A DNA stretch of 42,742 bases from a virus. The stretch is taken from positions 1-42,742 of the IMG/VR virus record IMGVR_UViG_3300037189_010995. One strand, written 5' to 3'. Below, in pieces: positions 1 through 42,742 of the stretch. The notes below the pieces were generated by a model that saw only the letters and a list, made by a program, of their open reading frames with translations, had not been told where the DNA came from and made no database searches. The position numbers and the translations under genes were made by a program. Numbering within the stretch: position 1 is the stretch's first letter; each line of letters opens with the position of its first letter.

Positions 1-4
1 ATTG

Positions 5-75
5 CTCCCCGACCTGGATTCGAACCAAGATACCCGCCTCCAAAGGGCGGTGTCCTACCGTTAGACGATCAGGGA
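5..75 (-). tRNA. tRNA-Gln (anticodon UUG)
   Basis: The reverse complement folds as a cloverleaf. The acceptor pair is TCCCTGA/TCGGGGA, the D stem GTC/GAC, the anticodon stem CCGCC/GGCGG with loop CTTTGGA, and the T loop is TTCGAAC-like. The discriminator is G and no CCA is encoded. It reads CAA, and CAG by wobble. It is the last gene of the tRNA cluster, 4 bases after tRNA-Ser in transcription order. Confidence 0.93.
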
Positions 76-79
76 AAAG

Positions 80-162
80 CGGAAAAAGTAGGATTCGAAC
101 CTACGGTACTTTCGTACGACAAGTTAGCAACCTGTTGCAATAGACCACTCTGCCATTTTTCC
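80..162 (-). tRNA. tRNA-Ser (anticodon GCU)
   Basis: Class II tRNA. The acceptor is GGAAAAA/TTTTTCC, the anticodon stem ACAGG/CTTGT with loop TTGCTAA, the long variable arm GTAC-GAAA-GTAC, and the T arm GTAGG/CCTAC around TTCGAAT. The discriminator is G. It reads AGC and AGU. Confidence 0.93.
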
Positions 163-294
163 TAGGTGATCAATATAGGTAAAGGGAAACTACTATATTG
201 ATCGTGATACTGTTGGTTTACCCAAGCCTTTTGCCAACACATTGTCCATGTCTGGAGTCGGACCTATTTATTCCGCCACGCAATGTTTGTATCG
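163..294 (-). ncRNA. Structured inter-tRNA spacer (candidate small RNA)
   Basis: This spacer lies between tRNA-Trp and tRNA-Ser and has no ORF. In transcript order it starts with a multi-stem unit (293-206). That unit is closed by GATAC/GTATC (289-293 with 206-210) and contains a CATTG/CAATG stem (281-285 with 240-244) and a TGTTGG/CCAACA stem (211-216 with 234-239). A separate perfect 11-bp hairpin follows (193-203 with 168-178, 14-base loop), ending 5 bases before tRNA-Ser. The piece GTGGCGGAAT near 270-280 resembles the D-arm of Leu tRNAs, so a decayed tRNA is an alternative. The structure is read from the sequence; the function is unknown. Confidence 0.4.
168..203 (-). repeat. 11-bp inverted repeat (hairpin) before tRNA-Ser
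   Basis: GATCAATATAG at 168-178 is the exact reverse complement of CTATATTGATC at 193-203, with a 14-base loop between them. No T-run follows on the minus strand, so it does not look like a terminator. It stands 5 bases upstream of the mature 5' end of tRNA-Ser and could be a processing or stability element. Confidence 0.7.
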
Positions 295-365
295 CAGAGT
301 CTCTAGGAGTCGAACCTAGGCTAACCGCTTTGGAGACGGTGGTGCTACCATAACACTTAGACCCT
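295..365 (-). tRNA. tRNA-Trp (anticodon CCA)
   Basis: The acceptor is AGGGTCT/AGACTCT with one G-U pair, the D stem GTG/CAC, the anticodon stem ACCGT/GCGGT with loop CTCCAAA, and the T arm CTAGG/CCTAG around TTCGACT. The discriminator is G and CCA is not encoded. Confidence 0.92.
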
Positions 366-535
366 AAATGCCAACCACGACTTTGATTCTTAATCTAAAC
401 CATCTGTTGGCTGTTATACCTAGTCACGACCGCAGAGCAATCTCCATGAGCCTGAACGCCTTCGTATGATGCAGGTGACATTGTAGGATTCGGTACAACT
501 ATCTTTGCATAGATTGTTCAGATCTATACTCCGAG
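366..535 (-). ncRNA. Structured 170-base inter-tRNA spacer
   Basis: This stretch between tRNA-Gly and tRNA-Trp has no convincing ORF. It contains several short inverted repeats: ATAGAT/ATCTAT (509-514 with 522-527); TTGTA/TACAA (481-485 with 494-498); GTCAC/GTGAC (423-427 with 475-479); and GCCAAC/GTTGGC (370-375 with 406-411), which encloses GATT/AATC (385-388 with 392-395). A competing pairing, AACTATCT with AGATTGTT (497-504 with 511-518), excludes the first hairpin. No single closing stem is visible, so the claim is weaker than for 607-726. Confidence 0.3.
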
Positions 536-606
536 AGCGGATGATCAGAATCGAACTGACCCCTTCTGCTTGGAAGGCAGAGGCACTACCAATATGCAAC
601 ATCCGC
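536..606 (-). tRNA. tRNA-Gly (anticodon UCC)
   Basis: The acceptor is GCGGATG/CATCCGC, the D stem GCA/TGC, the anticodon stem TCTGC/GCAGA with loop CTTCCAA, and the T loop TTCGATT. The discriminator is T. It reads GGA, a frequent Gly codon in this window. Confidence 0.93.
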
Positions 607-726
607 AAGGAGACTACAGGTAGTATTCCAGCACCAAATGACGCTGCCCTATCTCACCGTAACTCTTACGCCACGGGATGTAATATGTAACTATAACATC
701 CTAAGTAAGTGCTACCTGTAGTCTCG
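607..726 (-). ncRNA. Candidate novel small RNA closed by a 14-bp stem
   Basis: The spacer between tRNA-Leu and tRNA-Gly is closed by a perfect 14-bp inverted repeat: GAGACTACAGGTAG at 610-623 and its reverse complement at 712-725. Three hairpins lie inside: GGATGT/ACATCC (676-681 with 696-701, extendable by three pairs), CGTAA-CTC-TTACG (658-670) and CAGC/GCTG (629-632 with 643-646). The result is a four-way-junction shape, but it lacks an anticodon stem, T-loop motif and acceptor. The closing stem ends 1 base from the tRNA-Leu 3' end and 3 bases from the tRNA-Gly 5' end, so ordinary tRNA processing would release it. Phage T4 is known to carry stable non-tRNA RNAs in its tRNA cluster, which is a precedent by position only. 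Confidence 0.6.
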
Positions 727-799
727 TACCCCAAGTTGGATTCGAACCAACGCTGTGTGGATTTTAAGTCCACTATCTCTACCACTGGATTACTGGGGC
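727..799 (-). tRNA. tRNA with Leu anticodon UAA but short variable loop
   Basis: The acceptor is GCCCCAG/TTGGGGT with two G-U pairs, and the discriminator is A. The anticodon stem is GTGGA/TCCAC with loop CTTAAAA, so the anticodon is UAA and reads UUA. The T arm is GTTGG/CCAAC around TTCGAAT. Only five bases (ACAGC) separate the anticodon stem from the T stem, whereas bacterial Leu tRNAs normally have a long variable arm. The anticodon call is unambiguous; charging with leucine is inferred from it and from A73. Confidence 0.88.
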
Positions 800-800
800 T

Positions 801-877
801 TGGCGATCCGTATCGGACTTGAACCGACGACCTCTACCGTGACAGGGTAGCGCTCTAACCAACTGAGCTAACGGACC
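801..877 (-). tRNA. tRNA-Asp (anticodon GUC), CCA encoded
   Basis: The acceptor is GGTCCGT/ACGGATC, the D arm is of the GCTCAGTTGGTTAGAGC type, and the anticodon stem is CTACC/GGTAG with loop CTGTCAC. The discriminator is G, followed by a genome-encoded CCA (803-801). This is the only one of the nine with an encoded CCA. Confidence 0.94.
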
Positions 878-893
878 AATATTTAATTTTTAG

Positions 894-967
894 TGGAGCG
901 GGTCGGACTCGAACCGACGACGACCGAATTATGAGTTCGGGGCTCTAACCAACTGAGCTACCGCTCC
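894..967 (-). tRNA. tRNA-Met (anticodon CAU)
   Basis: The acceptor is GGAGCGG/CCGCTCC with a Watson-Crick first pair. The anticodon stem is CCGAA/TTCGG with loop CTCATAA. The three G-C pairs typical of initiators are missing, so it should be an elongator, although a lysidine-modified Ile tRNA cannot be excluded. Its D and T arms are nearly identical to those of the neighbouring tRNA-Asp, suggesting tandem duplication. Confidence 0.9.
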
Positions 968-982
968 TTATTTAATTGTTAG

Positions 983-1056
983 TAGATCACTTGGGAATTG
1001 AACCCAACTCTAGGATGCATATAAGACACCATCTGACCACCAGCCAGCCGTGATCC
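983..1056 (-). tRNA. tRNA-Ile (anticodon UAU)
   Basis: The acceptor is GGATCAC/GTGATCT, the D stem CTGG/TCAG, the anticodon stem GGTGT/GCATC with loop CTTATAT, and the T arm TTGGG/CCCAA around TTCAATT. The discriminator is A. It reads AUA directly, without the lysidine-modified CAU tRNA that bacteria usually use. Confidence 0.9.
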
Positions 1057-1070
1057 ATGGTATGTGTATA

Positions 1071-1310
1071 TCAGACATAGTCTTCATCCTTGAGTTTATT
1101 TTGTACGAGCTTTTCTCTTTCATCAATAGTTTCATACGCAAACTTTGAAAGAGCTTCTTCATTTTTACTATAATGGTGACCGCAAAACATTAATTCTCCC
1201 GTCACACCCTTAACTAAAACAAGAGCTTCTGCAGAACATGAATCACAACGATTTGTTGGACCTAGAACATATTCTTTCTTATCTTCTATTTTTTCTGCCA
1301 TCATATTCAT
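1071..1310 (-). CDS. Small zinc-finger-like protein of the DUF7455 type
   Basis: This 79-residue protein carries CDSC (Cys22, Cys25) and FCGHH (Cys43, His45, His46), which together could bind one zinc ion. The CD-x-C...LxFCGHH pattern followed by an acidic helix matches a family I know from actinobacteria and their phages, annotated as DUF7455. Its function is not known to me. It lies between tRNA-Asn and tRNA-Ile, so it is cotranscribed with the tRNAs. AGAGAG precedes the ATG at 1310, and in-frame ATGs at 1304 and 1301 are possible starts. The family match is from memory of the motif. Confidence 0.75.
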   Translation of the reverse strand: MNMMAEKIEDKKEYVLGPTNRCDSCSAEALVLVKGVTGELMFCGHHYSKNEEALSKFAYETIDEREKLVQNKLKDEDYV

Positions 1311-1344
1311 ATTATACTCTCTTCTAGTCGTTGTTTATAATTTG

Positions 1345-1417
1345 CTGCCCCACCTGGCCTCGATCCAGGGACATCCGAATTAACAGTTCGGCGCTCTACC
1401 AACTGAGCTATGGGGCA
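1345..1417 (-). tRNA. tRNA-Asn (anticodon GUU)
   Basis: The acceptor is TGCCCCA/TGGGGCA, the D arm GCTCAGTTGGTAGAGC, and the anticodon stem CCGAA/TTCGG with loop CTGTTAA. The T stem is CCTGG/CCAGG with loop ATCGAGG, so position 54 is A instead of the usual T. The discriminator is G. It is the first tRNA of the cluster in transcription order. Confidence 0.9.
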
Positions 1418-1419
1418 TT

Positions 1420-1435
1420 GTAGAACCTATTCTAC
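1420..1435 (-). repeat. Hairpin over a stop codon upstream of tRNA-Asn
   Basis: GTAGAA and TTCTAC form a 6-bp stem with the four-base loop TAGG on the minus strand. The loop holds the TAG stop of the gene at 1427-1714. The stem ends 3 bases before the mature tRNA-Asn, so it may mark the mRNA-tRNA junction. There is no T-run. Confidence 0.5.
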
Positions 1436-1714
1436 CAAACCATTGCCTGCTTTGTCAATCATCTTCAACAAATCATCTGGGTTATTGATCATTCTTCTTT
1501 GCGCTTCAAATTTACCCAACTCTACCATTTCATTTGCAATTGTATGCATCATGTCAAGCAATCCTTGAGCATATCTCTTATCTCTTGGTGCTGCTTCTTT
1601 AACTTCTCTATTCATATTTACCGCAGAATGCGTAAAATATTCACACAATGATGTAAGAGAGATATAAATATCTTCTTCGTCTTCTATAGTTTTAATTGTT
1701 CCGTTTGCTATCAT
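1427..1714 (-). CDS. Hypothetical protein downstream of terminase
   Basis: I do not recognise this 95-residue protein. It looks soluble and mixed, with an acidic start and two likely helices around residues 45-90, and it has no cysteine pairs or membrane segment. It begins 12 bases after the terminase stop codon and ends 9 bases before tRNA-Asn, so it belongs to the terminase operon. No good ribosome binding site precedes the ATG, which suggests translation coupled to the terminase. Confidence 0.65.
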   Translation of the reverse strand: MIANGTIKTIEDEEDIYISLTSLCEYFTHSAVNMNREVKEAAPRDKRYAQGLLDMMHTIANEMVELGKFEAQRRMINNPDDLLKMIDKAGNGLVE

Positions 1715-1726
1715 GTGTGTAGTCTA

Positions 1727-3577
1727 TCAGAGTATCTGCATACTGTCAATAGGGAATTCATCTTCATCATCATCTAATCCCATAAATTCCCGCAAATCTG
1801 GGGGCATAATTTTCTTTTCTGGAAGTTTAATTGTTTTATTTCTGATTAATCTTGCTTCAGACTCTGCTCTTAAACTATCTAATTCTTCTGAGAATACCCC
1901 AGAATAAGTATATATCTCTACAGCTTGATTTGAATCCCTAGGTGTTAGAGCTACTGAATTATAAATAGCCCCGCAAACTGCGTCTGATAAGTCTTTAGAG
2001 CCCTTTCTAGGGTGATCAACCTTATCTTTTACAATTCTCAATTGAAGCAATTCATCAATTAATAATTGAATTTTTGGACCATCTACACGTTCCTCTGTGA
2101 TACAAAGTGACATATCTTCATAATGCTTTTTTGCTACTGAGAGTGTCTCACAGTTAATCCCGTGCGCCTTTAGTTGTTGCATCATATCGTGAGAGTTCCA
2201 TCTATCAAATGTAACCATCTTGATATTGAATCCACGTTCTCTTAAACTAATTATATAATCTTTTACTTCAGTAAAATCAACTGATTTTGATGCAGTTGGT
2301 GTCCAAAATCTTACAGCGTCTACCACAATTCTTGGAGCTGCTTCTTTATAATCATTTCCAATTTTCATCGTTACCCAGTTATGTACGTGGGACATAGCAA
2401 CAGCACAATGGTCATGCTTTTGCGCCAAGTCTACGTGAATGTAATACCATTTTTCTGGATCTGGTTTAAACGTGTCATCAAATCTTCCGTATGAATCTAC
2501 ATTTAATTTAGGATTGCTAAAAGCCTTTTCAATAACCGCTCTATTCTTGAAGAATGCATCTGTTGCATCTGGTGGCATACAGGCAAAACGGGATAAAGCA
2601 TCTGTTGGATCTGTGTAAAAGTCAATAGTAAAATCTTCAATTTTTCTTGTTGGGTTAATTTCCCATGTTGGACGTTTTAATGCATATACCCTAGGTATTT
2701 TATATGAAACAATATGGTCTTCTTCCCATTCCATTTCAAATTCATTTCCCTCTGTATTATCAGGAAGATCTGGGTCTACTTTAAATCTATGGTGTCTAAG
2801 CACTACTTCTTTTTCCGCCACCACTTCATTGTATCTTTGCTGAATATAATCATTCTTAAAACGTGGGAACGAAAGCAAAATAACCTTGCCTACATCTGGA
2901 AAACGAGAGTTTACAGATGCACGGTACATCTTATAAATAGCTGAAGCTGTTTTAGCTTGTTCATTTCCAGAAGTTGATTCCAAATCAAAACCTGAAATTT
3001 CATCAAGAATTACAACAAGAACGTTATAACCTTCCCAAGATTCTCTTTGAGAGTGACCTGAGTGAACTGTTATTTCTTTATCAAATTCAATACTGTTTGC
3101 CTTGGCGATATATTTACCTTGAAACCATGGGGACTTTTCAATACGCTGATTAAAACCTTTAAAGAATACTCGATTTGCCTGCACTGCGTTAATAGCAATG
3201 TTAATAATATCAATAGCATCGCCTGGTGGCTTACCAAAATATCTTGCTGGATCTGATAAGCATAATAATAAATGCACCATATATGCACAAGCGATTGTAG
3301 ATGTATAGTCTTTTCCAGAACCTTTACCAAGTTGCAGGATAACTTCGTTACATGTTTGTTTAAATATCTTTTCACCTTCATCAAAACCATAAACTTTGTG
3401 AAGTGTATCACGCTTATAAATTTGAGTAGAGGCACGAATCATTGTATATTGATATTCTGAAAGTGGGGGCAACCCAAGATAATCTTTACTCGTTACAAAA
3501 TCTTCAAGTGTTGCTGGCTTTTCTTCAAATTCATCACCTTCAAGTGCATCAATAAAAGCACTAAAATCAGTCGTCAA
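1727..3577 (-). CDS. terL: Terminase large subunit (packaging ATPase and nuclease)
   Basis: This 616-residue protein powers DNA packaging into the prohead and cuts the concatemer. Residues 83-90 (LGKGSGKD) are the Walker A loop and 186-193 (VLVVILDE) the Walker B strand with its catalytic Glu, followed by a SFPRF coupling motif near 236. The C-terminal RNase-H-like nuclease shows Asp383 (HVDLA), Asp458 (FDRWN) and Asp532 (SDAV), the expected metal-binding triad. The length is normal for the family. The start overlaps the small-subunit gene by 11 bases. The gene follows the replication genes and is far from the capsid genes in this window, which fits a circularly permuted map with the portal beyond base 1. 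Confidence 0.95.
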   Translation of the reverse strand: MTTDFSAFIDALEGDEFEEKPATLEDFVTSKDYLGLPPLSEYQYTMIRASTQIYKRDTLHKVYGFDEGEKIFKQTCNEVILQLGKGSGKDYTSTIACAYMVHLLLCLSDPARYFGKPPGDAIDIINIAINAVQANRVFFKGFNQRIEKSPWFQGKYIAKANSIEFDKEITVHSGHSQRESWEGYNVLVVILDEISGFDLESTSGNEQAKTASAIYKMYRASVNSRFPDVGKVILLSFPRFKNDYIQQRYNEVVAEKEVVLRHHRFKVDPDLPDNTEGNEFEMEWEEDHIVSYKIPRVYALKRPTWEINPTRKIEDFTIDFYTDPTDALSRFACMPPDATDAFFKNRAVIEKAFSNPKLNVDSYGRFDDTFKPDPEKWYYIHVDLAQKHDHCAVAMSHVHNWVTMKIGNDYKEAAPRIVVDAVRFWTPTASKSVDFTEVKDYIISLRERGFNIKMVTFDRWNSHDMMQQLKAHGINCETLSVAKKHYEDMSLCITEERVDGPKIQLLIDELLQLRIVKDKVDHPRKGSKDLSDAVCGAIYNSVALTPRDSNQAVEIYTYSGVFSEELDSLRAESEARLIRNKTIKLPEKKIMPPDLREFMGLDDDEDEFPIDSMQIL

Positions 3578-4091
3578 CTTGTACTGCCTCTAATTTTCCA
3601 GTAACTTGTGACAACCTCTTTGATACTTCCCACTTACACTTTTCACAACTTGAGGTAACATCTCTTAATATTCCTACAAGGATCTCTTGTTTCTTTTCTG
3701 ATTCTAGTATCTGATCTGCTACGCTATTGTCTTCTAATACTCCCGCCTTATTTAGCATATCAATTCTTTTTGCTTCAATGTCAGCAATAAGCTTTAATGC
3801 TGCGTTCTTTGTATTTAATTCTGCAGCAACACCAGCTTCGTGAACAACATCCCATGCTTCTTTAATCAAAAGGTTGTAATGCTCATCTGCTCCAGCCAGA
3901 GCTTCTTTGGCTCTTTCACGCACAACATTATTGTCGTGCACAAAATCTTTCCAAGTCTTAATGTGGTTGTCAACCTGCACACGGGTTAATTCTAGGGATT
4001 TTGCTATTTGTGATGGGGACTTGCCCTTAAGCAATTCCTCAACAACCTTATTCATTTGATCAAACTTACCAGCAACTTCTATCTCAGACAT
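3567..4091 (-). CDS. terS: Terminase small subunit (putative)
   Basis: This 174-residue protein sits directly before the large terminase, the normal place for the DNA-recognition subunit. Residues 25-44 (starting SPSQIAKSLEL) look like a helix-turn-helix, as in small terminases that bind the packaging site. The centre is strongly helical, suiting an oligomerisation domain. A C-terminal CEKC pair is unusual and could bind metal. The identity rests on position, size and HTH, because small terminases are poorly conserved. Confidence 0.8.
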   Translation of the reverse strand: MSEIEVAGKFDQMNKVVEELLKGKSPSQIAKSLELTRVQVDNHIKTWKDFVHDNNVVRERAKEALAGADEHYNLLIKEAWDVVHEAGVAAELNTKNAALKLIADIEAKRIDMLNKAGVLEDNSVADQILESEKKQEILVGILRDVTSSCEKCKWEVSKRLSQVTGKLEAVQVDD

Positions 4092-4093
4092 TT

Positions 4094-4273
4094 TTAACCA
4101 TTATCGGTTTTATAAAAACCCGACCCTTTAAATTGAATACCTGGCGCATTGTAAACACGAACCATGCTATACCCGCATGTTGGACATGGCGGGATTGTTT
4201 CTGGGTCATTAAACCCTCTTGTTACTTCTTGATTTGTCTCACATTCCATGCAAGAATAGTCATAAGTTGGCAT
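4094..4273 (-). CDS. FmdB-like zinc ribbon protein
   Basis: This small ORF of 59 residues starts MPTYDYSCMEC and has two cysteine pairs (Cys8/Cys11 and Cys30/Cys33 in CPTCG), followed by VYNAPGIQFKGSGFYKTD. This matches the FmdB/CxxC_CxxC_SSSS putative regulatory zinc-ribbon family in both the opening YxYxC and the closing FKGxGFY. The role in phages is unknown; a nucleic-acid or protein adaptor is possible. It ends 2 bases before the terminase small subunit start and begins 6 bases after the DUF1599 gene, so all are in one operon. Confidence 0.85.
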   Translation of the reverse strand: MPTYDYSCMECETNQEVTRGFNDPETIPPCPTCGYSMVRVYNAPGIQFKGSGFYKTDNG

Positions 4274-4279
4274 ATTTAA

Positions 4280-4621
4280 TTATACCCCTTTTGACCTATC
4301 TTTGTCAATTGCAATTTTAAGTAAAATTAAATAACCAATCATATCGTCAAGATCATTATCTCCAGCAAATCCTTGATTATTCTTAATGCGATTAAGCTTG
4401 TCATCAATTCTTATTTTAATTTGCTCTATGTTGTCAGATGTTCCAAAAATTCTTATAGGTTCTAGGGCTGAATTGCCATAAGATATATTCTTATCTATAA
4501 GCAATTGTGCCATGTCTATGCAGGTATTAAGAATTTCTTTTCCTGCGGGTGCACCTAAAGAATGAAGATATAGGTCTTCATATCTAAATGCTGGTGCGTC
4601 TTTGTATACTGGCTTTGGCAT
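4280..4621 (-). CDS. DUF1599 / nucleotide-modification-associated domain protein
   Basis: The ATG at 4621 is chosen because AGGGGG stands just before it; an earlier in-frame ATG at 4651 has no ribosome site and lies inside the upstream gene. The 113-residue product shows KN-x-x-YG (residues 44-49), RIFG, RIDDKL (71-76) and DDMIGYL (92-98), which I associate with DUF1599, also called nucleotide modification associated domain 1. The family is all-helical and is predicted to act in pathways that modify DNA bases or their nucleotide precursors. Here it follows a glycosyltransferase gene by 8 bases. The biochemical role is inference. Confidence 0.7.
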   Translation of the reverse strand: MPKPVYKDAPAFRYEDLYLHSLGAPAGKEILNTCIDMAQLLIDKNISYGNSALEPIRIFGTSDNIEQIKIRIDDKLNRIKNNQGFAGDNDLDDMIGYLILLKIAIDKDRSKGV

Positions 4622-4629
4622 TTGTCCCC

Positions 4630-5373
4630 CTAGTTTATGTGTTTCTGCCATGAAGAATAACTTGAGTCATTCTTCCATTCCATGCTTCCATACAAGTGAT
4701 GAACTACACCTTCTGGATTTCTAAAATACTTATAATCTGGATATATGTGGATACCTAGTTCTTGAGCTTTTGGCAACATGTTAAAACTTTCTGATCTTTC
4801 TCTTAACATTCTTTCCCCTTCAACCCCCAAAACTTTTAATATAGCTCTGGTCCAAATCTTGGGCCCCGTTGTCCATAAAACAAATAAAGGATCAGATGTA
4901 TCTATCCCTTTTCCAAATGCTATCTTAACATTTTTTAGAACTTCTGTCAATACTGGATGACCTTTTTCTGCACCTATAAACCATTGTTGAAAATTTTCTG
5001 AATTGTCTTCTGGAGATAAAACAATCTTATGGCTTTCATCTAACCAGGAATCTATTGGTTGTTTACATACAGTATCTATATCTGCATAAAACCCGCCATA
5101 CTTATGTATAATAAAATATCTAAAGATATCTGCCTTCATGGCCCCAGCGCCTTTGCCTATTTTATCGCACTCCAAAATACATTTATACAAAATCTCATCT
5201 TCTTGCTTTAATGTCTTTAATATCAATTCGTCATCATAATAATAATATTCGTAGTCTGGATTTTTATAAAACCAGCTCTCGGTCAAACCTTTTAAATTAG
5301 TTTTACTATCATTTAAATATGGCAAATCATCATACTTTGTCTTGTATGTTTGAAAGATTTTTTTAGGAATCAC
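4630..5373 (-). CDS. GT32-type glycosyltransferase (DXD sugar-binding family)
   Basis: This 247-residue enzyme starts IPKKIFQTY and carries GAMKADIFRY (77-86) and KYGGFYADID (91-100), the hallmark of the Gly_transf_sug/OCH1-like family. Asp98 and Asp100 form the DXD that binds the metal and nucleotide sugar. The GTG start at 5373 overlaps the stop of the HTH gene (GTGA). It should transfer a sugar from a nucleotide sugar. The acceptor is unknown: a modified DNA base, a virion protein or the host surface are options. The adjacent DUF1599 gene makes DNA modification worth considering, but the classic phage DNA glucosyltransferases belong to other folds. Confidence 0.85.
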   Translation of the reverse strand: MIPKKIFQTYKTKYDDLPYLNDSKTNLKGLTESWFYKNPDYEYYYYDDELILKTLKQEDEILYKCILECDKIGKGAGAMKADIFRYFIIHKYGGFYADIDTVCKQPIDSWLDESHKIVLSPEDNSENFQQWFIGAEKGHPVLTEVLKNVKIAFGKGIDTSDPLFVLWTTGPKIWTRAILKVLGVEGERMLRERSESFNMLPKAQELGIHIYPDYKYFRNPEGVVHHLYGSMEWKNDSSYSSWQKHIN

Positions 5374-5531
5374 TTAGTCCACTTTCTAGGTTTTTTAATT
5401 AATCCAAATCTCTCTAAGGACCTTTGTATGGTCATGTGTGAACATTTTGCTTCAATTGCCATTTCGGATATCTTTTTCTTTTCTACGGCGTATCTTTTGA
5501 AACACCATTCTTTAGAATCATACAATTTCAT
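5370..5531 (-). CDS. Small helix-turn-helix protein
   Basis: This 53-residue ORF (MKLYDSKEWCFKRYAV... ending RKWTK) fills the gap between the resolvase and the glycosyltransferase. Residues 21-43 (ISEMAIEAKC then SHMTIQRSLERFG) read as a resolvase or Xre-like helix-turn-helix, and the tail is basic. It overlaps the resolvase stop by 14 bases and the next start by 4, so it is translationally coupled. It is probably a DNA-binding protein; whether it regulates transcription or assists recombination is not visible. Confidence 0.8.
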   Translation of the reverse strand: MKLYDSKEWCFKRYAVEKKKISEMAIEAKCSHMTIQRSLERFGLIKKPRKWTK

Positions 5532-6075
5532 TTACTGCATACCACGCTATTCCCGTCGCATCAGCGACGTTATCGGATGTAGTTTCGACGCCCAACGTTC
5601 TACTAAAATCAATAGTACGCTGTTTTCTGCGTTCTCTAATTTTTGTTCTGATCCATGTTTCAGATTTTCCTGGAAACTCATCTTTAATTGCCTGCTTCTC
5701 TGCTTTTGTAAAATTTTTATTGCCTAAATAGGACTGCCAAGTTATTGGGTGGACTTCTACTACCTCAACATTTTTACTTAACAACTCTCCCATTATAGCA
5801 CCAAATACGTAAGCCATCCTTATTCCAGTCTGCACAGACTTTACAGATATGGCTGCTTCAATTACAACAAAATCAGTATCTAGCTCTCTTTTGAAAGATC
5901 TAATCTTTTTCTTTGCGTCCAGGATTCTTTTATAGATATCTGCACCCTCAAAGTTTATTTCTCCCCACTTCACTGGCTTTTTACCATCCATAAGGCAGAA
6001 GGCAAGACTGTTTGTACTGGCGTCTATTCCCAAAACTCTTGTGCCCCTAGGCTTAACCAATTTAGCTAATGACAT
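5518..6075 (-). CDS. RuvC-like Holliday junction resolvase
   Basis: This 185-residue protein has the RNase-H-like RuvC fold signature: Asp18 in LGIDAST, Glu73 in VVIEAA, and Asp168/Asp172 in the C-terminal SDNVADATGIA motif. It should cut branched DNA, resolving recombination or replication intermediates before packaging. The terminase genes follow about 1.4 kb downstream in the same operon. The length is close to that of bacterial RuvC. The start overlaps the zinc-finger gene by 14 bases. Confidence 0.88.
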   Translation of the reverse strand: MSLAKLVKPRGTRVLGIDASTNSLAFCLMDGKKPVKWGEINFEGADIYKRILDAKKKIRSFKRELDTDFVVIEAAISVKSVQTGIRMAYVFGAIMGELLSKNVEVVEVHPITWQSYLGNKNFTKAEKQAIKDEFPGKSETWIRTKIRERRKQRTIDFSRTLGVETTSDNVADATGIAWYAVNEIV

Positions 6076-6349
6076 TTTTTACCATATCAACTATAGATTT
6101 TCTTTCTTTTTCTTTCTTTTCATTAATACATTTATCACAGATCTTACCTTCGTTATACATACTTAACATAACATTACACCCTTGCGTCTTGCACTTTCTT
6201 GGCTTACCCGCAAGTCTATCTTTTTTGTCATAATAAGCTTGCCTTAACTTTTCATTTGTCGCTATTCTGCAACATTCATCTGAGCAATACTTTTGATTAT
6301 GGGTTTTTGGTTCAAATTCTTTTTGACAATATTCGTAAGCACATATCAC
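6062..6349 (-). CDS. Double zinc-finger protein
   Basis: This 95-residue protein has an N-terminal finger (Cys3, Cys8, Cys22, Cys26 or Cys27; YCSDEC) like those next to HNH or DNA-binding modules in phages, and a second set (Cys53, Cys58, Cys71, Cys74). The C-terminus is Lys/Glu-rich helix. It overlaps the Cas4-like gene by 4 bases and the resolvase by 14. It probably binds nucleic acid; the exact role is unknown. Confidence 0.7.
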   Translation of the reverse strand: MICAYEYCQKEFEPKTHNQKYCSDECCRIATNEKLRQAYYDKKDRLAGKPRKCKTQGCNVMLSMYNEGKICDKCINEKKEKERKSIVDMVKNVIS

Positions 6350-7131
6350 TTTTCAAGCACCAATGGTTCTATATATAATTCTCCCAGGTCTTTCTTTTCT
6401 GCCCAGCATGTCTTTTTAACTGGGCAACCTTTACAAGCCCACTGAGATTTTGTAAATGTTCTTTCTGGCAAAGTTCCAGCCTCATATGCTGAATAAACCT
6501 TACGCATCCAATCCCAAACTCCATCTACCAACTTGGTATTTCTTTCATCCATGTTTATTGGTATGACTAGAAAGCTATTATCATTTTTATTTTCATAAAA
6601 AAAGAAACCTTGTTGTGCTCCACGAATTTTCATATATGTAAGTAATTGAACTTTATGATATGGGAGTCCTTGCATTTCTGCTTGTCGGATAGCAAAAATT
6701 TCTTCTTTGGCAGATTTTATTTCGCCAATTACTTCTTTCCCGTTCCATTCAATAAATGTGTCTGCAAACCCTCTAATCGGTGGATCATCATGGGTAACTT
6801 CTGTTTCATTTGCTTTGAAGACTGGTGTTTTAGCCATGACTTTCTGAATCCGATCATGAACATACGTACCATTATCCATATTAACGACACCCATAGCATC
6901 GGTTTCATTCTCAAAGTCAGCCCCAGTAAAAGCAATGAACCAATATCTAGGGCAGTTACCGTTACCATAGCCAACAGTGCTAGGACTAAAAGTTTTTTTC
7001 TGGGTAAATTCATTAGGTCTTTTACCACTTAATACTGCCTCCTCATACATATTTGCGAACTTAATTGGATCAAATCCTTCTGGATCCAAAACTTTTTGAA
7101 ACTTTAGGTTTGCTATTAAATCTCTAGCCAT
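6346..7131 (-). CDS. Cas4/RecB-family nuclease with Fe-S cysteines
   Basis: This 261-residue PD-(D/E)XK nuclease has His92 (motif I), Asp124 in GFAD, Glu137-Ile-Lys139 (GEIKSA) and a Q-x-x-x-Y motif near Gln162. Four cysteines, Cys60 (NCPRYW) and Cys233/236/242 (ACKGCPVKKTC), are placed as in Cas4 and AddB, which hold a 4Fe-4S cluster. It is probably a 5'-3' exonuclease for recombination together with the phage RecA. No CRISPR array or other cas genes are visible, so an adaptation role is not supported. Confidence 0.88.
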   Translation of the reverse strand: MARDLIANLKFQKVLDPEGFDPIKFANMYEEAVLSGKRPNEFTQKKTFSPSTVGYGNGNCPRYWFIAFTGADFENETDAMGVVNMDNGTYVHDRIQKVMAKTPVFKANETEVTHDDPPIRGFADTFIEWNGKEVIGEIKSAKEEIFAIRQAEMQGLPYHKVQLLTYMKIRGAQQGFFFYENKNDNSFLVIPINMDERNTKLVDGVWDWMRKVYSAYEAGTLPERTFTKSQWACKGCPVKKTCWAEKKDLGELYIEPLVLEK

Positions 7132-7135
7132 TTAA

Positions 7136-7468
7136 TTAGTAGTTACCCTTCATAGAATACTTTAATGCTGCAGCAAGATTATTTAATGCTTCTTCAGCTG
7201 TGTAATACACATTCTTCTTTTTGCTATTCTCCCCGCCCTTTTCAAAGGTTGTATAGTATCTTGAAAGCATGGCAAATTTAGAAGCAAGAGCTTGTATCTT
7301 TATAATAAGTTCAGGAGCTTTTGCAGCAGGCACATCTGGCTTTGCAATAAGTTTAATGATGAGATCAAGAGCATAATCTAAATCTGCATCTTTCATAAAC
7401 TCTTTCATATCATTGAACTCTGTAACTTCGCTTACAAGATCAATAATTGATTTATCAGTCAAGTTCAT
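7136..7468 (-). CDS. Hypothetical helical protein
   Basis: I do not recognise this 110-residue, mostly helical, soluble protein. A stretch around residues 50-75 has the regular hydrophobic spacing of a helical bundle, and the C-terminus (YYTAEEALNNLAAALKYS) is another helix. The start overlaps the previous gene by 14 bases. It sits 5 bases before the Cas4-like nuclease start, so a helper role in recombination is possible but not shown. Confidence 0.7.
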   Translation of the reverse strand: MNLTDKSIIDLVSEVTEFNDMKEFMKDADLDYALDLIIKLIAKPDVPAAKAPELIIKIQALASKFAMLSRYYTTFEKGGENSKKKNVYYTAEEALNNLAAALKYSMKGNY

Positions 7469-7637
7469 TCACCCTAACGCAGAACATGCAAGGATCTCCG
7501 CCCTCTTCCCATTCTTGATTTTCTTCATCAGTCATTGGACCGCCGTCGTGAGTATTGCAAAATACATTACTAATCCAACCTTTGGCACGACCAAATTCCA
7601 TCCACTCTTCAAAATCTGTTACTTCATATTTGCTCAT
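7455..7637 (-). CDS. Conserved small actinophage-type protein
   Basis: This 60-residue acidic protein has FCNTHDGGPMTDEE and EWEEGGDPCMFCVRV. The pattern THDG-x-P-M-T-x-E-E followed by E-G-x-D-P-C recurs in small proteins of actinobacteriophages that I remember as unknowns. Two or three cysteines with a His could bind metal. It overlaps both neighbours by 14 bases. Confidence 0.75.
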   Translation of the reverse strand: MSKYEVTDFEEWMEFGRAKGWISNVFCNTHDGGPMTDEENQEWEEGGDPCMFCVRVNELD

Positions 7638-7938
7638 TATGTGTCTCCCAACACTCTACCAATTGCTCCAATAGAGCCCATTCAATTACTGCAAGTCTTG
7701 TTTTAGCACCTTCTCCACCAAGGATAAGCTTAAGTACTGGGCTCTTATCCCGACTAACCTTAAAAGTGTCTGTACAAATTTTCGCCCATATATCTTTTGA
7801 AATCGAGATTGATTTAGCATACTCTTTATAATCCACCACAAAATTATGCCAGGTAGCATCGCCCTTTTGGTAGGCGCCACGACCAGAATTTTTCTGTCCT
7901 TTTGCTCCATCACGTTTAATTTCTCCTCTTTCAGACAT
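7624..7938 (-). CDS. Hypothetical protein
   Basis: The ATG at 7938 is preferred because it overlaps the previous stop as TAATG; an upstream in-frame start at 7980 would lie deep in that gene. The 104-residue product begins with a basic Gly-rich segment (KRDGAKGQKNSGRG) and continues as a folded domain with WHNFVVDYKEYAK and WAKICTDTFK. I cannot assign a function. It sits among recA-linked genes. Confidence 0.72.
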   Translation of the reverse strand: MSERGEIKRDGAKGQKNSGRGAYQKGDATWHNFVVDYKEYAKSISISKDIWAKICTDTFKVSRDKSPVLKLILGGEGAKTRLAVIEWALLEQLVECWETHNEQI

Positions 7939-8132
7939 TAAATTACCACACTTGAATGATGTCCTAATGTGCAAGTCCAAGTTAGCCTATTGCTTGATCT
8001 ATCAATTACGCCGTCATAAACAACTTCATTACAATCTTCGTGCTGACAAGTAAAAGAACCAGAAGCAGGTTCCCCAATTGGTACATCTTTTACCTCTAGT
8101 TTTTTATTTAAAAAATTCTCAAGATTTGTCAT
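7938..8132 (-). CDS. Small zinc-ribbon-like protein
   Basis: The ATG at 8132 is chosen: AGGAGAAG inside the end of recA stands just before it, while the in-frame start at 8162 has no such site. The 64-residue protein has CQHEDC and WTCTLGHH, a plausible single zinc site. It overlaps recA by 14 bases and the next gene by TAATG. Function unknown. Confidence 0.72.
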   Translation of the reverse strand: MTNLENFLNKKLEVKDVPIGEPASGSFTCQHEDCNEVVYDGVIDRSSNRLTWTCTLGHHSSVVI

Positions 8133-9123
8133 ATATCTTCTCCTGTAATTCTTTAATAACATCTGGACTACTTCTTACGTAATCAACAACTTTAGCCCTA
8201 CCTTGGAATCTTTCTTCTCCAACTGTATACCAAGCTCCACCCTTTTGTATAATGCCCATCATTTCGGCAACATCAACAATTTCTCCCGTGGAGTCTATAC
8301 CAACGTGGTCACCTTGGTAGTAAAAGTCATATTGTCCTGAGAGATTTGGCGGTCCGAGTTTATTGTAATCAATAATCCAATTGACGGGTCTTCCGACTCT
8401 TTGTTCAATAATCTTATCGCCCACTTGAACACCAGACTTAATAGCATTAGCTTCAGCCTCTGACGACCAAAGCTTGATAACGGTAGAAGAAAAGAACTTA
8501 ACCGCCATTCCTCCAGTTGGTATGTGGGAGGCATGCATGCTACCAAATTGATTACGTTGTTGTGAAATGAGAACCAATAGCGTGTTTTTGTTGGCATAGT
8601 TTAACATTTTGACCGCATGGGTCATATCCTTTGCTTCTGCACCAATTTGTTTTGTATCTTCAAGCTTCTTAAGATCGGAACTATCTTTTTCAAAATAAAT
8701 TGCTGGGAGCAATGCAGAGATTGAGTCTACAACAATTAAATCAACTCCCGCTTCCATTAATTGCTGTGCAACATCAACCATATCATTAATTGTTTTAGCA
8801 GGAGAATAAATTAACTTTTCAGAATCAACCCCAAGTTTAGCTGCCCATTCGGCAGAATAAGATGCTTCTGCATCAATCCAAGCACAGGTCTTTCCATTTT
8901 TTTGAGCATCAGCAATCATCTGTAAGCAAAAAGAAGATTTACCAGCTGATTTGTTTCCCCAAACTAGAACTTGTCTTCCATAACCAAGACCGCCCTTTAG
9001 GGCCATGTTCAACCCAATACTAGGAGTCTTTTGCTTTTCTACGTCTACTGTTGTTGCTATTTGTACTCTTGCTCTTGTTTTTGGATCCAGCTTTGCTAGG
9101 ATCTCCTCCGCTAACACTGTCAT
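8119..9123 (-). CDS. recA: RecA-like recombinase
   Basis: This 334-residue RecA/RadA-family ATPase has Walker A at residues 56-64 (GNKSAGKSS), the catalytic Glu region AWIDAEASY near 79-87, and Walker B LIVVD (127-131). ISQQRNQFG and a GGMAVKFFSS segment follow, as in the L1/L2 part of RecA. It would form filaments for strand exchange and replication-linked repair, alongside the Cas4-like nuclease and RuvC-like resolvase in this operon. The N-terminal 34 codons overlap the previous gene in another frame. That N-terminus resembles actinophage RecA relatives, so I keep the ATG at 9123. Confidence 0.92.
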   Translation of the reverse strand: MTVLAEEILAKLDPKTRARVQIATTVDVEKQKTPSIGLNMALKGGLGYGRQVLVWGNKSAGKSSFCLQMIADAQKNGKTCAWIDAEASYSAEWAAKLGVDSEKLIYSPAKTINDMVDVAQQLMEAGVDLIVVDSISALLPAIYFEKDSSDLKKLEDTKQIGAEAKDMTHAVKMLNYANKNTLLVLISQQRNQFGSMHASHIPTGGMAVKFFSSTVIKLWSSEAEANAIKSGVQVGDKIIEQRVGRPVNWIIDYNKLGPPNLSGQYDFYYQGDHVGIDSTGEIVDVAEMMGIIQKGGAWYTVGEERFQGRAKVVDYVRSSPDVIKELQEKIYDKS

Positions 9124-9280
9124 TTAAACTCTTTTCTAATTCGGTAGCCAGCGCCTTCATGCTTTCATTCCGACTGGCAAATAAAGTATCAATTACTTTA
9201 TGTACTGCTTTTTCGTCTTCTAGTTTTATAACTAAAAGATATTCTTTTTGTGTTCCTTCTAAAATATATGCTTTAGACAT
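9020..9280 (-). CDS. Hypothetical protein overlapping recA
   Basis: This 86-residue protein has an ordinary mixed N-terminal half (residues 1-50). The tail of about 34 residues is rich in Ser, Lys, Asn and Arg and ends SRRRKAKDS. The whole tail is encoded over the first 104 bases of recA in another frame, so it is probably overprinted low-complexity sequence. The basic tail could bind nucleic acid. AGGATAG precedes the ATG. Function unknown. Confidence 0.65.
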   Translation of the reverse strand: MSKAYILEGTQKEYLLVIKLEDEKAVHKVIDTLFASRNESMKALATELEKSLNDSVSGGDPSKAGSKNKSKSTNSNNSRRRKAKDS

Positions 9281-9299
9281 CTATCCTATTATACCGCTT

Positions 9300-9497
9300 T
9301 TATTTGTTTTCTGCTTGAGAATTATCTACTAATGTAAACTTAATTACTTTAGTATCTGGATCTTGATTAACTGCAATACTCTTATTGCTATAATCTTTTA
9401 ACAATGTTTCCATAGGTACATCTACTGCACCCACTGTTTCTATAATTGAAGCACAAATTTGCTCCAAGCTAATATTGATATTGTTTTCTTCTGTCAT
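9300..9497 (-). CDS. Small acidic hypothetical protein
   Basis: A 65-residue acidic protein with no recognisable motif. Its ATG overlaps the polymerase stop codon as ATGA, so it should be translated together with the polymerase. It lies between the polymerase and the recA pair. An accessory replication role is guessed from position only. Confidence 0.65.
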   Translation of the reverse strand: MTEENNINISLEQICASIIETVGAVDVPMETLLKDYSNKSIAVNQDPDTKVIKFTLVDNSQAENK

Positions 9498-12400
9498 AAA
9501 CTCACCCCCTCTAAGAATAAAGTTCCGTCATCTAACTTTTTTATAGCAGGGTCGCAAACTGATCCTGGCTTCATCTTGCCCAAAGCTGTTGTGTACATCT
9601 TTGGAAAAGCAATTATTCTTTCAAGATTCTTATCGCTATCAGATAAAATTATATGCGCCATCATCTTGTTTTGCTTAGTTTTGTAATGTGTAAAGTCTAG
9701 CACCAATCTTTTACCATCATCTATCTTAAGCTTATCTCTATATAGCCAATGCACAAATGGTTCATCTGCCTTATCAACTACATCGTTAATTGTAACATAT
9801 TTGTGAATTCTATTGTCTCCTACTAAGAAGAAATACATATTACCCACCTCTATCTGAGTGTTTTCTGAATGGAATATACCTACAGATCCAGTATCATCAA
9901 CTAGCTCTACACGGCTCCATCCCTGCCCCTTCTTAATATTTTTTACCATTGCTAATAGGACAAAGCAACCTTCTTCCAAAAATTCTTCAAGCGGATTAAC
10001 CTGTGCTTTAATCTTTGGACTTAATTTACCCGTGTCAAACTTTGGAATGCCCAAATATTCATAAAGATTTTCATTTTCATTTCCCCTGCGTGGGTTATCT
10101 GGGAATGCTGCAGCGCCAATCATATTTAAAGATTCAATTGCTCTTGAATTGATACCGCTACCTTTACCTCCAGCTTTTTCTGTAAAGTCTTTATATGTTT
10201 TAAATGGTCTTAACGCTGTTATCTTGCTACCAATATTATCAGAAATATACTTAACATTTGACAATCCAAATCTTATTGAATTGCCCTGAATGCTGAAATC
10301 CAACTCAGATTCGTTAATATGCGGTAGCAAGACTTTGATACCCAACCGCTTTGCTTCCAGCAAATAGTCAGTACGTGCATCTTTATCTTTTTCATTTTTA
10401 AGAACGGCAAACATAAATTCAAGAGGATAATAGCACTTAAGCCAAGCAGTATAGTAGCTAAGCATAGAGTAAGCAATAGCATGCGAACGGTTAAAAGAAT
10501 ATCCCGCATGTGCTTCAAAGTCATGCCAAAGCTTTTCCGCATCTTCTTTTGTAATATGCTTAGAGGCCCCCGTGACAAATTGTTCTTTATATTGATCAAA
10601 TTCTTTGGCATCCTTTTTCTTTCCAATAATCTTTCTAACCTTATCAGCATCTGCCCATGACATCCCGCCCAAGTACACGCAAGCTTGCATAACTTGTTCC
10701 TGATAAATAATAACGCCATAGGTACGTGCTGTAAACTCTTGCATTATAGGGTGAGCGTATGTAACCATTTCTTCACCCTTCTTTCTTCTAATGTAGGCAC
10801 CACCCACAGTATTCATAGCACCTGGTCTAACAAGTGCGTTAGATGCTGCTAGATCTTCGAATGTGCTAACACCCATCTTCATCAACAAATTTGTATAAGG
10901 AGTTGCTTCCGCTTGGAACACGCCCTTTGTAAATCCATTGGACAACATATCAAAAACTTTAGGATCATCTAACTTTATATTTTTTAAATCAATTTCTTTT
11001 TCAGATATATGTGAAATTGTTTTTAAAGCATCATCAATAACAGAAAGTGTCTTTAGACCTAGTACGTCCAGCTTAATCAGACCTAGGTCTGCTGTCTGCT
11101 CCATATCGTAAGCAACCACTGGAATTCTTCCAGATACTGATTCGTCTGGGTCTTTTCTTGTTTCAATTGGAACATACTTGCTAATATCATCTTTTGCAAC
11201 AACCACTCCTGCTGCATGCATTCCATTACCACGAATTTTTCCACGCAACATGGAAGCATACTTTGTAACCTCTGGATACTTATTTCTAAATTCCTGTGTC
11301 ATAGGACTTGCTTCATACTCTTCAAATGTTTCTACATCCTTGAGCATCTTGTTAACTTCGCCCAGCGGTACTAGGAAGGCTCTCGCAACATCTCTGATTA
11401 CGCCCTTATCTTTAAAGTACTGATAGGTTGAGATTGAAGCCACATGCTTAAACTTTTTACGCAAATATTCTTTTACTTCACCTCTGCGACGATCCATAAA
11501 GTCTGTATCAATATCTGGAAAGTCATTACGCTCTGGATTAATAAATCGGAAAAACAGCAAGTCAAATTTAATTGGGTCAACTTCAGTAATACCCATCAAA
11601 TAACAAACTAGAGATCCTGCTGCGGATCCTCTTCCTGGGCCAACCAAGATTTTGTTTTCTTTTGCCCAATTAACCATATCGCTAACAACAAGGAAGTAAC
11701 TAGCAAAGTTCTTGTCAGAAATGACTTGAAGCTCTTCTTGTAATCTTTCTCTATATGTTTCATTGTCTAATCCCATTTCTACTAGAGACTTCTCACATAA
11801 ATCTTTTACTATCTTTAGCGCATTTTTTTTAGGAACTGGAAGTAAATCTAAGTTCTCGTGGAAATCATATGGCTCTACTTTATCTGATATTTCTACTGAT
11901 GACTTGTAAATATCTTCTCTAGAAATTCCCGCCTTTTCAAAGTCAGCCTTAATCTCATCATAGGATTGAATATAAACATTAATGTCAGCGAAAGAAATAG
12001 GGCGGTCGGGATAAATATGATCAAAGCGATCAAGGATAGTAGATCTTTGACGACCGCTTGCGTAATCTGCTTCTTTGTTTTTATTTGGTTTTGTTGAAAG
12101 AATAAGAAGTAACTCTTCCAAGTCCCTCTCTTCTTTTTTAGCAAAATGACAATCTCCTGTAGCAACTGGCTTTACCCCAAATTTATCTGCCAAATACAAT
12201 AAGGAGTCATTCAAATCTTTTGGATTGTGTGATTGAACTTCAATATAAAAGTCTTCACCAAATCTTTCTTTAAAAGTTAATACAAGGCTTTCTGCCTTGT
12301 CCATATCCCCACGCTCAATAGCTTTTGAAATAAGTCCATTCATGCAACCAGAAACTACGATAATTCCATTTCCGTATTCAAAAAGAACTTCCATATCAAT

Positions 12401-12772
12401 TCTTGGCTTGCTATAAAAACCTTCTGTCCAAGCAATCTGAGAAAGCTTTTGCAGGTTTTTTAGACCTTCATCATTTTTTGCTAGAAGGATTATGTGGTTA
12501 TATCTTGAAACATTGTCTTCCTTTTTAGCAACAGAGCTTTTATCAAATCTATCTGTTGGCGAAATGTACGCTTCTAAGCCTAGGATTGGCTTCATGTTTA
12601 ATTCTTTTGCTGCAATCTGCATATCTCTATGAGATGCTAAGGAACCATGGTCTGTAATGGACAAGCTAGTCTGACCTTGAGCTTTTGCAGCCTCAAGCAA
12701 CTCGTAAGGTGTATTAAGTCCATCCATTAATGAATAATGGGAATGGCAATGCAAATGCACAAAGTCAGACAT
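9494..12772 (-). CDS. dnaE: DNA polymerase III alpha subunit
   Basis: This is a complete C-family replicative polymerase of 1092 residues. The N-terminal PHP domain has HLHCHSHYS (His6, His8, His10), TDHG near 40 and CHF near 208. The active site shows GPGRGSAAGS (378-387), Asp420 and Asp422 in PDIDTD, and Asp569 in LIKLDVLGL. MHAAGVVV, the RSHAIAYS region and the C-terminal OB-like part follow. It is only slightly shorter than bacterial DnaE. It gives the phage its own replicative polymerase beside its helicase, primase and SSB. No separate proofreading exonuclease is visible; the PHP site could supply it. Confidence 0.96.
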   Translation of the reverse strand: MSDFVHLHCHSHYSLMDGLNTPYELLEAAKAQGQTSLSITDHGSLASHRDMQIAAKELNMKPILGLEAYISPTDRFDKSSVAKKEDNVSRYNHIILLAKNDEGLKNLQKLSQIAWTEGFYSKPRIDMEVLFEYGNGIIVVSGCMNGLISKAIERGDMDKAESLVLTFKERFGEDFYIEVQSHNPKDLNDSLLYLADKFGVKPVATGDCHFAKKEERDLEELLLILSTKPNKNKEADYASGRQRSTILDRFDHIYPDRPISFADINVYIQSYDEIKADFEKAGISREDIYKSSVEISDKVEPYDFHENLDLLPVPKKNALKIVKDLCEKSLVEMGLDNETYRERLQEELQVISDKNFASYFLVVSDMVNWAKENKILVGPGRGSAAGSLVCYLMGITEVDPIKFDLLFFRFINPERNDFPDIDTDFMDRRRGEVKEYLRKKFKHVASISTYQYFKDKGVIRDVARAFLVPLGEVNKMLKDVETFEEYEASPMTQEFRNKYPEVTKYASMLRGKIRGNGMHAAGVVVAKDDISKYVPIETRKDPDESVSGRIPVVAYDMEQTADLGLIKLDVLGLKTLSVIDDALKTISHISEKEIDLKNIKLDDPKVFDMLSNGFTKGVFQAEATPYTNLLMKMGVSTFEDLAASNALVRPGAMNTVGGAYIRRKKGEEMVTYAHPIMQEFTARTYGVIIYQEQVMQACVYLGGMSWADADKVRKIIGKKKDAKEFDQYKEQFVTGASKHITKEDAEKLWHDFEAHAGYSFNRSHAIAYSMLSYYTAWLKCYYPLEFMFAVLKNEKDKDARTDYLLEAKRLGIKVLLPHINESELDFSIQGNSIRFGLSNVKYISDNIGSKITALRPFKTYKDFTEKAGGKGSGINSRAIESLNMIGAAAFPDNPRRGNENENLYEYLGIPKFDTGKLSPKIKAQVNPLEEFLEEGCFVLLAMVKNIKKGQGWSRVELVDDTGSVGIFHSENTQIEVGNMYFFLVGDNRIHKYVTINDVVDKADEPFVHWLYRDKLKIDDGKRLVLDFTHYKTKQNKMMAHIILSDSDKNLERIIAFPKMYTTALGKMKPGSVCDPAIKKLDDGTLFLEGVSL

Positions 12773-12797
12773 GCTTATCTTTTCTACTAGTTTCTAA

Positions 12798-13475
12798 TTA
12801 CCACTCGACGGCGGATGATGTTGATGTTACTTCTGAATCAGAAGAATCAGAAGTGATTCCTAGATAAAACGCTTCTTGTTCGTTGTAAGGAACATCACGA
12901 ACTGCTGTCTTCTGAAGATCAAACAATTCGTACTTAGTTAAATCAATTGCTGCAACATCTGCTGTTGGCAAAGGAATAATTGAATAGTTTGTATCTGTTG
13001 CTGTACCAGTACGCTTCAACTTCCAGTTGAGATTTGAAATGCTTCCAGTCTCACCTGCGTAGTTAATAATTTCTGGTGTTGCAGACTTTGGTCCCGCACC
13101 CTGTGAAAAGATTGCCACGTAAGGATCCTCTGCACCATCATCAACTAAAACGTTTGCGTAAAAACGTGAACGACCCTTCCAACCAGACTTTGGGTCACGA
13201 CGGTGTTGTTCACAACCAAAGCAACGACCTTGGTCTTCAATTGTGCACAAAGCCTTGCGCTTATAATCCTTTGGATTTGTATGTTCAACTGCAATAAATG
13301 CAAGCCCAGCCTTCTCTAAATAATTCTTAGAGTCTGGATCAATTTCCTGCATAAATCTAATTTTTACAGATTGGCCATCTTTAAGCTGTAGCCATCTTCC
13401 CTTTTGTCCATCACCTGATGGAACCTTGCTTTCCATTTGCTTATTCATTGCTGCTAAGCCTGTTACTATACCCAT
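12798..13475 (-). CDS. gp32-like single-stranded DNA-binding protein
   Basis: This 225-residue protein fits a phage SSB of the gp32 type. It has a basic N-terminal region with DGQSVKIRFM, a zinc site with Cys77, Cys85, Cys88 and His91 (CFGCEQH), and an acidic Ser/Asp-rich C-terminal tail ending AVEW, as used by SSBs to bind partners. AAGGAG precedes the ATG. A promoter with TAGACA, a 17-base spacer and TATAAT lies just upstream. Its codons favour C- and G-ending forms more than its neighbours', as in the capsid gene, suggesting high expression. It is followed directly by the polymerase gene. Confidence 0.75.
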   Translation of the reverse strand: MGIVTGLAAMNKQMESKVPSGDGQKGRWLQLKDGQSVKIRFMQEIDPDSKNYLEKAGLAFIAVEHTNPKDYKRKALCTIEDQGRCFGCEQHRRDPKSGWKGRSRFYANVLVDDGAEDPYVAIFSQGAGPKSATPEIINYAGETGSISNLNWKLKRTGTATDTNYSIIPLPTADVAAIDLTKYELFDLQKTAVRDVPYNEQEAFYLGITSDSSDSEVTSTSSAVEW

Positions 13476-13519
13476 ATTTTTCTCCTTGTGTAAGGGGCTA
13501 TAAAATGCCCTGTGTTCCC

Positions 13520-13548
13520 ATTATATCATCTAAAGTAGGCTTTGTCTA
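13520..13548 (-). promoter_or_regulatory. Sigma70-type promoter of the SSB gene
   Basis: Reading the minus strand: -35 TAGACA (13548-13543), 17-base spacer, -10 TATAAT (13525-13520). The leader to the ATG at 13475 is about 35-40 bases and contains a small GGGC/GCCC hairpin. It is expected to drive the SSB and then the polymerase. Confidence 0.7.
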
Positions 13549-14508
13549 CTATAGACTTGCATATTCAAAATGCGATATTGCATTTTTAACACACTGTTTT
13601 ATTTCTTCATCTGTCATATCTCCCACATCTTTAGCAGAATGAGGATAGATTGTATTATGGTCATACTTAGCCCATAATAAATTTTTGTTCTTTAATTTAC
13701 TGCAAATCTTGTTTCCTAAGGCTCTTCCCGCTTGGTCATTATCTGTCATTATAATAACTGTTGATGAATACTTATTTAAGTTTTGAATATTAATATCTGA
13801 TATACTACCGCCCAAAGTAGCCACAGCATTTGGATATCCAGCCTGCCATAAACGAATAGCATCAAAACTTGATTCAACAACTATAATCGTGCCACCCTCA
13901 CGCTTAGCACGGTGAAGATTAAACATGGTTTTATTGCGTGGCAGATTAACACTATTTTTAAAACGTTTATCTGTTATTGATCTTCCTATAATACCCACTG
14001 GTATGCCATCTGGGCTGTGCAAGGGAACAGTAACCATTCCTTGTTTATCCGAATATCCAAGTTTAAAACTATCTATTGCTTCTTTAAATATACTTCTTGA
14101 ACTAAAGTAATCCTTGGCTTTTTGGGTATTTATCAATTCATTATACAGTCCATCTAAGGTGGTTTGCGAAAATTCTACAAAGTCAGGCTTGACTGATAAA
14201 AGATCTTTCAGGTCATCTTCAAATGCTTCTGCTTGAGATTGTTTGGTTGCAGAAATAAATCTTAATGCTTCGTAATCATTTCTATTGGTCAACTGTTTTA
14301 CAAGGTCAAGTATAGTTCCCGCAGCATTACAGTTTTGATTGTAACAAACATATAAACCTTTTAAATAACTTGCTGCAAAAGCTGGGGAATCTGTGTTGTG
14401 ATGAAATGGGCAGAAGCATAAAAAGTCTGTACCCGTTTCTGAAGCAACTTCTATATTGCAGGAACGCAAAATAGAGCGGAGATCCGCTTTGGTATATGCA
14501 TCTGTCAT
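13549..14508 (-). CDS. DnaG-type primase
   Basis: This 319-residue primase has an N-terminal CHC2-type zinc finger (Cys33, His36 in CPFHH; Cys55, Cys60) and a TOPRIM core with Glu212 in VVESSFDA, TLGGSIS near 231, and Asp256/Asp258 in MTDNDQAG. It is about half the size of bacterial DnaG because the C-terminal helicase-binding domain is absent. It should lay RNA primers for the phage Pol III. AGAGGATAAAA precedes the ATG. The helicase gene lies a little upstream in the same direction. Confidence 0.93.
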   Translation of the reverse strand: MTDAYTKADLRSILRSCNIEVASETGTDFLCFCPFHHNTDSPAFAASYLKGLYVCYNQNCNAAGTILDLVKQLTNRNDYEALRFISATKQSQAEAFEDDLKDLLSVKPDFVEFSQTTLDGLYNELINTQKAKDYFSSRSIFKEAIDSFKLGYSDKQGMVTVPLHSPDGIPVGIIGRSITDKRFKNSVNLPRNKTMFNLHRAKREGGTIIVVESSFDAIRLWQAGYPNAVATLGGSISDINIQNLNKYSSTVIIMTDNDQAGRALGNKICSKLKNKNLLWAKYDHNTIYPHSAKDVGDMTDEEIKQCVKNAISHFEYASL

Positions 14509-14510
14509 TT

Positions 14511-14792
14511 TTATCCTCTAGGTATTAAACTCTGTCCTGAGAACCCTTCATACTTTAAAGCTTTGGCTTTCCCAAGATACATGCCGTACATTACAAGATT
14601 GAAAGAATAATGATCTTTCTCTTCATTGTATTTTATATTAAATTGTGGTTGTATGTCAAGTACAGGAACATAGCCTTGGTCTCGCATCTGCTGGACTAAA
14701 AGCCTTTCATAGTTCTCTCTTGAGCTTTGGAACTTGGCATCATCTTTAATCACACCATTCATCCAAAAATCATGTATTTTTCTTGGGTACAT
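14511..14792 (-). CDS. Conserved hypothetical protein next to primase
   Basis: This 93-residue protein contains MRDQGYVPVLDIQPQF and YNEEKDHYSFNLVMYGMYLG. The pattern recalls an unnamed small protein that I associate with actinobacteriophage replication regions. It ends 2 bases before the primase start. An extended -10 promoter lies just upstream. Function unknown. Confidence 0.72.
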   Translation of the reverse strand: MYPRKIHDFWMNGVIKDDAKFQSSRENYERLLVQQMRDQGYVPVLDIQPQFNIKYNEEKDHYSFNLVMYGMYLGKAKALKYEGFSGQSLIPRG

Positions 14793-14814
14793 AATTGCCT
14801 ATCTGGTCTTGACA

Positions 14815-14823
14815 ATTATACCA
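14815..14823 (-). promoter_or_regulatory. Extended -10 promoter TGGTATAAT
   Basis: The minus strand reads TGGTATAAT at 14823-14815 in the 55-base gap after the helicase gene. There is no good -35 box. The same nonamer occurs at 37893-37901, and close variants at 38865-38873 and 41945-41953. It should drive the gene at 14511-14792 and the primase. Confidence 0.6.
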
Positions 14824-14847
14824 AGTTAGACATTCATTACATAAAAA

Positions 14848-16074
14848 TTACCCTATAGGTATATCATATACTTCGGAAACAATACCCCTGTTTAGATCCC
14901 AATCCAAATACATTCCAAATTCTGTTCCGTGGCGATTCTTGCGACTAACAATTTCCATAATATTTGAATCTGGATTCTTGTGAATTGCAATAGCCATATC
15001 TGCATCATATTCAATCGCCTTTGACCAAGCTACCTGCGAAAGCATTGGTGGTGAATCGTGGTCTGCTACCTCTTCTGCTGTTGCAGCAGTAATATCAATA
15101 ATTGGAATATTGTTAGACATAGCAAGCTTTTTAAATGATTTAGAAATATTCATATTTCGTTCTGTTGGTCCCTTTGAACCTTGATTGTCTGCAAACAATT
15201 GGTGATAATCAAGAATAACAATGTCTGGTTTATATTGGTCAATCTTACCCTGAATAACATTTGGAGTAACTTCTCCCATACCTTCATTTGAAACTAGGAT
15301 GAATTGGTTTTTATCAGCAAACTTTTTTGAACCCCAATCATCAAATTGATCTATGTTGATATCTCCTCTAGCAAAGTCTGAAGCTTTGAAAAGTCCCGAC
15401 CCCATCATTGTATATATGCGGTCACGCATATTTTCTGGAGTCATTTCAAGAGATACGATCATTGGTTTAAAGCCCTGTTCCCAGGCTTTGCAGGCCAAAT
15501 AAGACGAGAACCAAGTCTTACCCTTACCTGGCCAACCAATCATAACGATAAGGTGTCCTGGAGCCATTCCTGTAGGATATGCATAATCAATTGCTTTAAA
15601 ACCAGTTCTAATTCCTGGACTTCCACCCATTGCATCAGAACGTGTCTTTATTGATTGAAAATGCTTTGAAGCTTCTTTATAATCTGTTAAATCAACATCT
15701 CTAACATTTGAGGTTAGCTTTCCAAGCGTTCCTAGTTCTGATTGCATCTGTGCAATTACTCTACCTGATGCCTCGGTCTTTAAGCTTGCGCCTGCTGATA
15801 ACAATAGGTTTCTAAGGCGACTTGCAAGGTATTCGTTCTTTAGACTATCAAGATAGTAGGCTGTCTCTCCCTTAACCTTTGCTGGTTCAAAATCTTTAAA
15901 CTTTTCTGTAAGAACAGAAACATCTGGAACTGATTTAAACTTTAAGTAATATGACTTTAAGCCTTCCCAAACATCTCTGTGAGATGTAAAGATCTCATCA
16001 ACATTACCCGAAAGTACGGTTGATATATCTTTATTCTCACATATTGAAGTTATAACTGCTGACTCAAAGTTCAC
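14848..16074 (-). CDS. DnaB-type replicative helicase
   Basis: The GTG at 16074 is chosen because AGGAG lies 8 bases before it; a TTG at 16089 is the alternative. The 408-residue protein has a short N-terminal helical domain, then a RecA-like motor with Walker A GWPGKGKT (180-187), VSLEMTPENMRDR (catalytic Glu near 210), Walker B VILDYHQL (Asp289), and a C-terminal part with KNRHGTEFG, as in DnaB. It unwinds the fork and works with the primase encoded downstream. It overlaps the preceding gene by 11 bases. Confidence 0.92.
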   Translation of the reverse strand: MNFESAVITSICENKDISTVLSGNVDEIFTSHRDVWEGLKSYYLKFKSVPDVSVLTEKFKDFEPAKVKGETAYYLDSLKNEYLASRLRNLLLSAGASLKTEASGRVIAQMQSELGTLGKLTSNVRDVDLTDYKEASKHFQSIKTRSDAMGGSPGIRTGFKAIDYAYPTGMAPGHLIVMIGWPGKGKTWFSSYLACKAWEQGFKPMIVSLEMTPENMRDRIYTMMGSGLFKASDFARGDINIDQFDDWGSKKFADKNQFILVSNEGMGEVTPNVIQGKIDQYKPDIVILDYHQLFADNQGSKGPTERNMNISKSFKKLAMSNNIPIIDITAATAEEVADHDSPPMLSQVAWSKAIEYDADMAIAIHKNPDSNIMEIVSRKNRHGTEFGMYLDWDLNRGIVSEVYDIPIG

Positions 16075-16396
16075 TATCTCGCTCCTCAACCATTAGCTTT
16101 GTTTTATTTCTAATTAATTCTCTACGTGTTTTATCTTCTTCTGTTTGCAACAAATTCATATCTAGCTTTTCAAAATTATAGAAGAACCAAGATATCGGGT
16201 GTCCATTTTTTACAATCTTAAAATAATATTCAAGCAAGACCTTTGCTCTATCAAAACCAACGCTGTCTATAACATCTTGCATTGCCCATTTTTCACGGTA
16301 TTTATTTACAACTGGTGCTTTGGAATATTTTTCTTTGTATAAGGCACAATAAAGCGAAACTAGACTGTACGCCAATTTTGCTTCATCTTTTGTCAT
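16064..16396 (-). CDS. Hypothetical protein, possible helicase loader
   Basis: This 110-residue helical protein is rich in aromatic residues in the middle (YYFKIVKNGHPISWFFYNF) and has a charged C-terminus. It begins as TAATG on the previous stop and overlaps the helicase start. Small genes directly before a phage helicase often encode loaders or replication adaptors, so that is possible, but no motif proves it. Confidence 0.68.
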   Translation of the reverse strand: MTKDEAKLAYSLVSLYCALYKEKYSKAPVVNKYREKWAMQDVIDSVGFDRAKVLLEYYFKIVKNGHPISWFFYNFEKLDMNLLQTEEDKTRRELIRNKTKLMVEERDSEL

Positions 16397-16608
16397 TACT
16401 TAGCCTTATTACCTTTCAACTCTGATTCGATTTCGTTTACTTTTTCCATTAACTTGTTTTCAACAAAATTATACACCCTATTTGTTGCTTCGTCAATATT
16501 TTCATTTTGTCTCATATGATCTTCAACACCTATTGAAACTTTTAAGCTTTCATAATTACCTAGGTTTCTTGTAAATTGTAATTCTACTTTTACATTAGTC
16601 TGATTCAT
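16396..16608 (-). CDS. Small hypothetical protein
   Basis: A 70-residue protein with an N-terminal beta segment (VKVELQFTRN) and a long charged C-terminal helix. No known motif. It overlaps the upstream gene by 14 bases and the downstream one as TAATG, so it is part of the helicase operon. Confidence 0.65.
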   Translation of the reverse strand: MNQTNVKVELQFTRNLGNYESLKVSIGVEDHMRQNENIDEATNRVYNFVENKLMEKVNEIESELKGNKAK

Positions 16609-16828
16609 TGTTCTTATCTACCTCATCATCCTTTTCAATTAACGAAAATCCTGGCTTGAACTTCTTAGTATTCTTATCTGATAAATGCTGATAAAGCATC
16701 ATTAATCTATCTGATATTCCTATCATTGCATCAAGATCATCTTTTTCATCCGCCAACTTCATAGCATGTTCAAGCACCTTTAAAGCTTGATCTAATACTA
16801 CCACGGACTGCTTGCTTTTGTCTACCAT
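16595..16828 (-). CDS. Small hypothetical protein
   Basis: The ATG at 16828 overlaps the previous stop codon (ATGGTAG); a TTG at 16843 is a possible earlier start. The 77-residue product is helical and acidic at its C-terminus (KDDEVDKNNESD). No function can be assigned. Confidence 0.6.
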   Translation of the reverse strand: MVDKSKQSVVVLDQALKVLEHAMKLADEKDDLDAMIGISDRLMMLYQHLSDKNTKKFKPGFSLIEKDDEVDKNNESD

Positions 16829-17334
16829 TCTGGTTGTTTCCAAACTGGAACAAATGTTCCCTCGTCATCTTTTACATATAAAATGTTTTCTTGTTTCATT
16901 ATAGCTTCAATTTCTGCCCTGCTCGGCATAACTGCTGGAACAATTTGCCCATCTTTTCTTGGTCTACCCTGATGAACTCCAATAAAATAAGAATGCATTT
17001 CTCTTATATCATCTTCGCTCCAGTAATATTTTCCTGGAGTTTTGTTTCCATTTAAAGAATATGATTGGTTTGGATACTTAAGGTTTCCCGCCCTCATATG
17101 CATTTTTATTGTATCTTCGTGCCTGCCTATAATTTTTACAACCTGGGACATTGGGTAAGCATTTTGCATTCTTCTTTTCACATCTGATTGGACAAAAGCA
17201 ACACGCTTACCCAATTCAAAGTCCCATGCAACAATTAAATCTTCAGCTCGTGATTGCCTTAAAACCTTATAAAGCTTAGAGTCCAGATAAAAGAATCTAA
17301 TCTTTTGGGCTTTTCCTCGTTTTTTTGCAACCAT
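16822..17334 (-). CDS. HTH protein with AT-hook-like motif
   Basis: This 170-residue protein starts with a basic patch (MVAKKRGKAQK). A MerR- or Xre-like helix-turn-helix at about 62-82 (PMSQVVKIIGRHEDTIKMHM) is followed by YYWSEDDIREMHSY. GRPRKDG at 123-129 resembles an AT-hook. AAAGGATAAGTT precedes the ATG. I associate this domain order with putative DNA-binding proteins in actinophage genomes. It may regulate the early operon that it heads, or act at the origin. Confidence 0.75.
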   Translation of the reverse strand: MVAKKRGKAQKIRFFYLDSKLYKVLRQSRAEDLIVAWDFELGKRVAFVQSDVKRRMQNAYPMSQVVKIIGRHEDTIKMHMRAGNLKYPNQSYSLNGNKTPGKYYWSEDDIREMHSYFIGVHQGRPRKDGQIVPAVMPSRAEIEAIMKQENILYVKDDEGTFVPVWKQPEW

Positions 17335-17371
17335 AACTTATCCTTTAATTATTGCTTAGTTGTTGCCAATA

Positions 17372-17671
17372 TTACTTGGCAGCCTTCTTAACAGCCTTCT
17401 TAGGTGCTGTTGCTGCTGAATCTAGCTTAGATGTAACTGCCTTTGTAGCAGCCTCTGCGATAAATCCAAAAGCTGGATCCTTCTTGTTTACATAGCGAAG
17501 TGCTACTGGAACAAGAGATGCCCATAGTGAATTTGCTACTAGTAGTACTTCATGCCCACCAAAATTTTGGATTGAAACATGGGTTGTAGCAGAAACGATT
17601 GTTGCTGCTCCAATTACTTGACCAACTAGGTTGCGTACATAAGATTCAATCATTGCTTGATTAATCTTCAT
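17372..17671 (-). CDS. Putative holin (small membrane protein)
   Basis: This 99-residue protein has two hydrophobic stretches at about 14-32 and 42-60, then NKKDPAFGF and a Lys/Ala-rich tail (KKAVKKAAK). Two-helix proteins with VPVALRYVNKKDPAFG-like ends are common in actinophages, where they are called holins or membrane proteins. Holins open the inner membrane at lysis. AGGAG stands before the ATG. No endolysin gene is seen nearby, so the call rests on topology and type. Confidence 0.6.
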   Translation of the reverse strand: MKINQAMIESYVRNLVGQVIGAATIVSATTHVSIQNFGGHEVLLVANSLWASLVPVALRYVNKKDPAFGFIAEAATKAVTSKLDSAATAPKKAVKKAAK

Positions 17672-17764
17672 TATTTCTCCTTTTTGATATATAGATGATG
17701 TTCGTTTTGAACGGGAATTGAAACCCTACTACTAATAAATTTTTTCATCTATTTTTATTTCTGC
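17672..17764. other. 93-base non-coding gap
   Basis: This gap lies between the phosphoesterase and the holin-like gene. It is A/T-rich towards both ends and has one short GTTC/GAAC hairpin (about 17700-17712) and the ribosome site of the next gene. No convincing promoter or terminator is seen, although the length suggests that one may be hidden here. Confidence 0.5.
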
Positions 17765-18568
17765 TTATACAGAAAATAATTTCCCATCTACAAAACAAGT
17801 GTAGTCAGGGGAAATTTCTACTATCTGCACATGAGGACGTTCACCGTTCTCAATATGTGCGATAGCAAAACCTTTTTGCCAATTGTGATTCTGAGTATAC
17901 TTCATCCCAGAGCTCTTTTCGTCACACATGTGACCAATCTCATACCCACGAATTGCTCTTCCTCCAGTTGCAAGTGGCAGTTCATATGTCTGGAAATGCG
18001 ATGCGATTCTATGTGAGTGACCTCTAATCAAAGAGATTTGAAGGTCATCAATATCTTTTCTTACTGCGCCAGTGTCTGCGATAGAAAGTCCGTGGTGCAC
18101 ATGAATATCTCCAAAGCGGTGCCTTGGCAATTCATTGTAATAAATATAATCATAACCCAAAGAATCTAAAGACCATAGCGATTCTGGAGTAATATCCTTA
18201 GCATAGTCTGGTAGCTTCTTATCAATATAATCAAAAATTCTAATGTCGTGGTTTCCTAATGCCGAAAACAACTGTGCATCTGGAAGCATCTCACGAGTCT
18301 TTGCGTAGAAGTCTCTTGCACCCTTCGCCTCATGTCTCATCATTGGAACAATAAGATCTCTGCTATCGTCCTTGTGTAATTGCAAGAATTCTGCAGATCT
18401 TCCCTCTGTGTATTTGCTATAACATGCTTGGTCATCTGTGTCGCCCAAGTAATCAACTACATCTGGCTTAAACCATTTCATAACTTTAAACCATAGTTCA
18501 ATGGCCTTATCATCTTGATATGGGAATTGCTGATCAGATGATAGCATCCATTTTAAATCGTTAGTCAT
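17765..18568 (-). CDS. Calcineurin-like metallophosphoesterase
   Basis: This 267-residue enzyme has all the metal-binding motifs of the family in order: Asp12 (SSDQQ), Asp43 (LGDTDD), Asn106-His107-Asp108 (GNHD), His158/His159 (VHHG) and His184/His186 (GHSHR). It should hydrolyse a phosphomonoester or phosphodiester bond in a nucleotide or nucleic acid; the substrate is not visible. It has its own consensus promoter and AAAGGG before the ATG. It lies between tail genes and the holin-like gene, where a phage would usually carry an endolysin. Confidence 0.9.
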   Translation of the reverse strand: MTNDLKWMLSSDQQFPYQDDKAIELWFKVMKWFKPDVVDYLGDTDDQACYSKYTEGRSAEFLQLHKDDSRDLIVPMMRHEAKGARDFYAKTREMLPDAQLFSALGNHDIRIFDYIDKKLPDYAKDITPESLWSLDSLGYDYIYYNELPRHRFGDIHVHHGLSIADTGAVRKDIDDLQISLIRGHSHRIASHFQTYELPLATGGRAIRGYEIGHMCDEKSSGMKYTQNHNWQKGFAIAHIENGERPHVQIVEISPDYTCFVDGKLFSV

Positions 18569-18593
18569 TTAATCCCTTTCTAGGATTTCTCTA

Positions 18594-18623
18594 ATTGTAT
18601 CGTATGATAGTATTTATTGTCAA
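18594..18623 (-). promoter_or_regulatory. Sigma70 promoter of the phosphoesterase gene
   Basis: The minus strand has a perfect -35 TTGACA (18623-18618), an 18-base spacer and -10 TACAAT (18599-18594). The -35 box covers the stop codon of the HNH gene. It should drive the phosphoesterase and perhaps the holin-like gene. Confidence 0.75.
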
Positions 18624-18880
18624 GCTACATGAGCTTTATTATGTTCTTCTCTTGAACATAAAAATAGATTAATTAATCTATTATCTATTTTATTTTCATT
18701 TATATGGTGTATTGTTTCCCAATTTTCCATAAGTCTATTTAATTGTTTTTCCATTACAAGTCTATGCTCGTAATACCATCCTTTAAAGTTCTTGGGATGT
18801 TCTGGTATCTTTATTAATACATAGCCTTCACGGCTTATTTTCCTATCCCGCCCTTTCCAAGACTCGACAGGAATATACAT
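18620..18880 (-). CDS. Free-standing HNH homing endonuclease
   Basis: This 86-residue protein shows YYEHRLVMEK (His39), TIHHINENKIDNR (His58, His59, Asp66) and CSREEHNKAH (His80, His84), the beta-beta-alpha-metal HNH fold of phage homing nucleases. It probably nicks or cuts DNA and spreads by invading intergenic sites. It stands alone, inserted between the last tail gene and the phosphoesterase, and the neighbouring genes look intact. Confidence 0.88.
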   Translation of the reverse strand: MYIPVESWKGRDRKISREGYVLIKIPEHPKNFKGWYYEHRLVMEKQLNRLMENWETIHHINENKIDNRLINLFLCSREEHNKAHVA

Positions 18881-18882
18881 AC

Positions 18883-19293
18883 TTACTTATCGTAACCCAC
18901 TGCAATCCAGTGTATTGATGTATTTGCTGGAGGTGTTTTTACATTTGTTGAAAATGCAAACTCTGTTCCAGATTGATGGCTGATCCAGCAGTACATTCCA
19001 TTTGTTGGAGCGCTGCTACTTCTATAAACTGTTCCTACAACTCCAAGCAAAGTTTTAATTTCTGGAGCAACATTTAGATTACCAGTTGAAGATTTTCCAT
19101 TTAATGGTTCTTTTCCAGCTTTTGTGATAATATTCTTTTGAACTATTTTGCCAGTTCCGTCGTCTACTGAAACGCTGCTTTTTGCAGAAATTCCATCAAC
19201 CTGAGTTTGTAAGCTATTTATAGCATTAACCAATTGAGATATTATGCTGTAATCTATTACTGCATTGTCCTGTGGTAATATTAAACTTGCCAT
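18883..19293 (-). CDS. Minor virion protein (putative)
   Basis: This 136-residue protein has a short N-terminal helix (LVNAINSLQTQVDGI) suited to trimerisation, followed by beta-rich Ser/Thr/Gly sequence with SSSAPTNGMYCWIS. This layout is typical of short fibres or tail-tip decorations. It starts TAATG on the previous stop with AGGAGATAAG upstream. The exact role is unknown. Confidence 0.6.
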   Translation of the reverse strand: MASLILPQDNAVIDYSIISQLVNAINSLQTQVDGISAKSSVSVDDGTGKIVQKNIITKAGKEPLNGKSSTGNLNVAPEIKTLLGVVGTVYRSSSAPTNGMYCWISHQSGTEFAFSTNVKTPPANTSIHWIAVGYDK

Positions 19294-19685
19294 TATAGCT
19301 TATCTCCTTCTGCATGAACAAAGATCTCTTTTTGTCCCGCCGTAATAATCTCTGAATCCATCCATTCTAGAACATCTGGATCAGTAACATGTCTGCGTTT
19401 TGAATCGCTTATAAGATATATTTTACCATCAGATATGTCCTTTACCAAAGTGCCATCTCTGAAACCTAGTACCCCGCTGACTGGAAACTCAGACATCATT
19501 GGTTCTTTGGTTTTAACAATGGGCAAATCCCATGAATTCATGGCTCTATCTGAAATAAAACGAAATCTCTTTTTTCCCTTAACGTAAAAATAACCTTTTT
19601 CGGTGTTTGCTATTAATCCGCTTGGGACTACTGGTGTGTAGTTATTCTTGTGAGATTTTTTTTGAAAGATCTTGAGAATATTCAT
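19293..19685 (-). CDS. Beta-repeat tail-associated protein
   Basis: This 130-residue protein holds two copies of a short beta motif: KGYFYVKGKKRFRFISDRA near 30-48 and GKIYLISDSKRRHVTDPDVL near 87-106. Similar [G/K]-x-x-Y-x-[I/V]-x-x-G-K-[K/R]-R repeats occur in bacterial cell-surface and phage tail proteins, so it may contact the cell wall. It overlaps the previous ORF by 44 bases with a weak ribosome site. Confidence 0.6.
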   Translation of the reverse strand: MNILKIFQKKSHKNNYTPVVPSGLIANTEKGYFYVKGKKRFRFISDRAMNSWDLPIVKTKEPMMSEFPVSGVLGFRDGTLVKDISDGKIYLISDSKRRHVTDPDVLEWMDSEIITAGQKEIFVHAEGDKL

Positions 19686-19827
19686 CTATTGCTTTCTGCT
19701 TGTTTTTTTCGGCATCTATCATTTCAGTTATTTCTGCTCTTAAAACTGCTATTTGAGTTTCATAATTTGCAACAAGCTCTCCAATGCGTTGCTGCAAGGC
19801 AGTAATTATTAGTTCTGCTTTTTCCAT
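19642..19827 (-). CDS. Small coiled-coil protein
   Basis: A 61-residue protein with regular heptads over most of its length (IITALQQRIGELVANYETQI and on), charged at the end. It is one of three short helical genes in a row after the tail fibre. They may encode fibre trimerisation or chaperone pieces. No motif identifies it. Confidence 0.55.
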   Translation of the reverse strand: MEKAELIITALQQRIGELVANYETQIAVLRAEITEMIDAEKNKQKAIDEYSQDLSKKISQE

Positions 19828-19842
19828 TTTTTAACCATTCTA

Positions 19843-20058
19843 CTAGATCAGGCTTGCTTTTTCTTCTTCTAAAATCTTGATTTGATTTGAATTTTCTGAT
19901 AAATTTTTATTTATTCTATCCAGGGACTCCTGGCTTGGTTCATCTTTTGCATTTTCTGCAAGTATAGTCATTTCAAGATTATACTTGTTGTATGCCAAGT
20001 TTCTTATATGGGAATCAATAATTCCTATTTTTTCTTCAACTGATAGTTCTGCTGTCAT
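19843..20058 (-). CDS. Small coiled-coil protein
   Basis: The start ATG at 20058 follows AAAGGAGG by 4 bases; an in-frame TTG further up (20073) overlaps this ribosome site and is not needed. The 71-residue product is helical and acidic (VEEKIGIIDSHIRNLAYNKY, then a second heptad run ILEEEKASLI). It has its own strong promoter. Function unknown. Confidence 0.65.
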   Translation of the reverse strand: MTAELSVEEKIGIIDSHIRNLAYNKYNLEMTILAENAKDEPSQESLDRINKNLSENSNQIKILEEEKASLI

Positions 20059-20073
20059 TATTCCTCCTTTCAA

Positions 20074-20102
20074 ATTATATCAAATTAAAATTGTTTTGGC
20101 AA
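20074..20102 (-). promoter_or_regulatory. Sigma70 promoter before the short coiled-coil genes
   Basis: The minus strand has -35 TTGCCA (20102-20097), a 17-base spacer and -10 TATAAT (20079-20074) with an upstream TG (TGATATAAT), so it is both extended -10 and near-consensus. It overlaps the end of the preceding gene and would drive 20058 to 18620. Confidence 0.75.
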
Positions 20103-20294
20103 GGCCTCTAAAGCGTTTTTAAAAAACTCTTTTCTATACATAAAATCATTCAAAACTTCTGATCTTGGGGTTTTGCCATCTATATCAGAATCAGGATACT
20201 TTTTTATACCTTCTATTAAATTAGTTATATGTATGTCTAGGTTGTCTATCCATGATTGCAATAATTGTGCTTTTTCTTCATTTGATATTTCCAT
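20085..20294 (-). CDS. Small helical protein after the tail fibre
   Basis: The ATG at 20294 stands 11 bases after the fibre stop codon, with GGGCGGGA as a possible ribosome site; an in-frame TTG at 20315 lies inside the fibre gene. The 69-residue product is helical and mildly charged. It may be a fibre chaperone by position, but nothing in the sequence shows it. Confidence 0.62.
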   Translation of the reverse strand: MEISNEEKAQLLQSWIDNLDIHITNLIEGIKKYPDSDIDGKTPRSEVLNDFMYRKEFFKNALEALPKQF

Positions 20295-20305
20295 CTTTCC
20301 CGCCC

Positions 20306-21997
20306 TTATGCCCAATCCGAAGATACAGAATTTGCAGAAAGATAATATGATGATCCGTCATAGTTTCTTGCAAAAACTTGAAAATAATTATATGCATATG
20401 TACTACTATAATTTAAACTTGTAGAAGATGTTCCGCTGCCAGAAACGCTTGGAAAAGTTCCTACATAAGTTCCGCCACTTCCTTTTCCGCTTCCACTACT
20501 TGCTCCCCAAACTTGTATAAAATATTCAAATGGAGTTGTCCCAGTTGATGGTGCTGTCCAGGAAGCGGTATAATTAAATGAACCGCCAGAATATCCAATA
20601 TAGCTATTTAATGGTGAGGTAGGGGCACCTGGAGAAACAAATGCTGCTTTTTTTGATCCTGAAGCAGTTGCACTATCACTGCTATTATAATTTGTATAGT
20701 AATTATAAGCTGTTACTGTTGTAGAATTTGAATTTGGAATTGATACTGTAATTGGCAAATTAGAACCACTTGGGGTTCCAAGCGTTCTAGTGGAGCTATT
20801 ATCAACTGTTACGGATAGGTTATAATTTTTATTATAATTAGTTATTGATACTGTATAGCCACCTGTTGTTGATGTAACAGTTCCAAATGTTGGGGTTGGC
20901 ATTGTAAGCTTTGTACTTCCTGTTACGGCAGTGCCATATGTTTTTGTTGTTGCATTATACGGAGTTAATCTCCAATATATGGGGGAATTAGATGAAGATA
21001 AAGAATAAGATTTACTTGTATAACTTCCGCCATCAGTGCCAATTGACGATATATTATCATATGAAGTAGTATTACCATATTCAAGATATGCTGAATCTGT
21101 GCTTGTGCCAAAAGTTGCTGTCCAAGTTACTTTATCTACAGTAGAAGTTGCAGAAACTGTTAAAGCTCCAATTGGATTTGCTGTTGTTGATTCTGAAACC
21201 ACATTTGAATCATTTCCATAATAACCTGTAAATGTAGCACCACTGTTTGTTGTTCCCGTCCAGGGAATTATTTTAAAATCATACTTTGTTGATGCTGAAA
21301 GCCCAGTTACTGTTGCTGATGTTGTTGTTCCTGTTACTCCCGCAAAACTTTGCCAACTACCAGCTGCAGTAGTACCAACTGCTGAAGTTCTATACAATAT
21401 CTGTTGTCTACCAGAATATACAGAATAAGACCATGATAAATCAACAGAGCTTGCCTTTGCATTTGAAGTTGAAAGATCGGTAATATCTCTACAACCTTCA
21501 AGCGTAGTATTATCTGATGTAGAAACTTGTGAAGTTGAATATGTTGAATTGCTGGCTGTTGAACTATATGTATAATAATTTGTTGTGTTTGCAATAACAT
21601 CTGACTGAGTTAATGTATAAGTATCGTTTGTATTGCTTGATCCTGTGGCGGGATTTGTAGATGTTCCATCTGGTGAAACCATTTTTGTATAAGATGTGTT
21701 ATCTGTGCTTCTGCTAAATGTATATTTAACTCCAGTAGCATTATTCCAATGGTACAATGTACCTGTTAGCTTGATTGTTTTATCCGTATTTGTAGAAAGT
21801 GATATATCAACTCTTGTTTCAATTGATGGAGCAATTGCACTTGAATATACCAAAGACCAATTTCCAGAAGTTGATGTTTTTGCCCATACATTCTTTATTA
21901 ATGACCAATTCCCGCTTGTTCCCGTTTTTACCCACATGTTGGAAACAGTATTCCAGTTACCAGATGTTGCTGTTTTTACATACATTTTTGCTGTCAT
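20306..21997 (-). CDS. Tail fibre / receptor-binding protein with Fn3 domains
   Basis: This 563-residue protein begins with three tandem 16-residue repeats (residues 5-52) of the form x-W/Y-x-KT-x-TSGNW. Repeated W-x-K-x-x-x-x-W units of this kind occur in phage adhesins. The rest is Ser/Thr/Tyr-rich and beta-structured, with several fibronectin-III-like modules (for example DLSWSYSVYSGRQQILYRT and TGLSASTKYDFKIIPW). It probably projects from the tail tip and binds the host. It starts 3 bases after the previous stop. Confidence 0.75.
   Translation of the reverse strand: MTAKMYVKTATSGNWNTVSNMWVKTGTSGNWSLIKNVWAKTSTSGNWSLVYSSAIAPSIETRVDISLSTNTDKTIKLTGTLYHWNNATGVKYTFSRSTDNTSYTKMVSPDGTSTNPATGSSNTNDTYTLTQSDVIANTTNYYTYSSTASNSTYSTSQVSTSDNTTLEGCRDITDLSTSNAKASSVDLSWSYSVYSGRQQILYRTSAVGTTAAGSWQSFAGVTGTTTSATVTGLSASTKYDFKIIPWTGTTNSGATFTGYYGNDSNVVSESTTANPIGALTVSATSTVDKVTWTATFGTSTDSAYLEYGNTTSYDNISSIGTDGGSYTSKSYSLSSSNSPIYWRLTPYNATTKTYGTAVTGSTKLTMPTPTFGTVTSTTGGYTVSITNYNKNYNLSVTVDNSSTRTLGTPSGSNLPITVSIPNSNSTTVTAYNYYTNYNSSDSATASGSKKAAFVSPGAPTSPLNSYIGYSGGSFNYTASWTAPSTGTTPFEYFIQVWGASSGSGKGSGGTYVGTFPSVSGSGTSSTSLNYSSTYAYNYFQVFARNYDGSSYYLSANSVSSDWA
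21842..21985 (-). repeat. Three tandem 48-bp repeats coding W-KT-TSGNW units
   Basis: Residues 5-20, 21-36 and 37-52 of the fibre gene align without gaps: each has KT, two variable positions around Thr, then TSGNW and a closing aromatic or Asn. The repeats have diverged at the DNA level. Units of this type are a plausible site for copy-number change and host-range variation. Confidence 0.75.
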
Positions 21998-22000
21998 TTT

Positions 22001-25000
22001 TTACCAGCTAACCCACAAATCTCCGACAGATCCTGTTCCCGAACCTGGAGCAGATGTTCTTGATCCATAATAAACCCCTAGCCCAACCAATGTTTGTCCT
22101 GTAACTGGGTCTTCAACAAGCATTCTTTGTCTTGCTGCTGCGCCCAAAGGCGAAGCATTTCTAAAATATCCATTTGCAAAAGTATTAGTTGTACCATTTG
22201 CGATTCTTAATGTTCCAGTAGAATAGTCATAATAAGGTGTCCCAGCTAATGGAGCAAAATAATTATATTGATCCCAGCTAGTTACATCAAAGTTTCCTTG
22301 TACTGGTAAACCATATATATTAACTCCATTATTAGTTGCGTCTAATACGATCTTTGATCCCGCTGTGTATGCTGATGCTCTATCGCCAGAAGTCACTGTT
22401 GCTGATCCAAATAAAACAATTGATGCGTTTGCTGTTGCTGAAGCTGAAATATAGCTTCCTGAGTTTCCTGCTTTAAATGAAGTAGAAGACCAAGAATTAT
22501 AACTATCTAGGTAATATGAGGATGCTGTTATTGATCCTGTTAAAGTTACTGTTCCATCTGCTTTTACTATAAAGTTTCCATTACCCGCATAAAAAACATT
22601 GTCCGAAGAAGAACTTGGAGATTGAATTGTTACTCCATATGCGCCCGTAGGGCCTTGAACTTTTATAGAAGGTGTAATTGAGCTATTATCAAGAATAATT
22701 TTTGAAGAAGAGTTTGCAGAACCTGTTCCAGTTATAGAGTTTGAGTTAATAACCCAGTTTCCAAGTTTTGCTGCTGTGCTATAAAAAGTATTGCCCGCCC
22801 CGTCTGCATCGGAAGAAATGTATGTTGTTCTTGTTCCGTCACTATTAAAAGCTTCAAATCCATTTGCATTTAAAGATATTCTTTGACCTAGGTTTGCTGC
22901 AAGTCCAGACCATAAAGATGCTCCATATTTTAATTGAACATTTCCACTAAATGTAGAAGCATCTTTTACATCTAATTTTCCAGCAAGTGTCAGGTCTGTT
23001 CCATCAAAGTATAATTGATCTTTTAAAGAAAACTTACCTGATGAATCCATATAGAACCCCGAATTTTTATAACCGCTAGTTCCTGTTTGAATGTATGTGC
23101 CTGAATCAGCACTATCTGATTTAATAGTGATGGCATTTGTGCTTGTTCCCACTGTTATATATTTTCCAGCAGCCAGCGTTCCCGTTGTTATTTTATCTGC
23201 AGATAAGTCTGAAATATACGCAGCAGATATAAATGGTATTGCAAAAGAAGTTGTTAGCTGCGATGGGTTTGAACGCTTTCCATCATTACCCACTGCATAA
23301 GAATAAAATTTAAAGCTGCCCGTTGATGATTGAGACTTATTAACTGTAAAATTACCTTCATTATAGTTTGTTGTAGCACCTGGATATGCTGCAACAATTG
23401 TTCCTAATTTTTGAGCATTTGCGTCGTTTGCAGATGTATAAAATTCTGGTATTGCCCAAATTTCAAAATAATTTACATTTTTCTCTATTTGACTTGTACC
23501 ATCTGATTTTAAAGAATATTGCCTTGCTCTAATATTTAATGGTCCTGCGCTTGTGTTTGCAGAATCAGTTCCAACATATATAGTTGGGGATGAGGGGGCG
23601 GATGGTGCAGATGATGTTAAAACTACAACTGGACTTGGGGTGTCTGTCCAAACCCCTTTAGATCCTGTAGCAGTATTAAATCCTGCTATTCCAACATTAT
23701 ATGAAACACCTTGTATTAAATTTGCAATTGTATAAGAAGAAATTGGAGCAGATGATGAATATGGTACAGATATATATGTATATCCAGAATCTATTGATCT
23801 TTTATATCTTATTACTACCCCGCCATATTTACTATATGTAGATAGGTCTGGCGATGTCCAAGATACATTTAAGCTTCCCGACCCGCTTGCAATTTCTGCT
23901 GGCGTTAAATTTTGTGCTGTTACGGTTAAGCCTGTTTGTGCTGCGGGTGTTGAAACGTCTATAGCCACTGGGTCATCTGGTGTAACTACCTGAACAGAGC
24001 TATAAGATGTAAATAAATTATGAAAATCTGCTGCCTTTGCTCTCACCCATCTTGTTCCTGGACTAGCTATGCTTATATTTGCTGGGTTTGATGTGCCCGC
24101 ATATACTACTGACCAATTTGCGCTGGCTGCTGGATCAGTCAATGATTCTTCTACAACAAGTTGAGAAAATGAAGCCTTTGTTACATCCGTATAAACACCT
24201 GTAAATGAAACTGAATATGCGTTATTTAATTTTGTTACAACTATTGTCGGAGCACTTAATTGACTTGCATATGTTGCACTTGTTGCTACAGCAGCATCTC
24301 CTTGATTTCCAAAAGAATCTTCTGCGGAGATTGATATTGAAAATTGTGATTGAAACAATCCAAAGAAATGATAGTTATCACTTTCTGACAATGTAAATGA
24401 TTGATTAGATCCAGACTTTGCTATTGGCGCAATAAATGTTTTATTAACTCCGCCTGCCGAAAGTGTTATTACAAAATCTTTTGCATAAGCATTTGTTACA
24501 CTTGTTACGCTTTGAGGATCAAATGTAAAAGTAACTAGTAAGTCTGCATTTTTCCAAGTCCCTACTATACTAGAGACTGCACCTGGCTTTGCTGCTGTTG
24601 AGGCATTTTTACCAGCTCTTACTATGTCTGAAGATTTTGCAGAAAAAGAACCATCATCATACCAATAGTTTTGATCATTAATGTATAATCCAGTTTTGTT
24701 CCCTGCTGGATTTACTCCTGGACCTATCTTTACAGATCCCGCCGTCAGAGTTCCTGCAAAATATGCTTTTCCAGTATTTGCATCTACCGCAAATTCTGGA
24801 GTTCCATTATTAAAACCACCAATACCGTTTGCATTTAGTACAACTCCAGTACCACCAGAATCTAGTTGCTGTGGAATACCCGATGAGTCTATGAAATAGA
24901 TTGATCCTGTATCTTGTGTAAAGTCCCCAGCAAATACAGAACCTCCAGACATTTGAGTATTTGTGGATGTGTTAGTTGTAGAAAGCTTTGCACCACTTGA

Positions 25001-25150
25001 TGATGTGGATGGAGCTGTTATCTGAATTGGAGCAGAATATACAGAGGGTATAGTTGTACCATCAGAGAGAGTTTTGACAGCAAAAACTTTTACAATATAG
25101 TCTTGACCAGGTGTCAAACCCAGTACGCTTATTGAACCTTGCTCAGCCAT
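22001..25150 (-). CDS. Large minor tail protein / central fibre with Fn3 domains
   Basis: This 1049-residue protein has several fibronectin-III-like modules in the first two thirds (SVLGLTPGQDYIVKVFAVKT at the start; SYTIANLIQGVSYNVGIAG in the middle). A region follows with ISDLSADKITTGTLAAGKYI, typical of phage central tail fibres, and then a long Gly/Ser/Asn-rich beta part. AAAGGAGGG precedes the ATG. It probably forms the central fibre or receptor-binding appendage downstream of the tail hub. Confidence 0.78.
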   Translation of the reverse strand: MAEQGSISVLGLTPGQDYIVKVFAVKTLSDGTTIPSVYSAPIQITAPSTSSSGAKLSTTNTSTNTQMSGGSVFAGDFTQDTGSIYFIDSSGIPQQLDSGGTGVVLNANGIGGFNNGTPEFAVDANTGKAYFAGTLTAGSVKIGPGVNPAGNKTGLYINDQNYWYDDGSFSAKSSDIVRAGKNASTAAKPGAVSSIVGTWKNADLLVTFTFDPQSVTSVTNAYAKDFVITLSAGGVNKTFIAPIAKSGSNQSFTLSESDNYHFFGLFQSQFSISISAEDSFGNQGDAAVATSATYASQLSAPTIVVTKLNNAYSVSFTGVYTDVTKASFSQLVVEESLTDPAASANWSVVYAGTSNPANISIASPGTRWVRAKAADFHNLFTSYSSVQVVTPDDPVAIDVSTPAAQTGLTVTAQNLTPAEIASGSGSLNVSWTSPDLSTYSKYGGVVIRYKRSIDSGYTYISVPYSSSAPISSYTIANLIQGVSYNVGIAGFNTATGSKGVWTDTPSPVVVLTSSAPSAPSSPTIYVGTDSANTSAGPLNIRARQYSLKSDGTSQIEKNVNYFEIWAIPEFYTSANDANAQKLGTIVAAYPGATTNYNEGNFTVNKSQSSTGSFKFYSYAVGNDGKRSNPSQLTTSFAIPFISAAYISDLSADKITTGTLAAGKYITVGTSTNAITIKSDSADSGTYIQTGTSGYKNSGFYMDSSGKFSLKDQLYFDGTDLTLAGKLDVKDASTFSGNVQLKYGASLWSGLAANLGQRISLNANGFEAFNSDGTRTTYISSDADGAGNTFYSTAAKLGNWVINSNSITGTGSANSSSKIILDNSSITPSIKVQGPTGAYGVTIQSPSSSSDNVFYAGNGNFIVKADGTVTLTGSITASSYYLDSYNSWSSTSFKAGNSGSYISASATANASIVLFGSATVTSGDRASAYTAGSKIVLDATNNGVNIYGLPVQGNFDVTSWDQYNYFAPLAGTPYYDYSTGTLRIANGTTNTFANGYFRNASPLGAAARQRMLVEDPVTGQTLVGLGVYYGSRTSAPGSGTGSVGDLWVSW

Positions 25151-25160
25151 TTACCCTCCT

Positions 25161-26066
25161 TTATAATAATTCTATATAGTATTCTATATCAATTGGTACA
25201 TTATACAGCTTACCTATTGGCGTAGAAAGAGATGATCTACTTACAAGTGTTTCTTCAACAGAAAGTTCTTCTGACGTAGAAACTTTAATGGCATCTAAAG
25301 TTGTTGCTGCCGTGGAATCTGTTGAAATACTTATAGATTGTATATTTGTAAAATTAAAGATATTAGAGCTAAAGTTTAAAGCTAGTGCGTAAGCGTTAGA
25401 AGATGTTGGAATTGAGTAATTTAAAGTTTCTGTCTGACCGCTAATATCTGTAAGGACTAATGTTAGTGTTCCTGCAACAGAATCTTTTAATAATAATTCT
25501 AGCTTGTCTAGGGATGTGTAATTTGCAAAAGGTACTGATAATGAAGAATTTGTATATACAGAATTTGGAGATATCACTGCTGAATGATCTCCTATTCTTG
25601 GAGAATTTAATTCAGATGCAACAAAATCTTGCACATCAACAAAACCGTCAATTACCTGCCAATTATTTACATAAGAAAAATCTTCTAAAATTTTGTTATT
25701 TCTACTCGCTGCACTTGATAATGCTGATGTAGGATATAGGCCTATCTCATATATATTTGCGTATATGTTTTCTGGTATTGTTCCTCTAACTACAATTAAG
25801 TCTGGATTGCCAGAGGACGCTGCTATTAGAGTTTTTAAAGTTACTGGATATCTCCCCGTTTCAAAACTTAATTGCTTGTCATTAATACTAGTCTGCGATG
25901 ATATGGCACCTATTGCAAAGTCTGCTGCCCAATCTTGCCTTAAACCACAAAGGTATTGAAGAATCATCTTTCTACCATTACTTGTAATAATGTTTTCAGA
26001 TCTTCCTATCTCCACCCCATTTTGCTTAAAAACATATGTCCCTTTAAATGTAAACATTGATTGCAT
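25161..26066 (-). CDS. Minor tail protein
   Basis: This 301-residue protein opens with FKGTYVFKQNGVEIGRSENI and NGRKMILQYL, then FAIGAISSQTSIND and an NIYEIGLYPTSA segment. This pattern resembles tail proteins that begin with a short N-terminal plug and carry a beta jelly-roll. The C-terminal half looks like a carbohydrate-binding beta sandwich. I choose the ATG at 26066; a GTG at 26069 is next to it. It overlaps the upstream gene by 23 bases. Confidence 0.65.
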   Translation of the reverse strand: MQSMFTFKGTYVFKQNGVEIGRSENIITSNGRKMILQYLCGLRQDWAADFAIGAISSQTSINDKQLSFETGRYPVTLKTLIAASSGNPDLIVVRGTIPENIYANIYEIGLYPTSALSSAASRNNKILEDFSYVNNWQVIDGFVDVQDFVASELNSPRIGDHSAVISPNSVYTNSSLSVPFANYTSLDKLELLLKDSVAGTLTLVLTDISGQTETLNYSIPTSSNAYALALNFSSNIFNFTNIQSISISTDSTAATTLDAIKVSTSEELSVEETLVSRSSLSTPIGKLYNVPIDIEYYIELL

Positions 26067-26943
26067 CACTTGTCACCGCCCCTGAAGTTGTACCATTTGA
26101 ATATGTTGCAGTTACACTAAAGGTATAGGAGCCAACAAAATGTTTTCCATTGGTTTGATTTAGTGTAAATGTATAATAACCTGAAGATAAATGTCCAGCT
26201 CTTGTTCCATGAACAGTGCTGTTTGTATAAGATTTTGAATCGCTTGAAGAGTTAACCTTTAAATATGAAACGCTTTGTTGCCCTGAAGTTCCTGGACAAT
26301 TTACCCCAACTACACGAACATTATAGTATTGTGCATTTGCCAAAGCTTTCCATTTTACAGATATTGTAGAAACTGATGGTGTTCCTACTGCTGAAATATA
26401 TTCAGTTGTAGTAACACTTTGGCCATTTACTGTTGTAGTTTTTGTTGTAGGACTTACTGCCTTTTTTGTTGTAGCAGCAGTTTTGGCACTTGGAGTAACT
26501 GAAGGACTTATTGTGCCTGGTTCATAACTTACATGATATTCAAATGTGCCATCAAGTGGATCATCTGGAGATAAATCAAAATTAACAAGCATGTTGAAAA
26601 ATGTTCCAGTGTCTGTTTCTACTGTCATAGTTTGTGTGTTATCTACAAATAAATTTAATGGAGGATGTATGGTTGTATCAACAGTTCCGTATAATGTATT
26701 TGATTCATTGTCATTTAGATCTGGAGCATTGGAAGTCCCGCCCAAACCTCCAGAAGCCTGAGTTTTAAGATACTTTAAAAACTCCGCTGTAGACAAAACT
26801 ATAATTTGACCTGGGTGATCTTTTAAATATTGTGGATCATTTCTTGGGTCTGTCTCGGAAATATAGGTTATTGGCCTACCTTTTAGGGAAGCAGAAAGGG
26901 AGCTTTGTGTAGCTCTATCACTAGTTTTTCTCTGTACGGCCAT
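26044..26943 (-). CDS. Minor tail protein with Fn3-like C-terminus
   Basis: This 299-residue protein has a linker-rich middle (TPSAKTAATTKKAVSPTTKT) and a C-terminal fibronectin-III-like domain (VSTISVKWKALANAQYYNVR and on). The N-terminal part (DRATQSSLSASLKGRPITYI) suits attachment to the tail hub. TTGGAGGACAT precedes the ATG and a consensus promoter lies upstream. The exact place in the virion is not known. Confidence 0.65.
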   Translation of the reverse strand: MAVQRKTSDRATQSSLSASLKGRPITYISETDPRNDPQYLKDHPGQIIVLSTAEFLKYLKTQASGGLGGTSNAPDLNDNESNTLYGTVDTTIHPPLNLFVDNTQTMTVETDTGTFFNMLVNFDLSPDDPLDGTFEYHVSYEPGTISPSVTPSAKTAATTKKAVSPTTKTTTVNGQSVTTTEYISAVGTPSVSTISVKWKALANAQYYNVRVVGVNCPGTSGQQSVSYLKVNSSSDSKSYTNSTVHGTRAGHLSSGYYTFTLNQTNGKHFVGSYTFSVTATYSNGTTSGAVTSDAINVYI

Positions 26944-26957
26944 ATGTCCTCCAATAA

Positions 26958-26987
26958 ATTATATCAGGCTATCTGATTTAATGTCAA
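26958..26987 (-). promoter_or_regulatory. Consensus sigma70 promoter within the tail operon
   Basis: The minus strand has TTGACA (26987-26982), an 18-base spacer and TATAAT (26963-26958), both perfect hexamers. The -35 lies in the last codons of the tail-hub gene. The leader to the ATG at 26943 is about 10 bases and contains GGAGG. Confidence 0.78.
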
Positions 26988-29900
26988 TATAGTGGTTAAA
27001 CCTGTATCAAATGTCTGCTCAACACCCTGTACAAAATATTTTTGATCTACAATATCCTTAAGATTATACCGAACCTTTACAATATCACCAATTTCATATA
27101 GGGGATTACCATATATTGATATTGTAGTGTCTCTTGTAAATCCGTCCAAAGCCTTATAAATGACTCTTAATATTGATGTTGCAGTATTTCTATCCTGAAC
27201 CCAGTTTGAAGATATATCAACAGTTTCAGAAACATTTGCTTCGTCAAATATCTTTTCAATAACAACATCATTTCCAAGGGTTATCAATGTATTTGTAACT
27301 AAACTAAAATCTACCTTTATTTGGTTTAATGTGTCTGGCTCTTTTTTTATCCATACTTGAGAAGGAGAATTATTTACAATTGCAAACCTGCTCTTAAATC
27401 CAGAGTGATAGATTGGCGAATAGGTTAGTGAATTCTCATCCACTGTCATTTTTAGAGGCGCTGGCTTTTTTTGATCTGCAGTAAGATCCCCAGAAACAAC
27501 ATACATCCAATCATACTTTATTTTTAAAGGATAAGCATCCATTGAAGGTGCTTGTGCATTTTTAATTTCATAGTAATTTATTCCAATAATTTCAGGTCTT
27601 GATTGAACCATATAGCTAATTTCAAATAATTTTTTATTGCTTGCAAGCTTTTCTGCAAACCAAGGTAGTTGATAATGATAGAAGTAATTTACAGAGTCTA
27701 TCGCTGTTTGGCATGCATATATTTCTGAAAATTCTATTGTCTGCCCAGAAGTTGATCCGCCTTTTACAAAAACTCCATACTTTCCAGCTGTGTCCAATAT
27801 AACTGAATCTTTAAAATTAATCTGTGCTGATTGTTTATTTATATATACATTTAAAGAATTTGTGTAAAGAGTGTCTACATTATTGTCGCTCTTTACAACT
27901 TTTAAATTAATATATTTTGAATAATTAGAAAATGGTGAATTTGCAGGATAGCTTTTTAGATCTGCTTTAAACAATGCTGTAACATCTTGAAACTCTTGAT
28001 TATTTTTAAGCAATGTATTTCCTGCATCATCCGTAACATAAAGTCTATATTGATTATATTTTTTCTTATTTGCATCTGTTGCTTGTGCTTGAGAAATTCC
28101 AATATATACTGATGGATTGTCAAAGCGATTATGTAAAACAATTCCGCTTAATGAATCTTTTGCCCAGATTGTTTCTGAGTTTTCACCAATCATCATCTTT
28201 GTTGAAAATGTATGATAATCATTTGTTACATATGGATCTTTACAAGTTATTATTGCATCATTGTTTGCATAAGATGAAAGCGCAATGTTTCCTGAAGTAG
28301 ATATAAATGCAGACATTGTAGTTCCAGATTTTTCTAGTTTATCCCCTAAATCATAAAATGTTTTTGCATATGTGTGCTTTTTAACTGATGTATTAAATAG
28401 CCCTCTTTGAACATTGACTATCTTACCTGTAGGTTTAAAAGAAACATCCTTATTTATTCCCGCCTGTCCCAAAACCTCTGCTTTAATTGCTGCTAGGTCT
28501 GCTGAGTTTGATACTATTTTTGTAACTGGAGCAATTTGGCTATTTGTAGTGCCATCTGAATTTTTAAATGTAAACTGAAATTCTTTATCTTTAAAAGAAA
28601 CAATTTCTCCTTCAATAATGCCGTAACCATCGTGATCTATGCCATATTGATTAAAGTTTACATCGCCCGTTGCTCCCTGGGCTTCTGCTGATGGGACAAT
28701 AAAATATGAATCATATTTATTCATTGTTTGAGCTAGATGATTAAAAGTGGTTGACTCTTCTATAGTAGAATCCCATATTACGTTGCTACTTTCTAAGTAG
28801 GTTGGCTGCAAGTTGACAAATAGTTCGCCATTGCTTAATGCTGAATTATAGGCAATAGTCTTACTTATTTGTGGAGTCTTATAAGTAATAGTTGCTTTTC
28901 CTATTTTTGCTTTAGTTGTTTCGGTATATGTATCTTGTACAATATTGCTATTAACAGTTAAATTTTTGGTGTACCCATCTGTTGTTGCTATGTAAACAGA
29001 TGATGTATCGTGAAGCAACATATCCACAGTTTTTGTTTTATCAAAAATATCATCAATACTTAAAAATCTCATCTGACCAAAACTATCTATGTAGGCGCCG
29101 ATTTGATATACTTCAAAAATTTCTCTTAAAACATCAAAAACTTTTTGCTGTGTTGAATCACAATAGAAGTATCTCATTTGTATTGGTGAACTATTTTTTG
29201 AATATGTTCCATCTGAATTTTTTACAACATATTTGGTAACCTTTTTTAATTCATCATAGTTATAATCTGTAAATCCAGCAAAATCTAAAACATTGCTAAT
29301 TACTCTAAATACGTCTTCAGATTGGGATACATAATCTGTTGGAGCTAATAGCTGTAGGTGCTTGGACACATCAAATAGTGTAACGCTTGTTCTTTCTATG
29401 TCTTTTACATCCCATGTATCTGCATAGAATATTCCTCCAGGCACTACCGCACTTTCCCCGCTTGGCAACGGATCTTTAATAATATAGTTAATATAAAACT
29501 TGACATAGTTTCTAAATAGGCCCTTTAATATTGAACTTGAAGAATTGTTTGAAAACAAACTTAGAACCTGATTACTTACTGATAAAGGCACATTTGATAA
29601 AACAACTGTTGCAGAATTTGAAGATATAGCTGATATAGGAAGTGGGTTTTGCTTATTATCTAACTCGGAACGGGTACTTACTGACATTGTGAAGTATGTA
29701 ACATCAATTTCTAACCTTGGAGAAATTTCAACTACTTGCATTCTCTTCATTTTAGAGGAAATATTGTGAGATGTTGTTGCTGTATCTTTTACAGATGTTC
29801 CATATGCAGATACTAAAGTTGCATCACTTTGGGTTATTGTGATCTTATTTATTGGAGCAAATGCGTAATTGCCTCCATTACCGCCAAATCTTACATCTCC

Positions 29901-31100
29901 ATTAAAATCAAATGATGGCAGCGTTGTCCAGTTTGTGGTGGACCATGAGCCATCTGGTTGTAAATATATTATGCAAAGACCAGAATCTGATATTTTGTCT
30001 GCAGTTATAACAACTTGTTTATCTGCTGTTTGTGTAGTATATGCGGGGGTTGAGCCATTTATAGTCATAGCATAATTAGACAATGTTACAGTTACTGCAG
30101 TAGGTTTAGAATAAGCTAAATTAAATTTTAAAACAATTTTGTTTGTATTTAAAGTCTGATCATATATGCCAGTAATTGAAGGCTTGTTTGCATCTGCTAC
30201 AAAATATTTATATTTAGACCATTCTGACAATGAACCATTTTTATAAATTGGATTAAATACATCAGTGCCCATTAATTCTGGGTGATATACTACTGGGCTA
30301 CAAGGCATTGCTTGGTTATTCCAAGTCCCGCCAGTTCTTCCAAAATCGGTCTTAATCTTTCTAAAATCTGTTGGCAATTGTGTTTTTGAATTACCTGATG
30401 GAACAAAACTTTCTCCAGGTCTGAAGTGTCCGAATGGGGACAATGTTGGCCAAAGATTTCCGTACTGGTATTCAAAATCAGTTGTTTCAAAAAGTTCAAA
30501 TTGATCTACCAACACATGAAACCCAGTCGTTCCTTCGGGTGAAGCATAGTTTAAACTTATAACTACATTATCATAATTTGTATCAACTGGCCTTGAACTT
30601 AAATAAACTTCAAATTTTGTCCAACTTACAGAATCAATTTTATGAAAAGCTGAGTGAGATCTATGGTAATCTATGTAAGCCAGTGCTGATAAATCTACTA
30701 CTACATCTTCTAAAACTTTTGCAAAAAATGTTAGCTTATATGTTTTTTTGCTTGCTGGGAGAGACATTGTAATTTCAGAACTTCCGCTATTAGAGCTTGA
30801 TAAGAAGTTCAAACAAGATCTTGTGGTAGATCCATTATTTGCTTTTACAACAGGAGTTATTCTTCCATTTTGAGATAAAGTTGGTCTAATCAAACCAGAA
30901 ACGCTAGACCAATTAGTTAAGGTCATTGCCACTTCTTGCATTGATTTATTTGATGAATTTTTTACAACAGACCCGTCACCATTCAAGGTGATATATGGAG
31001 AATAAAATAAATTGTAATTCCATTCAACTGAAACATTTGGCACTACGTGATGAGCATACCCAGAAGCAAAATATTGCTGTATATTTTGTGTGCCTAGCAT
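26964..31100 (-). CDS. Tail hub / tail-associated protein (Tal-like)
   Basis: This 1378-residue protein is the largest structural gene after the tape measure and stands where siphophages encode the tail-tip hub. Near residues 530-600 it has IIKDPLPSG, GGIFYADTWDVKDIERT and VTLFDVSKHLQLL, like hub proteins of the gp27/Tal group. A carbohydrate-binding-like beta sandwich precedes this (about 100-210), and a lectin-like beta region lies near 900-1050. The C-terminus (YEIGDIVKVRYNLKDIV) resembles the closing part of hub proteins. It starts TAATG on the previous stop. No peptidase motif is evident. Confidence 0.75.
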   Translation of the reverse strand: MLGTQNIQQYFASGYAHHVVPNVSVEWNYNLFYSPYITLNGDGSVVKNSSNKSMQEVAMTLTNWSSVSGLIRPTLSQNGRITPVVKANNGSTTRSCLNFLSSSNSGSSEITMSLPASKKTYKLTFFAKVLEDVVVDLSALAYIDYHRSHSAFHKIDSVSWTKFEVYLSSRPVDTNYDNVVISLNYASPEGTTGFHVLVDQFELFETTDFEYQYGNLWPTLSPFGHFRPGESFVPSGNSKTQLPTDFRKIKTDFGRTGGTWNNQAMPCSPVVYHPELMGTDVFNPIYKNGSLSEWSKYKYFVADANKPSITGIYDQTLNTNKIVLKFNLAYSKPTAVTVTLSNYAMTINGSTPAYTTQTADKQVVITADKISDSGLCIIYLQPDGSWSTTNWTTLPSFDFNGDVRFGGNGGNYAFAPINKITITQSDATLVSAYGTSVKDTATTSHNISSKMKRMQVVEISPRLEIDVTYFTMSVSTRSELDNKQNPLPISAISSNSATVVLSNVPLSVSNQVLSLFSNNSSSSILKGLFRNYVKFYINYIIKDPLPSGESAVVPGGIFYADTWDVKDIERTSVTLFDVSKHLQLLAPTDYVSQSEDVFRVISNVLDFAGFTDYNYDELKKVTKYVVKNSDGTYSKNSSPIQMRYFYCDSTQQKVFDVLREIFEVYQIGAYIDSFGQMRFLSIDDIFDKTKTVDMLLHDTSSVYIATTDGYTKNLTVNSNIVQDTYTETTKAKIGKATITYKTPQISKTIAYNSALSNGELFVNLQPTYLESSNVIWDSTIEESTTFNHLAQTMNKYDSYFIVPSAEAQGATGDVNFNQYGIDHDGYGIIEGEIVSFKDKEFQFTFKNSDGTTNSQIAPVTKIVSNSADLAAIKAEVLGQAGINKDVSFKPTGKIVNVQRGLFNTSVKKHTYAKTFYDLGDKLEKSGTTMSAFISTSGNIALSSYANNDAIITCKDPYVTNDYHTFSTKMMIGENSETIWAKDSLSGIVLHNRFDNPSVYIGISQAQATDANKKKYNQYRLYVTDDAGNTLLKNNQEFQDVTALFKADLKSYPANSPFSNYSKYINLKVVKSDNNVDTLYTNSLNVYINKQSAQINFKDSVILDTAGKYGVFVKGGSTSGQTIEFSEIYACQTAIDSVNYFYHYQLPWFAEKLASNKKLFEISYMVQSRPEIIGINYYEIKNAQAPSMDAYPLKIKYDWMYVVSGDLTADQKKPAPLKMTVDENSLTYSPIYHSGFKSRFAIVNNSPSQVWIKKEPDTLNQIKVDFSLVTNTLITLGNDVVIEKIFDEANVSETVDISSNWVQDRNTATSILRVIYKALDGFTRDTTISIYGNPLYEIGDIVKVRYNLKDIVDQKYFVQGVEQTFDTGLTTILTLNQIA

Positions 31101-31600
31101 TAGATCTCCGTAAACTCTATACTTATATTTACCAAATCAAAATCTTTATTTCTTTTAGTAACCTCATAATCAAAATTTGTTATAAATGTGTTATAAGTGT
31201 TATTTGTATATGTTGCACTATTTGCAGATGAAGCATATGTAGTCTCATCTGGTTGAAAAATTGTGGATGTTGCTTGGATATTTTGTGTTGTTTCTGATGC
31301 TATAGTAACTCTTACTTGTACTGGTACAAATACGTTAGCTTCATAGAAAGATCTCATCCAGGCTCCCGCCTTTCCACCATCTGTAGTTTGAGATGTCTTA
31401 CTCCACACTGATGTCCAAGATGTTGAAATCTTATGCTTTCTAGCAATTACATATCTTCTTAAAGCTCCGTCAGCCATTCTATTTGTTTTTTCAATTACCT
31501 CAAAAACTATTTTTAAAGGCTGTCTATTATCATCTGTAAGAGGAATCCAATTTGTTCCATCAAAAACTTCTATTCCCTCTGTTAATTTATGACCGCTCAT
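31100..31600 (-). CDS. Distal-tail-like minor tail protein
   Basis: This 166-residue protein starts with GHKLTEGIEVFDGTNWIPLTDDN and includes ARKHKISTSWTSVWSKTSQT. It stands between the tape measure and the hub, the usual place of the distal tail protein. I recall similar sequences as minor tail proteins of actinophages. It overlaps the tape measure stop (ATGA). Confidence 0.7.
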   Translation of the reverse strand: MSGHKLTEGIEVFDGTNWIPLTDDNRQPLKIVFEVIEKTNRMADGALRRYVIARKHKISTSWTSVWSKTSQTTDGGKAGAWMRSFYEANVFVPVQVRVTIASETTQNIQATSTIFQPDETTYASSANSATYTNNTYNTFITNFDYEVTKRNKDFDLVNISIEFTEI

Positions 31601-34600
31601 CTATGGCCTCCAACACTACTTATTGTACCACTCATCTTTGCCGTCACTACTTTTTTATCTAGGACTGCTTGTACGTGTTGTCCCGCAATTCTTGCAATTT
31701 CTTCTGCTGATGCACCCGTCTGTGCATGGATGGTAATTGGTGCATGAACAACCATTTTTTCTGAAACATCAGATTTTTGTTCCATCATTCCTTGAATTAC
31801 ATCTATTATTTCTGCTGCTACTGCGGGATATTTAAGTGGAGAAGGAAAAGCCTTTCCAGCAATTTTTGTAGCAGTTAATGCTCCAGTAGTGTCACCCAGA
31901 TATTGCCAGTTGCTATCTTTCTTGCCCTGTAAAGTTCTGAGTATAGGTAATACGCCAAGTACTTCTAGAGAAGCCTTTGCCCCGTACTTCCATAATTCCC
32001 AATCTGACATTTCATCAAATGATTTTTCATGAGGTACTATTACCCCATCTGTTTTTGGAACAAACTTTTCAGGTCCCTTTTCTCCTACCCAATAAGTAGA
32101 GTTTGCTTTTACTGGACCGCCCTTTGCTTTTCCTGGATATTTTTTATTATATTCAGCTAGTTGCTTTGGAGTTTTAATCATGTGTACATTTCCATCGTCT
32201 TGAACTTGAAACACATAATCCCCGTCGGGGGCGGTCATTTTAAAATAGTCTCCCTTTTTCAAGTTTCCTACTTTAGCAAGTTCTTTAATAGACTGTCTTG
32301 TAGAATTAGCGCTTCCCCAGTTCCCGTCATTCCACTTTTGTGGATCTGGTGGCAACTGGCCGTTTGAAAAATCTGCTTTTGGAAACCTTGCTATAACATC
32401 TTGTACTGTTCCAAAACCTATTGCTCCCGATATAGTTTGTCCAGTGTTTACCGTGGCAACTCCTGGTGGAGCACCTGGCTCACCTGGCTTTGCCCGTGTG
32501 TTTATTTCAATTTGATTAAGCTTTGCTGTTGCTGGAGCAACAGCATTTGACATTGCTGTTTGCATATCAGTAATTTGTTGTCCCAGCGCATCTGATTGAG
32601 ATTTCTTTTGATCTATAACTTTTTGTGCACTATAATCACTTTGCTTGTTAATTAATTCTTGCTGCAAAAGTTCTGCTTTTAGATTATCACCATTTGCTTG
32701 CGCCATTAAAATTTGATTTTTTAAATCTTGACGTGTTGATTCCCAATTTGTTTCTGCTTGTCTTGTTTTTAAAGCATCTTCTAAAGATTTTATTGTTGCG
32801 TCTAGGGCTTTCTTTTGTTCTTGAAGCGCTTTAACATTTTTTGTTGCAGCAACAGTTCCTGCACTAACTGCTGAGTTTGCAGCATTTTGAGATTTTGTTT
32901 TTCTGTCCATTGCTATTTGAATTTGATTTTCTAATTCAAGTGTTTGTTTTCCTGCTTTGCCATTTAAATCTGGGACATTTAGTTGAAATCCTTTATTGCC
33001 ACCTGTAGTATCTACAGAAATTCCTAGCTGGCCTGCAGTAAAAATATCTTGAATTTGTTCTGGAGAAAATCCTTGACCCGACAAAGCCTCTACATTTTTT
33101 GAACCCTGAATATCTCCTTGCATAATTAAAGATCTTATCAGTCCGTCAACATAGCTTTTTGCACCCACAGCTGAACTTCCTATTGCATCAATAATATCTT
33201 TATATTGTTGCCAAGAATTTGTATTAACTGCTAAGTTTGTTAGCTGTCCGATAAATATTGAAAATTGATCAAAATTTCCCTTAGATGCTTGCAAACTATT
33301 TTTAATAGCAGATACCTGATCTGCTGCTGAGACACCCGCACCCATTGCATTATGACCAGACATTGTTAATAACATTTGAGTCAGGGCATTTGCTTGTGAT
33401 TGACTTATTCCATTTAATGCCATTTGCATTTGTGCAAAATCTTCAGCAATCTTTTTTGCAGAATTTTGATCTGAGGTTTCTTTTAATTGCTTTGTTACTA
33501 ACGATAGCGGGTTATCTTTTGGTAGCTTATCAACCATCTTTGTAAAAGCGTCAAATTGTGCATTTGTATAAGCCATTCCTTGAGCTAGTGAATTATTTGC
33601 TTTGCTTGCTGATACTGCCACGCCCGCCCATGTATTTAAATGATGTGTTAAATCAGCTACAGAACCGCCAAAAAATTGAACTGCTTCTGCGCTTGATTTC
33701 CAGTCAGCTTCTGATTCGGCCTTGTGTTCTTTTTCCACTTCATTTAAATGTTTAATTAAACCTACTACTCCACCAATTGTTGCCCCAGCAAGTGCACCCC
33801 ATGGGCCAAAAGCCATACCCATGGAACCCATTTGCATAGCATCATTTGCAATAGCACCGCCTGTTGGACCCAAAGCTTTATTAATTGTTGGTGCTGCCAT
33901 TTGCATAGCCATAGATCCCAACATAGAGGCGCCAATTTTTGTGCCTGTGCTCATGTTGCTCATTTTTTCTTTAAATTTTCCTAGCCTTGAATTAGGGCCA
34001 AAAGCTTTACTAAATTTGCTTTCTAGACTTGATTGTGATGTTGAGTGAGAAATTCCATCTCCAATCTCTTCTGATATTTCTTTTCCTTGAGCCTGCCACC
34101 ATGGCTTATCTATTGTTGCCTCTTCTTTAATACCTTTATGGATACCCTTAATATAGAATCTACCAGACTTTTCACCCTTCCATGAAGGCGATTGGTTACC
34201 TAAACCTTTATCTCCTTCTTTTACAATTTCTTCTGTTATTTGCTTTACTTGACCTTTTACTCTTGGAAGAGCTTGTACATCTTTAACTCCCGCATATGCG
34301 CCTGAGCCAGAAGTAGAAAAATCTGGAGCATAATCACTTTGACTTAATCCTGGGAAATCTCTAGCAGCTCTACTTTGAGACCAAACTTTTATTCTTTGTC
34401 TTAATGATAGTTTTTGACCAGATTCTTGTGGGTCTATGAAATACCCTCTTCCAGTTGTTGCAGTTCCAGAACCTGGATTGGTTGCGCTTGTTCTCCCCGC
34501 ACCTTCTCCTCTTGTTCCAATAAAGTTATTTTGCAACTCTTCCAAATTCCAAACTCTGCCTGATCTTCCAACTGCAGTAACCTGTCTTGATGCTGGAGAC

Positions 34601-37245
34601 ATATGAGAACCCATGTAAGACTCAAAAGTTCCACCATGTTCTTGACCTTGTCTTTCTGCTTCTATTGCAGATAAATCTACACCAGTTCTTCTATTTATTG
34701 AACCAAATCTTGTATTTGCTTTTGAAGTTTCTAATTCCTTTAGCATCTTTTCTAAGGCTGTGGACAATCCTTCTTCAGCCTTCTTTGTATCCGCACCAAT
34801 TTTATTTGCAACATCTAATTGCTTTGTTAGTGGACTTGTACCCAATTCTATTTGTTCTCTAATTAATGCTGCTATTTCTTTTCCAGTTAATCCCGCAGCA
34901 CCGCCTCTTGTTTCTTGGTTAACCATTGACGGCAATGTATATAGCGAACCTCTTGTTGCTGCATTAATTGTATCTAATCTTCCCTGTTGCATGTTTGTAA
35001 ATTCTTGTTCACGCAATATGTTTAATACTTCTGAATCATGCTCTGGCGCAGCGTGTGCAAGAGCTATTTCCATAGGTTTTCCTGTTGAGCTTCTTGAACC
35101 CTTTGTTCCTCTTGCAAATCTAGGTAGGTTTCCACTGATCATTGCACCAATGAATGGTGCGTAAGTTTGTGCTGGTCCTGCTGGAATAACTGCTTCTCCG
35201 CCAGTTAACAGAGCTGGGAAAACATCTCCATCGGAAGTTTTTCCAGGAACATAGCCACCGCTTGCAAACTTGCCTGGCTTTTTACCAATGCCTGCTACTC
35301 CTGCTATCTCGGCTGTAAATCCTGGGATTATTGCAGTTTCTGCTGCAACTCTACTTGCCATAGCCATTCTTTCAATTTCTGCTGTAAGATTTCTAATTGC
35401 TAAGGCGAGTGATTCTGTAGCAGATATGTCTGTCATTAAACCTGTATTCAATAGGTTTGTGGCTTCTCTAGATGCAATACCTGCTGGAGTCATCAAGCTG
35501 CTCCATTCAGCAGTTCCATTTCTTAATGATCTTAGGAAACCCACTCCCTTTAAAATATTACCGAATAGGTTAGCAAACAAACCGACAACCATCGTTATAG
35601 GTCCTGCAAGCACTGTTAGCCCCACCAAAACTTCTAATAAGAACTTTGCACCTTGTGGCAAACTATCAAATGCTTTAGCAAGCTTATCTCCAAAATTAAT
35701 TACAGATGTCATTATTTTTGTAAATTGTTCGCCAATTGGAAGAAGATCTGCTTTAATTGATTCTACTGCTCTTTTGAATTTACCCGATGTTGATTCTGTT
35801 GCTACCTTCATTTCGCCCGCTGCCAACGCAGCCAATTGTGGGGCTGAAGCATTTACAAGATCAAAAGCTGTTTTTGTCTGACTTCCGACTGCTCCAAGAT
35901 TTGATATCAATGCTTGAATTCTTGCCTCTTGGAACTTTCCAAAAAGCTTTTCAATTAATTGAGCTTGTGCAAGTGGATTTAATCCTTTTAGCGCTTGTTG
36001 CAAGGACATAATCATCTTTACTGGGTTACCGCCATTTGCGGTTGCAACATTTGCAAGATTTATGTTGTAGGCAGCAAATGCATCTTTTGCTGCTTTTGTA
36101 GGGTTAATTAAAGAAGCAATTGCTGATTTAATAGCGTTTGCTGACTGCGCTGCTGGAACACCAGCTTCTTTCATTGCAACCATCATAACCGCAGTATCTT
36201 TAAAAGAACCACCTAGTTGTTGAACAATTGGTCCTACACGAGGAATTCCATCTACCAAATCTTGCAAGCTTGTTGATGTTTGGTTTTCTACAGCATTTAA
36301 AAAATCAACAGCTTTTGTTAAATCTTGAGTACTTAGCTTGTAAACATTTTGCAATGAAACGGTTGCTTGCATTGCTGATTGTGTATCTAATTCTCCAAGC
36401 TTTGTGAGACGCATAGCTTCTCTTGTGGCTACCAATAAATCATTTCCAGTTTTTCCAGTAGCAGCTAAATCTGCAGCCATTGCTGCTGTGTCCTTTGCAG
36501 CAATACCCATAGTTTTTGCAAGTTCAACTGAAAGGCCTTTTACCTGTGCTGAAATTTGATCTATGGCCTGCTTTGTAGGCTGTGTTAATCCTGTTCCGTA
36601 AACTTTTTGTAATCTTGTAAGTTCATTATTTACATCTAAAAATGTTTTAGATACTTGTTGTCCAAATAACACTACTGGAACTGTTAGACCTACTGTAAGC
36701 TGTCTACCCGCCCACTGTGTATTCTTACCAAAGTTTAAAAGCTTTTGCCCACCTTCTTGTAGGGCTATATTAAACAGATGTTGCTTTGCTGTTGCAATTT
36801 CTGTAGCCTTTGCAATTTCATTAATCTTTGTAGGTGTGTATACAGAGAAAACACCCTTTTGAGTTACATCTGCTGAAACTATAGAATTGTTTAATTTTAC
36901 TTGTTCTACGGCAAGTGCTTGCACAGATCTTGTTGCATCACTTGATTTCTTTGAGATTATGTTGTAATAATCATTAAGGCTTAATTTTCCAGTTTGTAGC
37001 TTTTTTGCAAACTCTTCATGTGCATTTGAAAGTTTTACTGTTTGCTCTGTAAAATTACCAGCAGCAAGCATGGTCTTCTTAAAATCATTTTGAAGACCAA
37101 CAAGAGTATTTTTTAAACTGTTATCTATGCCAACAGATTGCAAGCTTTTTTGCAAAGCAGCAATTTGAGTTTGTAAATATTTAAGCTGTGTATTGATATT
37201 GGAAAAGTCACCTAATCCAACTATGTTAAGTTGAATATTAGCCAT
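31597..37245 (-). CDS. Tape measure protein
   Basis: This 1882-residue protein sets tail length and is ejected with the DNA. It is Ala/Gln/Lys-rich and helical, with hydrophobic segments near 535-565 (LVGLTVLAGPITMVVGLF) and 1095-1170 (Gly/Met/Ala-rich), and coiled coil near 1460-1565. Two GG-x-V...GE-x-x-x-P motifs (about 660-700 and 1712-1740) match those common in phage tape measures. At roughly 0.15 nm per residue the tail would be near 280 nm, which is long. It follows the frameshift chaperones directly. Confidence 0.94.
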   Translation of the reverse strand: MANIQLNIVGLGDFSNINTQLKYLQTQIAALQKSLQSVGIDNSLKNTLVGLQNDFKKTMLAAGNFTEQTVKLSNAHEEFAKKLQTGKLSLNDYYNIISKKSSDATRSVQALAVEQVKLNNSIVSADVTQKGVFSVYTPTKINEIAKATEIATAKQHLFNIALQEGGQKLLNFGKNTQWAGRQLTVGLTVPVVLFGQQVSKTFLDVNNELTRLQKVYGTGLTQPTKQAIDQISAQVKGLSVELAKTMGIAAKDTAAMAADLAATGKTGNDLLVATREAMRLTKLGELDTQSAMQATVSLQNVYKLSTQDLTKAVDFLNAVENQTSTSLQDLVDGIPRVGPIVQQLGGSFKDTAVMMVAMKEAGVPAAQSANAIKSAIASLINPTKAAKDAFAAYNINLANVATANGGNPVKMIMSLQQALKGLNPLAQAQLIEKLFGKFQEARIQALISNLGAVGSQTKTAFDLVNASAPQLAALAAGEMKVATESTSGKFKRAVESIKADLLPIGEQFTKIMTSVINFGDKLAKAFDSLPQGAKFLLEVLVGLTVLAGPITMVVGLFANLFGNILKGVGFLRSLRNGTAEWSSLMTPAGIASREATNLLNTGLMTDISATESLALAIRNLTAEIERMAMASRVAAETAIIPGFTAEIAGVAGIGKKPGKFASGGYVPGKTSDGDVFPALLTGGEAVIPAGPAQTYAPFIGAMISGNLPRFARGTKGSRSSTGKPMEIALAHAAPEHDSEVLNILREQEFTNMQQGRLDTINAATRGSLYTLPSMVNQETRGGAAGLTGKEIAALIREQIELGTSPLTKQLDVANKIGADTKKAEEGLSTALEKMLKELETSKANTRFGSINRRTGVDLSAIEAERQGQEHGGTFESYMGSHMSPASRQVTAVGRSGRVWNLEELQNNFIGTRGEGAGRTSATNPGSGTATTGRGYFIDPQESGQKLSLRQRIKVWSQSRAARDFPGLSQSDYAPDFSTSGSGAYAGVKDVQALPRVKGQVKQITEEIVKEGDKGLGNQSPSWKGEKSGRFYIKGIHKGIKEEATIDKPWWQAQGKEISEEIGDGISHSTSQSSLESKFSKAFGPNSRLGKFKEKMSNMSTGTKIGASMLGSMAMQMAAPTINKALGPTGGAIANDAMQMGSMGMAFGPWGALAGATIGGVVGLIKHLNEVEKEHKAESEADWKSSAEAVQFFGGSVADLTHHLNTWAGVAVSASKANNSLAQGMAYTNAQFDAFTKMVDKLPKDNPLSLVTKQLKETSDQNSAKKIAEDFAQMQMALNGISQSQANALTQMLLTMSGHNAMGAGVSAADQVSAIKNSLQASKGNFDQFSIFIGQLTNLAVNTNSWQQYKDIIDAIGSSAVGAKSYVDGLIRSLIMQGDIQGSKNVEALSGQGFSPEQIQDIFTAGQLGISVDTTGGNKGFQLNVPDLNGKAGKQTLELENQIQIAMDRKTKSQNAANSAVSAGTVAATKNVKALQEQKKALDATIKSLEDALKTRQAETNWESTRQDLKNQILMAQANGDNLKAELLQQELINKQSDYSAQKVIDQKKSQSDALGQQITDMQTAMSNAVAPATAKLNQIEINTRAKPGEPGAPPGVATVNTGQTISGAIGFGTVQDVIARFPKADFSNGQLPPDPQKWNDGNWGSANSTRQSIKELAKVGNLKKGDYFKMTAPDGDYVFQVQDDGNVHMIKTPKQLAEYNKKYPGKAKGGPVKANSTYWVGEKGPEKFVPKTDGVIVPHEKSFDEMSDWELWKYGAKASLEVLGVLPILRTLQGKKDSNWQYLGDTTGALTATKIAGKAFPSPLKYPAVAAEIIDVIQGMMEQKSDVSEKMVVHAPITIHAQTGASAEEIARIAGQHVQAVLDKKVVTAKMSGTISSVGGHR

Positions 37246-37868
37246 TTACTCTTCCTCCATCTGGAAATGTCCAAGACCTTCGTTGATCCCGAAACCTTCT
37301 TCTCTTGCTATATAACCTACATTCTTTGCGATATCCGCCTCAACCTTTGTATCAGCAGCACCTTCAAGACTTATACCGTTTATAGCAGCAAAGAACTCCC
37401 TTTCCCTTTTTTCTTTTTCTCTAGAAGCGTTTATGGTAGCCATAAGCTCTTCTAAAGATAAATTACTTTCTAGTTCATCATAGTTTTTATAATGACCTAG
37501 CAAGAAAACTTCGGACTCCAGGGAGGCCAGATCTAGTTCGTCCCAACTAGAGCCGCTCCCAGTAGGTTTGGGTCGTTAAGCTTTAACCCTCCACAAACTT
37601 CTAGAATCTTCATCATTGTTGGAACTTCAATTACTTCTTCAAACTTTTCTTTATCCTTGGCAAGCTCTGGCTTAATTGTTTCTAGGCAAACCATGGCTGC
37701 TTTTATAAATACATCCATAGCTGCATCTTCTGATTCGTTTTCAGGCTTGTCCATTTCCTTAATTACTGTCATAAAATTCTTTAACTGCTTGATAGATAGT
37801 GGCTTCAATGAAATTGAAGAACCATCACTTAGCTCTATTTCTTCTACATTGTATACTGTGGTTGGCAA
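37246..37868 (-). CDS. Tail assembly chaperone GT, -1 frameshift product
   Basis: The reading frame of the chaperone shifts back one base at CCCAAAC (37572-37566) and continues open to 37246. After the slip it reads PTGSGSSWDELDLASLESEV and goes on for about 100 residues, ending FQMEEE. The downstream part has no convincing start of its own: its only nearby starts are TTG codons without a ribosome site. In siphophages the G and GT proteins made this way chaperone the tape measure, encoded immediately after. The shift is predicted from sequence, not measured. Confidence 0.85.
37533..37572 (-). promoter_or_regulatory. -1 ribosomal frameshift site and stem-loop
   Basis: The slippery heptamer C CCA AAC lies at 37572-37566 in the phase needed for a -1 slip (CCA AAC to CCC AAA). 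Fifteen bases downstream, CTAGTT (37550-37545) can pair with AACTAG (37538-37533) around the loop GGGACG; the stem includes the zero-frame stop codon. This may stimulate the shift. Confidence 0.82.
37533..37868 (-). CDS. Tail assembly chaperone G (unshifted product)
   Basis: The start is the TTG at 37868, six bases after AAGGAG; an upstream ATG at 37910 lies inside the promoter and is rejected. The 111-residue product reads MPTTVYNVEEIELSDGSSIS and is helical and acidic, as is usual for gpG-type chaperones. It ends at TAG 37533. It coats or holds the tape measure during tail assembly together with the frameshifted form. Confidence 0.85.
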   Translation of the reverse strand: MPTTVYNVEEIELSDGSSISLKPLSIKQLKNFMTVIKEMDKPENESEDAAMDVFIKAAMVCLETIKPELAKDKEKFEEVIEVPTMMKILEVCGGLKLNDPNLLGAALVGTN

Positions 37869-37892
37869 ATTAATCTCCTTTGTTATTCTTAA

Positions 37893-37901
37893 ATTATACC
37901 A
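37893..37901 (-). promoter_or_regulatory. Extended -10 promoter TGGTATAAT of the chaperone genes
   Basis: The minus strand reads TGGTATAAT at 37901-37893, between the terminator after the major tail gene and the ribosome site of the chaperone. There is no clear -35. It should drive the chaperones and the tape measure operon. Confidence 0.65.
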
Positions 37902-37927
37902 ATAATGCATAGTAAAACAAACTCGAA

Positions 37928-37947
37928 GCCCCCGCCGAAGCGGGGGC
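37928..37947 (-). terminator. Intrinsic terminator after the major tail gene
   Basis: A perfect 8-bp stem GCCCCCGC/GCGGGGGC with a UUCG tetraloop on the minus strand is followed by a T-rich run (TTCGAGTTTGTTTT). It lies 36 bases after the major tail gene stop. Confidence 0.9.
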
Positions 37948-37982
37948 CCGAATTCAATATTAAGTTGTTATCTAAATTAGAT

Positions 37983-38798
37983 TTAGATTGTGCCCCATAC
38001 ACGGTCAATAATTACACCGTATTCAGAACCTGTGTAGCTTGCATCTGAGTCGTCAGGCAAGCAACGGAAATTCACTGGGAATACTGTTGCTGCGTCACGC
38101 TTCAAACCATGTGCTGTTGTGTCAATATTAATAACACGACGAGCAATGTAAACACGCTCTTTCTGCTTAAGATCAGATGAGTATGGAAGGTTTGTTGTCC
38201 CACCTGCACCTGAAGATTGTGATGGATCGTACTTAGATCCAATCTGCTGTGGAGCTGATCCAACTGCAATAAGAACACGCTCAACTGGAGAATCTCCAAT
38301 TGCACCTGCTGCCATATTTAATATAGCCGTCTTGCTTGCTGTTGCTATGATTGATGAGTTTGCTGCTGGAACAATAGTTCCACCAGCTTGATTTTGAAGA
38401 GACCATACTGGGTTGCCTGATGCATCAGTATAGTAATCTGACTGACTCCAAGAAGTTGTTAAGTTTTCAAGAGTTGCTTCTACGAGCTCTGTCTTAAGCA
38501 TAACCTTGAGAGATTGCTTAAAGATACGAGCAGCGTCAAGAAGTTGATCAACCACTACGTCACCATAATTTGGTTCGTAAGAAATATCAAGACCTGTTGA
38601 TGTAAAACCTACTTCACGGAATCCGCCATTTGCTGTGCTTGCATTAATACCTGTACGAGCTGATACTCCTGCACCGCTCTGCTTTGCTAACAAAGCTGCG
38701 ATATCTGCTGGAGTTGTTGTTGGACGGTTTGCACCATTCTTGTTAGACAAGAAAAGATTTGCAGCGCCAACGATAACGTTTCTAGTATTTGTAGCCAT
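37983..38798 (-). CDS. Major tail protein
   Basis: This 271-residue protein lies between the tail terminator gene and the chaperones, the standard place of the tail tube subunit. It is beta-rich with an N-terminal NVIVGAANLFLSNKNGA and a middle TSTGLDISYEPNYGDVVVDQ typical of tube proteins, followed by VERVLIAVGSA. Codons favour C-ending forms, as in the capsid gene. It has its own promoter and an A-rich leader with AAGGTGGTG, and it ends before a strong terminator, so it is probably a separate, highly expressed unit. Confidence 0.85.
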   Translation of the reverse strand: MATNTRNVIVGAANLFLSNKNGANRPTTTPADIAALLAKQSGAGVSARTGINASTANGGFREVGFTSTGLDISYEPNYGDVVVDQLLDAARIFKQSLKVMLKTELVEATLENLTTSWSQSDYYTDASGNPVWSLQNQAGGTIVPAANSSIIATASKTAILNMAAGAIGDSPVERVLIAVGSAPQQIGSKYDPSQSSGAGGTTNLPYSSDLKQKERVYIARRVINIDTTAHGLKRDAATVFPVNFRCLPDDSDASYTGSEYGVIIDRVWGTI

Positions 38799-38864
38799 TT
38801 TTTTATTTCACCACCTTATTTTTTTTTAAATTAAACAAGATGACAATTTACTTCCTCGATATAA

Positions 38865-38892
38865 ATCATACCATCTTTGTTTAATAAAACAA
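38865..38892 (-). promoter_or_regulatory. Extended -10 promoter of the major tail gene
   Basis: The minus strand has TTGTTT (38892-38887) as a weak -35, a 16-base spacer, and TGGTATGAT (38873-38865). A leader of about 60 bases follows that includes a nine-base A run. It is related to the TGGTATAAT promoters at 14815 and 37893. Confidence 0.55.
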
Positions 38893-38894
38893 AT

Positions 38895-39407
38895 TTACAG
38901 GTATCTTCCTGTAGAGCTATCTACCTCTCTGGTATAACCATATGTTATTGATATGATGCCACTCATAAACCCGCCCTCATACTCAAAGGATTGAACTGGA
39001 TCTGTACTATCTATCTTAAAATAATGATAAATATATGGGCTTCCTGCTGATATTGTCAAATTCATATCTTTTGCGGTTAGATCATATCTTCTAAAGAGGT
39101 CGTTTAGCAGGTTAACTATGGTTTGTATTTCTACGCTATTTCTTGAGGTTATATCTAGGGTTATAGTCTCTTCAAACATCCACCATTGAACGCCCGTGTT
39201 TTTTTGAACAATATCATAAATTATATATGTTTTACCAGGCAATAGGTTGTTAAATTCTGGAACCTGCTGGGCTGGGATAATTGGGATAAGTGGGTCTGAA
39301 AACCCATCTGCATAATAATCATTTACGTCTAAAAGCCCTTTATCTTGTAATTCGTTCCAAATCATCTTTCTAACATCATAGGATGCTACATACTTGTAAT
39401 TTGTCAA
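38895..39407 (-). CDS. Tail terminator protein (putative)
   Basis: This 170-residue alpha/beta protein (DVRKMIWNELQDKGLLDVND, then WWMFEETITLDITSRNSVEI) sits just before the major tail gene, where siphophages encode the ring that caps the tail tube. The start is TTG at 39407, overlapping the previous stop as TTGA. The call rests on position, size and predicted shape. Confidence 0.65.
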   Translation of the reverse strand: MTNYKYVASYDVRKMIWNELQDKGLLDVNDYYADGFSDPLIPIIPAQQVPEFNNLLPGKTYIIYDIVQKNTGVQWWMFEETITLDITSRNSVEIQTIVNLLNDLFRRYDLTAKDMNLTISAGSPYIYHYFKIDSTDPVQSFEYEGGFMSGIISITYGYTREVDSSTGRYL

Positions 39408-40132
39408 TTGATTACCGACCTTCCGCTAGACATAGATACTATGGCTTGCTGGACAGAGCTTTTTAATTCTTGTGCTCCCGCCCCATTTTTATTTAAAGTC
39501 GTAGATGCTTCATTGGCTATTCTTTCATAAATGCCAGATTCCTGCATGATAGACTCTATATTCAAATTATACCATTCCAACATAAATTTACTGAATGCGT
39601 TTTTTGTAGCTATGCCTCCAGGGTTTTTAATATTTACTATGGTGCCTGGCCTTAAAAAGACATTTCCCTGCTTGCCTGCAAAAGCAAGCATTTTTTGTGC
39701 AGTATAAGAAATCGGCAAACCAGCCTCCATGACCGCTGCTTTGTTTTTAAATATATTTTTTGAAGTTACATATTTACCAGTTTTTCCTGGAATAAGTAAA
39801 GATGGGTCTATTGGGACTGGAGTTTTTGAAATTTTAAAATTTGAGGATATAGCAGTTCTTCCATTTATTATTGGGCTTCTTTTTATTTCGAAGAGTCTTG
39901 CAGCGGGGTTTCCCATTTGACCCCATTCATATATATGATGCATTGATTTTGCATTTCTAACTGCATATCTATCTACGGCTTTGACAAAGCTATTTCCTGT
40001 AATTTCAAAAGCTACCTGAGCAATTTTATCCAAAATCTCTGGTTTGTTGATTTCAGCAATACCATTGATTTTATTAGTTATTTCCTTATTTATATTACCT
40101 ATTGTTTTATGATCTATTGAAAGTTTTATCAT
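39404..40132 (-). CDS. Tail completion / HK97 gp10-like protein (putative)
   Basis: This 242-residue protein lies between the head closure gene and the tail terminator gene. It has a helical N-terminus (NKINGIAEINKPEILDKIAQ), a basic middle, and a helical C-terminus ending SSGRSVIN, compatible with the gp10-like tail-completion group but longer than most. It overlaps the previous gene by 26 bases. The assignment is mainly positional. Confidence 0.55.
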   Translation of the reverse strand: MIKLSIDHKTIGNINKEITNKINGIAEINKPEILDKIAQVAFEITGNSFVKAVDRYAVRNAKSMHHIYEWGQMGNPAARLFEIKRSPIINGRTAISSNFKISKTPVPIDPSLLIPGKTGKYVTSKNIFKNKAAVMEAGLPISYTAQKMLAFAGKQGNVFLRPGTIVNIKNPGGIATKNAFSKFMLEWYNLNIESIMQESGIYERIANEASTTLNKNGAGAQELKSSVQQAIVSMSSGRSVIN

Positions 40133-40571
40133 TGTTTTGAACTGGCACCCTCTGTAAAGTTGCTTCGTAATGAGAAACTATTCCAAATGGGTCCAACACT
40201 GCATGTGAAGAAATTACTTCAAAAACAGAATCTGGTTGCCCAAACCTATCAATTTCAACAAAAACTTGTTTTCCATCGCTTGACTTTATAGAATTTATTC
40301 TCCAACGCTTACTTAATAACTCTAAGCTTTTCATCCTTAAAATTAAAGTTTCTTGATATCCACCGTTAACACCAGATGCTGTTCTATCAAAAGTTTTACT
40401 ATCTCCTTTGTTTGAGGACCCTCTTGATTTCATTGGCTCTATTTTACACTGAAGTGTTTTTTCATAAACCCATTCTCTACCAATTGCTCCAGAATCTGGA
40501 TCTTGATAATTTTGCTGCATGTATACATCTGCATACATATTCATTATTGAGCTTACGTAGGAATCAAACAT
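40107..40571 (-). CDS. Head closure (stopper) protein, putative
   Basis: This 154-residue beta-rich protein (LQCKIEPMKSRG, RWRINSIKSSDGKQVFVEID, FGIVSHYEATLQRV) has the size and place of the head-tail stopper, which blocks the portal channel after packaging. It begins TAATG on the adaptor stop. No diagnostic motif is visible. Confidence 0.6.
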   Translation of the reverse strand: MFDSYVSSIMNMYADVYMQQNYQDPDSGAIGREWVYEKTLQCKIEPMKSRGSSNKGDSKTFDRTASGVNGGYQETLILRMKSLELLSKRWRINSIKSSDGKQVFVEIDRFGQPDSVFEVISSHAVLDPFGIVSHYEATLQRVPVQNNDKTFNRS

Positions 40572-41512
40572 TATATTATGACTATGTTAGTAGTACGATA
40601 TTGATCTAGTATGTTATCTACTGTCACATTACCTGTACCATTAAAAGCCCCTCCCGCCATTTCAAATGAAATTTCACTGAGGTCAACTTTCTTTAAATAC
40701 TTGTTTCTCCAGTTAAAGTCATTTGCCAAAATATCACTTACAAGCAACATAGAAGCAACCTTAATATCTTCTGGGACATATTTATAACCAATTTGTCCTT
40801 CAAATCTATATCTCGAATTATCTCTAAATCTACCATAATACAGAACTGCTGGATCTACTTGATTATCATATCTTACATCCCAGCCCGCATTTACAATTCT
40901 TACAGCATATCCAGTAGGACTAATTTCTAGTGGGAACCCAAAATTATTATATACTGGATCAGATGTATTATCAATTAATAATTGGTCATTTTCCCAAACT
41001 TTTTCTATTGATAGCATTCTTTCAGTTACATGACATGCGTCAGATCCGACGCCCACAACTTCTTGTGTGCCATGATATGTATAAAACTTTTGACCTGTAT
41101 AGCCTTCTATTATTGTTCTAGCAACCTTCTCTGCTGCCACAATTCTTTCTGGATCCTTATAGTTCAAATCTGCAGGAGTTTGGCCAAAATTCAAGAAATC
41201 CTGTATTTCGCTAACAGTTGAGTATGGACTTTCTACTCTATACCACTGCTCTTCTTGGATAGATACCGAGTTTAGTGAATATGACCAAACTACTTGCAGA
41301 GTTGCATTAACATTTGTAAATTGTTGGTTTAAATTGAAATAGTAAGAGCCCGCTTCCACCCCGTTTGTTGCAGCAATATTTTGAGCAATAGCAACATCTG
41401 TATCTGCATTGTATACAGAAACCCTTGGAGTAGAGTCTGCATGAGTTAAAATATCATCGTTATATACATTTAACTCTATTTTTTGAGAACTTCCCTTAGA
41501 TATATTTTGCAT
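40571..41512 (-). CDS. Head-tail adaptor with N-terminal beta domain
   Basis: This 313-residue protein appears to have two parts. Residues 1-95 form an Ig-like beta domain (QKIELNVYNDDILTHADSTP; LQVVWSYSLNSV). From about 98 comes a helical domain with VSEIQDFLNFGQTPADLNYK and KVARTIIEGYTGQKFYTYHG, as in head-tail adaptors of the gp15/gp6 kind. The added N-terminal domain makes it longer than usual adaptors. AAGGTGGTTTAA precedes the ATG. Confidence 0.68.
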   Translation of the reverse strand: MQNISKGSSQKIELNVYNDDILTHADSTPRVSVYNADTDVAIAQNIAATNGVEAGSYYFNLNQQFTNVNATLQVVWSYSLNSVSIQEEQWYRVESPYSTVSEIQDFLNFGQTPADLNYKDPERIVAAEKVARTIIEGYTGQKFYTYHGTQEVVGVGSDACHVTERMLSIEKVWENDQLLIDNTSDPVYNNFGFPLEISPTGYAVRIVNAGWDVRYDNQVDPAVLYYGRFRDNSRYRFEGQIGYKYVPEDIKVASMLLVSDILANDFNWRNKYLKKVDLSEISFEMAGGAFNGTGNVTVDNILDQYRTTNIVII

Positions 41513-41526
41513 TTAAACCACCTTTT

Positions 41527-41922
41527 TTATCCGTAGTACTCTTGCGCCTCTCTTGGAGTTGCAAGGCGGAAACCTGATTGCGTATCAAAAATGCGTTGAG
41601 CATCTGATTCTGACATTGCTACAAATGGATGTTCTTGTGAAAAAGTATGACCCATTGCTTGATATGAGTGATTTCCTCTTTCCATCTTAACAAGTACTGC
41701 ATTTTCAGTTTTCATAATTTTTTCTCTTTTCTTCTTTTCTATCTCTGGTGTTTCTATTTCTTCTTTTTCAACATTGCTAAACTTGTCATACATTTGATAT
41801 GTGATCCCTTCTTCTTCAAGAAGAGCGACTATTTCTTGCTTTGTTTTTACACTTGATGCATCTACTCCAAATGAGTCTGCAACCTTTTTTAATTCTGAAA
41901 TTTTTAAGTCTATAAATGACAT
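41527..41922 (-). CDS. Post-capsid protein with SAP/Rho-N-like start
   Basis: This 131-residue protein begins with a short helical motif (LKISELKKVADSFGVDASSV, then KTKQEIVALLEEEG) resembling SAP or Rho-N-terminal domains. A charged Glu/Lys linker follows, then a C-terminal part (GHTFSQEHPFVAMSESDAQR then IFDTQSGFRLATPREAQEYY). I recall similar tails on proteins encoded right after actinophage capsid genes. A role in capsid-DNA contact or head completion is possible. GAAAGGG precedes the ATG. Confidence 0.68.
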   Translation of the reverse strand: MSFIDLKISELKKVADSFGVDASSVKTKQEIVALLEEEGITYQMYDKFSNVEKEEIETPEIEKKKREKIMKTENAVLVKMERGNHSYQAMGHTFSQEHPFVAMSESDAQRIFDTQSGFRLATPREAQEYYG

Positions 41923-41944
41923 ATTAACCCTTTCGTTAACTCTA

Positions 41945-41953
41945 ATTATAGCA
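41945..41953 (-). promoter_or_regulatory. Extended -10 promoter TGCTATAAT after the capsid gene
   Basis: The minus strand reads TGCTATAAT at 41953-41945, 13 bases after the terminator stem and about 22 bases before the ATG at 41922. There is no clear -35. It should restart transcription for the connector and tail terminator genes. Confidence 0.6.
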
Positions 41954-41965
41954 GAAAATGATTAA

Positions 41966-41988
41966 GGGCGGGATTTAAAATCCCGCCC
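41966..41988 (-). terminator. Intrinsic terminator after the major capsid gene
   Basis: A perfect 10-bp stem GGGCGGGATT/AATCCCGCCC with a 3-base loop begins 22 bases after the capsid stop codon and is followed on the minus strand by TTAATCATTTTCT. The T tract is moderate, so termination may be partial. Confidence 0.8.
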
Positions 41989-42010
41989 CCAATCTTGCAA
42001 CTAATTAATA

Positions 42011-42742
42011 TTAGTATGTATAGGTACCGTTGCCACCAGTTACATTTGCGCCGTGTGTTACGGAACCAAATGCGCCTGAAGCTACTGAACCTGCAACCTT
42101 AACATTCTTTACAATGACATGTGCATCGAAGTTTTCAACCTGGCATCCAACACGAATGAATAGAGTGTATTCAATTGTGTCCTTCTTAGGTTGGAACAGA
42201 CGATAGACTGTTACGTCACGCTTGATACCAATGATAAAGTTCTGTGGGAATGTGAGGTGTAGGTCACCATGCAAGCCTGAAGGGCTTGAGTAGTCACCAG
42301 CACGGGTCTCATCCATCAATGGAACGTTGATTACTGGAATACCAAAAGCAAATGGAGTTACAGTACCTGGACCACCATCGTTAGCAGCTACATCACCACG
42401 GATAACGCCAGAAGCGATATCGAATGGGTTAACTGAACCAGCGTTAGCGGTTAGGTTGTATAGATAGTCTTGTACCAAGTTTGATCCTGTGAAGAAGCGA
42501 AGTTGGTTACGACGTTGCTTATACTTACGTGGAAGTGTCTTGATTGCAAGGTTGAAAACAGCCTTGTCAAGTCCTACACCTTGTGCATCCACTACGTGTG
42601 CGTTGTCAATTGCAAGTTGACGGAAGCCCTTGAACGCAGATAGCAAACCTGAGCCAGTTCCTGTACCGTTGATGAGAACATCCTCGATATCGTTACCAGC
42701 CTGGGTAGCCATAAGACGTGCAATGTGGTCTTCTAGATCTGG
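42011..42742 (-). CDS. Major capsid protein, C-terminal part (start outside window)
   Basis: The frame is open to the window edge, so the N-terminus is missing; 243 residues are visible. The segments LPRKYKQRRNQLRFFTGSNL, FGIPVINVPLMDE and LTFPQNFIIGIKRDVTVYR suit the A and P domains of an HK97-fold capsid subunit. Codons favour CGT, AAC, TTC and GGT forms, typical of highly expressed genes and unlike the AT-ending codons of most neighbours. A strong terminator follows. Connector and tail genes come directly after, as expected. Confidence 0.85.
   Translation of the reverse strand, partial: PDLEDHIARLMATQAGNDIEDVLINGTGTGSGLLSAFKGFRQLAIDNAHVVDAQGVGLDKAVFNLAIKTLPRKYKQRRNQLRFFTGSNLVQDYLYNLTANAGSVNPFDIASGVIRGDVAANDGGPGTVTPFAFGIPVINVPLMDETRAGDYSSPSGLHGDLHLTFPQNFIIGIKRDVTVYRLFQPKKDTIEYTLFIRVGCQVENFDAHVIVKNVKVAGSVASGAFGSVTHGANVTGGNGTYTY

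Follow-up and report, generated by a model that had tools for sequence, protein, structure and literature searches.

The tRNA cluster of phage T4 yields small RNAs that are not tRNAs, known as species 1 and 2 or RNA C and D. The element described here would likewise give a small non-tRNA RNA from a phage tRNA cluster; we know of no sequence relation between it and the T4 RNAs, and of no complementarity of the latter to 23S rRNA. GOLLD and ROOL are also structured, phage-encoded RNAs found near tRNA clusters, and pull-down experiments are reported to show binding of GOLLD to ribosomes (PMC12286853). However, these are nanocage RNAs of about 600 to 800 or more nt, for which a 23S-antisense design is unreported and whose Rfam models miss the element; the family described below has members of only ~77-140 nt, compared with the >500 nt and elaborate structure that define GOLLD and ROOL. 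The packaging RNA of phi29 is a phage RNA of ~120 nt with paired ends, and in some relatives an element of the present type lies near packaging genes, but the element has no Rfam match, is distributed with tRNAs, and shows complementarity to 23S rRNA. Base-pairing to rRNA, often to several segments, is typical of guide or chaperone snoRNAs and archaeal C/D sRNAs; this RNA, in contrast, is phage-encoded, no C/D or H/ACA boxes are seen in it by eye, and its presumed bacterial host is not known to have such machinery. Finally, a peptide nucleic acid (PNA) antisense to helix 69 (H69) of 23S rRNA has the same target as the conserved core of the element and inhibits the growth of E. coli, although it is a synthetic oligomer (PMC7038079).

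The sequence studied is a 42.7-kb virus record, called the window (the whole stretch of DNA analysed). Its tRNA cluster, identified with ARAGORN, occupies positions 4-1417 of the minus strand. Within this cluster, the element (610-725, minus strand, 116 nt) abuts the upstream tRNA-Leu(UAA) (726-799, minus strand) and is separated from the downstream tRNA-Gly(UCC) (535-606, minus strand) by a 3-nt tail, CTT (609-607). The tRNA-Leu is only 74 nt long and lacks the long variable arm that is usual in tRNA-Leu. The functional strand of the element is the minus strand, that of the flanking tRNAs, which corrects an earlier description; read on this strand, it runs from 725 to 610. The 5' arm of its closing stem P1, GAGACTACAGGTAG (712-725, minus strand), forms 14 perfect pairs with the 3' arm, CTACCTGTAGTCTC (610-623, minus strand). 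Thus, the coordinates bear out the size, the perfect 14-bp stem, and the filling of the tRNA-Leu/tRNA-Gly spacer reported in an earlier note on this DNA. The minus-strand fold of the element has an energy of -47.3 kcal/mol (z = -4.8; 0 of 200 shuffles equal it). Three internal hairpins, also listed in the note, are present in this predicted fold, but an alignment of 16 close relatives backs only P1 and a few inner-hairpin pairs. The note had seen no tRNA features, and neither ARAGORN nor the Rfam tRNA model calls the element a tRNA. The covariance-model search that it proposed, made with Rfam 15 (including GOLLD, ROOL, phage pRNA, Y RNA, and tmRNA), left the element unmatched both at the gathering threshold and at E<=10, while 11 diverse relatives gave nothing at E<=5 except tRNA-derived matches.

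The first relatives were collected through homologues of the neighbouring large terminase, many of which are accompanied by a related element. Further members came from pattern scans with the conserved core, which are free of terminase bias. With an enclosing stem required, 80 related elements were obtained from uncultured phage contigs; since the core served as bait for most of them, its conservation is partly a matter of ascertainment. The outer 10 bp of P1 covary across the family: 51 different helices are seen, 98.8% of their pairs are standard, and all four Watson-Crick types are present at each of the 10 positions. When P1 arms are exchanged between elements, the mean falls to 47% and the maximum to 57%, and P1 therefore marks a real RNA family. 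Two-sided changes occur in 11 of the 17 pairs predicted for the 16 close relatives. The note had suggested looking for compensatory changes in the closing stem and had regarded its proposal as refuted if relatives carried unrelated spacers free of paired changes; across the relatives, paired changes in this stem are extensive. They support what the note proposed as a possible new phage small RNA, and at the level of sequence, the RNA family, its covarying stem, and its coding strand are established.

The strict core pattern lies downstream of the terminase gene in 24 of 29 relatives with >=78% identity and enough downstream sequence. For three of the five pattern-negative relatives (L013, L015, and L016), a longer spacer alone may explain the exclusion; L013 does have a stem-enclosed core with longer spacing, which the strict pattern misses. 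From more distant terminase relatives the element is often absent. Searches of isolate phages by blastn with three family members returned chance matches only, and two versions of the core, sought in 84,980 prokaryote genomes, gave 0 matches for one version and otherwise a single match (L202), around which no closing stem was visible. Pattern matches at the ends of capsid genes (L098, L103, L143, L152, and L155) look like a terminator-like hairpin of another kind and were excluded from the family. In these contigs, and in L125 and L189, a core-like hairpin, GGGTGTTATAGTTACGATACCC, stands straight after a stop codon and before a terminator-like hairpin; this recurrent hairpin is different from the family element.

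Other structured stretches were seen in the window and elsewhere. The tRNA-Trp/tRNA-Ser spacer (163-293, minus strand, 131 nt) contains a multi-helix part closed by GATAC/GTATC and a perfect 11-bp hairpin (168-178/193-203), and the tRNA-Gly/tRNA-Trp spacer (366-534, minus strand, 169 nt) contains a GCCAAC/GTTGGC hairpin. No relatives of the former were found among terminase neighbours and none of the latter were found, and neither shows complementarity to rRNA. In Streptomyces phage Kenrey (L233), a 126-nt stretch with a 12-bp closing stem (34184-34309) lies shortly after the tmRNA gene, in a region (together with 24063-25679) that has genes for an RNA ligase, a polynucleotide kinase, and a Ro-like protein that binds RNA. 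This stretch is possibly a phage Y RNA. No family element was found in Kenrey at 45-94 kb, and the idea taken from this phage, of a Ro-bound Y RNA (YrlA), was set aside for the family after 24 related contigs, most of them fragments, proved to lack TROVE/Ro (PF05731).

The surroundings of the elements suggest how the ends of the RNA would arise. The element starts <=10 nt after a same-strand tRNA in 52 of the 80 cases and ends <=10 nt before one in 45. Nine of the 28 elements with no upstream tRNA carry a near-perfect σ70 promoter (TTGACA/TATAAT, <=1 of 12 positions mismatched) whose end lies 5-7 nt ahead of P1; an equally good match was found at 4 of 2400 random places. For the tRNA-following elements, the best upstream promoter match has >=5 mismatches. 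A tRNA directly before the element and a promoter just before P1 would therefore both give an RNA of the tRNA strand with one and the same 5' end. The strand also receives weak support from P1 itself, where G-U pairs outnumber A-C pairs by 20 to 10 on the strand of the tRNAs. The layout, in which 52 of 80 elements directly follow a tRNA, fits the proposal of the note that cleavage of the flanking tRNAs would free the RNA. In the window, 3' processing of tRNA-Leu would set the 5' end and RNase P cleavage of tRNA-Gly the 3' end; copies in other tRNA clusters would be released by tRNA 3' and 5' processing in the same way, and copies elsewhere would depend on a strong promoter of their own.

The conserved core, M1, consists of CTTAGGATGTTATAGTTAC (687-705, minus strand) and is antisense to 23S 1910-1929, which comprise H69 and its 3' flank. 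Its consensus in the family, CUUAGGAUG(G/U)..UAUAGUUAC, is the complement of this segment of actinobacterial 23S. A 23S target goes further than the note, which assigned the RNA no function. The complementarity to actinobacterial 23S covers 19 nt with one 23S nucleotide omitted, and M1 of the window leaves C1920/C1921 unpaired. Against the Arthrobacter rrn region, the pairing score is 34, and 0 of 5000 shuffles are as good. This p-value is post hoc, because the rRNA match was recognised by eye before the test; the masked test described below is not so affected. M1 scores 34 with actinobacterial 23S versus 27.5 with that of E. coli and five other groups, while the variant present in the window scores 32.5 with E. 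coli 23S, nearly equal to its Arthrobacter score. The AUGG inside M1 has no counterpart in E. coli 23S. It complements H69 in its actinobacterial form, which has AACCAUCC in place of AACGGUCC; Arthrobacter and Nonomuraea 23S have GUAACUAUAACCAUCCUAAG at the site where the E. coli type has AACGGUCC. Deviations from 23S complementarity that are compatible with G-U pairing show no clear excess over control windows, and the sense orientation and 16S are far weaker as targets than the 23S site.

The rest of the element resembles the antisense of neighbouring parts of 23S domain IV. M2, GUCAUUUGGUGCU (630-642, minus strand), is irregularly antisense to 23S about 1962-1978 and is, in the window, partly paired inside its own hairpin. 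M5, GGAAUA (624-629, minus strand), is antisense to 1938-1942 in helix 70, as seen in alignments with 23S hairpin H71 removed and in a deletion scan, and is longer in relatives (GGAAUUUCGC). M3/M4, GAGUU...GGUGAGAUAGGGCAG (644-665, minus strand), shows a weaker similarity to the antisense of about 1990-2010; this match is seen in several relatives, whose pairing with Arthrobacter 23S extends to about 2010, and is weak in the window element itself.

In the masked test, M1 and P1 were removed and the remainder of 23 dissimilar representatives was paired against all of 23S. The best 100-nt windows of 23S start at 1941, 1921, and 1961 (means of 24.35, 24.09, and 23.33, with an overall mean of 17.8), directly adjoining the M1 site. 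The best window anywhere in 720 dinucleotide shuffles has a mean of 20.97 (sd 0.59) and a maximum of 22.93, so that 0 of 720 reach the observed value. When coverage by 6-mers is counted with M1 masked, 23S 1962-1967 stands well apart from every other 23S site, being covered by as many as 16 of 24 representatives, against a maximum of 10 in shuffles. In the deletion scan, pairing is optimal when 23S 1944-1961 is skipped (507.5 versus 464.5 unskipped; shuffled best <=439.5). The skipped stretch, 1944/45-1961, is H71; the gain from skipping it, 43, is not extreme alone, as shuffles gain up to 55. Once H71 is removed, relatives such as L197, L050, L069, and L172 each show one run of pairing through helix 70 and 1962-1978, whereas M2 and M5 are hardly present in L033 and L088. 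Single elements are often without significance taken alone, and the inner modules fit actinobacterial 23S no better than other 23S. For the family, the complementarity to one 23S segment is beyond chance, and it would place these elements in the class of rRNA-pairing antisense RNAs.

Along 23S, the order of the target sites is M1 (1910-1929), M5 (1934-1942), H71, and M2 (1962-1978). The elements themselves occur in two layouts: type A (72 elements) reads P1-M1-...-M2-M5-P1', and type B (8 elements) reads P1-...-M2-M5-M1-P1'. As predicted pairings, the two circularly permuted layouts can both be accommodated on a single 23S segment. Structurally, P1 of type A would coincide with the gap that separates M5 from M1, P1 of type B would lie outside, and a linear target fits both. 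A leader directly upstream of P1, ATAGAC(C/T) or similar, is common to most type B elements (L096, L104, L122, L161, L165, and L188), and the sequence just before P1 in these leaders contains no clear σ70 promoter.

The nearest cultured terminases are those of Streptomyces phages: the terminases of the window and of one type B contig are both ~65% identical to those of Stanwilliamsviridae. This affinity agrees with the actinobacterial signature in M1, and from the two we infer that the window phage probably has an actinobacterial host. In the reading that we favour, with a probability of roughly 0.6, the element is a phage gene in its own right, for an RNA that pairs with domain IV of host 23S rRNA in free or assembling 50S subunits, the most likely target in such a host. 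The RNA would pair with three stretches, 1910-1929 (H69 with its 3' flank), about 1934-1942 (helix 70), and 1962-1978, and H71 would be looped out; P1 would keep the RNA compact and protected and would join its two target-binding arms. H69 forms a bridge between the ribosomal subunits. Pairing in the cell would presumably block or remodel the subunit interface, and the phage would thereby take over or limit host ribosomes; we hypothesize an effect on translation. That a ligand bound here is capable of inhibition is shown by the PNA against H69, which halts the growth of E. coli (PMC7038079). Access of the RNA to its target is uncertain, since domain IV is folded in the mature 50S, and blocking ribosomes would harm the phage too, which counts against inhibition.

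The RNA might instead pair with 23S for assembly, protection, or modification, as a chaperone or guide of nascent 23S or by shielding H69-H70 from a host nuclease. We consider this improbable, though it is the strongest of the alternatives. A fixed irregularity at 1917-1921 would then present or spare one nucleotide: all 20 core variants in the 80 elements are irregular at about 23S 1915-1921, within the H69 stretch, and a perfect complement of the M1 site was unmatched in the viral_contigs set. Multi-site pairing around an intact hairpin also recalls chaperone or guide RNAs. To our knowledge, however, bacteria have no guide-RNA machinery, and by eye the aligned elements show no C/D or H/ACA features. 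The irregularities sit at C1920, which TlyA 2'-O-methylates in H69 (PMC12805891), but the position of the unpaired nucleotide shifts between 1917 and 1921.

Somewhat less probable still is a structured phage RNA of another function, for example protein binding or packaging, whose similarity to 23S reflects ancestry or coincidence. In distant relatives the element is placed right after the terminase gene, and phi29 pRNA is a terminase RNA of similar size. Yet the link to terminase is partly a search bias, and some relatives with the same terminase lack the element; moreover, the 0 of 720 in the masked test, the actinobacterial fit of AUGG, and the skipping of H71 are hard to obtain by coincidence. 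That the element is a DNA site rather than an RNA is very unlikely. The core is similar to the rDNA site that homing endonucleases target (the I-CeuI region), and M1 overlaps this conserved rDNA sequence, but the centre of the site is altered, and covarying stems, promoters positioned to start at P1, the tRNA-processing layout, and permuted architectures all argue for RNA.

Phages are known to target ribosomes by proteins. Pairing of a phage RNA with domain IV would, if true, mean that RNA is aimed at a functional centre of 23S that is conserved universally, and would represent either a new form of host takeover or rRNA guiding in bacteria. The open-access literature yielded no precedent for a phage RNA antisense to 23S, which does not prove its absence elsewhere. 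The broader proposition, that a widespread phage RNA family in two circular permutations around H71 inactivates or reprograms host large subunits, an RNA-based takeover not described before, we hold to be slightly favoured by the sequence evidence. With the target, strand, ends, and predicted pairs all given, pairing with 23S is directly testable, and it would account for at least some of the unassigned structured RNAs of phage tRNA clusters.
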